This document shows, in pieces, positions 1 through 64,000 of a DNA stretch of 64,000 bases (position 1 is the stretch's first letter; each line of letters starts with the position of its first letter). A program made the translations under genes and the position numbers. The stretch lies in contig NZ_JAGGMR010000001.1 of the NCBI RefSeq assembly GCF_017875645.1, forward strand, positions 6,324,001 through 6,388,000, read 5' to 3'. Under the pieces are notes generated by a model. The model did no database searches. It saw only the letters and a program-made list of their open reading frames with translations, and had not been told where the DNA came from. Origin of the DNA: Nocardia goodfellowii. Its GTDB lineage: Bacteria > Actinomycetota > Actinomycetes > Mycobacteriales > Mycobacteriaceae.

Positions 1-394
1 ACCTGATTATGGACTTTTATCTCGCAGAAGAGCGTCCCCGATAACGGTGTGCCTGCCACCAGGGCGAGTCGCGATATTCCGTGCGTCTGCTGCCTTTCCC
101 ATCAACTGGGTTCCTTCGTTCCGCTTCGCGCCGCGGAAAACTGTGAGCCTGCTGTTGTCCCGACGTAATTCCTCCGCCGAGTTGTCGACGAGGATATTTA
201 CAGCGTGCAATCGCCGCGATGCCCGTTGTTCGGCGCCGGAACCCGCACAGCCAGCGAAAACGCTACCTTCCACTCCGAGCACGGCACGCTGACCGCGGAG
301 GGTGCCCTGATCCAGCCCGGCGACACGGCGTACCTCAGAGCTGTCGGCGCGGGCATCAATTTGATCGTCGAGGGTGTTGGCATCGAGGTGCGGG
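1..394. other. No supportable gene in first 394 bases
   Basis: Open frames exist on both strands. The plus frame at 205-432 has a protein-like stretch (GTLTAEGALIQPGDTAYL), but it has no ribosome-binding site and no recognisable family. It may be the end of a decayed gene. I see no RNA gene or hairpin. Confidence 0.4.
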
Positions 395-742
395 TCATCG
401 GCGGATCGAGCGCCAGCAGAATATGTCGGTAACCCGTCGAGGTTGGTCGGCTTCGACGTGACTGGCCGCTACGACGTTGATCAATGCCTGCTGCCACTGC
501 GTCACCGTCTGGGCGTCGTTTCCGGCCGTCCGGGCTGTCGAATATGGATTCTCGAGGATCGCGAGCGCGACATGTTCGATCCGCACCTGCTGTTGGCCGG
601 CGGCGTTGGCGATATCCACCGCGCGTTGCAGCACCCGCTCGAGGTCGGCGGTGACCCATCCTTGGAGTCGCGTCGCGTGCGCAGACAGTGTCGGATCCGG
701 GGTGGTTGGTTCGCTGGGGCTGGCAGCGGCCGTCGTCGTCAC
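395..742 (-). CDS. Small Clp N-domain-like protein
   Basis: A 115-residue protein. Residues 35-70 (LERVLQRAVDIANAAG, then VRIEHVALAIL) resemble one repeat of the Clp N-terminal domain, the adaptor/substrate-binding module of ClpA/ClpC ATPases. No AAA domain follows, so this would be a stand-alone Clp-N-like protein, a type common in actinomycetes. The GTG start at 742 was chosen because GGAGG lies a few bases upstream; the open frame upstream of it has poor composition. The first 25 residues are Thr/Pro/Ser-rich and probably disordered. A role in proteolysis or stress is inferred only. It reads leftward, with about 300 bases separating it from the GAF-ANTAR gene. Confidence 0.6.
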   Translation of the reverse strand: MTTTAAASPSEPTTPDPTLSAHATRLQGWVTADLERVLQRAVDIANAAGQQQVRIEHVALAILENPYSTARTAGNDAQTVTQWQQALINVVAASHVEADQPRRVTDIFCWRSIRR

Positions 743-1042
743 TCTTGTCCTCCGGTCTCGAGCGGTGCGATCAGGATGGCTTGCAGGGACTGGAGCAAGA
801 GTCCGATGCTCAGCCCAGGCGTGAAAACGCCTGAGCAGGGCGCTGATTTCACCATTGTGCACCCGGGCTGTGCAAAGCCCTACAAACAAACCGCAAGGGC
901 ACGCGACAACGGGATTCAATGGACGAGGTGCCTCTTTCACCACCCTCGCGGAAGAGCCTGGAACCGCTCACAGGTCGTCTGGCTGGGACCTCGTCGCTCA
1001 TCGCAGAAGCCACGGCACTGCTCCCGCTCGTGGGTGAGTTCA

Positions 1043-1765
1043 TCACTTTTCGGGATCAGGATCGAAACGCAGCCGACGCGCCACCACATCGGCGGCGACC
1101 TCGGCCAAGGTGTGCCCACACCCGCACGCGTGGGCCTGCAGACGGGCGTAGGCATCGCGCACCGGTATCCCCAACTGCGCGGCCACCATCCCGCTGGCCT
1201 GATGGATTTCGCGGGTGCGGGCCGTCGTATTCCACCACTGACCCAACACAGCCGCTGGATCGACAAGAGAGCCGCTTTGATCCGATAGCAGGATCATCGT
1301 CACCATCGTGGTGACCGCGGACACTGCCGCCCACTGTGCTCGATCCAAGCAACCAGGCGTCTCTCTGAACAGATCCAGGACTCCGAGCTGGGCCGCGCCC
1401 ACCCGCAGCGGTATCGAAAACACAGCGCCGATTTCGCCGAGCTCCATGCCCGCACCGAGCAGCGGCCATCGATGCGGGATCACCGCCGAGTGCTCGACCA
1501 CGACCACCTCGCCGCACGCTGCGGCGTCGAATCCGGGGCCCTGGCCCGCGGCGGCCTGCAACGCCTCGAACCGGCCGGCGGCGGGATCGCTGGCGCACAA
1601 TACTTCCCAGCCACGTCCTGTCACCTCGACCGAGATCGCGGCGCCCTGCACCGGCAGCACCGCTACGCAAGCCGCACACAGACGCGGCGACCCGAGCGCA
1701 CTACGCGGTAGCGCCGACAAGGCCGCCAGGAAACGTTCCGGGCCCACCGCATCGGCACCGCTCAC
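1043..1765 (-). CDS. GAF and ANTAR domain RNA-binding antiterminator
   Basis: A 240-residue protein with a GAF-like sensor region (about residues 25-165) followed by a C-terminal ANTAR domain (about 185-235: EIHQASGMVAAQLGI ... DAYARLQAHA ... EVAADVV). ANTAR domains bind paired hairpins in nascent RNA and prevent transcription termination; GAF domains sense ligands or redox state. GAF-ANTAR proteins of this size are widespread in mycobacteria and Nocardia. GTG at 1765 is preferred, with GGAGG about 13 bases upstream; the longer frame to 1927 is Arg/Pro-rich and unlikely to be translated. The ligand is unknown. Monocistronic as far as can be seen. Confidence 0.8.
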   Translation of the reverse strand: MSGADAVGPERFLAALSALPRSALGSPRLCAACVAVLPVQGAAISVEVTGRGWEVLCASDPAAGRFEALQAAAGQGPGFDAAACGEVVVVEHSAVIPHRWPLLGAGMELGEIGAVFSIPLRVGAAQLGVLDLFRETPGCLDRAQWAAVSAVTTMVTMILLSDQSGSLVDPAAVLGQWWNTTARTREIHQASGMVAAQLGIPVRDAYARLQAHACGCGHTLAEVAADVVARRLRFDPDPEK

Positions 1766-2194
1766 GAGTGCCGCACATCCTCCGAACGACCTACGCGATC
1801 GAGAACGTGGACCGCGCACGGCTGGACCCGGCGGCGGTTTCGCGGTGCAACCCAGCTGATCTCCATGTCCCGATACCCACTGTCCACTCTGTCGGAAGCC
1901 GGCCCCCGGGGAACGAGGCGGCAACAAACAACGCTAGCGTGGAACACGCTCCCTGACAGCAGATTTCAGGCAAACCGCGCACCCACCCGTAATCCCTCAC
2001 GGCGATCGCCGTCTCTCGATTCCGCGTCGTCGATCGACGACCGACCGAGGTTCTGTCGGGTTCACCGTGACGCCGAGGGTTCCACGGTTGGGTTCGAACT
2101 CACGATGACCACGCCGGAGTGACCGGCCACCGGCGGAACGCACTGGAACGGGTGCGGTTGCTGCTCCGAAGTCGAGCTGAGATGTTGATCGATG
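1766..2194. other. Intergenic, nothing recognised
   Basis: About 430 bases between two leftward genes. The open frames here are antisense-type with no ribosome-binding site or family resemblance. The promoter of the GAF-ANTAR gene should lie at its left end, but no clear -35/-10 pair stands out. Confidence 0.4.
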
Positions 2195-3145
2195 TCATCC
2201 GACCTCGGAATGTGCTCCCGCGAAAAGGTCTCTCAACCAGCGATGGGCGGCGCCGATGTGTCTCCGGGCCAGATCGGTGTCGTGTGCCCATGTTTCGAAG
2301 CCGTGCGGTGCGCCGGTCGCTTCGTGGAGCGTGACGTGGACACCGGCACGATCGAGTCGTCGGGCGTACTCGCGGATTTCGTCGGAGAACAGTTCGATGT
2401 CTCCGACTCCCAACCATGCCGGGGGGAGCCCTTCGAGAGTTTCGGCGCGGGCGGGGACGGCTCGGGGATCGATATGGGCCGATCCCGGTTCGTCGGCGAG
2501 GTAGGACCGCCAGCCGAATCTGTTGAGGCGGTTGTCCCAGACGTGGTGCCGGATCCGGTCCAGTTCGCGGCGTGCGGCGGTGCGGTCGTCGAGCATGGGA
2601 CTGAACAGCCACTGTCCCAGCGGCTGGATCTGGCCGGTGTCTCGAATCCGTTGCGCCAGTGCCGCTGCCAGGCCTCCGCCCGCGCTCTGGCCGCCGACCA
2701 CCACCTGTCGGGAGTCGATGCCGAGGGTTGCGGCGTTGTCCTGTAACCACTTCCACGCCCGCATGCTGTCGTCGAGGGCGGCGGGGTATGGATGTTCGGG
2801 TGCCAGGCGGTAGTCGATCGAGACGACCACGATGCCCAATTCGCGGACAGTCGCTCCGCACAGACGATCGTCCTGGACAGCGCCGCCGATGATCAGCCCG
2901 CCCCCGTGGATCCACAGCAGCGCCCGGGTCGGCTGCACGGAATCCGGCCGATAGATCCGCAGCCCGACTCCGTCGACGACCGAGCTTTCGATCCGCACGC
3001 CCGCGGTGGGGGTGGCCTTCATCCGGGCGAGGAGCTGGACGGACAGCCGACGAAACCACGCGCGATGCAAGGGAAGCCTGGGTAGCCGGCGCAGCGCGGC
3101 CCGCAGTTGCGGCGCCGGGGTCGGCACCACCGCTGATCTCTTCAC
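2195..3145 (-). CDS. Alpha/beta hydrolase, HSL-family esterase
   Basis: A 316-residue serine esterase/lipase of the hormone-sensitive-lipase family (alpha/beta hydrolase fold-3). The oxyanion-hole motif HGGG is at 80-83, the nucleophile elbow GQSAGG has Ser154, and the acid (GVGDIELF, Asp249) and base (APHGFE, His281) complete the triad. Such enzymes hydrolyse short to medium acyl esters in the cytoplasm; the substrate cannot be read from sequence. GTG at 3145 was chosen for the GAGAGGTGG just upstream; ATG at 3193 would add 16 residues but lacks a ribosome-binding site. Divergent from the diguanylate cyclase gene across about 400 bases. Confidence 0.88.
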   Translation of the reverse strand: MKRSAVVPTPAPQLRAALRRLPRLPLHRAWFRRLSVQLLARMKATPTAGVRIESSVVDGVGLRIYRPDSVQPTRALLWIHGGGLIIGGAVQDDRLCGATVRELGIVVVSIDYRLAPEHPYPAALDDSMRAWKWLQDNAATLGIDSRQVVVGGQSAGGGLAAALAQRIRDTGQIQPLGQWLFSPMLDDRTAARRELDRIRHHVWDNRLNRFGWRSYLADEPGSAHIDPRAVPARAETLEGLPPAWLGVGDIELFSDEIREYARRLDRAGVHVTLHEATGAPHGFETWAHDTDLARRHIGAAHRWLRDLFAGAHSEVG

Positions 3146-3553
3146 GAGTCCACCTCTCAATTCGATGTCGCTCCCGATCTTGCCGACATCCAAGGCCAGA
3201 GGAACCCGTAATCGACGCGATACTCATAGGGTGCGACGTCAGAGCTGGGTGGGAAGCACCTGCGACGGGCCGCGGCTGGAAAGCGCCGGTCCCGGTGGGA
3301 CCCGTTCGATACCGGTCACCACTCCCGGCGTCCAGCGGTTCGAATCTCGGCGTCACAGCGACAGGCGCAGCGTGTTCTCGCGTTCGTTGCCGGCACCCGG
3401 CCCAACACTTGTGACGTTCTGCGACATATACGCGCTTGTCGGGTATAACGTGTCCGAGCCGGCCCGCTGCCGATCAGCCGGTGAGACCTCCGGGCGACCG
3501 CGAACACAGTCCGGTGACAGTGGGTGACGCGACCTGGACCCAAAGGTGAGTCG

Positions 3554-4669
3554 ATGGATCACGGCAAGACGCTGCGTGCCTGGTGGCGCGACTCGGTCGA
3601 CTATCGATGGCTGGTCCGCACCCTCCAAGCTCGATCGGTGCTGAGGCCTCTGAAGATATTGATAGGCCTCGCGGGAGCCGCGATCGCGGTGATGGGCGCG
3701 GTGATCGCGAGCACGCCGGTGGGCCCTCCTGGACATCCCGGCATAGCGTCAACGGTCGGGGTGCTGTCGGGAACGTTGTGGGCATTGCGCTGGTGGCTGC
3801 TGCCGTGGCCGAACAGGATAGAGTCACTGGCGCTGATCGGCTGCGCCGATGTGCTGTTCACGATCGAATTCCTGCAAGTGCCGAACCGGCTGTTCGGTGC
3901 GATGGGCGCGGTGCTGCTCGTGGTCACCGGCAGCTATTTGAGCTTCTTCCACAGCGCGCCGGCATTGGTCCTGCATTCAGCGTGGGCACTGCTGTCGGTG
4001 ACGGTGTTCTCGGTGCGGATCGCCACCGGCGGCGAAGATATCCGCTTGGCTATCGCGGTCGCATTGCTTCTCGTCGCATCAGTGGTCAGCGCGCCGCCCG
4101 CATTCAAGATCCTCTATTGGCTGCTGCGCGCCGAATCGCTGGCGGACCCGCTGACCGGTTTGCTGAACCGGCGAGGTCTCGAGACCCGGCTGCCATCGCT
4201 GATGGATCACAGCGCGGCGATCTGTGTCATGTGCTTCGATCTCGACAGATTCAAGGACGTCAACGACACCTGGGGTCACAGCATCGGCGACGTGGTCCTT
4301 GCTCGCACCGCGCGCCGCCTTCGAGATGCCGCCGGAGACTCCGCGGTGGTGGCGCGAACCGGCGGGGAAGAGTTCGTTGTGGCCGCCCCGATCGCAGCGG
4401 TCGCCGCACCGTCCGAGGCGGAACGCCTGCGCCTCGCGATCGCCGAACCGGCGGAGGGCGCCGTAACGGTCACCGCGAGCGTCGGGGTCTCGGTATTCGA
4501 TACGAAGATTTGTCCCGACTGCCCCCGCCCGACGGCCGAGCGTTTGCTGCAATCGGCCGACGCCGCGATGTACCGGGCCAAACAATCCGGCGGAAATCTG
4601 GTGATCGTCGATGGACCCGCTGCCCTGCGGCATACACACCACGACCCCAGCCCGCACCGCCCCCGATAG
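3554..4669 (+). CDS. Membrane diguanylate cyclase (GGDEF)
   Basis: A 371-residue protein: several transmembrane helices (about residues 33-190), then a GGDEF domain that makes cyclic di-GMP from two GTP. The domain opens with DPLTGLLNRR (198-207), has the metal-binding FDLDRFK (about 228) and the signature GGEEF at 270-274. Glu in the third position is an accepted active variant. The usual inhibitory site (RxxD just before the signature) is absent here (GDSA), so product inhibition through that site is unlikely. No EAL domain. Start ATG 3554 has AAAGGTGAG immediately upstream. The N-terminal membrane region presumably senses a signal; the ligand is unknown. Confidence 0.9.
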   Translation: MDHGKTLRAWWRDSVDYRWLVRTLQARSVLRPLKILIGLAGAAIAVMGAVIASTPVGPPGHPGIASTVGVLSGTLWALRWWLLPWPNRIESLALIGCADVLFTIEFLQVPNRLFGAMGAVLLVVTGSYLSFFHSAPALVLHSAWALLSVTVFSVRIATGGEDIRLAIAVALLLVASVVSAPPAFKILYWLLRAESLADPLTGLLNRRGLETRLPSLMDHSAAICVMCFDLDRFKDVNDTWGHSIGDVVLARTARRLRDAAGDSAVVARTGGEEFVVAAPIAAVAAPSEAERLRLAIAEPAEGAVTVTASVGVSVFDTKICPDCPRPTAERLLQSADAAMYRAKQSGGNLVIVDGPAALRHTHHDPSPHRPR

Positions 4670-4688
4670 CGCACTGCTCGAGGTGCGC
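4669..4688. terminator. Possible bidirectional terminator hairpin
   Basis: The inverted repeat GCGCAC / GTGCGC with an 8-base loop lies between the convergent ends of the diguanylate cyclase and GH1 genes. There is no U-run, as is common in high-GC actinomycetes. The stem is short, so confidence is modest. Confidence 0.35.
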
Positions 4689-4778
4689 GGGAGGCCTCTC
4701 GTGCCCACCGCGGTCGAACCGAAAGCGCGGGCTGCCAAGGCTTTTCGGCGAGGTGGTCCAGGATACCGTGCGGGCGCG

Positions 4779-6098
4779 TCAGCGTGGCTCGACCGACACC
4801 GGATCGCCGCAACTGTCGGGCAGCGCGATCAGTGCGCACGGTGCCGGCTGGCGCGTCGGCCGGTAGGTGGAGGGCACGCCGTGGTTTTCGGTGATTTCGC
4901 GGTAGGCCGCCACCGCGACGGTCGGGCGGCGGGTCAGGGCGGGGTCGTGGACGGCGTCGACGCTGTAGAGGCCGAACCGGGGGCCGTATTCACCCCATTC
5001 GTAGTTGTCGGTGAGGCTCCAATAGTTGTAGGAGACGACGTTGATGCCGTCTCGGCGTGCGCGCTGAATCCAATAGACGGTGTCGCGGAGATGGTCGTCG
5101 CGGCGGTACCCGTCGGCGCGGTTCTGATTCGCGTCGGTAGCCAATCCGTTCTCGATGACCCGCAGCGGTTTGCCCGGATATTTGGCGGCGAAATAGCGCA
5201 GCACGTAATACATGCTCTCCGGTGATTGCGGCAGATTCCAGAACGAGCCACCCGAGGTGGCGAACGACGCCAGTTCCGACGGCGCGATCGAGTAGTACTG
5301 GTCGACGCCGATGAAGTCGAAGGAATCGACCATACGGTCGGAGAACATGGCTTCCAGCGCGGGTTCCACGCCGGGCAGGGGGATGTAGGCGATGTTCGAG
5401 GAGACCTGGCCCCCGGGCTGCACGGCATGGATGTAAGACGTGATCGCCCGATGAGCCGCGATGATCCCATCGACCATGAGTCCGGTGTTGGCCGGTGCCA
5501 AACCGCCGTAGGTCAGTTCCCGCCGGACGTATTCGCTGGGCTCGTTGAATGTGATCCAGATGGGCTCGGCCCAGGTATAGCGATCAACGACGCGTCGCCC
5601 GAATGCAGTCAGGGCCGCGGCCATCTCCGGGTTGTTCCATCCTCCACGATCGACCGCCCAACCAGGATGAACCCAGTGATTCAACGTGATCATGGGGCGC
5701 ATGCCCGAGGCTACGACGCGGCCGATCACCGCGTCGTAGAACGCCCAGCCGGCCGCGTCGTCGACACCGGGCTGCGGCTCGACGCGCGACCACTCCACCG
5801 ACAGGCGATAGTTGTCCACGCCGATCGAGGCCGCCCTGGCCACATCGCCCTCGTACTGATGGAAGAAGTCCACGGCGTTTCCCACCGGCTCGTGCAACTT
5901 GCCGTCGTTGCCGTAGCGCAGGTAGTTCGAGTCGTGGTTGAAACCTTCGGACTGGAAACCGGATTGAGCGACCCCGAACTCGAAGTCCGCCGGTAACGCG
6001 GGAAGGTCTTCGGCCGCCGAGGGGGCCGCGAGGGTGGTGAGGGCCAGCACTGAGACCACTGCGGACACCATCGCGGGGACAGTTGCCGATCGACGCAT
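4779..6098 (-). CDS. Exported family 1 glycoside hydrolase
   Basis: A 439-residue retaining beta-glycosidase of family GH1. The acid/base motif TFNEP (Glu186) and nucleophile motif VIENG (Glu316) are intact, and the C-terminal NYEWGEYGPRFGLYSVD is the usual aglycone/glycone-site region. The first 29 residues form a Sec signal peptide (basic start, hydrophobic core, APSAAE), so the enzyme should act outside the membrane, which is unusual for GH1 because most are cytosolic. Start ATG 6098 has GAGGAAG upstream. The substrate (beta-glucoside, galactoside or other) cannot be decided. No sugar transporter sits beside it; the divergent neighbour is an ABC exporter. Confidence 0.9.
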   Translation of the reverse strand: MRRSATVPAMVSAVVSVLALTTLAAPSAAEDLPALPADFEFGVAQSGFQSEGFNHDSNYLRYGNDGKLHEPVGNAVDFFHQYEGDVARAASIGVDNYRLSVEWSRVEPQPGVDDAAGWAFYDAVIGRVVASGMRPMITLNHWVHPGWAVDRGGWNNPEMAAALTAFGRRVVDRYTWAEPIWITFNEPSEYVRRELTYGGLAPANTGLMVDGIIAAHRAITSYIHAVQPGGQVSSNIAYIPLPGVEPALEAMFSDRMVDSFDFIGVDQYYSIAPSELASFATSGGSFWNLPQSPESMYYVLRYFAAKYPGKPLRVIENGLATDANQNRADGYRRDDHLRDTVYWIQRARRDGINVVSYNYWSLTDNYEWGEYGPRFGLYSVDAVHDPALTRRPTVAVAAYREITENHGVPSTYRPTRQPAPCALIALPDSCGDPVSVEPR

Positions 6099-6310
6099 AT
6101 CTTCCTCGCTTCATTGCTTCGACGTGCCGCTGGCCGTCGGCCATCAGGCGCGGCGCAGCAGCGCCGTCGTACGGTAACACGGTTACTCATGCACTTCGGG
6201 TGCATCAGAATCCGACTCGCCAGCTGATCCGTAAGCGGCCCCCATGCCCCATGGAGCTGCGAAATGCTCGTCAGCGGCGCTCGCACTTGCCGAAATCGCC
6301 CACGGGTTGC

Positions 6311-6362
6311 GTATAAGCATACATCTACTTACAGTAGGTTCGCATACGTATACATCTACTTA
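6311..6362. promoter_or_regulatory. Tandem repeat operator/promoter before ABC exporter
   Basis: The 13-base sequence ATACATCTACTTA occurs twice (6319-6331 and 6350-6362), 31 bases apart, 40-85 bases before the exporter start. Overlapping it are small inverted repeats: GTAT-AAGC-ATAC (6311-6322), CTAC-TTACA-GTAG and ATACGTAT. The stretch is AT-rich against its surroundings. This pattern suits a promoter with a repressor operator; no TetR or MarR gene is adjacent, so the regulator is unknown. Confidence 0.5.
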
Positions 6363-6403
6363 TGCCGGGCATCCGCTCCGGGAGAAGAAGGTAGGGCCAT
6401 TCG

Positions 6404-7192
6404 ATGACGACACAGCAAGCTCCGGCGATCTCCGTGCGAGGCTTGGAGAAGTCCTACAAAGACCTGCATGTGCTGCGCGGCGTGGATTTCGACGTGGCGC
6501 GGGGCAGCATCTTCGCCCTGCTCGGCTCCAACGGCGCGGGCAAGACCACGGTCGTGCGCATCCTTTCCACCCTGTTGCACGCGGACGCGGGCACGGCCAC
6601 CGTCAACAGCTTCGATGTCGCGACGGAAGCGGCTGAAGTCCGTGAATCATTCAGCCTCACCGGACAATTCGCCGCCGTCGACGAAATTCTCAGCGGCCGG
6701 GAGAACCTGGTCCTGATCGCACACCTGCGGCGCATCGAGAACCCCGGCAAGGTCGCCGATGAACTGCTCGAACGCTTCTCGCTGACCGACGCCGCCGGCC
6801 GACGGGTCTCGACATACTCCGGTGGCATGCGCCGCCGTCTCGACATCGCCATGAGCCTCATCGGGAACCCGCCGGTCATCTTCCTCGACGAACCCACGAC
6901 CGGGCTCGATCCCCAAGCCCGCATCGAAGTCTGGAAAGCCGTCAAGGATCTCGCCGCGCACGGCACCACGGTCCTGCTCACCACCCAATACCTGGACGAG
7001 GCCGAACAACTCGCCGATCGGATCGCGATCCTGCACCGGGGCCGGATCATCGTCAACGGCACCCTCGCCGAGCTCAAGGCACTACTGCCGCCCGCCAAGG
7101 TCGAATACGTCGAAAAGCAGCCGACTCTGGAAGAGGTCTTCCTCGCACTGGTCGGCGACACGGACACCGACACCGCAACCCCCGCAGCGTAA
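6404..7192 (+). CDS. ABC exporter ATP-binding protein, DrrA-like
   Basis: A 262-residue ATPase of the DrrA/CcmA-type drug-export ABC family. Walker A GSNGAGKTT (41-49), signature YSGGMRRRLD (138-147) and Walker B VIFLDEPTTGLDP (158-170) are intact. DrrA proteins of antibiotic producers are usually about 320-330 residues; this one is shorter at the C-terminus. It would pair with the next gene, nine bases downstream, as an energy-driven efflux pump for a hydrophobic compound. ATG 6404 follows a purine-rich AGAAGAAGG. The repeat-bearing promoter upstream suggests induction. The substrate is unknown; polyketide self-resistance is possible but the cluster lies 4 kb away. Confidence 0.9.
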   Translation: MTTQQAPAISVRGLEKSYKDLHVLRGVDFDVARGSIFALLGSNGAGKTTVVRILSTLLHADAGTATVNSFDVATEAAEVRESFSLTGQFAAVDEILSGRENLVLIAHLRRIENPGKVADELLERFSLTDAAGRRVSTYSGGMRRRLDIAMSLIGNPPVIFLDEPTTGLDPQARIEVWKAVKDLAAHGTTVLLTTQYLDEAEQLADRIAILHRGRIIVNGTLAELKALLPPAKVEYVEKQPTLEEVFLALVGDTDTDTATPAA

Positions 7193-7201
7193 GGAACAGC
7201 G

Positions 7202-7963
7202 ATGACCACTCGATTCTTCGGCGACACCGGCTACCTGCTGGGACGATCCCTGCGCCACATCGCCCGCAGCCCCGACACCATCATCACGACCACGATCATG
7301 CCGATCGCGTTCCTGCTGCTGTTCGTCTACGTCCTGGGCGGCGCGATCAACACCGGGACGGATTCCTATGTGACTTACCTGCTGCCCGGCATCTTGCTCA
7401 TCACCATCGCGTCGGGCATCGCCTACACCGCGTTTCGCCTGTTCCTGGATATGAAGAACGGGATCGTCGAGCGATTCCAATCCATGCCGATCGCCCGGTC
7501 GTCGATCCTGTGGGCGCACGTGCTGACCTCGATGGTCGCCAACTTGATCTCGGTGGTGGTCGTGGTGGGCGTCGCCTTGATCATGGGGTTCCGATCCAGC
7601 GCGGGCATCGTCGCCTGGCTCGCCGTGACCGCGATCCTGACCCTGGTCACGTTGGCGCTGACCTGGCTCGCCGTCATCCCCGGGCTCACCGCGAACTCCC
7701 CCGACGGCGCGAGCGGATTCTCCTATCCGCTGATCTTCCTGCCGTTCATCAGCTCGGCGTTCGTGCCCACCGACTCCATGCCCGGCCCGGTGCGCGCCTT
7801 CGCCGAACACCAGCCGACCACCTCCATCGTCAACGCCATCCGTGACCTGCTCGCCGAGGATCCGGTCGGCACCGACATCTGGATCGCGCTGGGCTGGTGC
7901 GCCGGAATCCTCGTCGTCTCCTACGCCTTCGCGATGAACATCTACCGCCGCAAAGTCTCTTAG
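7202..7963 (+). CDS. ABC-2 type exporter permease, DrrB-like
   Basis: A 253-residue integral membrane protein with about six transmembrane helices and the ABC-2 permease pattern of DrrB (GTDSYVTYLLPGILL near residue 60; SGFSYPLIFLPFISSAFVPTDSMPGPVR in the second half, cut here for length). It forms the channel of the pump energised by the preceding ATPase. AAGGAACAG precedes ATG 7202, nine bases after the upstream stop, so the two are one operon. The 3' end abuts a remnant on the other strand. Confidence 0.9.
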   Translation: MTTRFFGDTGYLLGRSLRHIARSPDTIITTTIMPIAFLLLFVYVLGGAINTGTDSYVTYLLPGILLITIASGIAYTAFRLFLDMKNGIVERFQSMPIARSSILWAHVLTSMVANLISVVVVVGVALIMGFRSSAGIVAWLAVTAILTLVTLALTWLAVIPGLTANSPDGASGFSYPLIFLPFISSAFVPTDSMPGPVRAFAEHQPTTSIVNAIRDLLAEDPVGTDIWIALGWCAGILVVSYAFAMNIYRRKVS

Positions 7964-8088
7964 CCGGCCCGTCCGCCCGCTCGTGGTGCGCTGTAAACGG
8001 GGAAGACACTGTGGTCGCCGTAGTACTGCGCGAAGGCGTCGTTGGGCTCCCCGCGGGGGAAGATCTGGTCGAATCCGTTGTGGCTCAA
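7960..8088 (-). pseudogene. Truncated N-terminus of a cupin-like protein
   Basis: A well-formed ribosome-binding site (ACAGGAG) precedes TTG at 8088, and the frame reads 42 residues: SHNGFDQIFPRGEPNDAF, then AQYYGDHSVFPVY. This resembles the very start of cupin-domain proteins (GxxN-AFAQYF-G-S-ylxP). It stops at 7960, overlapping the end of the DrrB-like gene, so the barrel itself is missing. I infer a gene cut off by a deletion or rearrangement that placed the exporter operon here. The remaining bases up to 8333 hold nothing recognised. Confidence 0.45.
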
Positions 8089-8333
8089 TGCTTCTCCTGT
8101 TCTACGGGATGTCGTGAGTGGATCGGGTGCGCCGACCGGTACCGCGGCCACGGTGCATCCGGGTCGGATACCCGGGTCCGCGCCGCGGACACACCGCCCG
8201 TCAGAGGTGGCTTTCAGTCTCGCGAGCCTCGAATCCGGTTGCCGTGCAACGTTTGTCCGCACCTCCGGGCGCTGTGCATCTTTCCCGACCGACCAGCTTG
8301 TCTGTCCGGAAGGACGACGGCCGACCGGCAACG

Positions 8334-10757
8334 TCATACCGACCTGTCCACCACCAGCGCGTTCGCGCACACGGTCGGTGGCACCGAGCCGTCGACCGGC
8401 GCGGACGCCGCGGTCGTGGGTGCCGGGGCGGGACCGGTGCCGCGTTCGAGCAAACGCAAACGGGCGGCGCCGGTCTTGAAGATCGGCTGCTTGGAAGCCG
8501 GGTCCCAGGCGGTGGGCGTCAACTCGTTGGCGGCGCGATCGTGGGCGGGGTCGTCGGCGTCCCAGTAGCCATAGTGGAACGGAACGAACAGCACACCGCG
8601 GCGGATCCGCGAAACCCGCACTCGCGCCCGGATTTCGCCGTGCGGTGTGGTCACCTCGATCAGGTCGCCCTCGGCGATGTCCCACTCCTGTGCGTCCGCG
8701 ATGGAGATCTCCACCCAGACTTGTGGTGCGGCGCCTTGTAGTTGCGGTGCGCGCGCGGTTTTCGTCCGGGTATGGAAGTGATAGAGGGTGCGCCCGGTGA
8801 TCAGCGCGAACGGGAAGTCCGCGCTCGGCCGTTCCTTCGCCGGATGGAACTCCGCCGCTTTGATCATCGCGCGACCCTCGGGGTTGAGCTCGCGGTAGGC
8901 CGCCTCCCCCAGGGATTCGCCGGTGACGATGTCCTTGCCGTAGGACTCGCAATAGTCGGGACGGCTCCAGAATTTCCCGTCGGCGTAGAGACGTTCGGTG
9001 CCCTCCGGCCGGTCCGCCGGGCAGGGCCACTGGATGCCCGAACCGCCGCGCAGCAAGGTATAGCTGAGGCCGGTGTAGTCGCACGGCCGGCCCGCCGAAC
9101 ACGCCTGCCACGCCCGAAACGCCGATTCCGGGTCGTGCCAGTGCACCAGCGGATTGCCGTCGCGGTCCCGGAAATCCATGCGGCGGGCATAGTCGAGCAG
9201 GATCTCGAGGTCGCTGCGGGCTTCCCCCGGCGGCGTGACTGCCTGATCAGAGAGGTGGATCGTGCGATCCGCGTTGGTGAACGTGCCGGTCTTCTCGCCC
9301 CAGGTCGCCGCGGGCAGGACGACATCGGCCACCGCGGCTGTCTCGGTCAGGAAGATGTCCTGCACCACCAGAAACAGACTGTCCCGCTCCAGAATCGAGC
9401 GGATGCGGCGCAGTTCCGGCAGCGACACCGCAGGGTTTGTCGCGCTGACCCACAGCATCTGCAGACTGCCCTGCTCGGCCAGTTCGAAGAGCTGCATGGC
9501 GTGGGTCGGCGGCCCATCGTGGGACAGCCGGCCGGCGTCTACGTTCCACAGGTCGGCCAGCTCCTGGACGTGCGCGGCGTTGGCCCAATTGCGGAAACCG
9601 GCGATATCGCCGTCCGCACCGCACTCGCGCGTGTTCTGCGCGGTCGGCTGGCCGTTCATCTGCAACACCCCGCAGCCCGGCCGGCCCAGCATGCCCCGGA
9701 CCAAATGCACGTTGTTGACCTGGACCGCGGCCGCCGTGGCCTGATGCGATTGATAGAACCCTTGCAGCACGGTGGACAGCAGGCGGCGTGCGGTGCCGAG
9801 CACCCGGGCCGCCTCCCGGATATCCGCGGCCGGGACGTCGCAGATGCGGGCGGCCACCTCCGGCGAATAGTCCGCTACGCAGGCGCGCAGGTCGTCGATG
9901 CCGACGGTGTGCACGGCGATGTACTGCTCGTCGATCCATCCGTGGGCGAGGATCTCGTGCAGCAGGGCGTTCATCAACGCGACATTGGTCCCCGGCAGCG
10001 GAGCGAGATGCACGAGCGCATGCTCAGCGACGGGTGTCGGGCGCGGATCGACGCAGATGAGCTGGGGCGGGTCACCGCCCGCCAACCGATCCAGGATGCG
10101 CGACCACAGTATTGACTGCGTCTCGGCGACATTGTGGCCGAACAGCGCGATCACATCGGCGTGATCGACATCGGTGTAAGAGCCGGGCTGGCCGTCGCAG
10201 CCGAAGGACTCTTTGAGCGCCTCGGCCGCGGTCGCCGTGCACAACCGGGTGTTGCCGTCGACGTGATTGGTGCCGATCCCGGCGTGCGCGATCACGCCCA
10301 GGGTGTAGTACTCCTCCAGGAACAACTGACCCGAAGTGTAGAAGCCGATCGCTTCCGGCCCCTGCTCCCGCAGCAGGGTCCGCGTCCGCTTCGCGACATG
10401 GTCCAGCGCCGTGTCCCAATCGGTTTCTACCAGGTGCCCGTCCCGGCGGATCAGCGGACGGGTCAGCCGATCCGGTGCGGCGTTGGCTTGCCAGCCGAAC
10501 AGGTCTTTCGGGTCCAGCCGTCCGCGATTGACCCGATCGGACGCCCGGCCGCGGACGCCGACCATGCGGTCGCCTTCGACCGCGATGTCGAGCGCGTCTC
10601 CGTTGGAGTGCAGTATCGAGGCCGACTGCGCCCAGCGCACCGACGCCGGGTCGGCCCCGGCCACGAGATATTCGTCCTGCCGGACTGGCCAGCTTTCACC
10701 CGCAGCGTATGGCGTCCGACGGCCCCAGGGCTGTGCGATCCGATCCCGAGTGTCCAT
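8334..10757 (-). CDS. Molybdopterin oxidoreductase lacking the 4Fe-4S site
   Basis: An 807-residue member of the DMSO-reductase superfamily, closest in layout to assimilatory nitrate reductase/formate dehydrogenase catalytic chains. The Mo-ligand region DGNTRLCTATAAEALK keeps its cysteine (Cys173), and the C-terminal molybdopterin-dinucleotide domain (ALITGRTLYHFHTRT ... WVEISIADA) is complete. The N-terminal cluster motif CxxCxxxC...C of the family is replaced by WAQSASILHSNGD and LDPKDLFG, so no 4Fe-4S cluster can be bound there. I believe a Cys-less branch exists in actinomycetes, so this need not be decay. No redox partner or cofactor gene is adjacent. ATG 10757 was chosen because homology begins soon after; the upstream frame is poor. 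Confidence 0.85.
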   Translation of the reverse strand: MDTRDRIAQPWGRRTPYAAGESWPVRQDEYLVAGADPASVRWAQSASILHSNGDALDIAVEGDRMVGVRGRASDRVNRGRLDPKDLFGWQANAAPDRLTRPLIRRDGHLVETDWDTALDHVAKRTRTLLREQGPEAIGFYTSGQLFLEEYYTLGVIAHAGIGTNHVDGNTRLCTATAAEALKESFGCDGQPGSYTDVDHADVIALFGHNVAETQSILWSRILDRLAGGDPPQLICVDPRPTPVAEHALVHLAPLPGTNVALMNALLHEILAHGWIDEQYIAVHTVGIDDLRACVADYSPEVAARICDVPAADIREAARVLGTARRLLSTVLQGFYQSHQATAAAVQVNNVHLVRGMLGRPGCGVLQMNGQPTAQNTRECGADGDIAGFRNWANAAHVQELADLWNVDAGRLSHDGPPTHAMQLFELAEQGSLQMLWVSATNPAVSLPELRRIRSILERDSLFLVVQDIFLTETAAVADVVLPAATWGEKTGTFTNADRTIHLSDQAVTPPGEARSDLEILLDYARRMDFRDRDGNPLVHWHDPESAFRAWQACSAGRPCDYTGLSYTLLRGGSGIQWPCPADRPEGTERLYADGKFWSRPDYCESYGKDIVTGESLGEAAYRELNPEGRAMIKAAEFHPAKERPSADFPFALITGRTLYHFHTRTKTARAPQLQGAAPQVWVEISIADAQEWDIAEGDLIEVTTPHGEIRARVRVSRIRRGVLFVPFHYGYWDADDPAHDRAANELTPTAWDPASKQPIFKTGAARLRLLERGTGPAPAPTTAASAPVDGSVPPTVCANALVVDRSV

Positions 10758-11039
10758 AGCCGCGGCGTACCCTGGCCCTACGGCAACTAACCTGCTAATG
10801 ATCGGGCTGTTCAGTGCCGCGCCGTCAACAGTGAACTCATCCGCGCCGGAGCGCCCGACCGTGCGCTCGGCGGACCACACCAGCGCGCTGACCCAGGACG
10901 AATTCGCATCCTTGCCGAGCGGATTGTCGCGAGGAGCGTGGCTTCTGCTGTAGCGACCGCCATTTCGTTGTCTCCCATGACATCCCGCGTTCCAGCGCTT
11001 CCGCCTCATGTTCCTCGGTCAGGGCTATCGTGGGAAAGT

Positions 11040-11327
11040 ATGACGACCAGGGATGTCACGGTGACTGTCTCCATGGACGACGTGCAGTGGTCCAGCCTGC
11101 GAGCGGCGGCCGATTGCGCGGGGATGAGCGTTGAGGCATACCTCTGCTGGGGGATTCGGCTCATAGCGGCACAGTCGCTGCCCGGTAAGAACTTGTCCGC
11201 TCGTGTCCGCGGACCGATCACCCCCTCCCGCACACCACCGGCCGTCACAGAGGATCCGGCGTCGGCATGGATGGACACCTTCTCCGAACGACTGACACAT
11301 CGCGCCGAGCCCTATCGCGAAATCTGA
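11040..11327 (+). CDS. Small protein with RHH-like N-terminus
   Basis: A 95-residue protein of unknown function. Residues 5-45 (VTVSMDDVQWSSLRAAAD, then GMSVEAYL) have the beta-strand/helix/helix look of ribbon-helix-helix DNA-binding or antitoxin-type proteins. The rest is Pro/Arg-rich and then helical. GGGAAAG precedes ATG 11040. Divergent from the oxidoreductase gene. No toxin partner is seen downstream. Function as a regulator is inference from the short motif only. Confidence 0.5.
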   Translation: MTTRDVTVTVSMDDVQWSSLRAAADCAGMSVEAYLCWGIRLIAAQSLPGKNLSARVRGPITPSRTPPAVTEDPASAWMDTFSERLTHRAEPYREI

Positions 11328-11510
11328 AATCCCGAACACTGTCCAACGCGTATCGAAAAGTGCTGGCAGGGAATGGATTAGAGGTACCTCGTTTACGATG
11401 TATTCGGTGCCGACGATATTATCGATATGACCCCCAGGGATCTGAGCACCATCGCCTGCGGCCGGAAATGCTCAGTGCGGTCTGCGTTTTCAGGAAGCGG
11501 AGGCCAAAGA

Positions 11511-12239
11511 ATGGATCGTGAGGACCGCGACGGCCAGGTACCGGCGGAGGACCGGATTCAGGCCGGTATCGAGCCCTATCATCGCCGCATGCTGGCCGTC
11601 TACGACTGGCTGGTGCTGGGGCTGGTGTGCCGGTGGGTCTGGCGCTGCCCGCGCTCGACGATGCTGGCGCACTACGACGAGCACGTCGGCGCCCGCCATC
11701 TCGATCTGGGCCCTGGCACCGGCTGGTTCCTGGACAACTGCCACTTCCCCACCCCGGCGCCGTCGATCACGCTGGTCGACCTGAGCGAGGCCGCCCTGGC
11801 GACGGCGGCGCTGCGCATCGCCCGGTATCGACCGGTCCGTCACAGCGGTGATGTCTACAAGTCACTGAATCTGGGTGCGGCGCAATTCGATTCGGTGGGC
11901 ATGAACCTGCTGCTGCACTGCCTGCCCGGTTCGTTCCGGCAGAAAGCCGTCGTGTTCGACCATGTCACGCCACATCTCGGCGCGAACGGGCTGGTCTTCG
12001 GCAGCACCATTCTCGGTATCGACAAGCGGCACACGACGCTGTCCACCGCGCTGTGCCGTCGCCTCAATCGCGCCGATTCCTTCGACAACGCCGCCGATCG
12101 CATCGAGGACCTGGCCCGCGAGTTGGAGACCCGTTTCACCGAGGTCCGGCTCGTGCGGTCGGGTGTCGTCTGCCTGTTCTCGGCGCGACATCCCCGCCCG
12201 GCGGCTCCCGCCCGGGGAGGCGCCGGCGCCCTCCGATAG
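11511..12239 (+). CDS. SAM-dependent methyltransferase (PKS cluster edge)
   Basis: A 242-residue class I methyltransferase. Motif I is DLGPGTGWF (65-73), followed by TLVDLSEAALATA (motif II) and a late DSVGMNLLLHCLPG. This SAM-binding layout is seen in small-molecule methyltransferases of aromatic polyketide and siderophore clusters. GGAGG lies nine bases before ATG 11511. An AT-rich palindrome, CGATATTATCG (11414-11424), lies about 90 bases upstream and may be part of its promoter. The SARP gene follows on the same strand 74 bases later, and both face the polyketide operon, so I assign it to the cluster as a tailoring enzyme or accessory. Confidence 0.8.
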   Translation: MDREDRDGQVPAEDRIQAGIEPYHRRMLAVYDWLVLGLVCRWVWRCPRSTMLAHYDEHVGARHLDLGPGTGWFLDNCHFPTPAPSITLVDLSEAALATAALRIARYRPVRHSGDVYKSLNLGAAQFDSVGMNLLLHCLPGSFRQKAVVFDHVTPHLGANGLVFGSTILGIDKRHTTLSTALCRRLNRADSFDNAADRIEDLARELETRFTEVRLVRSGVVCLFSARHPRPAAPARGGAGALR

Positions 12240-12313
12240 ACGAACCACCCGGCGCTATCGACGCTGATGACAACGAGCTGAGTGGGCGGATCCCAGGTGA
12301 ACAGAGGCAGCAC

Positions 12314-14101
12314 GTGTACGTCACGGTTCTCGGTGAGTTCTCGGTAGCGCTCGACGATATCGACCTCACGCCACGGCAGTCCAAAGTCCGCAGCATGCTC
12401 GCCCTGCTGACCATCGAGCACGGGCGCACGGTCCCGATGGAGTGGATCGTCGACGAGCTCTGGCACCGCCCCACCTCGGCCAAGCCGGACAAGACGGTGC
12501 ACACCTATATCTACGCGCTGCGCAAGGCGCTGGCTTGTTACGACGCGAATCCGATCGTGACCCGGCACGGCGGCTATTCGCTGGTCCTCACCGACGCCTA
12601 CGTGGATTCCGACGAGTTCGAGACCCTCGCCGACAGCGGCGCCGACCTGTTGCGCGCCGGCATCAGCGAGGACTGCCCGGAGAAGCTGTCCGAGGCCAGC
12701 GACAACCTGGGCCGGGCGATGTCGTGCTGGCGGGGCGCGCCGCTGCGCAACGTGATTCTCGGCAAGCGTCTGCATACCCGGGTGGCGTGGCTGGAGGAAC
12801 GCCATCGGCAGGTGATCGACATGCGGCTACGCGCCGAGATGCGACTCGGGCGCTTCGATCAGGTGATCGCCGAGCTGACCTCCCACATCGAACAGAACCC
12901 GTTCCACGAGGGTTTCCACGAAACGCTGATGGCCGCGCTCGCGCACTCGGGCCGGCGGTCGGACGCGCTGAATGTCTACCGGGACTTGCGTACCCGGCTC
13001 TCCGGCGAGATGGGCATCGAGCCCGGCAAGTCGGTGCAGCGGCTGCACCTCGACATCCTGCACGGCATGGGTTCGGCCCGCACCGCGCCCGCCGCCACCC
13101 GGCAGTCGGTCAAGCTGGCGCAATTGCCGCCGATGGTCGCCGATTTCGTCGGCCGCGATCGCACCGTCGACACCGCGGTCGATTTCCTGACCCGGCGGTC
13201 CGCCTCCAAACTCGCCACGATCTGCGTGCACGGCATGCCCGGCGTGGGCAAGAGCGCGGCGGCGCTGACCATCGCGCACGCGGCGGCGCAGTCGTTTCCC
13301 GACGGCCAATTGCACATCGACCTCGACGATGCGAACCGCTCCGGCCTGGCCGCCTTCACCGATCTGCTGCGCGCCCTGGATGTCGGCGACCGCGAACTGC
13401 CTGCGACGCTGGCGGGCGCGGTGGCGCTGTTCCGCTCGATCACGCGCGGGCGTCGCCTGCTGGTCGTCCTGGACAATGTGCCCCGCACCGCGGATATCGT
13501 GCCGCACCTGCCGCTGGGTTCGGCGACGATCATCACCGCCCGCCGCCCGCCGACCGGTCTGTTCGGCGCCGAGAAGTGCCTGCTGGATCCGCTGCGCACC
13601 CCCGACGCCCTGCATCTGCTCGCCGCCATCGTGGGTACGGCCCGCATTGAACGAGAGAAGCGCGCGGCCGAGCGGCTGGTCGAAACAGTCGGCGCGCTTC
13701 CGCTGGCCATCCGGTTCATCGGTGACCGGCTCACCTGCTCACCGTGGTATCCGCTCGACCTGCTCTGCCGGCGGATAGCGAATCCTGTTGACGCGGTTGC
13801 GCTTTCCGATCTCGCCAACCTGGGATTCGACCTGTTCTATCGCATCGACGCGGTCTATCGTGACCTGGATACCGTGGAGCGCATCGTCTTCCGCAGCATC
13901 GCCGCGCTGCGCGATCGACCCTTCGGCGTCGCGGACGTGGTCGGGCTCGCACCGACCACGCCCGCGCAAACCGAGGTCGCGTTGCTGAGCCTGATCGATT
14001 CGGGCATGGTGACCGTGCGCGGACCCTGGACCGAACTGGCCGACCCGATGATGGTGCACCCCATGGTCGCTCGCTATCTGACCGAGCTGGAGACCGGTTG
14101 A
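12314..14101 (+). CDS. SARP transcriptional activator with NB-ARC-like ATPase
   Basis: A 595-residue pathway-type regulator. Residues 1-95 form an OmpR-like winged-helix DNA-binding domain (VTVLGEFSVALDD ... RQSKVRSMLALL); residues 100-255 are the bacterial transcriptional activation domain with helical repeats (AEMRLGRFDQVIAELT); then comes an NTPase part with Walker A GMPGVGKS near residue 310 and LLVVLDN near 390, as in AfsR/NB-ARC proteins. SARPs switch on antibiotic operons by binding direct repeats upstream of the promoter. GTG 12314 has AGAGGCAG upstream. It converges on the operon it probably controls and overlaps the FAD hydroxylase gene by 28 bases at the stops. Confidence 0.88.
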   Translation: MYVTVLGEFSVALDDIDLTPRQSKVRSMLALLTIEHGRTVPMEWIVDELWHRPTSAKPDKTVHTYIYALRKALACYDANPIVTRHGGYSLVLTDAYVDSDEFETLADSGADLLRAGISEDCPEKLSEASDNLGRAMSCWRGAPLRNVILGKRLHTRVAWLEERHRQVIDMRLRAEMRLGRFDQVIAELTSHIEQNPFHEGFHETLMAALAHSGRRSDALNVYRDLRTRLSGEMGIEPGKSVQRLHLDILHGMGSARTAPAATRQSVKLAQLPPMVADFVGRDRTVDTAVDFLTRRSASKLATICVHGMPGVGKSAAALTIAHAAAQSFPDGQLHIDLDDANRSGLAAFTDLLRALDVGDRELPATLAGAVALFRSITRGRRLLVVLDNVPRTADIVPHLPLGSATIITARRPPTGLFGAEKCLLDPLRTPDALHLLAAIVGTARIEREKRAAERLVETVGALPLAIRFIGDRLTCSPWYPLDLLCRRIANPVDAVALSDLANLGFDLFYRIDAVYRDLDTVERIVFRSIAALRDRPFGVADVVGLAPTTPAQTEVALLSLIDSGMVTVRGPWTELADPMMVHPMVARYLTELETG

Positions 14102-15633
14102 AGGATCGCGCGTAGCACGGCCGCCAGGTCGTCCCGGTTATCAGCCGCTCGGCTGCGCCAGGCGATGAAACCATCGGGCCGTACCAGCACCGCCCCCGTC
14201 TCGGTGACCCCGTAGGCCGCGGGCAAGCGCGCCGCGGTGATCCGGTGTACCGGCAAGCCCGCGTCGGCACCCGCCCGCTCCCAGCTCGCGTCCGCGGTGA
14301 GCAGCACGAAATGCCTTCCGAACAGGTCGAGGGTGGACTTGCCGTGTTCGACGATATGCGCCGCCCTGGTCCCCGGCCGCCCGGACGGGTTTCGCGGATC
14401 CTCGGTGGCCTCGGCGGTAGCCGGCGCTTCGGCGATCAGCGCACCCTCGCGATACCGGTAGCCCAGGCAGATGCTGGCCTTGCCCGGGCGGTTGGCGGGC
14501 TGGTGGGCGCCGCCTTCGGCAGCACCGGCCAGCAACAGGCCCGCGCGCACCACCGAGTCCTCGATCAGCAACTGTGCCACGGGTTTTCGCTCCTGCTCGT
14601 AGCTGTCGAGCAGCCCCGGCCCGGCCGTGCCCGCGAGCACGGACGCGATCTTCCAGGCCAGATTATGCGCGTCCTCGATGCCGGAGTTACCGCCGTAGCC
14701 GCCGGTCGGCGGCAGTGTTTTGGCCGCGTCGCCGACCAGGAACACCCGACCGCGCCGGAACGAATCCGCGAGTAGCGCCCGCATCTGCCAGATGTCCACG
14801 CCGAGTACCTCGACGCCGAGATCGGGCACACCCACCGCGCGACGGATCAACTCGGCACAGCGCGCGGGCGAGAGTCCCGCGTCGGCCGCCGGATCGTGCG
14901 GAACGCTGAGCGTCCAGCGGTGCAGGTTGCGGCGCAGCAGCACGTTCAACCGCATTCCCGGTGCGGCGTCCTGGAGTTCGTCGACCATGCACAGCACGAA
15001 ACTGCGGCCGCGCAACGCCGCGGTGAGGTCCGCGCGGAACAGGATGCCGGCTTGCAGTGCCAGCAATCCCGGTCCGGCATAACCGATTTCAAGCGCTTCC
15101 CGCACTGGGCTGCCGGAGCCGTCACACGCGATCAAATAGTCGGCGAGCACGGTGGTGCGGCGCCCGGTCGCCTCCTCGCGCAGATCGGCCCGCACCAGCT
15201 GGTCCGATTGCTCGAAACCCGTGAGTTCCACGCCGAAGCGCAGGTCCGCGCCGAGTTCGGCGGCCCGGTCCCGCAGGATCGGTTCGAGCTGATCCTGATC
15301 GCACCACACCTGCTTTTCCGGTGTGATTCCGCCGAATTCCTCCGGGCCGCCCATCGGGAGCCGGTCGAGTTCGCGTCCGGCGAGCGTGTCGACCCGCAGG
15401 ATCGTGCTGTCGCGGTCCTCGTCACACCGGCGGACCCGATCGTGAATTCCCAAGACGCGCAGCAGTTCCATCGCGCGCGGCCCGATGTCGTTCATGCGCG
15501 GATGCGCCGAGAGTCGCGCACGCCGCTCGACGAGCCGGCACTCGATCCCGTGATGGGCCAGGAACGCGGCCATCGTCAGCCCGCTCACCGCGCCACCGAC
15601 GATCAGCACCGGCACCCGTTCCACGGCGTTCAC
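14074..15633 (-). CDS. FAD-dependent aromatic polyketide hydroxylase
   Basis: A 519-residue class A flavoprotein monooxygenase of the PgaE/JadH type, with a C-terminal thioredoxin-like tail (from about 430, ending LVRPDGFIAWRS). These enzymes hydroxylate polyketide rings with NADPH and O2. The FAD-binding fingerprint is LIVGGAVSGL, in which the middle glycine of GxGxxG is alanine, and the second FAD motif is VGDAAKTLPPTGGYGGN, with Lys where His is usual. The GTG start at 15633 overlaps the aromatase stop as GTGA, so translation is coupled. It is the last gene of the leftward polyketide operon. Confidence 0.9.
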   Translation of the reverse strand: MNAVERVPVLIVGGAVSGLTMAAFLAHHGIECRLVERRARLSAHPRMNDIGPRAMELLRVLGIHDRVRRCDEDRDSTILRVDTLAGRELDRLPMGGPEEFGGITPEKQVWCDQDQLEPILRDRAAELGADLRFGVELTGFEQSDQLVRADLREEATGRRTTVLADYLIACDGSGSPVREALEIGYAGPGLLALQAGILFRADLTAALRGRSFVLCMVDELQDAAPGMRLNVLLRRNLHRWTLSVPHDPAADAGLSPARCAELIRRAVGVPDLGVEVLGVDIWQMRALLADSFRRGRVFLVGDAAKTLPPTGGYGGNSGIEDAHNLAWKIASVLAGTAGPGLLDSYEQERKPVAQLLIEDSVVRAGLLLAGAAEGGAHQPANRPGKASICLGYRYREGALIAEAPATAEATEDPRNPSGRPGTRAAHIVEHGKSTLDLFGRHFVLLTADASWERAGADAGLPVHRITAARLPAAYGVTETGAVLVRPDGFIAWRSRAADNRDDLAAVLRAILQPVSSSVR

Positions 15634-16088
15634 CGCACGCCCGGCGCATACGGTTGTGCGACAAGGGATTCGATGTAGTCGCGCATCGCTTCCTGGTTGG
15701 CGGCGGTGTGTTCGGCCATGCGCTCGCGCCACTGTGGTTCCTCGTCGCGCTTGTCCTCGGCCAGCTCGAAGTACATGTCCCAGGTCATCTGGCTGCGGTA
15801 GCCGGGCAGCGGCTGATACACCCAGGTGAGGTGATTGAAGGTGAACGGCGCCAGTGGATCGAAGCGTTCCGCGTAGGAGATCAGTGGCGGATACAGCATC
15901 CGCCACGACACCCAGGACGCGTTGTCGGCGTTGGTCAACCGGAACCAGATCTTGCGGCCCTCGTGGCGCAGGATCTCCGCCTTCAGGTATTCGGGGATCA
16001 TCTCCGGCCACTGATCGATACGATTGGAGATCTCGTAAACCATGTCGACGGGTGCGTCGATGATGACCGAGCGTGTGATGCACTGCAT
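15630..16088 (-). CDS. Polyketide aromatase/cyclase, single SRPBCC domain
   Basis: A 152-residue START/Bet v1-like (SRPBCC) protein of the TcmN N-terminal/WhiE ORF VI type (SVIIDAPVDMVYEISNRID, then QWPEMIPEY). Such mono-domain aromatase/cyclases fold and aromatise the first ring of an unreduced poly-beta-ketone chain on the ACP. The length matches the family. It sits between the PF04199-type cyclase (18-base gap) and the hydroxylase (4-base overlap). The single-domain type suggests first-ring closure without C9 ketoreduction; this is inference from family knowledge. Confidence 0.92.
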   Translation of the reverse strand: MQCITRSVIIDAPVDMVYEISNRIDQWPEMIPEYLKAEILRHEGRKIWFRLTNADNASWVSWRMLYPPLISYAERFDPLAPFTFNHLTWVYQPLPGYRSQMTWDMYFELAEDKRDEEPQWRERMAEHTAANQEAMRDYIESLVAQPYAPGVR

Positions 16089-16106
16089 GGTGTTCCCCCT
16101 CGGGGT

Positions 16107-16862
16107 TCAGAGGACCGCGATCGCGCGGGTCCACGCCGCCGTGGCGCCCGCGATCAGAACGGGTAGGGCGATGACGAAGAAACCGGCGGCCGGGAGCTTG
16201 TCCAGATTGGCCAGGCGCTCGATTTGGTAGTAAGGACGTCGGCGGCCGAGAACGTGTGCGGGCCAGAGGGATTCCCGATCGCCGTCGGCCAGGAAGCGTT
16301 CGATCATCGGCTCGAAGGGGCCGTCGAAACTGGCTCCGTCCGTGCCGATCACGTCGATGCCCGCGTCGAGCAGGTATTCGATGACCTCCGCCGCGATCGC
16401 TTTGTCACCGCCGGTGCGGATCAGCACGATGGTGCCGGGGCGGGTGCCCTCGGGCAGCACGATCTCGGTGCGCGTGATCACCGAGGTCTGTACTGCCGCA
16501 ACGTCGAACAGCAGACCGGGCCCGAGGAAGGAACGTAGTGGCGCACTGTTGATTTCACGCTGCACGCCGTCTGCGGCGGGACCGTAGTGCCCCGGCGCGT
16601 CGATGTGCGAGCCGGCGTGCACCGAGGCGTGCACCATTTCGTGCCGGAGGAAGGCGCCGTCGGGAAAGTCCGCCGCTCGCAGCCGGCCCACCGCGTGCGC
16701 CGCGATCTTGGGCAGCACGTTCTCGCAGAAGAACGCGGCGCCCGGCTCGGGCTCGAGCGCGTCGATGCGGGTGCCGAACGGGCCCTCGGCGTGGTTGCCG
16801 ATATCGCTGGAGATATCGATCAGTTCCGAGCCCGCCAGCAATCCCGCCCAGTCGCCGGGCAT
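16107..16862 (-). CDS. PF04199-type cyclase (HxGxHxDxPxH)
   Basis: A 251-residue protein of the metal-dependent cyclase/kynurenine-formamidase-like family. The signature HAGSHIDAPGH is at 82-92 (canonical HxGTHxDxPxH, Ser for Thr). In aromatic polyketide clusters members of this family act in late ring closure. A second half with TIVLIRTGGD and DVIGTDGASFDG agrees with the family. ATG 16862 shares one base with the ACP stop (TAATG), so the two are coupled. The C-terminus has a hydrophobic stretch (AAGFFVIALPVLIAGA), also usual in the family. Confidence 0.85.
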   Translation of the reverse strand: MPGDWAGLLAGSELIDISSDIGNHAEGPFGTRIDALEPEPGAAFFCENVLPKIAAHAVGRLRAADFPDGAFLRHEMVHASVHAGSHIDAPGHYGPAADGVQREINSAPLRSFLGPGLLFDVAAVQTSVITRTEIVLPEGTRPGTIVLIRTGGDKAIAAEVIEYLLDAGIDVIGTDGASFDGPFEPMIERFLADGDRESLWPAHVLGRRRPYYQIERLANLDKLPAAGFFVIALPVLIAGATAAWTRAIAVL

Positions 16863-17107
16863 TACCGCTCACCTCGGTGATCGGCGACCAGGCTCAGCAC
16901 TTCGCGCGGCGTGCTGGTCGCTGCGATGGCGTCGTCGCCGAGTTTGATGCTGTAGGTGCGCTCGAGATCCGAGGTCACCTCGAGCAGTGCGATCGAGTCG
17001 TAGCCGAGGGCGTCGAAGTCGGTGTCGATGATGGTGTCGTCGAGCACCACCTGATCATCGACACCGGCGCAGCGGCGCAGTATCGCGATTAGTTCACTGA
17101 GTCCCAT
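16862..17107 (-). CDS. Type II PKS acyl carrier protein
   Basis: An 81-residue ACP. The phosphopantetheine attachment site is Ser38 in LGYDSIALLEV. It carries the growing poly-beta-ketone chain for KS-alpha/CLF. ATG 17107 has AGGAG upstream; the longer frame to 17173 runs into the CLF stop region and is not needed. It lies directly downstream of the CLF gene (16-base gap), the conserved KS-CLF-ACP order of minimal aromatic polyketide synthases. No phosphopantetheinyl transferase or malonyl-CoA:ACP transacylase is in the window; these are normally supplied by primary metabolism. Confidence 0.95.
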   Translation of the reverse strand: MGLSELIAILRRCAGVDDQVVLDDTIIDTDFDALGYDSIALLEVTSDLERTYSIKLGDDAIAATSTPREVLSLVADHRGER

Positions 17108-17123
17108 GGGGTTTACTCCTGTT

Positions 17124-18341
17124 CTAGCAGTGGGTTGTGCGGCGCACCACCATCGCGGAGTTGAATCCGCCATGGCCGCGAGCCAGGATCAGCGCCGCCC
17201 GCAGCGGCAGTGGCCGGGCCGCGCCGACCACCAGATCGATGTCGTGCTCCGGGGCGGGCGTCACATGCGGGGTGGGCGGAACGACGTTGTCCCGCAACGA
17301 CAACAGCGCTGTTGCCACATCGAGCGCGGCGCCGCCCGCGCCGAGACGGCCGATCAGGGTTTTCGGCGCCGTGACCGGAATCCCTCGGGGGCCGAAGGTT
17401 TCGCGGATCGCCCCGGCTTCGGCGGCGTCGAGCGGTGCCTGCGCCGCCGCGTCGGCGAAGACGACGTCGATGTCCGCCGTGCCCGAATCCGCTGTCGCGA
17501 GGGCCGTTTCGATCGCCCGGCGCAAACCGTCCGGGCTTTCGGCGCGCGGATCGAAAGTCGCTCCGTACCCGGCGATCTCGCCATAGCAGCGCCGCACACC
17601 ACGCGCGGCCGCATGGTCGGCGTCCTCGAGGACCAGCAGCGCCCCACCCTCCCCCGGCACGTAACCGCCGGCTCGGGTGTCGAAGGGCAGGTAGGCGCTG
17701 CGCGGGTCGCGGGATTCGCTGAGCTGTCCGCGGGCGAGATGACCGGCCCACCCCCACGGGCAGACAATGCCGTCCACGCCCCCGCACACGACGACCGGCG
17801 TGCCCCGGGCCACCAGGCGACGGCCCTGCGCGACCGCCTCCAGACCGCCCGCGTCCTCGGCGACCAGCACCCCGCCCGGTCCGCGCAGGCCGCGCCGGAT
17901 CGATATCTGCCCGGTGTTGACCGCGTAGAACCACGCGAACGACTGGTAGGCACTGACATACGGGCTGCCCTTGCTCCAGAGGTTCTGGAGCTCGCGCTGA
18001 CCGAACTCGAATCCGCCCGCCGAACTCGCGGTGACCACGCCGCCGTCGAAGCCGTCGCCGACCGCCGGACCGATCCCGGCCTCGTCGAACGCCCAGTCGG
18101 CCGCGCTCAAGGCGAGCCGGGTCATGTGATCGGTCTGCGGTAGCAGTCGGCCCGAAAGATGTTCCTCGGCAACATAATCGACGACCTCACCGGCCAGCTG
18201 CGCCGGATACCGCCCGGCCTCGAACCGGCGCACCCGTCGAATTCCATTGGCTCCGGCCAGGGTCGCCGACCAAAATCGCTCGGTTCCGAGTCCGTTCGGG
18301 GCGACGATACCGAGCCCGGTGACCACGACCGGCGCGCTCAC
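17124..18341 (-). CDS. Type II PKS chain length factor (KS-beta)
   Basis: A 405-residue ketosynthase-like subunit that pairs with KS-alpha to set chain length. It has the thiolase fold but lacks catalytic residues: the active-site cysteine position reads VAEDAGGLEA, with Asp163 where most aromatic CLFs have Gln (VAEQAGG). The GTG start at 18341 overlaps the KS-alpha stop as GTGA, the hallmark coupling that keeps the heterodimer at equal ratio. Asp at this place is unusual and may affect malonyl-ACP decarboxylation; see findings. Length and C-terminus (RGHGGFNSAMVV) are normal. Confidence 0.93.
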   Translation of the reverse strand: MSAPVVVTGLGIVAPNGLGTERFWSATLAGANGIRRVRRFEAGRYPAQLAGEVVDYVAEEHLSGRLLPQTDHMTRLALSAADWAFDEAGIGPAVGDGFDGGVVTASSAGGFEFGQRELQNLWSKGSPYVSAYQSFAWFYAVNTGQISIRRGLRGPGGVLVAEDAGGLEAVAQGRRLVARGTPVVVCGGVDGIVCPWGWAGHLARGQLSESRDPRSAYLPFDTRAGGYVPGEGGALLVLEDADHAAARGVRRCYGEIAGYGATFDPRAESPDGLRRAIETALATADSGTADIDVVFADAAAQAPLDAAEAGAIRETFGPRGIPVTAPKTLIGRLGAGGAALDVATALLSLRDNVVPPTPHVTPAPEHDIDLVVGAARPLPLRAALILARGHGGFNSAMVVRRTTHC

Positions 18342-19591
18342 AGTCCCGCACCCGGCCCGGCGAGCACCATCGCCGACTGGAACCCGCCGAACCCGCTGCC
18401 GACGGTCAGCACCACGTCAGTACGCCACTCCCGCGCGGTGAGCGGCACGTAGTCGAGATCGCAGGCGGGGTCGGGCTCGTGCAGATTCGCGGTCGGCGGG
18501 ATCACGTTGTCGCCGATGGCCAGCACACACGCCGCGATCTCCAGCGATCCGATCGCGCCCAGCGAATGGCCGATCATCGACTTGATCGAGCTCATGGGAA
18601 CCGCACCGGCCCGCGCACCGAAAACCCGCTTGACCGCGTTGGTTTCGTGCAGGTCGTTCTGCTTGGTGCCGGACCCGTGGGCGCTGATGTAGTCGACGTC
18701 CTGGGTGGCGACCCGCGCTTGGTCCAGCGCCGCCCGGATCGCCGCCGCCATCTCCGTCCCGTCCGGGCGCAAGCCGGTCATATGGAAAGCGTTGCAGCGC
18801 GATCCGTAACCGACGATCTCGGCGAGGATGTCGGCACCGCGCGCCCTGGCGACGCCGTACTCCTCCAGGACGAAGGCGGCGGCACCTTCGCCGAGCACGA
18901 AACCGTCGCGGGTCCGATCGAAGGGCCGCGAGGCGTGCTCCGGATCGTCGTTGCACTGGGTCGTGGCCTTGATGGCGTCGAAGCAGGCCGAGGTGATCGG
19001 GGAGATCGGCGCGTCGGTCGCGCCGGCGATCATCACCTCCGCCGTGCCCTCCCGGATGAGTTCGGCCGCGTGCGCGACCGCGTCGATACCGGAGGTGCAG
19101 CCGGTCGACACCACCGCGACCGGCCCCCGCGCGCCCACCCGGCGGGCGACCTCCGCCGCGATGGAGCTGGGGACGAAGTAGTCGTAGAGGTGCCCGGCCG
19201 CCAGCCGATGATCGACCAGCCAATCCCGGCCCTGCGCGCTGACCACTCGGTATTCCCGCTCCAGGCCCATCGTCGCGCCCACCGCCGTGCCGATCGTGAC
19301 GCCGGTGCGGTACCGGTCGAACGAAAATCCGGATCCGAGCGCCTCGCCGACCGCCGCGAGCGCCAGCTGGGTGGCCCGGTCGAGGCGGGCCGCGTCGACC
19401 GCGCCGATGCCGTGTTCGCCTGGGCTGAAATCGATTTCGGCGGCCACCTGGGAACGGAAAGGAGCCGGATCGAACAGCGAGATCCGCCGGGTCGCGGTGC
19501 GCCCGTCACCGAGCAGTTTCCAGAACTCCCCCACCCCGACACCACCCGGCGCCATCACCCCCATACCGGTGATCACCACTCTCCGTCGCAC
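18338..19591 (-). CDS. Type II PKS ketosynthase alpha
   Basis: A 417-residue condensing enzyme of an aromatic polyketide synthase. The triad is complete: Cys165 in VSTGCTSGID, His305 in SAHGSGTKQND, His342 in SMIGHSLGA. It elongates malonyl units on the ACP together with the CLF. GTG 19591 has TAGGAGG upstream, ten bases after the SDR stop, so it belongs to the same leftward transcript. The sequence does not by itself fix the product; the neighbours (single-domain aromatase, PF04199-type cyclase, FAD hydroxylase, methyltransferases) suit a polycyclic, hydroxylated, perhaps methylated aromatic or a spore-pigment-like compound. Confidence 0.96.
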   Translation of the reverse strand: MRRRVVITGMGVMAPGGVGVGEFWKLLGDGRTATRRISLFDPAPFRSQVAAEIDFSPGEHGIGAVDAARLDRATQLALAAVGEALGSGFSFDRYRTGVTIGTAVGATMGLEREYRVVSAQGRDWLVDHRLAAGHLYDYFVPSSIAAEVARRVGARGPVAVVSTGCTSGIDAVAHAAELIREGTAEVMIAGATDAPISPITSACFDAIKATTQCNDDPEHASRPFDRTRDGFVLGEGAAAFVLEEYGVARARGADILAEIVGYGSRCNAFHMTGLRPDGTEMAAAIRAALDQARVATQDVDYISAHGSGTKQNDLHETNAVKRVFGARAGAVPMSSIKSMIGHSLGAIGSLEIAACVLAIGDNVIPPTANLHEPDPACDLDYVPLTAREWRTDVVLTVGSGFGGFQSAMVLAGPGAGL

Positions 19592-19600
19592 GCCGGCCTC

Positions 19601-20359
19601 CTACCGAGCCACCAGGCCGCCGTCGACCACCAGCGGGTGACCGGTCACATAGGAGGACTCCGGCGAGAGCAGCCACAGCACCGCCTTCGCGATCTCCGCC
19701 GGCGCCGCCATCCGGGCCATCGGCACGATCGCCGTGTAGCGGGCCTCGACCTCGGGCACCCCGCCGGTGAAACGCTCCAGGAACGGTGTCCGCACGACGC
19801 CGGGACAGACGGCGTTGACCCGGATGCCCTGTTCGGCGTACTCCAGCGCCGCGGTCTTGGTCAGGCCGAGCACCGCGTGCTTGCTGGCGACGTAGGAGCC
19901 GTTCTTGTCGAAGGCGACCAGCGCGGCGACCGAGGCCCCGTTCACGATCGCCCCGCCGCCGGCCGCCAGCAGGGCCGGGATCTCGTACTTCATGCTCAGC
20001 CAGACGCCCTTGAGGTTGACCGCGAGCGCGTCGTCCCAGGCCTGTTCGTCGGCCTGATGGATCTCGCGTTCGGCCATGCCTTCCACGCCCGCGTTGTTGA
20101 ACGCGCAGTCCAGTCGTCCGAAGTGGCTCACCGCGCACTCCACCATGGCCTGTGCGTCGGCGGCGCGCGATACATCGGCGTGCACCGTGATCGCCTCGCC
20201 GCCCGCGTCTTTCACCATTCGTTCGACCTCCGCGCAGTCCTGCACGTCGGCCAGGACCACCCGCGCGCCGGCGGTGGCGAGTTCCACGGCCGCCGCCGCG
20301 CCGATGCCGGAGGCGGCGCCGGTGACCAGCGCCACCCGATCGTCCAGTCGAATGCCCAT
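19601..20359 (-). CDS. Short-chain dehydrogenase/reductase of PKS operon
   Basis: A 252-residue classical SDR. Cofactor motif TGAASGIG at 13-20, then NNAG, Ser143, Tyr156 and Lys160 (YVASK), and PGVVRTPF. It should reduce a ketone or oxidise an alcohol with NAD(P). It is closer in pattern to general SDRs with an Asp after the second strand (VLADV, favouring NAD) than to the actinorhodin-type C9 ketoreductase, so a tailoring role is more likely than first-step chain reduction. ATG 20359 lies one base after the stop of the upstream methyltransferase-like gene. Confidence 0.9.
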   Translation of the reverse strand: MGIRLDDRVALVTGAASGIGAAAAVELATAGARVVLADVQDCAEVERMVKDAGGEAITVHADVSRAADAQAMVECAVSHFGRLDCAFNNAGVEGMAEREIHQADEQAWDDALAVNLKGVWLSMKYEIPALLAAGGGAIVNGASVAALVAFDKNGSYVASKHAVLGLTKTAALEYAEQGIRVNAVCPGVVRTPFLERFTGGVPEVEARYTAIVPMARMAAPAEIAKAVLWLLSPESSYVTGHPLVVDGGLVAR

Positions 20360-20360
20360 G

Positions 20361-21398
20361 TCAGCGAACGCCTTCCGAGACGGTGCCCGCGACCAGGGCG
20401 AGGAAGGTGCCCGTCTGGCGGACACGGTCGAAAGTGATGCCCGCCCGTTCGAACAGGCCCGCCACATGGCGCGAATCATGTTTCCGCCCACCGACATTGA
20501 GCATCAGCAGAAGGTCCAGCGCGGAGGTGACGGCCGGCTCGGGCGTGTGGTCGGTGAGCGTCTCCACCACCAGGACGCGCGCCCCGGGCCGGGCGTTGCG
20601 CCGCACGTTCCCGAGGGTGCGCAGCGTGCTCTCGTCGTCCCATTCCAGGATGTTCTTCAGCAAGTAGACATCGGCCCGGATCGGAATATCCTCGCGGCAG
20701 TCCCCCGCGAGCACCGTCACCCGCTCGGCCAGCGCACCACCGGCTTGCAGTTCCGGAAGGGCCTGGGCGACAACGCCTTCCAAATCCAGCAGATACCCCC
20801 GCACCCCCGGATTGGCCGCCAGGACGGCGCGCAGCAGCCGACCCTGTCCGCCACCGATATCGGCCACCGTCTCCGTGCCGGACAACCCCAGCGCCTCGAC
20901 CACCGCATCCGCGGTGTGATTGCTCGCCTGGGTCATCGCCGCGGTGAACACCGACACCGCCTCGGGCTCGCGCGTGTGGATGTAGTCGAAGAAATCGCTG
21001 CCGAGCACCGCCGCGGACTGGGCTTTGCCCTCCCGCACGGCGCCGAGCAGATGCGGCCACAGCCGCCAGAAGATCGGATGCCCGATCCAGCGCACCAGAT
21101 AGGTGACACTGTTGGGGTCGTCCTCGCGCAGCAGTCTCGACTGGGAGTTGTTGCGGTAGAAGCCATCCGCATCGCGGTCGAACACCCCGCGGGTAACCAG
21201 CGCGTTCAGCAACTGCGCCAGCGCGACGGGATCGGCGTCGAGTTCCTTGGCGAGAACGGTCGCCGAACGGGGCCCGGCCTCCAGTGCGCCGGCCACCCCC
21301 AGGTCGACGGCCGCCACCAGCGCTGCCGTCGAAACCAGGCCCCAGGCCACCTCTTTGAGACGAGAAATATCGGATTGCAGTGCGGAGTTGCGCGTCAT
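20361..21398 (-). CDS. O-methyltransferase-family protein, catalytic His lost
   Basis: A 345-residue protein of the plant COMT/TcmN-C/DnrK family: N-terminal helical dimerisation domain (to about 165) and a SAM-binding Rossmann domain with DIGGGQGR (180-187). In active O-methyltransferases of the family a His in ILHDWDD is the base; here the segment is KNILEWDDE, one residue shorter with no His. Relatives without this His (such as RdmB) have other activities, so methylation is not certain. ATG 21398 has GAGGAAGG upstream. A pair of GCTCGAGC sites lies 67-105 bases upstream and may carry the operon promoter. Confidence 0.85.
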   Translation of the reverse strand: MTRNSALQSDISRLKEVAWGLVSTAALVAAVDLGVAGALEAGPRSATVLAKELDADPVALAQLLNALVTRGVFDRDADGFYRNNSQSRLLREDDPNSVTYLVRWIGHPIFWRLWPHLLGAVREGKAQSAAVLGSDFFDYIHTREPEAVSVFTAAMTQASNHTADAVVEALGLSGTETVADIGGGQGRLLRAVLAANPGVRGYLLDLEGVVAQALPELQAGGALAERVTVLAGDCREDIPIRADVYLLKNILEWDDESTLRTLGNVRRNARPGARVLVVETLTDHTPEPAVTSALDLLLMLNVGGRKHDSRHVAGLFERAGITFDRVRQTGTFLALVAGTVSEGVR

Positions 21399-21464
21399 GC
21401 TTGGCCTTCCTCGCGGTCGATCAGGCAATCCTGACGACGGCGGCTCCAGCCGGAGTCAACCTCG

Positions 21465-21503
21465 GCTCGAGCGGAACTGAGCCGGGCACAGACGTGCTCG
21501 AGC
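21465..21503. promoter_or_regulatory. Paired GCTCGAGC sites, possible SARP target
   Basis: The palindrome GCTCGAGC occurs at 21465-21472 and 21496-21503, 31 bases apart (about three helical turns), in the 128-base gap upstream of the O-methyltransferase-like gene. SARP regulators bind short direct repeats spaced by whole helical turns near the -35 region; the cluster has a SARP. This is inference: such GC-rich octamers can arise by chance. Confidence 0.3.
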
Positions 21504-21526
21504 CCCACCCGTGCGTGGAAGTTGAC

Positions 21527-22315
21527 TCAGCCGGCGCGCCCGTAGACAACAGGCAGCAGAAAACCGAAAAGCGTTTCGCCTTCCGGGAATTCGACGGATA
21601 TATCCGTGTCGGCGGCCTGACCGAGGGCACGGAAGGCCGATCGGCTGTAGGAGCGCAGCAAGCTGATGACCGCGTCGTGCACGACCGCGTGGATGGCCCG
21701 CACCGGCGCGAAACACGCGGCGACGGTCACCATCATCAGCAGCACCAGCGGAAATCCCAGCAGCAGCACGGCCGTCGGCGGGCGCTGCGCGTCGACGACA
21801 AGGAACCTGGCGCCGACCCGGGTCGCCTCGGCAATGGCCCGGGCGGCGGGCTCCGGTGGCAGGTGGTGAAAGCCGTCGACGAAAACGACCAGGTCATAGC
21901 TGTCATCCGGAGCGTCGATCGCGGTCGCGTCGACCACCTCGGCACGCACGCGTGCCTCGCGACCGAGAGGTCCGGCCGCGATCCGGTCTACCGAGGCGGG
22001 GTCGAGATCGGTCACGGTGAGCCACGCCCCGGGATGGCGCCGGAGAATCTGCTCGGAGACACGCCCGTGCCCCGCCCCGATCTCCAGGATTCGCGGCTGA
22101 TCGATACCCGCGACCAGGCGCAGCGCCAATCCCGCACTCCTGGAATGGATACCGAGCCGCGCGCCGCCCCGATCCAGCGCCGTGATGACCTGCTGCCGCA
22201 GTGCTTCCGGAACATCACGGCGATCGGTGTACTCCAGCCGTTCGGTCTGGAACAGCCGATTCAGCCGCGACGCCCGCGGGCCGCCACGCGGCATCGACCC
22301 GATCTCAGTCGACAC
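21527..22315 (-). CDS. SAM methyltransferase with C-terminal membrane segment
   Basis: A 262-residue class I methyltransferase: motif I EIGAGHGRVSEQIL near residue 77, then VTDLDPASVDR and DLVVFVDGFHHLPP (post-I motifs). Residues about 180-205 (AVLLLGFPLVLLMMVTVAACFAP) are strongly hydrophobic, so the enzyme may be membrane attached, which is atypical. The GTG start is at 22315, seven bases after the stop of the DoxX-like gene, so the two are one unit. Probably part of the polyketide operon, although 128 bases with possible promoter sites separate it from the next gene. Confidence 0.8.
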   Translation of the reverse strand: MSTEIGSMPRGGPRASRLNRLFQTERLEYTDRRDVPEALRQQVITALDRGGARLGIHSRSAGLALRLVAGIDQPRILEIGAGHGRVSEQILRRHPGAWLTVTDLDPASVDRIAAGPLGREARVRAEVVDATAIDAPDDSYDLVVFVDGFHHLPPEPAARAIAEATRVGARFLVVDAQRPPTAVLLLGFPLVLLMMVTVAACFAPVRAIHAVVHDAVISLLRSYSRSAFRALGQAADTDISVEFPEGETLFGFLLPVVYGRAG

Positions 22316-22322
22316 CGAGACG

Positions 22323-22673
22323 TCACATGGTCAGCAGGCGCAACACCAGGGCCGCCACCGCGAGGAGCAGCACCACGACCGGCGTAGGCAGGTTCTTCCA
22401 GTCCTTGTCCTTGATGTGGAACCCGCACGCGGCGACGAAGTAGAGGACGAGCCCCACCGCAGCGGCCACCCCGATCGGCGCCCACCACAGCCCGGCCACC
22501 AGCCCGACGGCCCCGGCCAGCAGCACCGCCGCCAGCGGATTGAGCCAGCTGTCCGGCACCCCGGCCTTCGTCATGGACGCCACGACCTGCGGATTACGCG
22601 TGACCTTGAACGTCGCCGACACACTCAGGAACGCGGCGAGAAGAATTGAAACGACAACGGTGGCGATGAACAC
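22323..22673 (-). CDS. DoxX-like membrane protein
   Basis: A 116-residue protein with four transmembrane helices and the DoxX-like pattern (LSVSATFKVTRNP ... AGVPDSWLNPLAAVLLAGAVGL, cut for length). DoxX proteins have been linked to quinone or thiol redox chemistry in membranes; the role here is unknown, but DoxX-like genes recur in aromatic polyketide clusters. GTG 22673 has CAGGAGG upstream. It is the first gene of the leftward cluster that ends at 14074. Confidence 0.8.
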   Translation of the reverse strand: MFIATVVVSILLAAFLSVSATFKVTRNPQVVASMTKAGVPDSWLNPLAAVLLAGAVGLVAGLWWAPIGVAAAVGLVLYFVAACGFHIKDKDWKNLPTPVVVLLLAVAALVLRLLTM

Positions 22674-23044
22674 GAGGCCTCCTGGAATGCCCCTCCCGGA
22701 CAGCTGAACTCACTGTAGGCGACGAGCAGCGCCGGGACCAGCGATTCGCGCCTACCCCGCCAGATCCCGCAGCCAGTTGTGCGGCCACGCCGTGGGGGTG
22801 GTGCCCCCGGCACGACACAGCTGGCGGTTTCGGGGTTGTAGTAGGTGCCCGGCCCGCATTGGTAGTCGTAGCGAACCAGCTTCCCGTCGCCCTCTCGGGC
22901 CCAGCGGTAGTACCGGGTGCTGTCGCTGGTGTCGGGGAAATATTCCCTCTTCGGTGCAGGTAGAGGACGTATTGGCTTGCGGCGGAAGCTACGGTTACCA
23001 CTGCGCTTGATCTCTGTAGCTGTCCCATTGCTCGTTGAGTTCAT
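22625..23044 (-). pseudogene. Peritrophin/chitin-binding-like remnant
   Basis: The frame encodes YFPDTSDSTRYYRWAREGDG, then a YQCGPGTYYNPETASC segment. This matches the second half of a type 2 chitin-binding (peritrophin-A) domain. Two of the usual cysteines are missing (DST and YYRWA), there is no signal peptide, and the 3' end runs through the ribosome-binding site and start of the DoxX-like gene into low-complexity sequence. The only ATG (23044) lies inside the next gene. I read it as a decayed or frame-damaged gene, not a functional product. Confidence 0.35.
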
Positions 23045-23198
23045 GGCTCAGCGAGCTATCTCCGTCATGGCGAACATGGAAGTTCAGGTCACGGCTGCTG
23101 CTGAACGCGCGTGCGGACATCCAGATCGCGCTGATGAAATCCCCGTACATCTCCGGTGTGAGCTCTTCGTCGAACTCGATAGTGATTCGTTTGCGCAT
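22995..23198 (-). CDS. Small hypothetical protein, 67 residues
   Basis: MRKRITIEFDEELTPEMYGD begins a compact acidic protein of unknown family with a beta strand, a helix (MYGDFISAIWMSARAF) and another strand (DLNFHVRH). GGAAGG precedes ATG 23198 by about nine bases; the upstream extension in the same frame is poor. It lies among small leftward genes of immunity-like or unknown type. No function proposed. Confidence 0.55.
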   Translation of the reverse strand: MRKRITIEFDEELTPEMYGDFISAIWMSARAFSSSRDLNFHVRHDGDSSLSHELNEQWDSYRDQAQW

Positions 23199-23347
23199 TG
23201 CCTGACCTTCCGCCGCAGGCATTGGCGTACCCGATGCCGTTGCGCGACAACATAAGCACAGCGGGACCGCTGCCATGCGCGAAATCGGGCAACCGCCAGT
23301 ACCCCGAACTCTGCGTATTCGTGCGGCGTAGGGCAGCGTGATGTCCC

Positions 23348-23704
23348 CTACGGCCGCAAGCGGTTTTGCTGAGGGTCGTAGCAGTTGAGGCCATGGACCT
23401 TCGCCAGTCCAGCCACGAAGGTGGACACCTCATCTTGTCTGCCCCACTGAATATTGATGTGCAGCGAAGAGCCCTCTGCGTGACCGGTGCCTGCACTGGA
23501 CCAGGGGCTGGCGTCCTCCCCGCAGTCCGGCCATCGCCGTAGGAGGGCCTCAACAAAGTCTTTGATCTTCGGGCTCGGCAGCTCGCTCGCCTCGCCCCGC
23601 AGATAGCGTTGTTCGCTGGCGTCGCTCATTGCGTCGAGTGTTTTGCGAAGGTTGGTAGCACAGCAGGGCTGCTCACCCTCCCAAATCTCCAGGTCGTAAC
23701 TCAT
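23348..23704 (-). CDS. Hypothetical protein, immunity-like family
   Basis: A 118-residue cytosolic protein starting SYDLEIWEGEQP and ending HGLNCYDPQQNRLRP. Proteins with this YDLxVWEG start and GLxCYDPQ end recur in actinomycete toxin/immunity neighbourhoods, with a central FVEALLRRWPD helix; I recognise the pattern but cannot name a curated family. ATG 23704 fits the conserved start; the longer frame to 23812 does not. No toxin gene is adjacent, so it could be an orphan immunity gene. Confidence 0.6.
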   Translation of the reverse strand: MSYDLEIWEGEQPCCATNLRKTLDAMSDASEQRYLRGEASELPSPKIKDFVEALLRRWPDCGEDASPWSSAGTGHAEGSSLHINIQWGRQDEVSTFVAGLAKVHGLNCYDPQQNRLRP

Positions 23705-23838
23705 GGCAAAGATTCTGCAGTGCCACTCCGACAGTCCCGGACTCGTGAGCGCGATATTGCCGCTGAGGAGTCGGCTGACGGAGGGGATCTGCCGCGGCTC
23801 AACACATTGCACATGCCGATGAGCGAGTCGCGAGGGAA

Positions 23839-24144
23839 TCAGCTGGTGCTGCGGCAGCGAACGCCTGCACGACGAGCAAGTACTTCGCTGCCGACGAACA
23901 GGTGCAGATCATTGCATTCATCGATGCGGATGACATCGTCGTAGGGTTGGGCGGCCAGCCGGGCCGGAGTCGCGCGAACGGGGCTAGCGAAGTGCTCGGG
24001 CCATCGCACCGTTCGGACTGTGCACTGAGGGGTTGAAGGTGTGATGCTGCCAGGGGACTTTCGCCGAATCGGTAACACGAACGCCGTGTGGCGAGCGTCG
24101 AGCCAAGCGAATTGCGTTGCGGCTGCGTCGAACTCTGTGAACGG
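23839..24144 (-). pseudogene. Gene remnant without a start
   Basis: Between a stop at 24145 and one at 23839 the minus frame reads protein-like sequence (TEFDAAATQFAWLDARHTAF ... QPYDDVIRIDECNDLHLFVG). The only candidate start, GTG 24078, falls inside this stretch and has no ribosome-binding site. I infer a broken gene of unknown family; its 3' end degenerates to Arg/Ser-rich sequence. Confidence 0.35.
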
Positions 24145-24284
24145 TTATCGATGGCGGGTACTGCCTGCTTTGAAAGATTCCGCGTCCCGTAGCGCTCTAC
24201 CCAGGCGTTGAACCGTCGTACAGATTCCCGGGTCGACCGAGCTACCAGCGTGCGCACATCCGGTATTGCCGACGTGCGAGCAAC

Positions 24285-24875
24285 TTACCGGGGTTCTACG
24301 ATCTCGAAAATACGGTCCGCCTCGTAGGTGAAGCCGGCGGCGGCCGCGTCGGCCAGCAGCAGACCGCAGCGGCCTGTTCGCACGAAGCCCAATTCGTAAC
24401 TGTCACCTCGTCGCAAGCGAAACAAGTCCAGGCCCATCGCACGGCACTGCCCGGCCACTTCGCGCAGATAGGTCTCACCGTCAAGCTGATCGGGTTGAGT
24501 GAATCCGAGGCTCGTGGGATCCAAGTCCAACGACATCTTCCAGTTGCGAGACACGCGATTCAACCGTTCGGAGATGTCGACGGCGCCATCGCTGTGATCG
24601 CACAGGGCCAGGTATGCCTCCATGCCCCACATACCTCCCCCCAGTGAGACGATGAGCGCTTCACGTGCGAGTTCGACCGGAGTGCAGGGACGTTCGTCAA
24701 GCCAGTTGCGATGTCGCCGTTTGAACTCATCTGGGTCGTTCAGTGCGTCAGTGACTACCTGGACCAGGTGTGATGCCCAGTTCTCGTCCGGGGCGAGCAG
24801 CACAGCTGTGGAAATCAGCGCGTACTCCGCAGAGCAGGGCAGCGGTGACCGCTGCTGGCGGGAGTGCTCGGACAA
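24285..24875 (-). CDS. Hypothetical protein, 196 residues
   Basis: A mostly acidic soluble protein with a helical first half (RRHRNWLDERPCTPVELARE, LIVSLGGGMWGMEAYLALCD) and a mixed second half (ELGFVRTGRCGLLLADAAAA). No signal peptide or membrane helix. Its style resembles DUF-type immunity proteins but I cannot name the family. The start is TTG 24875, supported by TAGGAG six bases upstream. Leftward, 140 bases before the remnant. Nothing upstream suggests an operon. Confidence 0.6.
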   Translation of the reverse strand: MSEHSRQQRSPLPCSAEYALISTAVLLAPDENWASHLVQVVTDALNDPDEFKRRHRNWLDERPCTPVELAREALIVSLGGGMWGMEAYLALCDHSDGAVDISERLNRVSRNWKMSLDLDPTSLGFTQPDQLDGETYLREVAGQCRAMGLDLFRLRRGDSYELGFVRTGRCGLLLADAAAAGFTYEADRIFEIVEPR

Positions 24876-25203
24876 ATTCTCCTACAGTCTTCGAACCAGT
24901 TGTGCCGCAGTAGCTTAGGGCCGGAGGGTGACAGCAGGCAGCAGCGGGCGTGCGCGGCGGGGCACTAGGTCATGTCTCTCGATCGATTTCCTCGATCGTG
25001 CCCGGCAAGCATCACGCAGCCTTTGGTGGATCAAATCCGCGACTACCCCGGCGTGGGAACGGGCCGACTGACTCTCGACCGCCGTCAGTGACCGCACATG
25101 CCGATTATGTCGCGGCAGTGGATGATCCGGTCCTCGCCAGATCACCCACCCACGACAGCGTCCTGACTACCTCCGTCTCACCGCGCCCTGAAGTGTGCGC
25201 GGC
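24876..25203. other. Intergenic, nothing recognised
   Basis: About 330 bases between two leftward genes. Open frames here lack ribosome-binding sites and known patterns. No clear hairpin. Confidence 0.4.
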
Positions 25204-25479
25204 TCAATCCGGCCTGCAAGTCCAGCCGCTCTTGAACGGAGTGGGGTGCCTGCCCTCTGGGCAAGTCCGGACGAGCTTCCATTCGCCCGTGCCAGAGTCG
25301 CACATATAGATCGACCGTCCGTCTATAGCGCTGCCGCCCTTTTTGCATGCTCCCGTCGGCGGGGCTGCATGAGCGACCGAGTCGACCGCTGTCGCGGCAG
25401 AAAAACCCAGCACCCCGACGACGAGAACCAGAGCCGCGGCGTGCTTGCGATATACCGAGATGGACTGGGGTTCAGCCAT
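25204..25479 (-). CDS. Small exported cysteine-containing protein
   Basis: A 91-residue precursor: short basic start, hydrophobic core (HAAALVLVVGVLGFSAATAV) and a likely cleavage after AHA near residue 38. The mature part of about 53 residues has four cysteines (GACKKGG, YMCDSGTGEW, RTCPEGRHP, WTCRPD), suggesting two disulfides. ATG 25479 has a perfect AGGAGG upstream. The pattern resembles small secreted carbohydrate-binding or venom-like knots, but no family is certain. Confidence 0.65.
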   Translation of the reverse strand: MAEPQSISVYRKHAAALVLVVGVLGFSAATAVDSVAHAAPPTGACKKGGSAIDGRSIYMCDSGTGEWKLVRTCPEGRHPTPFKSGWTCRPD

Positions 25480-25897
25480 TCTCCAACTCCTCCTATTGGT
25501 GCGGTGTACTCATGGCAAGGCGTCCAGCCAACGAGCGAAGCCACTTCCGATGCGCGTCCTCGTTCGGCAAGACCCGTCGGTTCGGTTCATTCTCCGTTGC
25601 CGCCCGCTGGCTGGATGAGGACGCGCTACACCCAACGCGCCTCCTGGGCAGAGCCCGCCCCGGACCGTGTGGCCACCGGAAGCTTTGGACCTTTGCGGCC
25701 CCCGCCATTACCGCTTACGGGCCGCCTCGGACCGCCGGCGTAGCGTCCGCTGCTGCCGAGGAGCGAGCTCTCCGCTTTGTCGGCATGCCTGGCGATCATG
25801 AGTCAATAGATGTGCTAGACAATGGATTCCGGTGCGGGTCGACGTTCGACGCGCACCGAAATTCGAGCTTCCAGCCGGGGAAAAGCCGTTTCCGGAC
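25480..25897. other. Intergenic, nothing recognised
   Basis: About 420 bases upstream of the small exported protein. Frames on both strands are Arg/Pro-rich with no ribosome-binding sites. The promoter of the exported-protein gene should lie near 25490-25560; no consensus stands out. Confidence 0.4.
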
Positions 25898-26494
25898 TCA
25901 GCGATGCTTGGCACCCGGCCGTGGCCGGGTCTTCATCGCGGGCTGCGGGTCCGGCGGACGAGAGCGACCGGCGAGGGCCGCGGACCACAGGACGACGGCG
26001 AAAACCGTGTACAGCACGGCCCAGGGCAGCCAGCCCCAGCCGGCCGCGGCCGCGCGCACGAGGCAGTAGATCGTCAGCCCGGGCAGGAGCACGCACGGCG
26101 TGAGCACCACCAGCACTCCGGCGCCGACCAGACCCCACGCCCCGCGGCCACCGATGGTGCCGAACGCGAGGCGATCGACGCCCGCGATCGCGTCCAGCCG
26201 GGACTGAAGATGCTCCAGCCGGTGCTGATTCAGGGTCGCCGCTTTGCTCATCACCACGGCCAAGGTCACGAGCACCCAGATCGGTAGCGGCACGAGAGCC
26301 ACTCGGAAACCCTGGAACGTCAGGGGATGGTTGGCGATCGCGGTGATCATGACGCCGGTGAAGGCGAAGACGATGGTGTACACGGCCACCACCCCGGCCT
26401 GCACCGCGCTGTCGCGCTGCATCGCCGCCGCGTAGAGCGCGGTAAGGGCGGACAGGCGCGCCGCCGGATCCCCCTGAAGCCGTGCCTCATCCAT
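25898..26494 (-). CDS. Membrane protein, four helices
   Basis: A 198-residue integral membrane protein with transmembrane segments near residues 33-55, 68-85, 118-142 and 150-175, a basic helical loop in between (TLNQHRLEHLQSRLDAIAG) and a basic Pro-rich tail. No recognised family. GAAGGTG precedes ATG 26494. Leftward, about 90 bases after the next exported protein gene. Function unknown. Confidence 0.65.
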   Translation of the reverse strand: MDEARLQGDPAARLSALTALYAAAMQRDSAVQAGVVAVYTIVFAFTGVMITAIANHPLTFQGFRVALVPLPIWVLVTLAVVMSKAATLNQHRLEHLQSRLDAIAGVDRLAFGTIGGRGAWGLVGAGVLVVLTPCVLLPGLTIYCLVRAAAAGWGWLPWAVLYTVFAVVLWSAALAGRSRPPDPQPAMKTRPRPGAKHR

Positions 26495-26587
26495 CGTTGG
26501 GCACCTTCAGCGTGCGGTACCGAGGCGCAGTGTTGTATCCGTGCACGGTCAAGCCCTTGTCTGTCGGTATCGCCTGGATAGCTCGCT

Positions 26588-27172
26588 TTACCAGTTGCGT
26601 ACCGTGAACGTCACATCGGCTTTGTCGTCAGGCTCGCCGTCGCGCCAATTCTGCACATGAATTTGCCAGGAAACTGATTGGCCTGGCCAGATGAGCTTAT
26701 GCTCGAACGCGCTACTCCCGCCCAACTCGTCCGTGTTCGTAGTTGCGCCCTCGTATAGTTCGACTAGACCTTCGGTGACTGCGATGAGTCCGTCCGGTCG
26801 TTGAGTGAGGGCGTAGTGGAATTCGACTCTGATCTCTCCGCCGCACTTTATCCAGAACGAGGGGCGCTGCGTGGAGCCGACTTCGATGGAACGGGTGCGG
26901 GGTTTGAATTCACCCTTGCAGACTTCGTTTTTCTCCGGCCATGTCTCGTGATCCATGATCCGGTATGCGGCGTTCGCGGTCACGGTTCGGGGAGCCGCTT
27001 GAGCAGGTGCGGCCAGAGCCGGGAGGCCGATGGCCAATGCTGCGCAAACAGCAAGCGTCCGCCAAGACGTGGTAACCGCGGTCGGGGATCGTAGTCGTGT
27101 CGAGCGTATACGAGGTCTGGTGCCCGTGCGCAGGCCTCTGAACGTCGAAGAATCGGAACGAAGCAAAAACAT
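26588..27172 (-). CDS. Exported hypothetical protein
   Basis: A 194-residue precursor with a long basic N-terminus and hydrophobic core (TLAVCAALAIGLPALAAPAQ), cleavage near AQAAP at about residue 60. The mature domain is beta-rich (EIRVEFHYALTQRPDGLIAV, SVSWQIHVQNW) with two cysteines (EVCKGEF, IKCGGE) that could pair. No known family. ATG 27172 has GGGAG upstream. A 12-base-pair hairpin lies about 150 bases before the start. Confidence 0.65.
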   Translation of the reverse strand: MFLLRSDSSTFRGLRTGTRPRIRSTRLRSPTAVTTSWRTLAVCAALAIGLPALAAPAQAAPRTVTANAAYRIMDHETWPEKNEVCKGEFKPRTRSIEVGSTQRPSFWIKCGGEIRVEFHYALTQRPDGLIAVTEGLVELYEGATTNTDELGGSSAFEHKLIWPGQSVSWQIHVQNWRDGEPDDKADVTFTVRNW

Positions 27173-27323
27173 GATCACTCCCAAGTGGTCCTGTATGTCG
27201 GGTTTGCCGAAAGATATCGACCCGCCGCTACTGTGCGCCGCCCTTTGGCGAACAGTTAGTTCGGTGCGGCGGCTACGGACGTTTCACGCCCACTCATAAA
27301 ATGATCCGCCGCGCACGTACTTC

Positions 27324-27351
27324 CAACACGAGTAGTTGGCTACTCGTGTTG
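27324..27351. terminator. Perfect 12-bp hairpin, terminator or operator
   Basis: CAACACGAGTAG / CTACTCGTGTTG with a TTGG loop. It lies 142 bases past the TetR gene stop (leftward) and 150 bases before the exported-protein gene, so it can end the regulator transcript. As a perfect palindrome it could also be a repressor site. Confidence 0.5.
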
Positions 27352-27492
27352 ATCGGATTTGGGACGCGGACCGGTCGAATTTCGCGGAACCACAAGATCG
27401 ATAGCCCGATCAACGGCCACAGATAATTTCCGAAGCCGCGTGCGCAAGGTGAGCGTCAGGTCAGGCAATTCATTCGGTCCTGCCCGGCGGAG

Positions 27493-28143
27493 TCAGGTGC
27501 GCTCGGGTGCGGTGCGGGTCGCTTCGACCCCCGCGAGGATGACGCGGATCCCGTCCCGGAATTCCATGTCCACGTCGTCGACGACTAGATCGGTGACCAT
27601 GCGTGCGGCGCGGGGATAGCGCTCGCCGTCCACGAGCCGGCCGATCAGCTCCGGCCGATACGGGTTGTCGGCGTATTCGGCACCGGTGCGGGCCTGCTCC
27701 TCGATCACGAATCCCGTTGTGTAGTGCAGAAGCAGCGGGAACACCCGGGCGGCTTGCTGGAAGGAGAATCCGGCGTCCTCGAGCGTGCGTAGCGCCAGCT
27801 CCACGGTCCGCCACATGGCGCTGTCGGCGACATAGGTGCCGGCGAGGAGTTTCGCTCCGTCCCGATAGCGCAGCATGGCCGCCCGCAGGCGCCCTGCGAT
27901 GTCGGCCAGCCAGTCCTGCCAGCCGACGCCGTGCCGCGGCGCCTCCAAATCCGCTACGGCGGAGACGAATACGACGCGCGCCATCGCGTCGAGCAGTTCT
28001 CGTTTGTTCTTGACGTGCCAGTAGAGCGTGGGCGCCTGCACGTCGAGCGCGGTCGCGACCTTGCGCATGGTCAGTCCGTCCAGGCCGACCTCGTCGAGCA
28101 AGCCCAGTGCCGCGGTCGCGATGGCTTCACTGTCGAGCTTCAC
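27493..28143 (-). CDS. TetR-family repressor, TetR_C_1 type
   Basis: A 216-residue repressor. The N-terminal helix-turn-helix (LDEVGLDGLTMRKVATALDV, then APTLYWHVKNKRELLDAM) is typical; the C-terminal half (SFQQAARVFPLLLHYTTGF) matches the tetracycline-repressor-type ligand domain. GTG 28143 has GGAGGTG upstream. It is divergent from the FAD monooxygenase across 88 bases that hold several CTAACA/TGTTAG half sites, so it very likely represses both genes until a drug-like ligand binds. Confidence 0.9.
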   Translation of the reverse strand: MKLDSEAIATAALGLLDEVGLDGLTMRKVATALDVQAPTLYWHVKNKRELLDAMARVVFVSAVADLEAPRHGVGWQDWLADIAGRLRAAMLRYRDGAKLLAGTYVADSAMWRTVELALRTLEDAGFSFQQAARVFPLLLHYTTGFVIEEQARTGAEYADNPYRPELIGRLVDGERYPRAARMVTDLVVDDVDMEFRDGIRVILAGVEATRTAPERT

Positions 28144-28168
28144 CGTTCACCTCCGATCACTTGACAGA

Positions 28169-28223
28169 CTAACAGCATTCGGCGTACCTCTAACACTGTT
28201 AGAGAATTTATGAACACAGTTAG
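28169..28223. promoter_or_regulatory. TetR operator region with CTAACA/TGTTAG repeats
   Basis: The near-perfect palindrome CTAACACTGTTAG (28190-28202) is centred between the divergent starts. It is flanked by a half site CTAACA (28169-28174) and a variant CAGTTAG (28217-28223). Spacing between sites is about 21-27 bases. This arrangement fits binding of TetR dimers over both promoters. Confidence 0.65.
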
Positions 28224-28231
28224 GGGTTGTC

Positions 28232-29698
28232 ATGGAAACCACGGAGGTAGTGATCGCGGGCGCCGGGCCGACCGGCCTCATGCTGGCCTGCGAACTTCGA
28301 CTGGCCGGAATCGAGGTGGCCCTGATCGACGCACTGCCGCAGCGAACCGGCGAATCCCGCGCGGGCGGCATGCACGCCCGCACGATCGAACTCTTCGAGC
28401 AGCGCGGCTTGCTGGCGCGCCTCGAAGCGCGTGGCCGCTATCTCCAGGCCGGTCATTTCGCCGGACTGCGCATGGATTTCAGCGACTTCCCGACCCGGCA
28501 CCCCTACACATTGGCCGTCGTCCAGGCCGAGATCGAGGACGAATTGGACCGGCGCGCAACGGAACTGGGTACGCCGGTGCGTTGGGGCGCGCCGATCACC
28601 GGCTTCCGCCAAGACGGCGAGGGCATCACCGTCGAGATCGACGGCGCGGCGGCTATCCGGGCCGCGTACCTGATCGGCTGTGACGGCGGACGCAGCACCG
28701 TGCGCGGGCTCGCGGGCATCGGCTTCCCCGGCACCGAGGCGACCATGGCCTGCATGCTGGCCGACGTGGAGCTGTCCGACCCGCCCACCGACACCGTGTT
28801 CAGCGAGCGCCGAGGCATGGGCGACTACTCGGTCCTACAGTTCGGCCCCGACTGGTACCGCCTCATCGTGCAGCGCCACGATCGCCTCCTGGAGCGTGGC
28901 GCCAAGCCGACCTTCGAAACCTTCCGTGACTGTTTCGTCGACATCGCGGGTACGGACTTCGGAATGCACAGTCCCCGTTGGGTTTCGCAGTTCGCCGATG
29001 CCGCACGGCAGGCAGACCGGTACCGCAGCGGCCGCGTGCTGCTGGCCGGGGACGCCGCCCATATCCACTACCCGGCGGGCGGACAGGGCCTGAACATGGG
29101 CGTGCAGGACGCGGTGAACCTCGGCTGGAAACTCGCCGCCGTTCTCCGGGGCGACACCCCGGAAGATCTCCTCGACACCTACGAATCCGAGCGGCATCCG
29201 ATCGCGGCCCGGGTCCTGCACAACACACGCGCCCAGACCGCATTGGCGCGTCCCGGTGCGCACGCGAACGCCTTGCGCGACATCGTTTCCGGCCTGCTGG
29301 ATATCGACGAGGTCCGGCAGCGCCTCGGCCTGATGATCACCGCGCTCGATATCCGCTACGACATGAAATCCGACCACGTGCTGGCCGGGCGTCGCATGCC
29401 CGATATCGATCTGACCACGGACGGCGCGGCTACCCGGGTCACCGGCCTGCTCCACTCGGGACGCCCGATCCTGTTGTCCGGCAAGGGAAACAATGTCAAG
29501 CAGGACGGATGGTCCGACCGGGTCGGCCTGGTCGACGCCGACTTCGGCGCCGGCAAGTGGACAATCCCCGGCGTCGGCGTCATCGACGCACCGGCGGCGG
29601 TCCTGCTGCGCCCGGACGGCTACGTCGGCTGGGCCACCGACTCCGGTCCGGCGGGTCTCACCGACGCACTGACGGACTGGTTCGGTCCGGCTCGCTAG
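28232..29698 (+). CDS. FAD monooxygenase, rifampicin/tetracycline-inactivating type
   Basis: A 488-residue class A flavoprotein hydroxylase. FAD motif GAGPTG (10-15), GCDGGRSTVR, and GDAAHIHYPAGGQGLNMG are all canonical; a thioredoxin-like C-terminal part follows. The N-terminal pattern (ELRLAGIEVALID ... GMHARTIELFEQRGLL) closely follows rifampicin monooxygenase (Rox/RIFMO, known in Nocardia) and related drug-modifying enzymes. With a divergent TetR repressor, it is a plausible inducible antibiotic-inactivation gene. Polyketide tailoring is the alternative, but it lies outside the cluster. ATG 28232 follows TTAGGGG, so the operator region overlaps its leader. Confidence 0.85.
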   Translation: METTEVVIAGAGPTGLMLACELRLAGIEVALIDALPQRTGESRAGGMHARTIELFEQRGLLARLEARGRYLQAGHFAGLRMDFSDFPTRHPYTLAVVQAEIEDELDRRATELGTPVRWGAPITGFRQDGEGITVEIDGAAAIRAAYLIGCDGGRSTVRGLAGIGFPGTEATMACMLADVELSDPPTDTVFSERRGMGDYSVLQFGPDWYRLIVQRHDRLLERGAKPTFETFRDCFVDIAGTDFGMHSPRWVSQFADAARQADRYRSGRVLLAGDAAHIHYPAGGQGLNMGVQDAVNLGWKLAAVLRGDTPEDLLDTYESERHPIAARVLHNTRAQTALARPGAHANALRDIVSGLLDIDEVRQRLGLMITALDIRYDMKSDHVLAGRRMPDIDLTTDGAATRVTGLLHSGRPILLSGKGNNVKQDGWSDRVGLVDADFGAGKWTIPGVGVIDAPAAVLLRPDGYVGWATDSGPAGLTDALTDWFGPAR

Positions 29699-29739
29699 GT
29701 GCGCAAAGCTCGGCCACGCACAGCCTGCTCGTCGTCCTG

Positions 29740-30036
29740 CTATCGACTGTCGAACGGTGTGGGTGCGTGATGCGGGAGTGACGACATCTTCAGCGGTTTC
29801 GTGGCTACCGCACGGGCGTCCTCGAGGTCGAGTCCGAACATGCGCAGCAGGTTGATGGCAAGGGTGTCGATGTCGGTACCGGGATCGGTGGCGAGACGCT
29901 GCAGGCAACCAAGCAGCGAACCGGCCGTGCAGGCAAGCGCGGCGGGATAGTCGCTGATATCGAGGCGGCCGGTCTCGCCCGCTCGGCGCAGGTCCCGCAG
30001 GGCGCGGGTTGCGAGGCCCCGCTCCGACGACACCAA
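29740..30036 (-). pseudogene. C-terminal fragment of a TetR regulator
   Basis: The frame reads SSERGLATRALRDLRRAGET ... ALACTAGSLLGCLQRLATDP ... DTLAINLLRMFGLDLEDA, the ligand-binding C-terminus of a TetR-family protein. The DNA-binding half is absent: upstream of 30036 the frame gives no HTH and the opposite strand carries an SDR fragment. The nominal start is a TTG without ribosome-binding site. A broken gene is the best reading. Confidence 0.6.
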
Positions 30037-30038
30037 AC

Positions 30039-30170
30039 GAAGCCGCGGTGCTACCCGGCATGCGCGAGCGCCGGACCGGGCGGGTGGTGATGGTCGGCTC
30101 GATGCTGGCCAGCTTCCCGCTGGCCGGTGCCGAGCGGGGGCGGTCGATGTCAGCGATGAAGCGCGCAGTC
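30039..30170 (+). pseudogene. Internal fragment of a short-chain dehydrogenase
   Basis: The plus frame reads LPGMRERRTGRVVMVGSMLA, then SFPLAGA, the segment of an SDR leading to its catalytic Ser. Neither the Rossmann start nor a clear YxxxK follows. It begins just where the TetR fragment on the other strand ends, so two divergent genes were probably fused by deletions. The rest up to 30443 is AT-richer with no gene. Confidence 0.45.
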
Positions 30171-30443
30171 AGTAACACATATCCGTGTCACCGAGGCCAA
30201 CCAGCAGCCAAGACTTCCCGTTGTGGCTCACTACACATATCTTCAATTAATACCCTCGCGAGCGGGGGATTTGTCGTGTGAAAGTCCGGATTCCGGTAGC
30301 GCAATTGCAGCGATAAGCAGTCAACTCGTTGGCATAGCTGAAACGGAAGTCGTACAGTATGAAACGTATCCGGTGCAGCTTCGGACGGTTCACGTTGGGA
30401 GCATCGAAAGCACCATCCCCCAACAAGATTCGAGGAATGATCA

Positions 30444-31532
30444 ATGCGTATTCGTAATGCTCTGTGCGCTGCATGCGTTGCTCTGCCCACCGCTGCGGGG
30501 GTAGCCCTCGCCGGCACCGGTGCCGCCAATGCCGCTGTCGGCGAGGCTCAATGGATGGAGACCCCAGCGCCCGTCGCCGCTTCGAGCACGAACTCGGTCC
30601 CGGCTTCCCTCGCCGCGCCGATCCCCGCTCCCCTGGCCGGGTCCGTTCCCGCTTCCCTTGCGGCATCGGCTCCAGGTGCCCTGGCCTCGACTCCAGCCCT
30701 CGCGGCCTCGGTCCCGGCTTCCTTAGCGGCATCGGTCCCGGACTTTCTAGCGGTCTCGGCTCCGAACTCCCTAGCGGCATCGGCTCCGACTACCCTTGCG
30801 GCGCCTGTCCCCGCTTCGCCTACGGCCCGCACAGAGAATCCCGGCACGGCTGCCGTCGACGATCACGATGCCCCGCCGGTCGATCCGGTGTTGCAGGGCG
30901 CCGCGAACGGCGCACGGGACGGTGCGGTGGCGGGTGCTATCACGGGTGGAGTCATCGGCCTGCCCGCCGGTGTGGCCGGCGCGGTGATCGGCGCCCCGCT
31001 CGGCGCGGTCGTCGGTGGGACGGCGGGCACGATTGCCGGTGCGGTGGCCGGCGGCGCTCTCGGCGCGGCGGCCGGCGGCGCGGTGGCGACGACAGCCGTT
31101 ATGGGAACCGCGCTGGTGGCCCCTGATCTCGTTCCGGTGGTAGCCGGCGCGGCTCCGGCGGTTGTCTTGGGTGGTTTCGGGCTCGGCGTTGGCGCCGGCG
31201 GCTTGGCGGGCTTGGCGGTCGGCGCGGTCGGCGGTGGTTTGGCCGGTGGTGCGCTGGGCTTCGCCGCTGGTGAAGCCATCCCCGTGGGCCTGGGTGCTGC
31301 GGCCGGTGCCGCGATCGGTGCCGGCATCGGTGCCGCGGCCGCGGCGGGTGCGGCCAACGCCGACAACGGCGGCCACTGCGGCGACGGTACTCAGCAGTCC
31401 CGCGACAGCGGCGACGCCGTGCAGTCCAGCGACGCTGTGCAGCTCGACGACGCCGCGCAGTCCAGCGACGCCATGGGTTTCGACGACGTCGTTCAATCTT
31501 GGGACAGCGGCGACACCGTTCCGCAGCTCTGA
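30444..31532 (+). CDS. Exported octapeptide-repeat, glycine-zipper protein
   Basis: A 362-residue low-complexity protein. Residues 1-30 are a signal peptide (MRIRNALCAACVALPTAAG, cleavage near ANA). Residues 51-128 are ten imperfect octads of the form SVPASLAA. Residues 150-310 are Gly/Ala-rich membrane-like helices with glycine-zipper spacing (GAITGGVIGLPAGVAGAVIG). Residues 320-362 are acidic with a second repeat (SSDAVQL, DDAAQ, SSDAM). GAGGAATG precedes ATG 30444. Glycine-zipper segments insert in or stiffen membranes; a cell-envelope role is inferred. Flanked upstream by AT-rich DNA that may hold its promoter. Confidence 0.75.
   Translation: MRIRNALCAACVALPTAAGVALAGTGAANAAVGEAQWMETPAPVAASSTNSVPASLAAPIPAPLAGSVPASLAASAPGALASTPALAASVPASLAASVPDFLAVSAPNSLAASAPTTLAAPVPASPTARTENPGTAAVDDHDAPPVDPVLQGAANGARDGAVAGAITGGVIGLPAGVAGAVIGAPLGAVVGGTAGTIAGAVAGGALGAAAGGAVATTAVMGTALVAPDLVPVVAGAAPAVVLGGFGLGVGAGGLAGLAVGAVGGGLAGGALGFAAGEAIPVGLGAAAGAAIGAGIGAAAAAGAANADNGGHCGDGTQQSRDSGDAVQSSDAVQLDDAAQSSDAMGFDDVVQSWDSGDTVPQL
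30594..30827 (+). repeat. 24-base imperfect coding repeats
   Basis: About ten copies of a 24-base unit encoding octads such as SVPASLAA, PIPAPLAG, SVPASLAA, SAPGALAS, SVPDFLAV and SAPNSLAA, with one shortened copy (TPALAA). The conserved core in DNA is close to GTCCCGGCTTCCCT. Copy number is likely to vary between strains by slippage. Confidence 0.8.
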
Positions 31533-31602
31533 GCCCAGTGGCGCACCCTTACGCGCAGACCCTGGTTCGAAGTCGCGGGCCGGGGTCTCGCACCACGCGG
31601 AA

Positions 31603-31776
31603 ATGACACACGCGGGCCCGGTGGTCATCACAGAGGGCGGCGCATTCGTTGCAAGTTGCCACGGATGCGAGGCAGTACAGGTTCAGCCATTCGCAGGAAC
31701 AATATCGCACATCAAATCACCGGCGCGGCAAGGATTTCCGAACGAGGACGCCAGTACGACATCGGCGACGGCGTGA
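31603..31776 (+). CDS. Possible 57-residue protein with CHGC motif
   Basis: ATG 31603 opens MTHAGPVVITEGGAFVASCH, then GCEAVQVQPFAG, with a CxxC-like pair (CHGC). The ribosome-binding site is weak (GCGGAA) and there is no known family. It could be a real small metal-binding protein or chance. The remaining bases between 31533 and 31804 show nothing else. Confidence 0.25.
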   Translation: MTHAGPVVITEGGAFVASCHGCEAVQVQPFAGTISHIKSPARQGFPNEDASTTSATA

Positions 31777-31804
31777 GCGATCCGCCTGGCCACGCCGATG
31801 AGAA

Positions 31805-32500
31805 TCACCCATTCGCGGCTGACCGGGATCGCCATTTCCGGATCAGGTTATCGATCCCGGCAGCGGAGACCGCCAGCAAGACGATGCTCTCCAGGGGATA
31901 CCGAAGGTTCCAGAACGCATCGGCGAAGCGACCGGGATCAACGGTCGCGCTGATGCGCAGGAGCGCGACGGTCAGACCCGCCAGGGCGGACACACCGAAC
32001 CACACTTGGGTGCGGGTCCAGGGCCGAGCGGAGAGCACAGTGGCGCCCATGACGACGTTCGCGAGTAGCAGTGCGCCCGAGACGATCAATCCGTGCACGG
32101 TCGCGGTGCGACTGAGTCCTTCGCCGATGTAGTGGCGGTGCTGGCCGCTGTGCTCGGCAAGGGCGTAGGTGATCGCAAGCAGCGCCGCGAGGACCGGGGC
32201 GGCAAGTTGAGCGATCTTGGCCAGGCGCGTGAAGCCCCAAATGTGGGCGATGTACGCGCATTCCAGACAGACCGCGGTCAGCAGCAGCACGTCGTACCCC
32301 ATCCCGGACCAACCCGGGTCGTCGAAGTAGGCGTCGAGGTTATCGCTGAGACCGGGGTGCACGAAGGCGGCGGATGCCGCCAGCAGAGCGAGTACCGCGG
32401 TGAGTAACCGTGTCTGGGGCGCGGCGCGCCAGAGGGAAAGCCTGGCGAGTGCCGCCAGAGCCGTAATCGCGACCACGATCCCGAACAGGGCGTCGGTCAT
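31805..32500 (-). CDS. Seven-helix membrane protein, DUF6545-like N-half
   Basis: A 231-residue protein made almost wholly of six or seven transmembrane helices, ending in a basic tail (NLIRKWRSRSAAN). Its layout matches the membrane half of actinomycete MAB_1171c/DUF6545-type proteins, without their cytosolic part; a full-length relative is at 40958. ATG 32500 overlaps the stop of the HTH gene (ATGA), so the two are co-translated. The HTH-plus-membrane-protein pairing is usual for this family. Function unknown; a sensor or partner of the regulator is possible. Confidence 0.65.
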   Translation of the reverse strand: MTDALFGIVVAITALAALARLSLWRAAPQTRLLTAVLALLAASAAFVHPGLSDNLDAYFDDPGWSGMGYDVLLLTAVCLECAYIAHIWGFTRLAKIAQLAAPVLAALLAITYALAEHSGQHRHYIGEGLSRTATVHGLIVSGALLLANVVMGATVLSARPWTRTQVWFGVSALAGLTVALLRISATVDPGRFADAFWNLRYPLESIVLLAVSAAGIDNLIRKWRSRSAANG

Positions 32501-32883
32501 TCCTCGCGTAGTCCTTTGCTGAGCCGCTCGCGGCGGGTCCGGGTCGGAGTGGACGGGGGCGCGTCGGGGGCGAGGCGGCGGCGGACTTCCTCGGCGAGTT
32601 CGGCTCCGGTGGCCTCTTGGAGAGCCTCACGCACCGACGCGCGCTGGACCTCGGCTCGAGTGAGGACCCCGGCCGCGATCAACCCCTCTACCGGACTCAC
32701 CCCATAGGTGCGGCTGAACGCGACAACGGTCTCCGCGACCGGAGTGTCACTGAGGTGGCGCGCCACACGCATCTGGTTGGTTCCCATGCGTGCGGCGATA
32801 GCGCGATCACTGTCGCCGTGCGAAACGGCCTGTTTCCAATCCCGGAAGCCCACACCCCCGAGTGTGTCCCGTAAGTGTGTCAT
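32497..32883 (-). CDS. XRE-like helix-turn-helix protein
   Basis: A 128-residue protein with an N-terminal helix-turn-helix-like region (FRDWKQAVSHGDSDRAIAAR, then NQMRVARHLSDT, as in lambda-repressor-type folds), a middle VVAFSRTYGVSPVEGLIAAG segment common to this family of actinomycete regulators, and a basic disordered tail. ATG 32883 is preferred; the upstream frame is unlikely. It forms a two-gene operon with the membrane protein that follows (4-base overlap). Confidence 0.65.
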   Translation of the reverse strand: MTHLRDTLGGVGFRDWKQAVSHGDSDRAIAARMGTNQMRVARHLSDTPVAETVVAFSRTYGVSPVEGLIAAGVLTRAEVQRASVREALQEATGAELAEEVRRRLAPDAPPSTPTRTRRERLSKGLREE

Positions 32884-33204
32884 TGTGCAAGACATCCTAT
32901 GCAGAGGCGCGGGGGCGACGACCTCGACTCGCCGAACCGTCGTACAGGGCGCCGCATATGAACAGTTCATCCCAGGAGGCCGTAAATGCCCCATTCACGC
33001 AACATCCAATACGGCCACAAAAGTGAATATTTGTAATCTGTGCCACTCGAAGTGCCTGCCACATATGGCATTTCAGGTCGCGACGTTGCAGAATTGAAAT
33101 TCTATATTCCATTTTCGGGTTGATTCGAGGCGTCCGCTGCGGGAATAGTGGGGACCGGAATCGCCACAGCCCATAGCGGAAAGCCCCGGAGAAAGGGAGT
33201 CAAG
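32884..33204. other. AT-richer intergenic region
   Basis: About 320 bases between divergent genes. The part 33000-33110 is clearly AT-rich against the rest of the window (for example GAATTGAAATTCTATATTCC) and may hold promoters or be acquired DNA. No gene or hairpin is supported. Confidence 0.4.
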
Positions 33205-33324
33205 ATGCTGCTGGCCGTACTAGCCGCTCTCGGCGCTGTTCTCACTCTGGCACCATCCGCCGCCGCGGCGCTCTGGGCCTGGTCGTCGCACCGGTCCACG
33301 GACCGTCGCCCACAGGCGAACTAA
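33205..33324 (+). CDS. 39-residue membrane or exported peptide
   Basis: ATG 33205 follows AAAGGGAG by a good spacing. The peptide has one hydrophobic helix (LLAVLAALGAVLTLAPSAAA) followed by LWAWSSHRSTDRRPQAN. It could be a single-pass small membrane protein or a signal-peptide-bearing peptide (cleavage near SAAA). It precedes the exported ACP-like gene by about 107 bases on the same strand and may share its transcript. No family known. Confidence 0.5.
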   Translation: MLLAVLAALGAVLTLAPSAAAALWAWSSHRSTDRRPQAN

Positions 33325-33430
33325 CCGCCGCCCGCCTCGGGTTCGCTCGACCATCACCCGCGGGACAGCTCGCCTCCAGAATTCCGGCAAACCCTCGATA
33401 CACATCCACGTCGAAATCGAGTTGACCATC

Positions 33431-33835
33431 ATGTTCATCCGTCACATTTTGCGCACCGCCGCTGCCGTCGCGGCGGGCATCGCACTGTCCGACACCGGCA
33501 CCGCCGGCGCGATGCTCCCGCTGATAGCCGACCCGGCTGCCGCGGCTGAAGCATCCAGGGATGTAGTCCACGATCCGTCGAACCGGGCCCTCGAATCTCG
33601 CGATAGCACCGAGATCCGAGAACGCATCCTCGATGTCCTTGCCCGATTTGTCGGCGATCAGCCCGAAATGGGTGAATTTGCCGCGCTGGACATGGATCAA
33701 TACGACATAGCCGCCTTTCTCTGCGAGGTAGAGGAGGCGCTCGGCGTCTACATTCCCGACCATGTCGGCGAGCGACTCACGAGTGTGGAGGGCGTCGTCG
33801 AGTACGTTCAGGCCCATCCCGAGGGTGCACGCTGA
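33431..33835 (+). CDS. Exported acyl-carrier-protein-like domain, no attachment Ser
   Basis: A 134-residue protein. Residues 1-27 look like a Sec signal peptide (FIRHILRTAAAVAAGIALSD, then TGTAGA). Residues 62-132 align along their length with ACPs: RERILDVLARFV, then DMDQYDIAAFLCEVEEALG, then IPDHVGERLTSVEGVVEYV. In carrier proteins the DSL serine receives phosphopantetheine; here the place reads DQY (Gln90, Tyr91), so it cannot be loaded by the normal chemistry. An ACP fold outside the cytoplasm is unexpected. ATG 33431 has only a weak GAAATCGAG; an in-frame TTG at 33422 is an alternative. A long antisense frame over this gene is a codon-bias shadow. Confidence 0.65.
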   Translation: MFIRHILRTAAAVAAGIALSDTGTAGAMLPLIADPAAAAEASRDVVHDPSNRALESRDSTEIRERILDVLARFVGDQPEMGEFAALDMDQYDIAAFLCEVEEALGVYIPDHVGERLTSVEGVVEYVQAHPEGAR

Positions 33836-33997
33836 AGCTGCCCGTTCGCGGCATCTTCCGATGGCGGAGCAACGGAGCCGAACAGTGGACGCAGGCTGAC
33901 TTACCTTGTGCCGCAACGAATTCCGAATCGGCAACCGCGGTGCACTCTGCACCGCGAATCACCCCTGACAATCAGCGATTCGAAAGGACGTAGTCTT

Positions 33998-35458
33998 GTG
34001 GATTTCTCGTCGAACAGCGATGCAGCTCCATTTCGCGCCTGGCTCGGCCTGGCTGTGCTGATAGTTCCGGTACTGCTGGTCGCCATGGATATGTCGGTGT
34101 TATATCTCGGGATGCCAGACGTTTCCAGCGCCCTGCATCCCTCGGCAACCGCGGAGATGTGGATCATCGACATCTACGGGTTCAGCCTCGCCGGACTATT
34201 GGTGACGATGGGAAACATCGGCGACCGGTTCGGACGTCGCAAGATTCTGCTGGCGGGCGCGGCCGTCTTCGGCCTGGCTTCCGTGCTGGCAGCCTGCGCG
34301 CCGAACGTCGGCACCTTGATCGCCGCGCGCGCATTACTCGGAGCCGGAAGTGCGATGCTGTTGCCGGCGAGCCTTGCCTTGATCTCGAACTTGTTCCCGG
34401 CCGGCCGCTCTCGCCGGACCGCGGTGGGCATCTGGACGGCATTCTTCGCAGGCGGCGCCGCGATGGGTCCGGTAATCGGGGGCACGTTGCTGTACGAATT
34501 CTGGTGGGGGTCTTTGTTCCTGATCAATGTGCCGGTCGCGCTGGCTGTACTGGTAGCCGCCCCGTTTCTGCTGCCCGATTACCGCGAGCCCGACGCCGGC
34601 CCCCTCGACCTACTCAGCGTCGGCCTGTTCCTGGCGGCGGTGCTTCCCTTGGTATTCGCGCTCAAGCGCGCCGCGGTGGAAGGCCTCGACGCTCCGACCG
34701 TGGGCGCCGCCGTCGTGGGCACGGCGGTGCTGTTGTGGTTCGTCCGGCGGCAACGTTGGCTGCCCGAGCCACTCTTGGATCTGTCACTGTTCCGGCGGCG
34801 CGCGTTCACCATGGCGGTCGCGGCAGCGTCCGTCGCGGCGCTTTCCTGGGCAGGGCTGAGCTACCTCACGTGCGCCTATCGGCAATCGGTACTCGGCTAC
34901 GACGTACTCGGAGCCGCCATGCTCGGCGTTCCCATGGCGATAGCGGTGTTCGGCTCCGCGGTAACCGGTGTTCGCATCGGGACACGATTGGGCACCACAC
35001 GCACGATCCTGCTCGCCCTGGGTGCCGCCGCGGCCGGAAATCTGATTCTCCTCGGAACCAGCGCCGTAGCCGGAACCCTCCCGTTCACGGTCGGCTCGAC
35101 CATTGCGGGCTTGGGGTACGGCGTCCTGTTCTCCTTCGCCTCGGAGGCCGCGGTGTCGGCGGTACCGATCGACGAGGCCGGTGCGGCGGCGGGCATCTCG
35201 GAGACAAGCCTGGAGTTGGGCAGCGGCGTCGGCATATCTCTACTCGGATCATTGGCCGCGGCGGTATTCCGCGGGGGCGGAGATTTCGCACCGACGTTGT
35301 CGGAAACGATTGATGCCGCCAAGGGCGACGAAACGGTAATCAGTTCTGCTCGCAGCGCATTCGTCGACGGAATGCATATCGCCACCCTCGTAGGCGTGGG
35401 CGCTGTGGTGTTGACGGCCGCCGCGATATGGGCAGTCACCAGGAAAGGCGGTGGATGA
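33998..35458 (+). CDS. MFS drug exporter, DHA2 (14-helix) family
   Basis: A 486-residue major facilitator with about 14 transmembrane helices. Family motif A is GNIGDRFGRRKIL, and the first helix carries the DHA2-type MDMSVLYLGMPD. The drug/proton antiporter motif C is seen as GPVIGGTLLYEF. It should export drugs or cations using the proton gradient. GTG 33998 with AAAGGACG upstream is preferred to the longer frame from 33908. It stands alone, followed by a GC-rich hairpin; whether it serves the ACP-like gene upstream is unknown. Confidence 0.9.
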   Translation: MDFSSNSDAAPFRAWLGLAVLIVPVLLVAMDMSVLYLGMPDVSSALHPSATAEMWIIDIYGFSLAGLLVTMGNIGDRFGRRKILLAGAAVFGLASVLAACAPNVGTLIAARALLGAGSAMLLPASLALISNLFPAGRSRRTAVGIWTAFFAGGAAMGPVIGGTLLYEFWWGSLFLINVPVALAVLVAAPFLLPDYREPDAGPLDLLSVGLFLAAVLPLVFALKRAAVEGLDAPTVGAAVVGTAVLLWFVRRQRWLPEPLLDLSLFRRRAFTMAVAAASVAALSWAGLSYLTCAYRQSVLGYDVLGAAMLGVPMAIAVFGSAVTGVRIGTRLGTTRTILLALGAAAAGNLILLGTSAVAGTLPFTVGSTIAGLGYGVLFSFASEAAVSAVPIDEAGAAAGISETSLELGSGVGISLLGSLAAAVFRGGGDFAPTLSETIDAAKGDETVISSARSAFVDGMHIATLVGVGAVVLTAAAIWAVTRKGGG

Positions 35459-35497
35459 ACCTGTCGGCGCCGCATGGACCAGGGCCACCACCGAATG

Positions 35498-35521
35498 GCC
35501 CGGGTCACATGTGCCCCGGGC
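35498..35521. terminator. GC-rich hairpin after MFS gene
   Basis: GCCCGGG / CCCGGGC around an inner CACA/TGTG pairing, 40 bases past the stop. It has the form of a U-less actinomycete terminator. Confidence 0.5.
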
Positions 35522-35593
35522 ACGATCGAGAAAACTCGATGGGGAGCCGTGACCGAGTTTGCCGAGCCACCGAATCGTTGAAATAGATACAGG

Positions 35594-36055
35594 TCAAGGG
35601 TCTTCGCTGGCGGCGATGGCGATTGCCCGGAGTGTGGCACTGAAGACAACTGCCTGCTCGGGTAGCCGTAGTGGGCCGGGTGTAGGTTCGGATGCCCAGC
35701 AGGAACCTGGCCCCGCGAAGGTGACTGGCAACAGCACCATCCGGCCGCTCGCGCGTGGCACGACATTGTGTTGCGCCAGCCGACGCTGCCGACAGCGCGA
35801 AACGGGTACCGGTGGGCGCGGCATCTCGACCAAGAAAGTCCAATGCCTCTCGCGGGAATTACTCACGATCGGAACCGATGGTTCGTCGGGCAGCAGGGTG
35901 CGGACCCGGCGGCCGAGCGCGGCGGGCATATCGATCGCGCCTACCTGCTGTCCGCATCTCAGCATGGGTCGACTGTCGGCCAGTTCGACCGGGAGCCCGT
36001 AGCGTCGGCGCAGTAGGTGAGCGATATCGACTGGGGTGCAACAGGAGTGGAACAT
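35594..36055 (-). CDS. Hypothetical protein, prim-pol-N-like fold
   Basis: A 153-residue cytosolic protein. AIDMPAALGRRVRTLLPDEP ... WTFLVE ... VVPRASGRMVLLPVTFAGPG ... RLPEQAVVF resembles small actinomycete proteins related to the N-terminal part of bifunctional primase/polymerase-like domains, which have the same order of VDMPAxLG, WxFL and LPP-type motifs. Catalytic acids of a polymerase are not evident. AGAGGCACG precedes ATG 36055. Function unknown. Confidence 0.55.
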   Translation of the reverse strand: MFHSCCTPVDIAHLLRRRYGLPVELADSRPMLRCGQQVGAIDMPAALGRRVRTLLPDEPSVPIVSNSRERHWTFLVEMPRPPVPVSRCRQRRLAQHNVVPRASGRMVLLPVTFAGPGSCWASEPTPGPLRLPEQAVVFSATLRAIAIAASEDP

Positions 36056-36473
36056 CAACGTGCCTCTGCTCCGTCGGTGGGAGCAGCCCGGCATTCGTCA
36101 TGTGCGACGGATAAGTACACATGCATCAGCATCTTTTTGGCAACCTACTTCCAGAGCGGTCTCGGTCCATGAATCGGCACTACTCACATGCGGCACACTG
36201 CGCACTGCGTGAGAGCCGTTGCTGTGCGCCATGATTGGCTGTCGGTAACGGAAGCAACCTCATCATGATCACGTTGCTGACCTGTTTCATCGGCATTGCT
36301 GCCGCATTGCTCGTTGGCGATTTTCGCTGCCGTTGCCAAGGCGGTTCAGTCAGGCGTTCCGGCGACCCGTGCAGCCCGCAGAGCCTGGCCCCACACCGAA
36401 CGCGCAGGGCAAGATTCGCCGGCCGAGCATGATCGGACGCGTCTGATCATGCTCCGAGCGTTGGTTGCACGAA
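36056..36473. other. Intergenic with terminator, no supported gene
   Basis: Apart from the palindrome at 36425-36454 I find no supported gene. A short hydrophobic frame (ITLLTCFIGIAAALLVG near 36265) followed, in another frame, by a helical stretch (VAKAVQSGVPATRAARRAW) could be a frame-broken small gene, but the evidence is thin. Confidence 0.35.
36425..36454. terminator. 30-base palindromic terminator
   Basis: GAGCATGATC / GATCATGCTC with an inner GACG/CGTC pairing and one mismatch, forming an almost continuous hairpin 20 bases past the stop of the leftward CCCH-repeat gene. It very likely ends that operon. Confidence 0.65.
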
Positions 36474-37103
36474 TCAGTAAGGCGGCGAGGGCAATCGGGT
36501 CGACGTGGAGATGCGGAGAACGTAGCGGCCGCTGCCGATGATGTCGTGGCGCTGGCGGTCGGCCGGGCATCTACCCGCGCCGCCGGCGTCGTCGCCGACG
36601 TTGAACAGGCCGGAGCATTTGCGGCACCACCGCCACTTGTCGTCGCCCCCCGGCCCGTCGCGGTGGGTCACGTCCTCCAACCTGTAGAAGCCTGATCCGA
36701 AGGGAACATGATCGGGCAGGCCGCTGAACTGTGGGGAGGGGCACACGCTCCGCACTCCAACCTGGTTGATTCCTTGGAACCACAGACCCTGGCATCGTTC
36801 ACACCAGCGCCAACCGGACTGGCCCTGACCGCCATCGGGGTCTTCTTTGAGGATGTAGTCGTAGCCGCTGCCATCGTCGTGATGACCGCCGTCGAGGATG
36901 TCGCCGGCCGGGCAACCGCCACGAGTGTTGTTGCCCGAGAACCAAAGCCCCCGGCAACGCCCACACAATTTCCACAACCGCTGGGTAGCCGACGCGGGGG
37001 CGGCGTTCCCGATCAATATCGGCCCTGCGACAGCGGTCAAGGCGGCAACTGCCGCGCCGCGCAGCACTATGCGCCGGGAAACGTCCGGATTGCCGACCAT
37101 CAT
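36474..37103 (-). CDS. Tat-exported protein with three CCCH repeats
   Basis: A 209-residue precursor. Residues 9-38 carry a twin-arginine signal (SRRIVLRGAAVAALTAVAG) with cleavage near ASA. Three repeats of about 45 residues follow, each starting W-x-x-C-x-x-C-x-GL(W/F): Cys47/50/64 with His74 or 75, Cys101/104/121 with His132, Cys160/163/179 with His186. Three Cys and one His per repeat suggest a zinc site, and Tat export of a folded metalloprotein fits. Each repeat ends GSG-(Y/F/R)-Y. ATG 37103 overlaps the upstream stop (ATGA), so it is co-translated with the membrane protein gene before it. Binding partner unknown. Confidence 0.75.
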   Translation of the reverse strand: MMVGNPDVSRRIVLRGAAVAALTAVAGPILIGNAAPASATQRLWKLCGRCRGLWFSGNNTRGGCPAGDILDGGHHDDGSGYDYILKEDPDGGQGQSGWRWCERCQGLWFQGINQVGVRSVCPSPQFSGLPDHVPFGSGFYRLEDVTHRDGPGGDDKWRWCRKCSGLFNVGDDAGGAGRCPADRQRHDIIGSGRYVLRISTSTRLPSPPY

Positions 37104-37708
37104 CGCCGCCGGCGGGGTGTCGAGGTCCGGGCGCCGAGTTCGCCCGCGGCCATGATCAAACCGCCGATGGCGAAGATCGCGAATCCAGGACCGGGGACGC
37201 TTTGAGCACCCTGCTGGCTCAGCATGATCAGCATCATCGCCCAGCCGAAGGCGGCGATCGCGCCGCCGATCCACAGGCAGCCCTTCGTCCAGGTCGGGGC
37301 CCCCGAGATGTCGTCCGGTTGCGGGGCGTAGTAGTCATAGGCCCAGACGTTGCCTCCTGCGGTGTGACCATTGCCGTCGCCGCGCACCACGATTCGGCCG
37401 TCCCGACCGAATCGAGCGACGATCTTCTCACCCCCCGCCCGGTCGATTCGCGCTCGCAGATCGGCCAATTCACGTTCGAAATCGGGGTCGGTTGCCGCCG
37501 CTTCCTCTATCGCCGTCGCGACCCGTTCCCGTGTCCGGATGCTGTCCGGGTTCGCACCGAGGTCGTCCAACGGCCCCTGTCCGAGCCTGCGGGTCACCGA
37601 CGCGGAGAGGGCGCTCAACCCCTGATCCAGCGATCGGTTCATCAACCTGTCACCGGCTCCCCCCAGCGCTGCGGTCAGATATTCGGCAATTGCCGTTCCG
37701 TCGATCAT
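37100..37708 (-). CDS. Membrane protein with helical N-terminal domain
   Basis: A 202-residue protein: cytosolic-looking helical region (ATAIEEAAATDPDFERELAD, residues about 65-95), a short Gly/His stretch, and two C-terminal transmembrane helices (about 135-158 and 170-190). Residues 73-95 (DPDFERELADLRARI) and the following GDGNG segment resemble effector-associated helical regions of actinomycete conflict proteins, but this is only a resemblance. ATG 37708 has GAGGAG six bases upstream. Operon with the CCCH-repeat gene; 283 bases separate it from the WXG-HExxH gene upstream. Confidence 0.6.
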   Translation of the reverse strand: MIDGTAIAEYLTAALGGAGDRLMNRSLDQGLSALSASVTRRLGQGPLDDLGANPDSIRTRERVATAIEEAAATDPDFERELADLRARIDRAGGEKIVARFGRDGRIVVRGDGNGHTAGGNVWAYDYYAPQPDDISGAPTWTKGCLWIGGAIAAFGWAMMLIMLSQQGAQSVPGPGFAIFAIGGLIMAAGELGARTSTPRRRR

Positions 37709-37991
37709 GCCCATCTCCTCGGTAGGCCGCCGCAAAGTGCAATTGTCTAATCGGCACCACGATCCGATGTGTTTCAACCGTTTTCAGCCGAAATCCTTTG
37801 TGAGGACAGGTAATTGAATGGTGCCCACACTCGGCGGACCGTCTGCGCCTCCACCCGGCGCGCCATCTTTCAGTGCGGCCTCCGGGGACTGATCCGCGTG
37901 GGTGTGAGGATACGGCCCGCCGTCAACTGGATTCTGCGAACCGTCCGGAGCCGTGCGGATCGAAGGACAGTCCGGTGGCGCTGTGCAAGAT

Positions 37992-39392
37992 CTAGCGGTA
38001 TCCGCCGTCGGATAGTCCCGCGTCTTCCTCGGTCTCGTTGCCGCCGGTAACCCGCTCCCACAGATAGGAGGCCAGGAAGGCGGTGCCGCCTTCGTGCGCC
38101 CATTGGCGGGAGTGACGCTCCTCGTGGTGCAGCAGTCGGTCCATGTCGAGTTCACCGCGGAACGGGCCGTCGGCACCCTCGCCCCACACCTGTCCCGACT
38201 TCGCCACCTCTCGAAGCTGCGGCGCCGGGTCTTTCGGGTTATCGATGTCCAGCATGAACATGTCGCCCCAGGTGGTTCCGCCGCCTTGGCTGAACTGATC
38301 CTGGACGACATTCCCACCCAAGCCCATCATTATGCCGTTCGGGGTGGTCACTATCCGCCCACCGTTGTCGTGCACAAATCCCACGTCTTTGTGGTAGCTC
38401 CAGGAGTTCTGGCGTTGCCGGTCGGCGATTCGCCACAGTGCGCCAGATCCGTACGGAACCGGCCCGAAGTCGGTCGTTTCGCCTTCTGTGCCGTAATCGG
38501 TGCCCGCGTTCAGGAGGTAGGTCATCCGCACCGCCTTTGTGGCGTCGTCCGCGCTGATGTCGGTCGGCAGCAGGAAATACGACTTGAAGATCCCGTCGCC
38601 GTCCTCGTCTTCGCGAATCTCTTTCATTCCGTCGAGGATTTCGAAGTCCTCGGGCGTGATGCGGTGTTCGGCGGCGATCTTGACGATGGTGTCGATCGAC
38701 ACGCGCCGGCGCACAGCGTTCTCGAGCCACTGCCGGTAGTAGCCGGACGCGGATGGCCCGGTCAGCAGCCCGGCGTCGCGCAAAGCCTGCTCCATCTCGA
38801 CCATTCGAGCGTCGATCTTTCCGGCCTTGCTGGCATCTGCCAGGGTGGTCGCCCCGTGGTCTCTGATTTTACGGTCCAGCGCGAGTTGCATCACCCGGGC
38901 GAGAGCGGCATCGATACCGCGCGCCGTATCGAGTATCGCCTTGGTCTCCTGTTCCAGCTGCTTCCTGATCGATGCGCGGTGCCGGTCGGCCACGGCGCGC
39001 TGCTCGGACTCGAGCAGAGACATCGGTAGCGGATCGGCGGGCTTGTCGTCCACGATCGCGCCGTCGGCGGCGATTGTGAATTGGTAAGTGCCTGCGAGAT
39101 AGTCGTTGTCGGCGACCCGGCGTTTCAGGGCGGACACGTCGTCCGACGCGCTTTGCAAGGCGTATTCGACGGCGGACAGCTCCGCGACCAGAATTTCGGC
39201 ATTGTTGCGCGTATTTCCCAGCGAACTGCGAACGCGCTCGCTCGCAGTGCCGCGCCAGGCGGGTAATGTCTTGGCGTCGTCGAGTTCGTCCTGCAGCCTG
39301 ATGAGTTTGTCTCGCCGCCCAGCCAGGTTGACGGCCACCGTATCGAGCTCCTCGGCGTCCCAGGCGCGGACGTCGTGGTAGCCGATAGTCAT
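37992..39392 (-). CDS. WXG-domain protein with C-terminal HExxH motif
   Basis: A 466-residue candidate type VII secretion substrate. The N-terminal 100 residues are helical with a WXG turn (AWRG, Trp46-Gly48) as in WXG100/LXG proteins; a long helical linker (130-260) follows; the C-terminal 150 residues have TTWGDMFMLDIDNP and then HHEERHSRQWAHEGG, in which His423-Glu424...His427 is an HExxH zinc-protease-type motif, and end EEDAGLSDGGY. EDEDGDG (261-267) may bind calcium. ATG 39392 overlaps the stop of the small helical gene (ATGA). Either a secreted toxin/protease or a structural relative; no immunity gene is obvious. Confidence 0.7.
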   Translation of the reverse strand: MTIGYHDVRAWDAEELDTVAVNLAGRRDKLIRLQDELDDAKTLPAWRGTASERVRSSLGNTRNNAEILVAELSAVEYALQSASDDVSALKRRVADNDYLAGTYQFTIAADGAIVDDKPADPLPMSLLESEQRAVADRHRASIRKQLEQETKAILDTARGIDAALARVMQLALDRKIRDHGATTLADASKAGKIDARMVEMEQALRDAGLLTGPSASGYYRQWLENAVRRRVSIDTIVKIAAEHRITPEDFEILDGMKEIREDEDGDGIFKSYFLLPTDISADDATKAVRMTYLLNAGTDYGTEGETTDFGPVPYGSGALWRIADRQRQNSWSYHKDVGFVHDNGGRIVTTPNGIMMGLGGNVVQDQFSQGGGTTWGDMFMLDIDNPKDPAPQLREVAKSGQVWGEGADGPFRGELDMDRLLHHEERHSRQWAHEGGTAFLASYLWERVTGGNETEEDAGLSDGGYR

Positions 39393-39706
39393 CCCCCGAA
39401 AGCCTTTACCGCGAGATCCTCGTTGTCGGAGTACAACTCCGCGGCCGAGGCGACCGCCGCACTCCAATAACCGACCTCGCCTGCCCACCCTTTCGCGCGC
39501 TCATTGAACGTCAACGCCAGGGTGCGGCCGCTCCTTGCCGCATCCCCACCGGGCAATGCCGCCGCGATCGCGTCCAAGCCGGTGCCCGGGTCCAACGCGC
39601 CGGCCTGACCTGCGGCAGATCCCGCCGCCTCGGCAGCTGACCGCAGCTGACCGATCTCGAGCTCGAACCCGCCCACATCCCGCGACCCGACGCCTGAATC
39701 CATCAT
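39389..39706 (-). CDS. Small WXG100-like helical partner
   Basis: A 105-residue, Ala/Gly-rich helical protein (FELEIGQLRSAAEAAGSAAG ... LALTFNERAKGWAGEVGYWS). The WAG turn (GWAGEVG) and length fit ESAT-6/WXG100-type or LXG-associated small proteins that form dimers with the effector and guide it to the ESX machine. Co-translated with the following WXG-HExxH gene (4-base overlap). Two adjacent ATGs (39706, 39703); no clear ribosome-binding site. No signal peptide, as expected. Confidence 0.65.
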   Translation of the reverse strand: MMDSGVGSRDVGGFELEIGQLRSAAEAAGSAAGQAGALDPGTGLDAIAAALPGGDAARSGRTLALTFNERAKGWAGEVGYWSAAVASAAELYSDNEDLAVKAFGG

Positions 39707-39957
39707 CAGCCCGCAGCCTAATGGACTTCAGCGGCGCACGTTCGGCGTCCGCTGCCTGCGACCAGGGACATTCCGACCGGACGGGGTGATGACGACAGGC
39801 TTTCACCGCCTGGTCACTCCTTGTTCGCCTGGCATGGTCGTGTCGGCGTTGGCGAACTCCTACCGGGGACGACATCATGGCGATTCGAGTCGGGCTTGGC
39901 AGCCCAGAAGCCTGGACCACTTCGTGCTGACTGGTGACACGCCGTATCCTGCCAGGC

Positions 39958-40884
39958 ATGAGCGCAGGACTGTTCGGACTCCTCGACGACGTGGCCGTAC
40001 TGGCCCGCCTCGCGGCTGCCTCCATCGACGACATCGGAGCAGCCACTGGTCGGGCAGCCGCCAAGGCCGCCGGTGTGGTGATCGATGACACCGCCGTGAC
40101 ACCGCAGTACGTGCACGGCATCACCGCCGACCGTGAGCTTCCGATGATCAAGCGGATCGCCATCGGATCGCTGCGCAACAAGCTGCTCTTCATCCTTCCG
40201 GCGGCTCTGGTTCTCAGCCAGTTCGCGCCGTGGCTGCTGACCCCGATTTTGATGATCGGCGCCGCCTACCTGTGTTTCGAAGGCGCCGAAAAGGTGCTGA
40301 GCCGGTTCCTGCATCATGAGAGCCACGGTCCCGAGTCCGGCGTGGCCGTCGATGAGAAGGCGATGACCGCGGGCGCGATCCGCACCGATTTCATCTTGTC
40401 CGCCGAGATCATGGTGATCGCCCTCAACGAGGTCGCCGACCAGTCGTTCTTCCCGCGCCTGATCATCCTCGTCGTCGTCGCCCTGGTCATCACCGCCGCG
40501 GTGTATGGCGTCGTCGGCGTCATCGTGAAGATGGACGATGTCGGGCTGGCGATGGCCCAGCGCTCCTCGAGGGCAGCGCAGGCTATCGGCCGGGGACTGG
40601 TGACGGGAATGCCCAAACTGTTGACTGCGCTGTCGATCATCGGCACGGTCGCAATGCTCTGGGTCGGCGGGCACATCCTGCTCACGGGCACCGACACTCT
40701 CGGCTGGCACGCACCCTACGAACTGGTGCACCACGCCGAGGAGGCTGTCCGCGATGCCGTTCAAGGTGTCGGCGGACTGCTGGCATGGCTGACGAACACA
40801 GCCGCTTCGGCGGTCATCGGCTTTGTTGTCGGCACCATTGTGGTACTGATCGTGCAGGCGCTGCCCTTCAAGAAGAGCCACTGA
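39958..40884 (+). CDS. DUF808 (YedI-type) membrane protein
   Basis: A 308-residue integral membrane protein. The start SAGLFGLLDDVAVLARLAAA and VTPQYVHGITADRELPMIKR, with several late transmembrane helices, are characteristic of the DUF808 family, whose E. coli member is YedI. Function is not known. ATG 39958 matches the family start. Lies alone on the plus strand between two leftward genes. Confidence 0.85.
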   Translation: MSAGLFGLLDDVAVLARLAAASIDDIGAATGRAAAKAAGVVIDDTAVTPQYVHGITADRELPMIKRIAIGSLRNKLLFILPAALVLSQFAPWLLTPILMIGAAYLCFEGAEKVLSRFLHHESHGPESGVAVDEKAMTAGAIRTDFILSAEIMVIALNEVADQSFFPRLIILVVVALVITAAVYGVVGVIVKMDDVGLAMAQRSSRAAQAIGRGLVTGMPKLLTALSIIGTVAMLWVGGHILLTGTDTLGWHAPYELVHHAEEAVRDAVQGVGGLLAWLTNTAASAVIGFVVGTIVVLIVQALPFKKSH

Positions 40885-40957
40885 CCCGAGCGCGGTAGCA
40901 CCCGCTGACCGGTCACGCTGGTGACACCACGCGGCCTCGAATCACCCACCGCAACCA

Positions 40958-42094
40958 TCAACCGGTCCTAGCGCGTGAACGCCGCCTTCCTGACCGGTGG
41001 CCGCGCACAGTGGCCCCTGCGGGCCACACCCTGGCCAGATCGAGCAACCTGCTGAGGTCGGACTCGAAATCGCCCGCACCCCGGGGCAATTGAGCCGCGG
41101 AGAAGGCATAGATCGGAGCAGCACCCGCTCGGCGTGTGGCTGCCGCGGCGGCGACCCGTCGCGCGAACTCCTCGCTCCTCTCGGTCAGCGGTGCGGGCCC
41201 GGCAGGCAGATACGGTGCGAGATGTATGAGGGCGTCCCGGATTTCGACGGTCATCCGCAATAGCCGGATGACGGGATCGGGCGGCCGCGTGGGGCGGCCG
41301 GCCGGTTTCACGATCTCTGGAACGGCGGCGGTGAGATCTCGCCAGAGCGGTTCGAGGCGACGGCAGGCCCGTCCCTCGCGATCCAGGCGCGCCGCGCGCA
41401 GCACGGCCATCGCCAGCGGCAGCGTGGGCGCGATGCTGTTGACGACGACGGCGACCGTGAAAGCCAGCTCGGCACGCGGCAGGTGCGGGCCCAGTTGAGG
41501 TCGGCCGGTAAGCAATTGGAGGATGGACAGCAACTGGGTAACCCAGACGAACGCCATGCTCGCCACCATGCTCGAGCCGATGACCCGTTCCCCTGCGGTG
41601 AGGTCGCCGAGGCTGGACTCGCGCAACACCATACGGGCGAAGACCACCGTGTTGACGGTGATCGGCACGCCGATCGCGGCCGTGATCACCAGCCCGTCCC
41701 AGGTGCGGCCCAGGTCCACCGGTCGTCCCGCGCTGCGCGCCGCCGTGCCAGCGATCACGATCGCGGCGGTCGAAAGCAGACCGATACAGACGGATCGGCG
41801 CTGCCGCCGGCGCAGAGTCGCGGAGTCGATATCGCCGCGGCGCAGGCAGCCGATGGCGTAGAGGCAACTCGTCGACATCACCGCGCCACCCGCTGCCAAT
41901 TCGTAGAGCGGAGCGGAGAAGTCGGACGCGGCCGCAAGCCGGTACAGCAACAGAGCCGCCGCACACCAGGCGAACAGCTGATTGAGCATCTGGTCGATGG
42001 CGGTATCCCGGAAGAGCCAGAAGCGGCCGAGCACCGACAGCATCGTCCAGACGGTCAAGGGCCACCCGAGATAGCCGGGAATCAACGACGACAA
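40958..42094 (-). CDS. MAB_1171c/DUF6545-type membrane protein
   Basis: A 378-residue protein: about seven transmembrane helices in the first 240 residues and a cytosolic C-terminal domain (LEPLWRDLTAAVPEIV ... RLLRMTVEIRDALIHLAPYL), the pattern of actinomycete DUF6545 proteins, which often sit beside XRE-type regulators. Here no HTH gene is adjacent. The start is TTG 42094, supported by GAGGTGCAGG upstream. Compare the shorter relative at 31805, which has an HTH partner. Function unknown. Confidence 0.7.
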   Translation of the reverse strand: MSSLIPGYLGWPLTVWTMLSVLGRFWLFRDTAIDQMLNQLFAWCAAALLLYRLAAASDFSAPLYELAAGGAVMSTSCLYAIGCLRRGDIDSATLRRRQRRSVCIGLLSTAAIVIAGTAARSAGRPVDLGRTWDGLVITAAIGVPITVNTVVFARMVLRESSLGDLTAGERVIGSSMVASMAFVWVTQLLSILQLLTGRPQLGPHLPRAELAFTVAVVVNSIAPTLPLAMAVLRAARLDREGRACRRLEPLWRDLTAAVPEIVKPAGRPTRPPDPVIRLLRMTVEIRDALIHLAPYLPAGPAPLTERSEEFARRVAAAAATRRAGAAPIYAFSAAQLPRGAGDFESDLSRLLDLARVWPAGATVRGHRSGRRRSRARTG

Positions 42095-42229
42095 GCGACC
42101 TGCACCTCACAGCCGAGCGAAATACCTTCGCGCACAGTATCGGCGGGCCCCAGCGCCGCCACTGTCAGCGCACCGGTTGCGTGGCGCGGCCTCCCCAGCT
42201 CCGAGCAGCGCGGCTGCACGAGGCTCGGC

Positions 42230-42616
42230 CTAAGCAGCAGCAATCACCTCGATCTCTACCAACCAATCGGTCTCCAGCAGTTGCACCACGATGGCCGTCG
42301 TCGGCACCGCGCGGCCCCCGAGCGCCGCCACCCTGGCCGCGGCGTTGGCCTCCGCATACGCTGGATCTCGCAGGTAGCTGGTCAACCGCACGATGTTGTC
42401 GACGGTCATGTCCGCCGAGGCGAGAATGACCCTGACATTGCGCCAGATCCGCTCGAGTTGCTCCGCCACAGTCGTCCCGGCCACCCCCGCCGGATCCAAA
42501 CCCATTGTGCCCGCCACGAATACCAGCCGCTCGGGGCGGCGTACCTCTAGTGCATGCACATAATCGGAGGTCGCCGGATAGATACCTTCGTTCGGACTGT
42601 GCGCTACCGTCTCCAT
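42230..42616 (-). CDS. RidA/YjgF-family deaminase
   Basis: A 128-residue member of the RidA (YjgF/YER057c/UK114) family, which hydrolyses reactive enamine/imine intermediates such as 2-aminoacrylate. The pattern (RLVFVAGTMGLDPAG ... VRLTSYLRDPAYAEANAAAR ... PTTAIVVQLLETDWLVEIEV, cut for length) is typical; the critical Arg of classic RidA near residue 105 is not evident, so a sub-family with another substrate is possible. ATG 42616. Stands alone. Confidence 0.85.
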   Translation of the reverse strand: METVAHSPNEGIYPATSDYVHALEVRRPERLVFVAGTMGLDPAGVAGTTVAEQLERIWRNVRVILASADMTVDNIVRLTSYLRDPAYAEANAAARVAALGGRAVPTTAIVVQLLETDWLVEIEVIAAA

Positions 42617-43082
42617 CAGCCGATCATGCTGCGAATCCTGTTAGCCGTCAACGCAACTCGTTGCAGCGCACCTACGCCGCGTGCGACGGGAGCCGACAGA
42701 ACACGGAATGGAGTTCTCGGGCACGCCCGGGTGACAACCGCTACACCGGAGTTCGTCCCGGCGGACACGCCGGACGGTGGACTTTCGGACGGAGCGCAGC
42801 TGGCCGACGTGCGCTTTGCGGTGCGGCTCTTCGAACCGATCCCATGGCGTCCAGGATTGACACTGAAATCGACTCGGGTTCAGAGGGGTAACGGCATCAC
42901 CACTTGGATGATCATGTCGGCGTGCAGGTTTGGGTGCGGACCGTGGCGCTGGCCGTACCCTCTATCGCCGATGCCGGTCATGCCGTATCCTAAACTGCGT
43001 TCACCGATCACAGTGCGGGAGATCGGCCACGTCACCCGACGCGATATGGGACCGGCACGTTCGGTGCTGACAGGAGGAATAC
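42617..43082. other. Intergenic, no supported gene
   Basis: About 465 bases between divergent genes. A plus frame around 42720-42870 reads somewhat protein-like (PEFVPADTPDGGLSDGAQLA) but has neither start signal nor family. The promoter of the racemase gene should lie in 42980-43070. Confidence 0.4.
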
Positions 43083-43808
43083 ATGAGGCATGTCGGGATC
43101 TTGGCGCACAGTATCGAAGGGGCGTCGCTGTGCTTGCGGACCCTCTCCCAGGAGGGCGCCCGCGAACTCGGACCGCACCAGCACGCAGACGTGACCCTGG
43201 ACTGCATCGCGATGGGCCGCAGCATGCCCGCCTGGGAAGCCGGCGACTACAGTGCGATTCGAAAGACGTTGGCTTCCAGCGTTGACCGCCTCGCCAGGGC
43301 TGGGGCCGAGTTCTTCGTCTGCCCCGACAATACCGCGCATATGGCATTGGAGTCCGACGGCGAAGACCTGGCCCTGCCGGGTCTGCACATCGCCGAAATC
43401 GTCGCGGAAAAAGCGGCTGCGGACGGCTACCAGCGAGTTGGAGTGCTCGGTACCAAGTACACGATGACCGGCCCGATCTACCCGCGCGTCCTAGCAGCCA
43501 ACGGAATCGCCGCCGAGATACCGGACTCCGACGAACGCCACTTGATCGACGAAATCATCTTCACCGAACTGTGCGAAGGAGTCTTCACCACCGCATCACG
43601 ACAGTATTATCTCGACGTCATCAACCGGCTGTCCGATCTGGGCTGCGACGCCGTCGCTCTGGTCTGCACCGAGATCCCCCTGTTGATAACCCCGGACGTA
43701 TCCCCTTTGCCCACACTGGATTCCACCCGCCTGCTGGCCGCGGCCGCCCATCAGGTCGCCACCGGGGCACGCCCACTTCCGACCTGGCACGGCGGCGCCC
43801 TCGGCTGA
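43083..43808 (+). CDS. Aspartate/glutamate racemase family enzyme
   Basis: A 241-residue Asp/Glu racemase-superfamily protein of the YgeA/RacX type. The two catalytic cysteines are present in FFVCPDNTAH and ALVCTEIPLL, so PLP-independent racemisation of an acidic or other amino acid is likely. AGGAGG lies just before ATG 43083. The next plus-strand gene begins 170 bases later but is unrelated by family. D-amino acids for the cell envelope are one use; substrate unknown. Confidence 0.88.
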   Translation: MRHVGILAHSIEGASLCLRTLSQEGARELGPHQHADVTLDCIAMGRSMPAWEAGDYSAIRKTLASSVDRLARAGAEFFVCPDNTAHMALESDGEDLALPGLHIAEIVAEKAAADGYQRVGVLGTKYTMTGPIYPRVLAANGIAAEIPDSDERHLIDEIIFTELCEGVFTTASRQYYLDVINRLSDLGCDAVALVCTEIPLLITPDVSPLPTLDSTRLLAAAAHQVATGARPLPTWHGGALG

Positions 43809-43977
43809 GAGTCGCATGGCCATCCGCCATACGCACCGGCGTCATCACCGACGTCCTCGTCGCCCACGCCGGACTCGTCCGAGCACTACTGGTGACACTT
43901 GGCGGAACCAGTTGCGAAGGGCTGCCCCAGATCTCGGGGGCTTGCCGCCAATTTTGCTGTAGCACAGAGTCCTTAGG

Positions 43978-44706
43978 ATGACGGTTAAAGTTGATGAGGC
44001 ACAGTTGCAGAAGCTTCAGACCGAAATTGAGCGCGCGCAGGGCGCACTCGTGCACGGACTGAGCCTGATGAACGGCGCGTCCGTGCAGGCCAGCGGGATC
44101 GAGCAGCTATTGCTCGGATCCACTGTCACCCCGTTCGGTAACACCGCCGGTGGCCAGGCCTGCCATTCAGCGCATTCGGAGATCTACACCGGCGGATCGA
44201 ACACTGTGAAGGCTTTCGCGGGCACAGTCGACTCGGACGCCGAGCGAATGCGGATGGCGCTGGGGTTGTATCGGATCATGGACGACGAGAACGCCGAGAA
44301 TCTGATGAAGCTCAATGGTCATGTGCTCGACTTCCTCAGTACCCACTTGAGCAAGTCCGACGATGGATTCGGCGACGAGCAGGCCGCGCAGATCAACAAG
44401 CTGCGGGGCCTGGTCGCCGATCTGAACGCCGGCAATGTCGTGGTCGGCGGCGACTTCAACGCGGTGACCAACGACGGCAGCCCGTCCGCACAGGCGATCC
44501 GCAATTTCGCCGGCAACGGCTTCGATACCGACGCGGGCACTATCCACGACGGCCCGGGCGGTGCACCGTTCGGCACCTCGGCGAGCAATCGGCCCATCGA
44601 TCACTACCTGCCGCGCGGCCTGGGCACGGCCCCGGCCGAACGCTGGTATCGGGAGCAGTCCGACCACGACGGGCAACGCGTGGACCTGACGCTGCCCGCC
44701 TGGTAG
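43978..44706 (+). CDS. ESX/WXG-like domain fused to C-half of EEP nuclease
   Basis: A 242-residue fusion. Residues 1-110 are a helical ESX-substrate-type domain (MTVKVDEAQLQKLQTEIERA ... VKAFAGTVDSDAERMRMALG) followed by YRIMDDENAE, a YxxxD/E secretion-signal-like motif (Tyr98, Asp102). From residue 113 the sequence is the second half of an endonuclease/exonuclease/phosphatase domain: NGHVLDFLSTHL (His123), VVVGGDFNAVT (158-161), RPIDHYLPRG and EQSDHDGQRV (Asp229-His230). The first half of the domain is missing here but is encoded by the convergent gene three bases away. ATG 43978 has a weak ribosome-binding site. No signal peptide, as expected for ESX substrates. Confidence 0.8.
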   Translation: MTVKVDEAQLQKLQTEIERAQGALVHGLSLMNGASVQASGIEQLLLGSTVTPFGNTAGGQACHSAHSEIYTGGSNTVKAFAGTVDSDAERMRMALGLYRIMDDENAENLMKLNGHVLDFLSTHLSKSDDGFGDEQAAQINKLRGLVADLNAGNVVVGGDFNAVTNDGSPSAQAIRNFAGNGFDTDAGTIHDGPGGAPFGTSASNRPIDHYLPRGLGTAPAERWYREQSDHDGQRVDLTLPAW

Positions 44707-44709
44707 ACC

Positions 44710-45627
44710 TCAGCGATCGACAATCACACGGACCCGAGTGGCGGAGCGCTTTTCGTCGCCGGGTCCGAGGTCGGTCACCGTCGGGTCCCCGGTGGCGATC
44801 AAGCCGCTACCGGTCCGGACAGCGACGGCGTTGCCGAAATCGGCAGGGATTCCCAGGTATCGAGCCTGGCCCTTCCATGAGGCCGGACCGAAGTGGACCT
44901 CCCAGTTACCGTTCGGGTCGCGCTCGTTCAACTCCTCCTGCAACTTTTTCGCCCCGCTACCGAAGAGTTCCTGCAAGGTCGCCACGTCCACTTTGCCGTC
45001 GATGACTCGCTGCGCCAGTTCACCCATGTCGCCGTTTTGGTAGCCCTGTTTCGCGCGGAACTTGTTGCCGTTGCCGCCCTGCTGAACATTCCAATTCAGT
45101 GTGCGTAGCGTGCGCCGGGTCCAGGTGCTCTCGAGCGTCTTGAATTCGGTCACCGCCGCACGGAAGGCCGCGGTCTGCGGCGCGAGTTGCGCGTCCACGC
45201 GGGCCCGAATGTCGTTGTAGGCCTTGACCAATTTCTCGACCAGCTCGTCCTCGTCTTCGTCCTGTGGGTCGAGGGTGACGACACCGTCGGAATCCACGCT
45301 CATCCGCACTTTTCCCTGGAGCTTGGATTTCTCGTTGTCCAACTGCGCCTGGTTGAAGCGCAGGGTATGGATGCACGCGTTCACCGCGGTGGCGGCCCGG
45401 CCTGCCAGGTCCGCGCATTTGTCGACGTCGGCGACGAGTTTTCGGCGGTGACCGTCGTAGCGTTCGGACGCGGGCCCGGCCCAGCCGCGCCCGACCACGC
45501 TGTTCGCCGCGCCGTTGATGGTGTCGGCCGCCCAGGACGATTTCTCTTTCAGCGATTTCCACGCGGACTCGTATGAGCCGAGCTTTGCCAGATCAGCTTC
45601 GAGGTCTTTGACATAGGTGACTGCCAT
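44710..45627 (-). CDS. WXG100-like domain fused to N-half of EEP nuclease
   Basis: A 305-residue fusion. Residues 1-150 are a helical WXG100/LXG-type region with the turn GRGWAGPAS (Trp49-Gly51). From residue 172 the sequence is the first half of an endonuclease/exonuclease/phosphatase domain: LRTLNWNVQQGG (catalytic Asn180), VDVATLQELF (catalytic Glu220) and FGNAVAVRTGSGL, and it ends RSATRVRVIVDR, exactly the strand before the THL-containing strand found in the convergent partner. The GDFN and SDH motifs are absent here. ATG 45627 has CAGGA upstream; the longer frame to 45669 is not needed. Neither half alone should be a complete active site. Confidence 0.8.
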   Translation of the reverse strand: MAVTYVKDLEADLAKLGSYESAWKSLKEKSSWAADTINGAANSVVGRGWAGPASERYDGHRRKLVADVDKCADLAGRAATAVNACIHTLRFNQAQLDNEKSKLQGKVRMSVDSDGVVTLDPQDEDEDELVEKLVKAYNDIRARVDAQLAPQTAAFRAAVTEFKTLESTWTRRTLRTLNWNVQQGGNGNKFRAKQGYQNGDMGELAQRVIDGKVDVATLQELFGSGAKKLQEELNERDPNGNWEVHFGPASWKGQARYLGIPADFGNAVAVRTGSGLIATGDPTVTDLGPGDEKRSATRVRVIVDR

Positions 45628-45765
45628 GAAAAAATCCTGGGTCGCGGTGTGATCGGCCTCAAGACCCAAAATGCTGCGGCATAGCAGAGGGATTGCGGAG
45701 CAAGCCCAGCCCCGGCCGCGAAGGTCGCGTGACCAGTGCAGGCCATCGGCATGCTCACGGACGCG

Positions 45766-46758
45766 CTAATGACGCACCGTGACAACAATCTTGCCGACCT
45801 GGCCGTTGGCCTCCAGGTAGCGGTGCGCGTCGGCGATGTCTGCCAGGTCGAAGGTCTTGTCGATGATCGGATCGAAGGAGCCGGAGGTCAGCCCGGCGTT
45901 GACGAAGGCGACACCGCGGCTCAGGCGTTCGGCCGCCGCGGTGACTTCGAAGACGGTGTAGGTGCGGGTGCGCAGCGGAGGAAAGCTTTGGGCGTTGGGC
46001 AGCGGCGTGGTGCGCGGATCGAGTGCGCCGTAGACGACGAGTTGGCCGCCCGGGGCGATGCCGCGTGCGATCTGCTCCACACCGGGTCCGGCGATCGGGT
46101 CGAAGGCAGAGCGCACACCGGCGCCGCCGGTGATCCGGTCGATCCGGGTGTGCAGGTCTTCCTCGTCGGTGACGATGACCTCGGCGGCACCGTGGTCCAG
46201 CAAGCGCTTCTTCTTCTCGGCGGTGCGCGTGGTGACGATGGGGATCGCACCGATGTGGTTGGCGGTCTGGATGAATGCGTGGCCTACGCTGCCGGAGGCG
46301 GCGGTGATCAAGACGTGGTCCCCGGACCTGGTGTGGCCGTCCTCGACTATGGCGCCGTAGGCGGTGAGGTAGGCCATCCAGACCGCGGCCGCCTTCTCGG
46401 CGGAGATACCCGCGGGGCGTGCGACGGTGGCGGAAGCGGGCACCAGCACGTGATCGCCATAGGTGCCGTACTCGGTCAGCAGGAAGGCCGGCACCACGCC
46501 GACCACGTCGCCGGGGGAAACATTCGAAACATCAGGACCCACGGCTTCTACGACCCCGGCGGCCTCATAGCCCAAGCCGGAGGGGAATTTCGGTTGGTAG
46601 AGATAGACCCCTTCCCGAAACTGCACCTCCGACCGGTTCAACCCGATCGCATCGACCCGGATGCGGACCTCGCCGGGCCCGGGATCACCGACCTCGACCT
46701 CGCGTACCTGGAGAACCTCGGGTCCGCCGACCTTGTCGAATTGCACTGCTGTAGCCAT
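45766..46758 (-). CDS. Zinc-independent quinone oxidoreductase (MDR)
   Basis: A 330-residue medium-chain dehydrogenase/reductase. N-terminal GroES-like part (ATAVQFDKVGGPEVLQVREV ... GLGYEAAGVVEAVG) and Rossmann part with AASGSVGHAFIQTA, in the place of the usual AaGGVG motif. The structural and catalytic zinc cysteines are absent, which fits zeta-crystallin-type NADPH:quinone reductases. AAGGAAA precedes ATG 46758. It follows the TIM and SIS genes on the same strand (47-base gap), so co-transcription is likely. Confidence 0.88.
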   Translation of the reverse strand: MATAVQFDKVGGPEVLQVREVEVGDPGPGEVRIRVDAIGLNRSEVQFREGVYLYQPKFPSGLGYEAAGVVEAVGPDVSNVSPGDVVGVVPAFLLTEYGTYGDHVLVPASATVARPAGISAEKAAAVWMAYLTAYGAIVEDGHTRSGDHVLITAASGSVGHAFIQTANHIGAIPIVTTRTAEKKKRLLDHGAAEVIVTDEEDLHTRIDRITGGAGVRSAFDPIAGPGVEQIARGIAPGGQLVVYGALDPRTTPLPNAQSFPPLRTRTYTVFEVTAAAERLSRGVAFVNAGLTSGSFDPIIDKTFDLADIADAHRYLEANGQVGKIVVTVRH

Positions 46759-46805
46759 GCCATTTCCTTACGTCCCGACTGTGTATTCCGATAGGGCTCA
46801 GCGGC

Positions 46806-47543
46806 TCACGGAGCGGTCTCCTGGATCTCGCAGAGCACATCGGCGAGTAGTTCACGATCTTTGGTAACCCGCCCGAGGCCCATGCCCCCGATGTCAGCGC
46901 CTGCGGCGATCAGGTCGGTATAGGTGCCGCTGACCACGCCACCGCCATAGAGGATGGTCAACGTCGCGCCGCGATCGGCGAACCGCTGACGAAGTTCCGC
47001 GCATACGGCCGCTACGTGGTCGGGCGCGGCCGCGGCGGCACCGACGGTCCAAGCGGGTTCGTACATCACCCGCAATGCGACGGTGTCGGCCAATTCCCGG
47101 GTAGCGGAATCGAGCTGACGCACAGCGTGTTCCGCGGCTTCGCGGGTGGACAGGTGTTCGGCCTCGCCGATGCAGATCAACGGCTTCATTCCCGAACGAT
47201 GCACCCCGGCAACTTTTTTCGCGATCAGCTCGTCCGTTTCGCCGCGAGCTCGACGGTCGGCGTGCCCGACCATCACGTCTGTGCAGCCGATCTCGGCGAG
47301 TAACGACGGTGCGTCCTCGCCGGTGTACTCGCCGTCCTCGTACCACGCGTCTTGTGCGCCCACCGCGACCGAGGTGCCACGCAGTGTCGCAACCGATTCG
47401 CGAATCAAAGGGCCTGGCAAGCAGGCGAAGAACCCTGCACGGGACAATTCTCCGGCCAAGGGCATAACGATACTTTCCAGCCACTGTCGTGTGTCCGCAG
47501 CGCTCATGGTCGCCTTGGTGTTGGTACAGGTGACAACACTCAC
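46806..47543 (-). CDS. Triosephosphate-isomerase paralogue
   Basis: A 245-residue TIM-barrel enzyme with the TIM triad: NTK (Asn8, Lys10), His in VMVGHADRR (canonical VGHSERR) and Glu in YEPAWTVG. Loop and phosphate-binding regions (YGGGVVSGTY, GGMGLGRV) are present but differ from housekeeping TpiA (for example IGGxS(L/A) altered). Such divergent copies act on tetrulose phosphates in erythritol/threitol-type catabolism, so a four-carbon sugar phosphate is a fair guess. GTG 47543 has GGAGG. Twelve bases after the SIS gene. Confidence 0.82.
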   Translation of the reverse strand: MSVVTCTNTKATMSAADTRQWLESIVMPLAGELSRAGFFACLPGPLIRESVATLRGTSVAVGAQDAWYEDGEYTGEDAPSLLAEIGCTDVMVGHADRRARGETDELIAKKVAGVHRSGMKPLICIGEAEHLSTREAAEHAVRQLDSATRELADTVALRVMYEPAWTVGAAAAAPDHVAAVCAELRQRFADRGATLTILYGGGVVSGTYTDLIAAGADIGGMGLGRVTKDRELLADVLCEIQETAP

Positions 47544-47555
47544 TCCGGCCTCCGC

Positions 47556-48179
47556 TTATTCGAAATTGGTGTGGCGCTCCAACATTTCGTGCCGGTCGGA
47601 CTTCTTCGAGCGCTCGATAAGCAACACAACGGCATCCAGATAGACAAGAGCGCATTGCTCGAACAAAGTCCCCACGAATTGCACCGATTCGCCTTCGTCG
47701 CCAGCCGGGGATCGTTCCGGTATATCTAGCAAAGTGTCGGCGAGCTTCGCCAGACTCGACTTTCGCGTCGCGGTGAGGACAACCAGCCGCGCACCCGTCT
47801 GCCGGGCGGTTTCCGCATGCTGCACAATGGTCGGAGTTTCTCCGGAGCCACTACAGGCCAGGAGGAGATCACCGTCACCGGCGATTGCCGGTGTAGTGAC
47901 ATCGGAGACAACATAGGCACTGTAACCGAGGTGGACCAGCCGCATCGCGAAGGCATCGACCATCAGCTTGGAACGACCGGCTCCAGCGACGAAGATCCGT
48001 CGGGCGGCGTCCATCTCACCGATCAGGTCGAGCACAGCGGCCGGCTCGATCCTGCTCAGGGCTGCCAGTATCTCCGCCGGCACTTCGTGCATCGCACGCT
48101 TCACCTCTTCTATCAGTGACTCCTCGGTCCGCCGCGGTTGCCCCAAAGTTTCGCTTTCGGAATCGCCCTGTCGGACCAT
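47556..48179 (-). CDS. SIS-domain sugar-phosphate isomerase (PHI-like)
   Basis: A 207-residue SIS-domain protein of the 6-phospho-3-hexuloisomerase type: RRIFVAGAGRSKLMVDAFAM (phosphosugar loop), LLLACSGSGETPTIVQHAET and VLTATRKSSLAKLADTLLDI. PHI normally converts hexulose-6-phosphate to fructose-6-phosphate; the partner HPS gene is not here, so another ketose phosphate is likely. ATG 48179 has GGAGGGAAGG upstream. First gene of a leftward unit with the TIM and quinone-reductase genes, divergent from the HAD-GH65 gene across about 400 bases. Confidence 0.82.
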   Translation of the reverse strand: MVRQGDSESETLGQPRRTEESLIEEVKRAMHEVPAEILAALSRIEPAAVLDLIGEMDAARRIFVAGAGRSKLMVDAFAMRLVHLGYSAYVVSDVTTPAIAGDGDLLLACSGSGETPTIVQHAETARQTGARLVVLTATRKSSLAKLADTLLDIPERSPAGDEGESVQFVGTLFEQCALVYLDAVVLLIERSKKSDRHEMLERHTNFE

Positions 48180-48576
48180 GACTTCCCCTTCCCTCCACAG
48201 AAGAATCTGGCATCGGCACACGACGAGTTTCCGAATGCCACCGCTTGTCCCGAGCCGAGCGGAATATGTCACATCAGAATGCCAGCGCGGGCGCGGGAAC
48301 AGGAATGCAGTTCACCTAGATATCGCCTCATCGTTACAAGGTACCGGTCAGTTTTCGTCCTATGTAGCCAACCGGATGTACCGATCCGATGCCCCGGCAA
48401 TTCAAAAAACCATACTTCCGTGGAATTCGAGGCAACTTCGCGGTAGCCTGGTCATACCTCCCGAGTCGATACGCAGATAGATCGTAATCGGTACTGCCCG
48501 GCCGATATCCGGCCCATACTCCCTGATATTCAAGCCAGCACGCTTCACTTTGCGTTGCCAGAATGGACCGGTTGGA
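48180..48576. other. Divergent promoter region of sugar genes
   Basis: About 400 bases between the SIS gene and the HAD-GH65 gene, somewhat AT-richer near 48400-48430. Promoters for both directions should lie here. I found no convincing palindrome or riboswitch. Short open frames have no ribosome-binding sites. Confidence 0.4.
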
Positions 48577-51500
48577 ATGTCTGACCCAGAGATGCGGATT
48601 CCGTACAGCGCCGTGTTGTTCGACATGGACGGAGTCGTCACCGACACGGCGGCCATCCACCAGCAGGCATGGAAAGCGTTGTTCGACAGCGTATTACAGG
48701 ATCAACGGGTCGACGACGGTGCCGATACCCGGCCCTTCGATTCCGATGACTACTTCCGCCTGGTCGACGGCCGCGGCCGGTTGGACGCTATCGCGGCCTT
48801 CCTGGAAAGCCGTCAGGTAAGCGTCCCGGACGGCCACGAGGACGACACCGACGATGTCTGGTCCGCACACGGTTTCGCCGCGCGCAAGAACACACTGTTC
48901 CGAAAGATACTCGAGGAACAAGGAGTTCACGCCTTTCCCGGCACCGTCGAACTGCTCCGGCGACTTCGCGGCGGCAGGGTGCCTGTCGCCCTGGTCAGCG
49001 CCAGCCGCAATGTGAGCGCGGTTTTGGACGCCACCGACATCCGCGGGCTGTTCGACGTCATCGTCGACGGCAACGTCGTAGCGGAGCTGGACCTACCGGG
49101 GAAGCCTGATCCGGCGATGTTTGTGGAGGCCGCGCGCCGGCTCGGAGTGGAGCCCGCGCACGCTGTCGTGGTCGAGGACGCCGCCGCCGGCGTACGCGCC
49201 GCCGCCGCCGGTGGCTTCGGACTGGTCGTCGGCATCGACCGTGCCACACCCGCGGACAGTCTCGCCCGCGCGGGGGCAGACATCGTCACCGGTGACACCG
49301 CCCGGCTGGACCTCGGTTTCGAGCCCGCCGATCAATGGACGCTCCGTTACGGCGGTTTCGATCCCGCGCACGAAGGTCACCGCGAAGCGTTGACCGCGTT
49401 GTCGAACGGGTACCTCGGCGTCCGGGGCGCAGCCCCGGAGCACAGGGCCGATCGAACCCACTACCCCGGAACGTATCTCGCGGGTGTGTACAACCGGCTC
49501 ACCAGCGCAGTCGACGGCATTCGGGTGGAAGACGAGCATTTGGTCAACATTCCCAACTGGTTGTCGATGGATATCCGCATCGCCGACGAACCCTGGTTGT
49601 CCGAGGGCGGATTGAACATCCGCGAGGAGCGCCGCGATCTCGATCTGCGCCAGGCGGTGCTGGTGCGAACCGCGGTGTTGAGTGACAGCCGCGGGCGGAG
49701 GCTCCGAATGACCCAACGCCGCATCGTCTCGATGGACGACCCGCATCGTGCCGCGATGGAGACCACACTGATCGCGTGGGGGTGGAGCGGTCGAGTTCAG
49801 GTGCGGTCGGGCGTCGATACCCGAGTGACCAATGCCGGTGTGCCTGAGTACCGCCTGCTCGCGCACCGTCACTTGGCGGACGCGCACTGGGAGCAAGCGG
49901 ACCGGGAAACGCTCCTCGTCCGAACTCGCACGCGCACCAGCGACATTCAGATCGCGCTGGCCCATCGCATGTGGACGACGGGTGCACGGATGGTCGCCGC
50001 TATCCGCAGCGCGGAGCGTCGAGCGGAGCCACAGACACACCTCGATCTCGAAGTCGAAGACAGCCGACCGGTCGTAGTAGACAAATCGATAGCCATCGTT
50101 ACTTCCCGTGATGCGGCTATCGACTCTCCCGCGTCTGCCGTCCTGGCCGCGTTGTGCCGCAATCCCGGCGGAGTCGCCGAACTACTGCCGGCACACCGCA
50201 GGGCCTGGGCGGTTCTGTGGGATCGACTGAGGATAGAGCTGGACGGTTGTGACAGTTGGACGGCACTCGCGATCAATTTGCATATTTTCCATGTCGCGCA
50301 AACGATTACGCGGCACTCGGCGGATCTCGATGCCGGTATACCCCCACGCGGACTGCATGGCGAGGGCTATCGCGGCCACGTGTTCTGGGACGAGATGTTC
50401 ATACTGCCGCTACTAATTCTCAACTTGTCCGATGTGGCCGAAGCGATGCTGCACTACCGCTCCCGACGCTTATCCGCAGCGCGAGCCGCCGCAACGCGAG
50501 CCGGATGGGCGGGTGCGATGTTTCCCTGGCAGAGCGGCAGCGACGGGCGGGAGGAAACCCCGGCTCAGCTTTTCAATCCGTACTCCGGCAGCTGGATGCC
50601 GGACCATTCTTGGCGGCAACGTCACGTCGGGCTGGCTGTCGCCTACAACGCTTGGCATTTCTACGAATACACCGGTGATCGCGAATGGTTGGCCGAGAAC
50701 GGTGCGCCGCTCATCATCGAAGTGGCCACATTGTTCGCGGCCATGGCCGACCATGACCGAGAGCACGACAGATATCACATCGAGGGCGTGATGGGGCCGG
50801 ACGAATACCATGACGGGTATCCCGAGACGCCAGGAGCCGGGATCTGCGACAACGCCTACACCAATGTCCTCGCCGCCTGGCTCTGCGGCAAAGCGGTCGA
50901 GACGCTCGACATCCTCGCCGGCCACGCGGCCGCCGAACTCGCCGAGCGGCTCGACATCGATCTCGAGCGCGACCCCACCCGCTGGGAGCGGATGAGCCGC
51001 CGCATGGCGGTCTGCTTCCATGCCGGGGTGATAAGCCAATTCCGCGAGTACGACGACCTTCTCGAATTGGACTGGGACCGCTACCGCGAGCGATACGGAG
51101 ACATCGGCCGCCTCGACCTGATCCTGGAATCCGAGGGCGACAGCACGAATCGATACAAGCTGTCCAAGCAGCCCGACGTCTTGATGCTGCTGCACCTGTT
51201 CGGCCCCGATCAACTGTGCGAACTACTGGACCGACTCGGATACCCGGCTACCACGTCCATGCTCGAACGGACGATGGACTATTACGTGCAGCGCACCAGT
51301 GACGGATCGACCCTGAGTCCCGTTGTGCACGCCTCGATTCTGGCGCGACTGCGGCCGGACGACGCGTGGGCCGCCTTTCATCAGGCGTTGCGCGCTGACC
51401 TGACCAACCAAACCGGCAGTTCGACCCGGCACGGAATCCACCTGGGAGCCATGGCAGGGACACTCGATATCGTGCTGCGCTCCTTCGCCGGGATGCATTA

Positions 51501-51732
51501 CCGCCACGACCGCCTCACCTTCGCCCCGCGCCTGCCGGAACAGATCGAGCGGGTGCGATTCGGGCTGCATTACCACGGCCACCGCATCGATGTCACCGTC
51601 GACCACAATCTCGTGCATTTGGCCGTTCGCGACTGTTCCGCGCCACCGATAGTCGTGGAGGTCGGCGGTGTCCGGGAGAGCCTGTGCGGTGGGCAAGTCC
51701 GGGAGTTCGAGTTGGGGCGTACCCAGTCCTGA
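48577..51732 (+). CDS. HAD phosphatase/mutase fused to GH65 phosphorylase
   Basis: A 1051-residue fusion. Residues 10-240 are a HAD of the beta-phosphoglucomutase type (LFDMDGVVTDT, VSASRN, GKPDPAMFVEAA, VVEDAAAGVRAA). Residues about 260-1045 are a GH65 disaccharide phosphorylase/hydrolase (trehalose, kojibiose or maltose type) with GYLGVRG, GEGYRGHVFWDEMF, the acid GVMGPDEYHDG (Glu of PDEYH) and SKQPDVLML. A phosphorylase releasing beta-glucose-1-phosphate plus a mutase making glucose-6-phosphate is a logical pairing; in M. tuberculosis related domains are in neighbouring genes. ATG 48577 has only a weak GGTTGGA. Divergent from the sugar-isomerase unit. Confidence 0.9.
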   Translation: MSDPEMRIPYSAVLFDMDGVVTDTAAIHQQAWKALFDSVLQDQRVDDGADTRPFDSDDYFRLVDGRGRLDAIAAFLESRQVSVPDGHEDDTDDVWSAHGFAARKNTLFRKILEEQGVHAFPGTVELLRRLRGGRVPVALVSASRNVSAVLDATDIRGLFDVIVDGNVVAELDLPGKPDPAMFVEAARRLGVEPAHAVVVEDAAAGVRAAAAGGFGLVVGIDRATPADSLARAGADIVTGDTARLDLGFEPADQWTLRYGGFDPAHEGHREALTALSNGYLGVRGAAPEHRADRTHYPGTYLAGVYNRLTSAVDGIRVEDEHLVNIPNWLSMDIRIADEPWLSEGGLNIREERRDLDLRQAVLVRTAVLSDSRGRRLRMTQRRIVSMDDPHRAAMETTLIAWGWSGRVQVRSGVDTRVTNAGVPEYRLLAHRHLADAHWEQADRETLLVRTRTRTSDIQIALAHRMWTTGARMVAAIRSAERRAEPQTHLDLEVEDSRPVVVDKSIAIVTSRDAAIDSPASAVLAALCRNPGGVAELLPAHRRAWAVLWDRLRIELDGCDSWTALAINLHIFHVAQTITRHSADLDAGIPPRGLHGEGYRGHVFWDEMFILPLLILNLSDVAEAMLHYRSRRLSAARAAATRAGWAGAMFPWQSGSDGREETPAQLFNPYSGSWMPDHSWRQRHVGLAVAYNAWHFYEYTGDREWLAENGAPLIIEVATLFAAMADHDREHDRYHIEGVMGPDEYHDGYPETPGAGICDNAYTNVLAAWLCGKAVETLDILAGHAAAELAERLDIDLERDPTRWERMSRRMAVCFHAGVISQFREYDDLLELDWDRYRERYGDIGRLDLILESEGDSTNRYKLSKQPDVLMLLHLFGPDQLCELLDRLGYPATTSMLERTMDYYVQRTSDGSTLSPVVHASILARLRPDDAWAAFHQALRADLTNQTGSSTRHGIHLGAMAGTLDIVLRSFAGMHYRHDRLTFAPRLPEQIERVRFGLHYHGHRIDVTVDHNLVHLAVRDCSAPPIVVEVGGVRESLCGGQVREFELGRTQS

Positions 51733-51830
51733 TACCTCCGATTAACTTGGCCCAGAACACATCTCAGCTGATGCGCGGCAAAGCTGGGTTTCGGCCTGCT
51801 GCGCTGGATCCGGGCTGAGAGCAACAGCTG

Positions 51831-52451
51831 TCATCGCCGGAGCGGAATCGGGGTGTCGACCTTCCAGGTGGGGCCGCCCTCACCATTGCTGTCGTCACAG
51901 TTGGCCTTGAATCGATGGAGCCAGGGCTCGCCCGAGCCCGAGAACAGGTGGGTGAAGACGCCGCTTCGGTCCGGATACTGCACGGACATCGAATCCATGT
52001 TCCAGTTGTCGGGAGTGCTGAAGATATCGGGTTGTCCCGAAGAATAAAATATTTCCACCGCTTCGATGCTCCTCGGCCGGACCGAGTCGCCGCCATTCGA
52101 GGCCAGGGGAATTCGGCTGGAAAAATTTGTGTCATTGGGATGGGGGGAAGTGGTGAGCGTGTCCGTCGCTGTTTGCGGTGCGATGGAGAAGTCGCTGGTG
52201 AACGTAACAGTCGCCGACACAGTGGTGTTCGATCGAATGTCGTCGCCACCGACATTTATGGTGATCAAGAGTTCGTCTATGGCGGGGTTCTCGTCTGGAT
52301 TGGATGCTGGAGGCGTCCAATCCACATTGCCGTTGTTCTTCCCGCAGTGTGCTGGTTCTCGTATGACGGCGTCAGCGGGCCCCGCCATAGCGGTAGAAGT
52401 CGCAACGATTGCCGACAGGACGAGAATCTTCTTGGAATATTTTTTATACAC
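51831..52451 (-). CDS. Exported hypothetical protein
   Basis: A 206-residue precursor: YKKYSKKILVLSAIVATSTA signal peptide, cleavage near ADA. The mature domain is Ser/Thr/Asn/Asp-rich and beta-like (IDELLITINVGGDDIRSNTT, VSATVTFTSDF), with two cysteines (AHCGKN, ANCDDSN). No known family. The start is GTG 52451 with a G-run upstream. Its codon use is less GC-biased than neighbours. Followed leftward by the end of the GH65 gene (convergent). Confidence 0.6.
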   Translation of the reverse strand: MYKKYSKKILVLSAIVATSTAMAGPADAVIREPAHCGKNNGNVDWTPPASNPDENPAIDELLITINVGGDDIRSNTTVSATVTFTSDFSIAPQTATDTLTTSPHPNDTNFSSRIPLASNGGDSVRPRSIEAVEIFYSSGQPDIFSTPDNWNMDSMSVQYPDRSGVFTHLFSGSGEPWLHRFKANCDDSNGEGGPTWKVDTPIPLRR

Positions 52452-52503
52452 GGATCAAACCCCCAGATCAGGATCTATATCTATTGTGATGGACACAAGT
52501 TGC

Positions 52504-53016
52504 TCATTTTCCGGCTGTTTCGTCACCAGCCTCCTCACCCGCGTTGGGTTCGCTCACCGGCATCGCCGTGGTGGTGGTCGGCGTCCGTGTGCCTGCGACC
52601 CCTCCGAATACGGTCTCCCAGAAGAAGCCGTTCTGGAATGCGAGCAGGTATTGCGTGATGGTCAGCTCGCTGTCACCCACGCCAACCAATACGAAACCGA
52701 AAACCATTGGGCTTACCGCGAAAGCTCGCCAGAATGGGGCGGTCCGAGGTATGTCCTCAAGGGTTTGCCCGATGTTGAACGCCCCATCCCCGGCCGCTGC
52801 GGCGCGGCGATGAATGAAACTGAAGAGGAGGCCGAGTGCCATCGCGGCTCCGGCGTAGCAGAGTTGTGCCCAATTCACCTTTGCCGCTGCGGTGTTGAAC
52901 CCGAGACCGCGTTCGTGGCTGTCGAGGTAGACGAGGACGAGATAGGTCGTACCGAGCAGCCATACCGGTCCCGCGATGGCGAGGATGACCCAGGAGGCTC
53001 GTGCCGAGATGTTCAT
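52504..53016 (-). CDS. Membrane protein, four helices
   Basis: A 170-residue protein with transmembrane segments near residues 7-28, 48-68, 92-112 and 118-140 and a Thr/Pro/Glu-rich tail. No recognised family. ATG 53016. Lies 30 bases after the protease-like gene on the same strand, with the exported protein gene 52 bases further on, so the three may form an operon. Confidence 0.65.
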   Translation of the reverse strand: MNISARASWVILAIAGPVWLLGTTYLVLVYLDSHERGLGFNTAAAKVNWAQLCYAGAAMALGLLFSFIHRRAAAAGDGAFNIGQTLEDIPRTAPFWRAFAVSPMVFGFVLVGVGDSELTITQYLLAFQNGFFWETVFGGVAGTRTPTTTTAMPVSEPNAGEEAGDETAGK

Positions 53017-53046
53017 ATATGCCTCTGCTACGTGCTGGTGGACAGA

Positions 53047-54636
53047 TCAGGACCCGGATGCCCGGCGTACTTTTTCGAGCTGCTGGATCGCCTCGTCAGG
53101 CAGGAAGCGGGAAAACTTCAGCCAGGAGTTGGATCCATAACCGGGATCCCGTGCGACCACAGCTCGGTAGTAGGCCACACCTTGATCTGGGGATCCTTGT
53201 TCGGTTTCGGTAATGGCCAACCCGGCGAGCGCGTCGGCGTGGTCGGGGGCCAGGTTGAGCGCCGTGCGCCAGCTGGTCGCGGCACCGGCCAGATCGCCTG
53301 TGGCCAGCCGGTTCCAGCCCAGCATCGAATGTACGTCGACCTGGCCTTCATCCGATGTTGCGGCTTGCTCGAGATCGGCGCGGGCACCAGTGTGGTTGCG
53401 CTGGATGTAGCGAATCGTGCCGCGCCATCGGTACGCATCGGTCAGCCACTGCGTGCGTTCGGTGCCGGTCAGTTCCTCAGCTGCGGTCACTGCCTGATCG
53501 AGTTCGCGCTCGGCGATGTCGTAGCGGGTCATGTCCGCCCATAGCAAACCCGTGTCGATATGCGTATTCACCATTTCGGAAAGTGATGCCGGTTCGCGAA
53601 GAATGACGAGCTGGTGGGCGAGGTAGACCGTAGGCGCTGAACTGCACAAGCTCAATTTTGCGCCCGACGGTTCAACTTTTATCTTGCTCTCGATACCGGG
53701 TGCAACGCCGGAGATATAACTGAATTCGGGCTCCTCCCCCATCCGCTTCCACATCGACAGAGTCCGTGACAGCAAGGGCGGGTGATCACCGGTATCGGCA
53801 AGAGTGATCTCAGGTTGCAGCATCGCCTGGAAAGGGAAGCCGACAATGGGTTTCTCGGCGGGGTGCAGCTGATTGTACGAATCGGCGTACAGGGTGTTGA
53901 GCATGCTCTCCAACATCAAGGACATGAACAGCAAATCGCGGCTATCCCCATTGCGTACCAACGTATCCACGACGAAGTCGTCGGCACTGACCTCACGCTG
54001 TTTGACCGGGATATCGTCCTGATCGAGGTGGTCGAGCCGGACGTGTCCGATCTCGTGGCCGATGACCCAGCGCAGTAGCGCTCGAGCGTAGGCGACGGCG
54101 ACGGCGTCGTACGCCTCCAACCCTCTGCGCTGATCTTCTGGACCGACCGGTTCACCCAGCTTGCGCCGCGCCTCAGTCCAGATCTCGAGGAATTCGCGAT
54201 GGAAGGGCCCCGATAGCGGCTCGGTGAGGAAATCGCGCAGATAGTCGAGAAGTTCAGCGTCACACACGATCGTGTCACCTGGCTCGACGACTCCACACTG
54301 GCAGTCGAACCTATCGAAGTAGCGTTCGGGATCCTCGCGGAACACATACAGGTTGACACCGCCGGGCACGCGGGAGGAGTTCACCGTCATCGTTCGTTCC
54401 AGCGGGGTGTGCCAGACATAAGGCTGGGCTATGTGCCAGACCAGCGCGTCGTACTGGTGATCCAGCAAGCCTCGATCGCGGTACTCGGCTAGTCGCCGTT
54501 CCAGGCTGCCGGCGCCGAACCCGCCCGGCATCAGATGAAGCCCCCCGGCCAAGACCACAAACGGCAACACCACTGCGGCCCACACGAGCCATCGGGCCCA
54601 TCCGGGCCGGGACTTTCCAGCGCCGGCCGACACCAC
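53047..54636 (-). CDS. Membrane-anchored HExxH protease-like protein with TPR
   Basis: A 529-residue protein: one N-terminal transmembrane helix (about 12-35), a catalytic-looking region with GHEIGHVRLDH (HExxH near residue 198) followed by REVSADDFVVD, the E-x-x-A-D spacing of gluzincin (M48-type) peptidases, and a C-terminal set of tetratricopeptide-like repeats (about 380-515: AERELDQAVTAAEELTGTER, AGAATSWRTALNLAPDHADA). Likely an envelope protease with a protein-binding tail. GTG 54636. First gene of a leftward trio with a membrane protein and an exported protein. Confidence 0.75.
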   Translation of the reverse strand: MVSAGAGKSRPGWARWLVWAAVVLPFVVLAGGLHLMPGGFGAGSLERRLAEYRDRGLLDHQYDALVWHIAQPYVWHTPLERTMTVNSSRVPGGVNLYVFREDPERYFDRFDCQCGVVEPGDTIVCDAELLDYLRDFLTEPLSGPFHREFLEIWTEARRKLGEPVGPEDQRRGLEAYDAVAVAYARALLRWVIGHEIGHVRLDHLDQDDIPVKQREVSADDFVVDTLVRNGDSRDLLFMSLMLESMLNTLYADSYNQLHPAEKPIVGFPFQAMLQPEITLADTGDHPPLLSRTLSMWKRMGEEPEFSYISGVAPGIESKIKVEPSGAKLSLCSSAPTVYLAHQLVILREPASLSEMVNTHIDTGLLWADMTRYDIAERELDQAVTAAEELTGTERTQWLTDAYRWRGTIRYIQRNHTGARADLEQAATSDEGQVDVHSMLGWNRLATGDLAGAATSWRTALNLAPDHADALAGLAITETEQGSPDQGVAYYRAVVARDPGYGSNSWLKFSRFLPDEAIQQLEKVRRASGS

Positions 54637-54737
54637 CCTACAATTTCACCGCAGCAAAGCCGCTGCGGCATGACAATCCGGAAAATTCTGGTGCGCAGCG
54701 TCTTTCAGAGATGAGACTGGTCAGGTGGCCAACACGT

Positions 54738-54774
54738 TTCGCTCGGCCGATCGACGTGCAATCGGCCGAGCGAA
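54738..54774. terminator. 14-bp perfect stem terminator
   Basis: TTCGCTCGGCCGAT / ATCGGCCGAGCGAA with a 9-base loop. It lies leftward of the remnant gene end at 54824 and would have terminated that transcript; it also shields the protease-like gene from upstream transcription. Confidence 0.65.
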
Positions 54775-54823
54775 CCTTGTGTGCCGGACAGCGGCGCGTC
54801 ACCGCCACCGCAGTATGCGGTGA

Positions 54824-54922
54824 TCAGACCGACCGGGTTGAATGGTCCGGCGCGAGTTTGTAGGCCGGCCAATCGGTGAGGTCATAGATCGCGTGCACGA
54901 TGCGGTATTCGACCGGTTCGGA
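54824..54922 (-). pseudogene. 3' remnant of a lost gene
   Basis: Reading leftward, 32 residues of protein-like sequence (SEPVEYRIVHAIYDLTDW, then PAYKLAPDHSTRSV) end in TGA at 54824. Just upstream the same frame has two stops in a row (TGATGA), so the gene body is gone. A small palindrome (CACCGCA/TGCGGTG) and a strong terminator follow, which supports a real former gene end. Family unknown. The rest of 54637-55097 holds nothing else. Confidence 0.4.
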
Positions 54923-55097
54923 TCATCATGTTCCCGTACTCGGGGAATTAGTTGTTCGTGGTGGTGCCGAATGGTTTGAACTGGTCGCAGCTCAGTTCCG
55001 CGCGGGCCGGAAAAGTCACCCGGCATGGGCGAAGCGCGGCCGACGCGGGTGAAGCAGATTCGGAGATGTCCAGCAACCCGTTGAGGAAGGGCGATCC

Positions 55098-55508
55098 ATG
55101 ACACACGAGTCCGATATCGAACACCCGCGGCGGCACTCCGTTGCGGCAGGCACATCGATCGGGGCTGCGATATTGCTGCTGACCGTCGGCGTGATCTCCA
55201 TCCTGCAAGGAATTTCGGCGATCGCCGCCGACCAGCTCTACGTCGCCGGTTTCGAGTACATCTACCGATTCGACACGACGTCGTGGGGTTGGACGCATGC
55301 CGTTCTGGGCGTCCTGCTCTCGGCCTGCGCGATCGGATTGATGTACGGGGCGACCTGGGCCCGCGCGGCCACCGTCTTTCTCGCCGCGCTGTCGATCATC
55401 GGCAACTTCCTGTCCCTCCCCTACTATCCGGCGTGGTCGATTCTGATCATCGTGCTCGATGTGGTGGTCATCTGGGCCGTCACCACCTGGCGGCCGGACC
55501 GGGTATGA
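55098..55508 (+). CDS. DUF7144-type four-helix membrane protein
   Basis: A 136-residue membrane protein with four helices and the family pattern GVISILQGISAIA ... FDTTSWGWTHAVLGVLLSAC ... GATWARAATVFLAALSIIGN ... SILIIVLDVVVIWAV, common in actinomycetes and provisionally DUF7144. ATG 55098. Its stop is eight bases from that of the convergent LAL regulator. Function unknown. Confidence 0.75.
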   Translation: MTHESDIEHPRRHSVAAGTSIGAAILLLTVGVISILQGISAIAADQLYVAGFEYIYRFDTTSWGWTHAVLGVLLSACAIGLMYGATWARAATVFLAALSIIGNFLSLPYYPAWSILIIVLDVVVIWAVTTWRPDRV

Positions 55509-55516
55509 CCCGCCGT

Positions 55517-57991
55517 TCAGAGCAGGCCGGTGCGCCGGGCCGAAACCAGGGTTTCGGCCCGGGAAGTGGTACCGAGTTTCGCGTAGATGCCGCGCAGGTG
55601 GGTCTTGATGGTATTGATCGACACACCGAGGCTTTCCGCGATCTGCTGGGTAGTCTGCCCGGACGGCAGTTGATGGAGCACGGTGCGCTCGGTGACGGTG
55701 AGACGCGGCGGCGCGGCGCCGCGCCGCACGGCGGGGTGATGCCGGATCTGTTCGACATATCCGTTGTGCCGACCGAAGGTTCCGGTGTGGGCGTCGAGCA
55801 ATTCCACGACACCGGTGATCTCGACGAACGGCCGCACGATGTGATCCGGCTCGGCGACGCGCAAGGCCGCCTCGACGGCGGCTTTCGCGGGCACCGGATT
55901 CCTCAGCGCCGCATGCGCCGCGGCGACGAGCAGCAGGGCGGTGACCATGTGTACGGGATGCACGGGATCGGGCGCACCGAGGATCGGTTCCACCAGTCCC
56001 AGAACGGTTTTCGGGTGTTCGGTCACCGCGGCGACGATGGCACGGGCGAGCGTGCTGCCGGTTTCCACGCCGGGTATCCCTTCGGCCTGATCGATCAGCG
56101 GCCGCACAGTGTGCGCGTCGTTGACCTCGAGCAGGGCACGGATCACGTGCGGCAACAGCAGCCCTGCCACGGCGGGCAGGGCGCGAGCATGCCGGAGCAG
56201 CGCCGCGGAGCTCGCGCGCAACGACACCGCGGCGGCGTACTTGTCCGCACCGGACCAGACAGCGCGCAACTGGGTCACGACGCCGCCGCACTCCGGCTGC
56301 CGACTCGACGCCTCGCCACCGGTTTCGCCGCGGAGGAAGCCGATGTAAGATGAAACACTCTGTGCCGCACGCGCATCGGCGGAATCGCCGAGGTGCCGGG
56401 CGCTCGCGATCCGGACCGCCCGGGCCGCCATGTCGCGCGCCACCGAGACTCCCCCCAGCACACCGATGCTGATCGCGAGGCGGGCGGTGGACCGCAGGAC
56501 GAGACGGTGATTACCGACACACTTCGCCAGCGCCAAGCCGCGCCGGAGCTGTCGCCGGCCGCCGTGGAAATCTCCACGCGCCAGCAGTACCGCGGCCACC
56601 TCGAGGGCCACATAGGAGTCGATATCGGCTTGCCCGGTGACCGGAAGATGTTCCGGCACATTGATTTCCGCGAGACCCACGCCGGTCGCGACGGCGGTGG
56701 CCGCGGTCGCTGCCAGCGTCAACGGCACGATCCAACCATGTGGCGCCAGGGTCTCGGTGTTCGATGCGCGTTCGCACACCAACTCCAGGTGCGTAACCGC
56801 GGTGCCGACATCGCGCCGTTCGAGTGCATCGATCGACCGCAGCACCCACAGATACGGGTCGTCGACCGGGAGCGTTCCGGCCTGCTCGAGTTGCCGGAAC
56901 AACCGCGGACCATCGCCGTCGAGCACGACGCGTAACCCCAGCTCGCGCAGGAAGCACACCAGCTCGGTGGCCGTGCCCGCCAGCACATGCGGCAGTGCCG
57001 CCATCGGCATGTTCATCGCCGAATACCAATCGGCTGTGCGCCTGTTCACCTCGGGATGCCTGGCGCCGTAACGGGACTCGGCGAGCAGCTGGGTGCGCAA
57101 CATCGGGTGGTAGCTGAACCAGAGCTCGCCACCGCGGGCGGCATGCCGCAGCGGGAAGTTGATCCGGAGCAACCCGTCCAGAATCTGATGGGCGTCGAGG
57201 TCGGTGAGCTGTTCGGCGAGGGCCGCGCTGAAGGTGGCCGGCACGCTGGTGTCGACGACGAATCGGCGCACCTGCTCCGGCAGTTCGTCCACACATTCAC
57301 CGAACAGGAAGTCCGCCACCGCGCGTGGTGTGTCCGCTAGTTCGGCCAGCGCGGTCTGCCGATCGCCGCCGGCGGCGAGGTGTCCCACCGCGATCCGCAC
57401 CAGGGCCGGCCACCCGTGCGTCAGTTGCATGACGGCACCGAGTTCGGCGTCGGTGAGAACGCACTCGCGCTCCGCGCACAACTGCCGAACGCGGGTCGGC
57501 GTGAACGCCAGATCCGCTGTGCGCAAATAGGTTACGAGTTGCGACTGCTCCACCGCGTGCCACCGCAACGGCGGCGCGAAACGAGCCGAGATCACCGCGG
57601 TGGTGGAGGCCGGCAGGTGCGTGAGCACGTGTTCCAAATAGGCGAGGGCGGGCGGATCGGTAATCAGATGCGCGTTATCGATGATGAGCAGCGCCGGCGG
57701 CCCGGCCGCCGAGGGGCCCAGCGCGGCACGCAGTGTCGCCGCACCCGAGTTCTCCCTGGTCATCGTGAGCCATCGAACGTCGCTTCGAACTCGCGACGGG
57801 TGCAGGCGGCTGCCGATCCAATCGGCGATCAGCACGGTTTTCCCACTGCCCGCCGGCGCCGAGATCAACACCGCGTGGCCTTGGGCCGTAGCGACGGCGG
57901 CATCCAACCGCTCGTACAGCTCGGGTCGGGCGAGCGTGGTGCAGGCGAAAGTCGGGATATCGGTCTCGGCTGATTTCGATTCTTCGGACAT
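55517..57991 (-). CDS. LAL/MalT-type LuxR-family regulator
   Basis: An 824-residue large ATP-binding LuxR regulator. Walker A SAPAGSGKTVLIADW near residue 48, DDNAHLI-like Walker B (ALLIIDNAHLITDPP near 110), an alpha-solenoid middle, and a C-terminal LuxR helix-turn-helix (RLTVTERTVLHQLPSG, then SLGVSINTIKTHLRGIYAKL). Such proteins switch on catabolic or secondary metabolic genes on ligand binding. AAGGAAA precedes ATG 57991. A large hairpin upstream (58086-58144) isolates it from the small gene before it. Confidence 0.9.
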   Translation of the reverse strand: MSEESKSAETDIPTFACTTLARPELYERLDAAVATAQGHAVLISAPAGSGKTVLIADWIGSRLHPSRVRSDVRWLTMTRENSGAATLRAALGPSAAGPPALLIIDNAHLITDPPALAYLEHVLTHLPASTTAVISARFAPPLRWHAVEQSQLVTYLRTADLAFTPTRVRQLCAERECVLTDAELGAVMQLTHGWPALVRIAVGHLAAGGDRQTALAELADTPRAVADFLFGECVDELPEQVRRFVVDTSVPATFSAALAEQLTDLDAHQILDGLLRINFPLRHAARGGELWFSYHPMLRTQLLAESRYGARHPEVNRRTADWYSAMNMPMAALPHVLAGTATELVCFLRELGLRVVLDGDGPRLFRQLEQAGTLPVDDPYLWVLRSIDALERRDVGTAVTHLELVCERASNTETLAPHGWIVPLTLAATAATAVATGVGLAEINVPEHLPVTGQADIDSYVALEVAAVLLARGDFHGGRRQLRRGLALAKCVGNHRLVLRSTARLAISIGVLGGVSVARDMAARAVRIASARHLGDSADARAAQSVSSYIGFLRGETGGEASSRQPECGGVVTQLRAVWSGADKYAAAVSLRASSAALLRHARALPAVAGLLLPHVIRALLEVNDAHTVRPLIDQAEGIPGVETGSTLARAIVAAVTEHPKTVLGLVEPILGAPDPVHPVHMVTALLLVAAAHAALRNPVPAKAAVEAALRVAEPDHIVRPFVEITGVVELLDAHTGTFGRHNGYVEQIRHHPAVRRGAAPPRLTVTERTVLHQLPSGQTTQQIAESLGVSINTIKTHLRGIYAKLGTTSRAETLVSARRTGLL

Positions 57992-58085
57992 CGGTTTCCT
58001 TGGACTCGTTCGATCGGCACGCCCGATCGGGCCGTACCGTTTCCGGCTCGACACTTCCGAAACACTTTCGAATGGAATATCTACT

Positions 58086-58144
58086 GATCGGCTCGAGCGC
58101 TCCGGCCATGTGCTGAAATCACATGGCCGGAGCCTCGGCCGATC
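58086..58144. terminator. Large hairpin terminator
   Basis: The inner stem GCTCCGGCCATGTG / CACATGGCCGGAGC (14 bp, 7-base loop) is extended by an outer GATCGGC / GCCGATC stem across a small internal loop. The outer arm touches the stop codon of the leftward gene at 58143, so it should end that transcript before the LAL gene. Confidence 0.7.
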
Positions 58145-58502
58145 ACTCCATTGTGATCAGAACAAAGGGCGCGTAGTCGCGCACATGGCCATCCATCCAT
58201 TCCCAGAGCGACGGGTCCTCGACAGCCGCGCCACGCTGCCTGCGCAGCCGCCAGCCCGCCTCGGATCGCTGCCAGACATCGCCGTCACGATCCAGGTACA
58301 GCCCGGCCAGGCGCGGCTCGCACAAGTCCGCGGAGCCAGCCGAATTCAGTTGTGTAGCAGCGTCGATACGGTGACCGGCGAAGAACTCCGCCAGCGGCCC
58401 CGGACCGAACAGCGCGATCAGGACGGATGTGCCGCAACCAGTCGGCGTCGGGCGGGTCTCCGGGGTCGACGGTCCGGATTCGATGGTCGGCGATATGGGC
58501 AT
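58143..58502 (-). CDS. Hypothetical protein, 119 residues
   Basis: A soluble protein with a Pro/Thr/Ser-rich first 25 residues and a compact remainder (TSVLIALFGPGPLAEFFAGH ... LAGLYLDRDGDVWQRSEAGW). AGGAG lies nine bases before ATG 58502; GTG 58538 is an alternative. No family recognised. It precedes the LAL gene on the same strand but is separated by a strong terminator. Confidence 0.55.
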   Translation of the reverse strand: MPISPTIESGPSTPETRPTPTGCGTSVLIALFGPGPLAEFFAGHRIDAATQLNSAGSADLCEPRLAGLYLDRDGDVWQRSEAGWRLRRQRGAAVEDPSLWEWMDGHVRDYAPFVLITME

Positions 58503-58751
58503 CGGATGCGCTCCTGCGGATCGAGAAAATGTTGTCACAACGATTGTCCGCCACCGGTCTTCCGTATCTCTTCCAATTATCTTTCGCTCGACTTACCGTG
58601 CAATTCGATATCTTTTCGTAATTCTCGAGGGTTGCGGAACATCCAGATCTCACGGCTACATTAGCGACATTCCCGGCGTTTGAATCCGGAATTCACTTGC
58701 AGCAGCAGGGCAGTCGCGGAAGCACCGGGAATCCGACTAGGAGGTAGTTGC

Positions 58752-59087
58752 GTGAACTGGCGACAACGGGCCGCGTGCTATGGGGCGGCACCGGGCATCT
58801 TTCATCCCGCCCTGCCACCGAAAGGCGACCCGAGACAGGCGCTGGCCTACTGCCGCCGCTGCCCGGTGGTCGCCGCCTGCGCCGCACACGCGCTCCAGAT
58901 AACCCAGCGGCGCGGGATCGTCGCCGGCGTGTGGCTCGGCGGAGACCCGGAAGGCCCCGCGCTATTGCGGGACATCGCGATGAAACAAGGCTGTCCGCGA
59001 CGCTGCGTCAAGTGCTGGCGCGTCATCCAATCGGCGCGGCCGGACCGCACCTGCGGGCTTTGCGGATTCGCCGAGATCCCGGCGTGA
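58752..59087 (+). CDS. WhiB-family regulator with extra C-terminal Cys4 motif
   Basis: A 111-residue WhiB-like iron-sulfur protein. The four cluster cysteines are Cys9, Cys34, Cys37 and Cys43 (YCRRCPVVAAC), followed by the turn GVWLGG (canonical GVWGG with one inserted residue). After the usual basic region there is a second set, CVKC (85-88) and CGLC (101-104), plus Cys81, spaced like a zinc ribbon (CxxC-x12-CxxC), which normal WhiB proteins lack. GTG 58752 has a strong AGGAGG. It lies between two large regulators and may act with either. Confidence 0.85.
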   Translation: MNWRQRAACYGAAPGIFHPALPPKGDPRQALAYCRRCPVVAACAAHALQITQRRGIVAGVWLGGDPEGPALLRDIAMKQGCPRRCVKCWRVIQSARPDRTCGLCGFAEIPA

Positions 59088-59238
59088 TAATGCGGATGAC
59101 GTTGTCCGACAACGGGTTTGCTGGCCCCGCCGAGATCGCTCCAGTTTGTCGTACCGGTATGTTGAAGGTAATTTACCGGGCGTTCTTCAGTTCAATTTTA
59201 TGGTGCTGAATTCCCGACAGTTGGAGGGACGCCGTGTC

Positions 59239-62200
59239 ATGACGGAGCCACAGGTTCAAGTGTTCGGCCCGCTACAGGTTTCACTCGGCGGCCGGACCGC
59301 TCACATCGGTGCCGGCCGGCAGCGAGCGGTGCTCGGGCGATTGGTGCTGGCCGGTGGCCAGGCGATCGGGACCGATCGCCTGGTCGAAGATATCTGGGAG
59401 GGCGATCCGCCATCGCAGGCACCGGGCGTGCTGCAGGTGCAGATCCACAATTTACGGCGCGTCCTCGAGCCTTCTCGAAGACCTCGGACCGCGGCGCGAA
59501 TTCTGGTGTCGGAAGGTGGTGGCTATGCCCTGCGTTTGGCGGCAACGAATGTGGACGCGTGGCGGTTCGAGGCACAGATGCGCCAGTACGAACAGCGGAT
59601 GCATGATCCGGCCGACCGGCCCGGGCCACTGGAACGCTATCGGCTGCTCGATGAAGCACTGAATTGCTGGCACGGCGCCGCATTCGAATCCTTTTCCAGT
59701 GCTTCGTGGGCCACCGCTGAGGTTTCCCGGCTGACCGATTTACGCGTCAGCGCAACCGAGATGCGCGCCGAAGCCGCACTGGAACTGGGACGGCTCGGTG
59801 AGGTTGTCACCGTGCTCCGGCAGCAAGTGGAAGAGCATCCCGGGCGGGAAGAAAGCGTGCGTTTGCTGGCCGCGGCGCAGTATCGGCTCGGACAACAGGT
59901 CGAGGCACTGGCCACCGTGCGCCGAGCCCGGGAATTCTTACGCTCGGAATTCGGCATCGATCCGGGACCGCGGTTGGCCGACCTCGAATCCGCGATCCTG
60001 AAACAGAATGTCGAACCCGATCATGTGGGTGACTACACCACCATGCCGCTGGTGGTATCCGCACACCGCGACCGGCCGCGACCGCGCGCGCTGGCGGGGA
60101 GTTCGTCGGAACCGGGCGCCGAGCCGACGTTCTATCCCCGGCAGCGATCGGCCCTGTACGCCACCGCTGCCGAAGCCAAACGCTCCGGGCTGCGGCTGAC
60201 CTGGCTGGCCGGAGCCGCCGGTATGGGCAAGACCACGCTCACGACGTTTGTCGCCGCGAATTTGCGAGCCGATGGCTGGAGCACCGCCATCGGCCGGTGC
60301 CCCGAAGTCGACGGTGCGCCGCCGGCGTGGGGGTGGTCCGAAATCCTCGCCGCACTCGGCGGTGCGCCGCCGCACCCGGAACCGGGCACCGGCCACGTGG
60401 ACCCGTTCACGATCGTTCGCGCGGTGACCGAGCGCTGCCGGGAACTTGTCGGGAACGGCCCGGTCGCGATCATTCTCGAGGACGCGCATCGCGCCGACGA
60501 CGCGACGCTGCAAGTGCTGCGCCAGTTGGCGAACTGGCTGCAGCACGAGCCGATACTCATCATCGTGACGGTCCGCGACCACGAACTGTCACCGGCCTTA
60601 CGCGCCGCGGAAGCAGCGCTGGCCGATCGGATGACCGAGCGGCTCGAACTGGCGGGGCTCGATCTGGCCGGTACCCGCAAAGTCGCCGAGGACGCCGGGC
60701 TCACGACGATCGATTTGGCGGCGCTGCAGACGTTGCACGAACGCACCGGAGGCAACCCGTTCTTCATTCGAGAGTTGTCGAAACGGATTGCCGCGCGCGG
60801 GGATTCGCACGGATTGCCGGAGAATATCCGCGCGGTACTGATCGACCGAATCGGGCAGACGCCCGAGGGCATGCTGACCGTGCTGCAGTACATCGCGGTA
60901 TGGGGCCGGGAGATCGAGTTCGATACCCTGCTCGGGTTTTCCGGCGTCGCCGAGGAGACGCTGGTCGACCTCATCGATTCCGCCGTGGCGGCCAGGCTGG
61001 CCGGTTTCGATCACCGAGAACGGATCGTGCTGGACCAGGCGATGGTTCAGGACACGGTGTACAACAGCATCTCGCCGCTGCGCCGCACGCGCATGCACTG
61101 GAGTGCGATGGAATTCCTGGAGAATCGCGGGGAGCACCATTCCGCCGACCTCGAGTACGCCGAGTTGTTGGCACATCACGCTGCCCGTGGCGCGACCAGA
61201 ACCACCGCCGCACAAGCCCTGCGTCACGTGATCACGGTGGCCCGCAGATACGAGCAGCTGGGCGTCCACCAGGGCGCGGTCGATCTGTGGCGCGGTGCGG
61301 TCGAATTGCATGAATTGGCAGGGCATTCGGCACAGGCGGCCGATCCCGGCGATCGGCTGGCATTGTTCGAGACCCTGCGCGGTCTCGCGGACGCCCTGAC
61401 CCAGGACGGCCGGGCGCTGCATGCCCGGGTCGTTCGCAAGCGGGCGCTCGGCCTGGCCGAAGAGCTGGATGACAAATTGCTGATGGTACGAGCACTCACC
61501 TGCCGGATCACCCCGACCATCTGGGTCGCACAAGACTGGGGGACGACCGATGCGCATCTGCTCGAGGCGCTGGAAGCCGCACTGGCCCGGACGGATTCGG
61601 TCATGGAGCGGACCTCGTTGCTCGTCACGCTGGCAATCGAGACGGCGGAGGCGATCCCGCCGATGCGCGAGCACGCGCAGGAGGCCCTGCGGCTGGCACG
61701 CCAAACCGGAGACGCCGAATTGATCTGCGCCGCTTTGAACGCCGTCGCCAATACGATCGACGAACCCGCCGCCGCGTCGAATCTGCGGACAATCGCCGAA
61801 GAACTGGTCGACGTCGCCCGCGGGGCGGGGCTGCGCGACTACCAGGCGCTGGCGCACTATCTACAATTCCTGGCGGCCTGCCGGGACACCGATCTGCTTG
61901 CGGCCAAAAGACATTCGGCCGACGTGCAGGGCTGGGCCCGCTACGGCCACCCGAGTCCCTTGCCGGACGTCCTGCTGGCCTTCGACGCGGTGATCGAGGT
62001 GCTGCGCGGCGACCTGGCCGCGGCCGAGCGCGAGTACCAGCGGTTCGTCGCCCGGATGGCCGAGGCCGGAGTCGCGGACGTCGAGCTGATCCGGCTCGTC
62101 GGCGCGCTCACCGTGAGCTGGGCGCGCGGTGACATCTCCGGCCTGCTGGACCGGGTGCAGCCGCTGTACGCCGCCGAGCCCGATCGAGTGGCGCAGCTGT

Positions 62201-62601
62201 ACATCGTGACCCTGCTGCACGGCGGCGATGAAGCCCAGGCCCGCAAGCTGTTTCACGCGCACTCCGTGGTGCGGCGCGACGTGCACCGGCCACTGATGTG
62301 CGCGTTCCGGGCCACCGCCGCCGTCGCCCTCGGCGAAGTCGAGGCGGCCCGTGACATGTTCGAGGCGCTGCTCCCCTACTCCGGCACACTGATCGGATTC
62401 GACACCGGCGCCGCCTATTTCGGTCCTGTCGACGCCGTGCTCGCCGACCTGGCCGAACTCACCGGAAAAGCCGACGCCGCGACAGCCTTCCGAGCTCGGT
62501 CAGCGGCCGTGTTGCGCCGGGTCCACGCCGCACTCGACGCCCTCGCCCCGCGTGCGCTGCCCAGCCGAGCACACGACGAACCGCAACTCGCCACTCGCTG
62601 A
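59239..62601 (+). CDS. AfsR/SARP-type regulator with AAA ATPase and TPR
   Basis: An 1120-residue regulator. Residues 1-95 are an OmpR-type winged helix (VQVFGPLQVSLGG ... QRAVLGRLVLAGGQ); 100-255 a BTAD; about 300-480 an ATPase with Walker A GAAGMGKTTL and AIILEDAHRADDATL; and the last 500 residues a helical-repeat region. This matches large SARPs such as those controlling polyketide clusters, but no biosynthetic genes adjoin it in the window. ATG 59239 with GGAGG 12 bases upstream; the preceding leader is AT-rich. Confidence 0.9.
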   Translation: MTEPQVQVFGPLQVSLGGRTAHIGAGRQRAVLGRLVLAGGQAIGTDRLVEDIWEGDPPSQAPGVLQVQIHNLRRVLEPSRRPRTAARILVSEGGGYALRLAATNVDAWRFEAQMRQYEQRMHDPADRPGPLERYRLLDEALNCWHGAAFESFSSASWATAEVSRLTDLRVSATEMRAEAALELGRLGEVVTVLRQQVEEHPGREESVRLLAAAQYRLGQQVEALATVRRAREFLRSEFGIDPGPRLADLESAILKQNVEPDHVGDYTTMPLVVSAHRDRPRPRALAGSSSEPGAEPTFYPRQRSALYATAAEAKRSGLRLTWLAGAAGMGKTTLTTFVAANLRADGWSTAIGRCPEVDGAPPAWGWSEILAALGGAPPHPEPGTGHVDPFTIVRAVTERCRELVGNGPVAIILEDAHRADDATLQVLRQLANWLQHEPILIIVTVRDHELSPALRAAEAALADRMTERLELAGLDLAGTRKVAEDAGLTTIDLAALQTLHERTGGNPFFIRELSKRIAARGDSHGLPENIRAVLIDRIGQTPEGMLTVLQYIAVWGREIEFDTLLGFSGVAEETLVDLIDSAVAARLAGFDHRERIVLDQAMVQDTVYNSISPLRRTRMHWSAMEFLENRGEHHSADLEYAELLAHHAARGATRTTAAQALRHVITVARRYEQLGVHQGAVDLWRGAVELHELAGHSAQAADPGDRLALFETLRGLADALTQDGRALHARVVRKRALGLAEELDDKLLMVRALTCRITPTIWVAQDWGTTDAHLLEALEAALARTDSVMERTSLLVTLAIETAEAIPPMREHAQEALRLARQTGDAELICAALNAVANTIDEPAAASNLRTIAEELVDVARGAGLRDYQALAHYLQFLAACRDTDLLAAKRHSADVQGWARYGHPSPLPDVLLAFDAVIEVLRGDLAAAEREYQRFVARMAEAGVADVELIRLVGALTVSWARGDISGLLDRVQPLYAAEPDRVAQLYIVTLLHGGDEAQARKLFHAHSVVRRDVHRPLMCAFRATAAVALGEVEAARDMFEALLPYSGTLIGFDTGAAYFGPVDAVLADLAELTGKADAATAFRARSAAVLRRVHAALDALAPRALPSRAHDEPQLATR

Positions 62602-62718
62602 CACCGGACGTACATCCGCGATCTCGCCGCCGTTGTTCACCCGCGATAGGTGAAGAACCGGGGCCGCTGCCGTTCATAGCATCGAGTCGACAATCCGCCA
62701 CCACACGAAGGAGACCCG

Positions 62719-63207
62719 ATGACGGGAACATTGACCGTATGGAAGTTCGCCAGTGCCACCGGTGCCGACACCGCGGTTGCGACGCTGGAGGATCTGCAAC
62801 GCCGTGAGTTGATCACGGTGCAAGACGCCGCGGTCGTCACCTGGCCGGAAGGCGCGAAGCGGCCCAAAACCCGTCAGCTGCACAGCCTCGCCGGTGTCGG
62901 CGCGCTCGGCGGCGCGTTCTGGGGCATGCTGTTCGGACTGCTGTTGTTCGTGCCACTGCTCGGCGCCGCGGTGGGCGCGGGGGTAGGCGCGATGTCGGGA
63001 GCGTTGGTCCATATCGGGATCGACGACGACTTCATCAAGAAGGTGCGCGCCACGCTCGCCCCGGGCACTTCGGCGCTGTTCGCATTGACCTCCGATGCCA
63101 TTCTGGACCGGATCCACGACGAATTCCGCGGTCAGTCGGCCGAACTGGTCTCGACCAATCTGTCCCATGAGCAGGAAGCCACCTTGCGCGAGATTTTCGC
63201 CGCCTGA
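62719..63207 (+). CDS. DUF1269 membrane protein
   Basis: A 162-residue protein of the DUF1269 family: GTLTVWKFASATGADTAVAT, then LITVQDAAVVTWPEG, a central glycine-rich hairpin helix (LAGVGALGGAFWGMLFGLLL) and a C-terminal FALTSDAILDRIHDEF part. Function is not established; stress-related membrane association has been suggested for the family. GAAGGAG precedes ATG 62719. Separated by 28 bases from the following GH15 gene, so the two are probably co-transcribed. Confidence 0.85.
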   Translation: MTGTLTVWKFASATGADTAVATLEDLQRRELITVQDAAVVTWPEGAKRPKTRQLHSLAGVGALGGAFWGMLFGLLLFVPLLGAAVGAGVGAMSGALVHIGIDDDFIKKVRATLAPGTSALFALTSDAILDRIHDEFRGQSAELVSTNLSHEQEATLREIFAA

Positions 63208-63235
63208 ATCGCCGTCGTTGCTGGAAGGAGTGGTT

Positions 63236-64000
63236 ATGAACGCATATCCACCGATCGCCGAGCACGGAATCATCGGTGATCTACAGACCGCGGCACTGGT
63301 TTCGTCCGCGGGCACGATCGACTGGTGGTGCAGCCCGCGATTCGACTCGCCGAGCGTTTTCGCGGCATTGCTGGACTCCGAGCGCGGCGGCCACTGCCGG
63401 CTGGCCGCGAGCCTGGACAGCGGCGAGATGACCGTGCGTCAGCTCTACCTCCCCGACACCGCTGTGCTGATCACCAGATTCATGGCGGCCGAGGGTGTCG
63501 GGGAGGTCATCGACTTCATGGATCCGATCCGGAGCCGCGACCCGACCGATCGGCACCGCTTGGTCCGGATCGCACGGGTGGTCCGCGGCAAATTGCCCTT
63601 CGAGTTCACCTGCCGGCCGCGGTTCGACTATGCCCGCGCACGGCACACCCGCACGGTGCCCGAGCCCCGCCGGGCGCTGTTCCAGAGCGCAGAGACCGAC
63701 CTGCACCTGCAGGTCAGCGACCCGATCTCGCTGCACACCGACGGCGGTGACGTGTCCGCACGCTTCACCCTCGACGCCGGCCAGACCGCGATGATCGTGC
63801 TGACCTGCACCAGCGGCGGGGGTGCGGCGCCACCGCCGCCGGTGCGGGAGCAGATGCTGGCCGAATTCGAGGCCTGCCGCACGTTCTGGCAGTCCTGGCT
63901 GCGGACGTGCACCTATCGAGGACGCTGGCAGGACATGGTCAAACGCTCGGCAATCACGCTGAAACTGCTGACCTACGCTCCGACCGGCGCGCCGATCGCC
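63236..64000 (+). CDS. GH15-type glucoamylase/trehalase, 5' part
   Basis: The first 255 codons of a gene that leaves the window still open. NAYPPIAEHGIIGDLQTAAL, then SSAGTIDWWCSPRFDSPSVF, is the hallmark start of actinomycete GH15 enzymes (glucoamylase-like, some shown to be trehalases). The N-terminal beta-sandwich continues (GEVIDFMDPI, RIARVVRGKLPFEFTCRPRF) and the segment WQDMVKRSAITLKLLTYAPT marks the start of the catalytic barrel; the catalytic acids lie beyond the end. GGAAGGAG precedes ATG 63236. With the GH65 fusion at 48577 it suggests trehalose or alpha-glucan metabolism, though the two are far apart. Confidence 0.88.
   Translation, partial: MNAYPPIAEHGIIGDLQTAALVSSAGTIDWWCSPRFDSPSVFAALLDSERGGHCRLAASLDSGEMTVRQLYLPDTAVLITRFMAAEGVGEVIDFMDPIRSRDPTDRHRLVRIARVVRGKLPFEFTCRPRFDYARARHTRTVPEPRRALFQSAETDLHLQVSDPISLHTDGGDVSARFTLDAGQTAMIVLTCTSGGGAAPPPPVREQMLAEFEACRTFWQSWLRTCTYRGRWQDMVKRSAITLKLLTYAPTGAPIA

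What the first reader, a model, noticed from the sequence alone, without database searches (positions are those of the whole stretch)
43978..45627. One EEP nuclease/phosphatase domain split over two convergent ESX-type proteins
The plus gene (43978-44706) has an ESX-like N-terminus and then only the second half of an endonuclease/exonuclease/phosphatase domain (THL, GDFN, IDHY, SDH). The minus gene (44710-45627) has a WXG100-like N-terminus and then only the first half (NWNV, LQE, FGNAV). One ends RVRVIVDR and the other's EEP part begins NGHVLDFLSTHL, so the cut falls in one beta-hairpin with almost no residues missing or duplicated. Every catalytic motif of the family is present once across the pair. 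Two secreted halves could assemble into one active enzyme outside the producer, which would also explain the lack of an immunity gene. The alternative is an inactivated toxin. I know of no described split-EEP ESX pair.
Basis: partly seen in the sequence, partly recalled or inferred. Interest (0 to 1): 0.93.

Follow-up and report, generated by a model that had tools for sequence, protein, structure and literature searches.

The report
Split nuclease-like enzyme on convergent genes
Two neighbouring genes that face each other each encode half of one nuclease-type enzyme fused to a secretion-type helper domain, and distant actinobacteria keep the same facing pair, so this looks like a natural two-part enzyme and not a broken gene.

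Summary
Observation confirmed. 43978-44706(+) encodes an ESX-like partner domain plus the second half of an endonuclease/exonuclease/phosphatase (EEP) fold; 44710-45627(-) a WXG/PPE-like domain plus the first half; stops 3 bp apart. Searches returned 36 N-halves and 32 C-halves, none spanning the cut. In 13 of 13 loci whose flank could be read the halves lie tail to tail, in Nocardia, Herbihabitans and its family, and a third family of the order; 10 pairs are intact, 3 damaged. Catalytic residues are divided between the halves and conserved, also in C-halves only 27-36% identical. Predicted models match complementary halves of solved EEP enzymes. The C-half's first domain is related to small partners of tandem WXG proteins. 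No unsplit member and no third gene common to the loci was found. Best reading: a type VII-type heterodimer whose partners each carry half of one enzyme, active only when both meet. Pairing, activity, substrate and secretion are inferred. A recently inactivated toxin is practically excluded; assembly outside the producer, and its link to the missing immunity gene, are untested.

The parts
43978..44706 (+). C-half gene, 242 aa: ESX/partner-like helical domain plus second half of an EEP domain
   Evidence: 31 of 32 family members match PF03372
43978..44313 (+). partner-like helical domain, residues 1-112
   Evidence: profile-profile match to 5 small partners of tandem WXG proteins, E 2.9e-10 for that one comparison; helices 7-33 and 57-100 in the model
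44269..44283 (+). YxxxD export-type motif, residues 98-102
   Evidence: Y in 31, F in 1 of 32; D in 29, E in 3 of 32
44314..44703 (+). EEP second half, residues 113-242 (H123, D159, N161, D208, D229, H230)
44707..44709 (.). 3 bp between the two stop codons
   Evidence: in 12 loci with both stops read, window included, the gap is 3-14 bp in 11 and a 20 bp overlap in 1
44710..45627 (-). N-half gene, 305 aa: WXG/PPE-like helical domain plus first half of an EEP domain
   Evidence: 22 of 35 members match PF03372
45112..45627 (-). WXG100/PPE-like helical domain, residues 1-172
45475..45483 (-). W-x-G turn, residues 49-51
   Evidence: W in 35 of 35, G in 33 of 35
44713..45111 (-). EEP first half, residues 173-305 (N180, Q219-E220)

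Best explanation
The two genes are an obligate pair that together encode one EEP-type phosphodiesterase/nuclease, divided near the midpoint of its fold. Each half rides on a type VII-type helical domain: the N-half on the large WXG/PPE-like domain that normally heads a toxin, the C-half on the small YxxxD-bearing partner domain that normally stands alone. The two helical domains pair as ESX or PE-PPE partners do, giving the composite WxG + YxxxD export signal, and so bring the two enzyme halves together; only the pair has a complete active site. The arrangement most simply arose from one ancient inversion of the enzyme's second half, which fused it to a convergent partner gene. Shown by sequence: the halves, their conservation, co-occurrence, fixed cut and complementary fold match. 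Inferred: pairing, activity, export, origin by inversion, and target (probably nucleic acid or another phosphodiester of a competing cell).
For: Separate chains: 36 N-half and 32 C-half proteins, none spanning the cut; the length window of the N-half search (0.55-1.75 of 305 aa) would admit a chain of about 430 aa, that of the C-half search (up to about 424 aa) barely. A search with the EEP-N region alone found 11 proteins among 223 candidates, all split N-halves. Same geometry: 13 of 13 loci with a readable flank are tail to tail (window, G012, G033, G054, G520, G526, G386 = Herbihabitans, G481, G993, G952 twice, G1009, G978). Co-occurrence: of 150 genomes of the genus, 6 have the full-score C-half and the same 6 have the EEP N-half; the other genomes hit (2, 9) match only a general EEP part or only the WXG domain. 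Catalytic residues invariant in both halves, also in the most divergent pairs, C-halves 27-36% and N-halves 30-43% identical to the window's. Third codon positions differ most in each of the four domains in each relative compared, e.g. 0.28/0.19/0.49 for N-half vs G012. Separate trees of 24 N/C pairs (17 paired by equal contig length, 7 by locus) share 14 of 21 splits; 1000 label shuffles give mean 0.18, maximum 2. Fold: complementary halves of EEP enzymes. Partner homology. Two EccC-type ATPases in the genome.
Confidence: 0.74

Rival explanations
1. A version of the same idea with another place of assembly: the pair assembles inside the producer into an active or latent enzyme before export, and the split has nothing to do with self-protection; safety comes from an unlinked immunity gene, from target specificity or from inhibition.
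For: T7SSa substrates are described as obligate heterodimers, pairing being a prerequisite for secretion (PMC9600955 passages); apart from the pair no gene is common to more than two of 8 loci, so immunity, if any, is probably not in the cassette.
Against: No candidate immunity gene was seen; nothing here locates the assembly step.
Confidence: 0.35
2. The halves are no longer catalytic; they persist as a binding pair (scaffold, inhibitor or surface protein) that kept the fold.
For: No activity shown; H123 is Q in 4 of 32 C-halves.
Against: N180 and E220 are invariant in 35 N-halves and D159, N161, D208, D229, H230 in 32 C-halves, and in the most divergent pairs read, which a pure scaffold would not need.
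Confidence: 0.08
3. An inactivated toxin: a recent rearrangement cut the gene and both pieces are decaying.
For: The layout is what one inversion would give; 3 of 13 pairs are damaged.
Against: The same cut and layout in 13 of 13 loci and in deep branches, 10 of 13 intact; both halves show the codon pattern of purifying selection.
Confidence: 0.02
4. A phase-variable inversion cassette or an assembly artefact: in some cells the segment lies the other way and gives one long chain.
For: Convergent halves could in principle be switched by inversion. One imperfect inverted pair in the window, 44357-44378 and 44753-44774 (22 nt, 77%), lies near the two ends of the EEP-C segment.
Against: The best inverted match at the two ends, 17 of 22 nt, is at chance level (2 of 37 random position pairs do as well); in 6 relatives it is ordinary in 5 and again 17 of 22 in G033 (2 of 35 random pairs). 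The longest exact shared word close to the ends is 6 nt. All 13 loci have the same orientation.
Confidence: 0.02

Closest known systems
ESX / PE-PPE heterodimers of type VII secretion (EsxAB, EsxEF, PE25-PPE41)
   Same: Two helical partners, WxG on one and YxxxD/E on the other; the N-half helical domain matches PPE and EsxEF structures
   Different: Genes are convergent, and each partner carries half of an enzyme
Tandem partner + WXG protein pairs, some with RTX repeats and Peptidase_M91 (PF14891), in the same order of bacteria
   Same: WXG domain related to the N-half; small partner related to the C-half's first domain
   Different: Partner and WXG protein are co-directional in 5 of 5 looked at (G110, G093, G048, G252, G360); no EEP part was seen in them; M91 was shown by profile in G093 and G252
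LXG toxins with Lap partners (T7SSb of Bacillota)
   Same: Toxin plus helical partners forming a composite signal; FxxxD motif in the partner (PMC9600955, PMC10730906, passages)
   Different: There the toxin domain sits on the LXG chain and the partners serve targeting
EEP superfamily enzymes (ExoIII, APE1, TDP2)
   Same: Fold of both halves and the catalytic residues
   Different: The solved members matched are single chains; here the fold is cut near the middle

Membership tests
EEP superfamily (PF03372) | Catalytic N, E, D-x-N, D and D-H residues | tested here: met
   Invariant across the pair in 35 N-halves and 32 C-halves; the corresponding residues are invariant or nearly so in 18 intact EEPs. 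That they are the catalytic ones is established knowledge of the family, recalled
EEP superfamily (PF03372) | Profile or fold match | tested here: met
   22 of 35 and 31 of 32 members at E<=0.01; fold matches
EEP superfamily (PF03372) | Whole domain on one chain | tested here: not met
   Divided between two chains in every member found
EEP superfamily (PF03372) | Metal-dependent phosphodiester hydrolysis | not testable with these tools
   needs protein
Type VII secretion partner pair (WXG100 / PE-PPE) | Helical hairpin with WxG on one partner | tested here: met
   W in 35 of 35, G in 33 of 35; model and PPE/EsxEF matches
Type VII secretion partner pair (WXG100 / PE-PPE) | [Y/F]xxx[D/E] after the second helix of the other partner | tested here: met
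   32 of 32, one of them with F
Type VII secretion partner pair (WXG100 / PE-PPE) | Partners encoded side by side on one strand | tested here: not met
   Convergent in 13 of 13 loci
Type VII secretion partner pair (WXG100 / PE-PPE) | Physical heterodimer and export by T7SS | not testable with these tools
   no complex model; two EccC genes present in the genome
Polymorphic toxin with immunity gene | Adjacent immunity gene | tested here: inconclusive
   Apart from the pair no ORF of 90 aa or more is common to more than two of 8 loci; three families are shared by two loci each, at differing distances from the pair. Smaller or locus-specific immunity genes would be missed

The most novel reading that the evidence does not exclude
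A natural split toxin: a type VII heterodimer in which both partners are effector and chaperone at once, each exporting half of one EEP nuclease, so that activity needs both chains to meet, possibly only in the target cell or outside the producer, which would replace an immunity gene.
Probability: 0.35. Interest if true: 0.93.

Novelty: new variant of a known kind. Interest (0 to 1): 0.86.

Why it matters
Type VII substrates are described as a helical targeting domain with a functional domain, helped by small partners. Here the helper itself carries half of the catalytic domain, which would make partner pairing a switch for enzyme activity and perhaps a way to hold a dangerous enzyme safe without an immunity protein. 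It also offers a natural split-enzyme scaffold and a clean test of where type VII partners pair and fold. Source annotation often calls the C-halves 'endonuclease/exonuclease/phosphatase family protein' and the N-halves 'hypothetical protein', so the pair is easily overlooked.

Tried and rejected
Unsplit relative: sought with both half-profiles and with the EEP-N region alone and in genome samples of the genus, order, phylum and one further family; none seen. The order, phylum and family searches are samples, and searches scored only about 8000 candidates each, so one may exist. Long frames that matched the N-half's first domain: G093 is RTX plus M91 by profile, as is G252; G048 reads alike by eye; G008 and most of the others were not scanned.

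Phase inversion: see rivals; one imperfect inverted pair near the ends, at chance level. Plasmid carriage: no match of the C-half in 72,556 plasmid records. Split intein: no intein family among the Pfam matches of 35 and 32 members; no other intein test was run. Immunity gene: no third gene common to the 8 loci; families shared by two loci only are G033 with G054 (about 420-487 aa, several copies), G054 with G526 and G481 with G520. VIA-align rows for the N-half are filled by BAR-domain proteins with Z equal to or above that of PPE; for helical bundles that means only a common arrangement.

Dropped rows: P0036 (large internal deletion) was left out of the 35-row N alignment. G981:C93 ends at the N-half's stop and is not counted among the 13; G981:C2 holds only a remnant of the WXG part.

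Literature: searches in which no paper held all terms; searches asking for fewer terms, none found. One search gave one review whose 'two halves' passage concerns EsaD-EsaG (passages). Searches were seen as listings, save three papers read in passages.

Full report
Setting. The window lies in an 8.0 Mb genome of two contigs. The genus is Nocardia by inference: contigs of genomes in the same genus have the lengths of contigs whose proteins a source names Nocardia (G012 529688, G033 3167518, G520 2702533). The genome carries two EccC-type ATPases of type VII secretion over the curated cut-off, far from the window.

Observation. The plus protein matches the last half of the EEP profile PF03372 (positions 120-225), the minus protein weakly the first part (2-78). 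The plus protein's first ~112 residues and the minus protein's first ~172 residues are mostly helical in the models and of type VII type. The weak N-half call becomes firm across the family: 22 of 35 members match PF03372 at E<=0.01, and three of the five N-halves scanned singly exceed its cut-off.

Relatives. A search of 98 genomes of the genus with the N-half gave four loci with the EEP part, the own one included, and all four carry the C-half on the opposite strand just beyond the stop; so does Herbihabitans rhizosphaerae. The protein searches gave 36 N-halves and 32 C-halves in Nocardia, Herbihabitans, Plantactinospora, Asanoa and unnamed sources, and an N-half in Saccharopolyspora (sequences). 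None spans the cut. In 150 genomes of the genus 15 match the N-half profile, 6 of them with the EEP part; 8 match the C-half profile, 6 at full score, and these are the same 6. In samples of 397 genomes of the order, 30 match the N-half and 34 the C-half profile, most over one general domain; only the own genome, G386 and G481 show the pair. In 396 genomes of the phylum only the own one matches the C-half at E<=1e-7. In 200 genomes of a further family of the order 45 match the N-half at E<=1e-8; the EEP part is in G981, G993, G952 (twice), G1009 and G978. Of the loci with a readable flank 13 of 13 are tail to tail; 10 have both frames intact and 3 are damaged. Gaps between stops are 3, 9, 6, 3, 8, 3, 3 bp (window, G012, G033, Herbihabitans, G054, G520, G526), then 3, 4, 3, 14 bp and a 20 bp overlap (G993, G952 twice, G1009, G978; from coordinates).

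Constraint. Codon-position differences are largest at the third position in each of the four domains in each comparison made, and first positions differ at least as much as second ones. Catalytic residues: N180 and E220 in 35 of 35; D159, N161, D208, D229, H230 in 32 of 32; H123 in 28 of 32. The most divergent pairs read, with C-halves 27-36% and N-halves 30-43% identical to the window's, keep all of them. Separate trees of 24 pairs share 14 of 21 splits against a shuffled mean of 0.18, so the halves travel together. Around the pair no ORF of 90 aa or more is common to more than two of the 8 loci compared; three families are shared by two loci each. The two genes thus look like a self-contained cassette.

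Origin and working. In the same order the nearest relatives of the N-half's helical domain sit on long single chains, which are RTX plus Peptidase_M91 in G093 and G252. In 5 of 5 loci looked at a small partner gene precedes the WXG gene on the same strand. Those partners are related to the first domain of the C-half (E 2.9e-10 in a single profile comparison) and carry YxxxD or FxxxD in 4 of 5 (the one in G360 has none). Thus the C-half is a partner that has taken on half of an enzyme. One inversion of the enzyme's second half between a convergent toxin and partner would do this (inference). WxG on one chain and YxxxD on the other fit the composite type VII signal described in print (PMC9600955, PMC10730906; passages read). 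I therefore expect a heterodimer that brings the halves together. Whether this happens before, during or after export is open.

Verdict. Observation confirmed; split-enzyme reading well supported by comparison, untested by experiment. In the held library of open-licence papers I found no description (searches listed under tried and rejected).

Noticed in passing
window 37992-39706 (-): A co-directional small ORF (105 aa, with a YSDNE motif near its end, read by eye) and a 460 aa WXG-like protein (WXG100 E 0.023) about 4 kb away: looks like an ordinary tandem partner-toxin pair.
   Followed up: partly
L061 (G520), L062 (G526), L049 (G481): Damaged copies: C-half without its first ~60 residues, N-half without its WXG part, and frame breaks in both halves respectively.
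   Followed up: partly
L134 (G981:C2) 4487-5839 (-): WXG part of an N-half (80% identical to P0021 over 153 residues) running into an unrelated 450 aa frame, with no EEP part and no C-half match in the 11 kb fetched: a remnant or a domain swap.
   Followed up: partly
L139 (G978) 5792-5811: In this divergent pair the two convergent genes overlap by 20 bp at their 3' ends and the GDFN motif reads FDGN.
   Followed up: no
G955, one genome of the family searched: Eight matches to the WXG domain in frames of 360-865 aa: an expanded set of WXG-domain proteins.
   Followed up: no
window 44707-44709 and relatives: With stops 3-14 bp apart there is no room for a terminator between the genes, so the two messages probably run into each other as antisense.
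   Followed up: no
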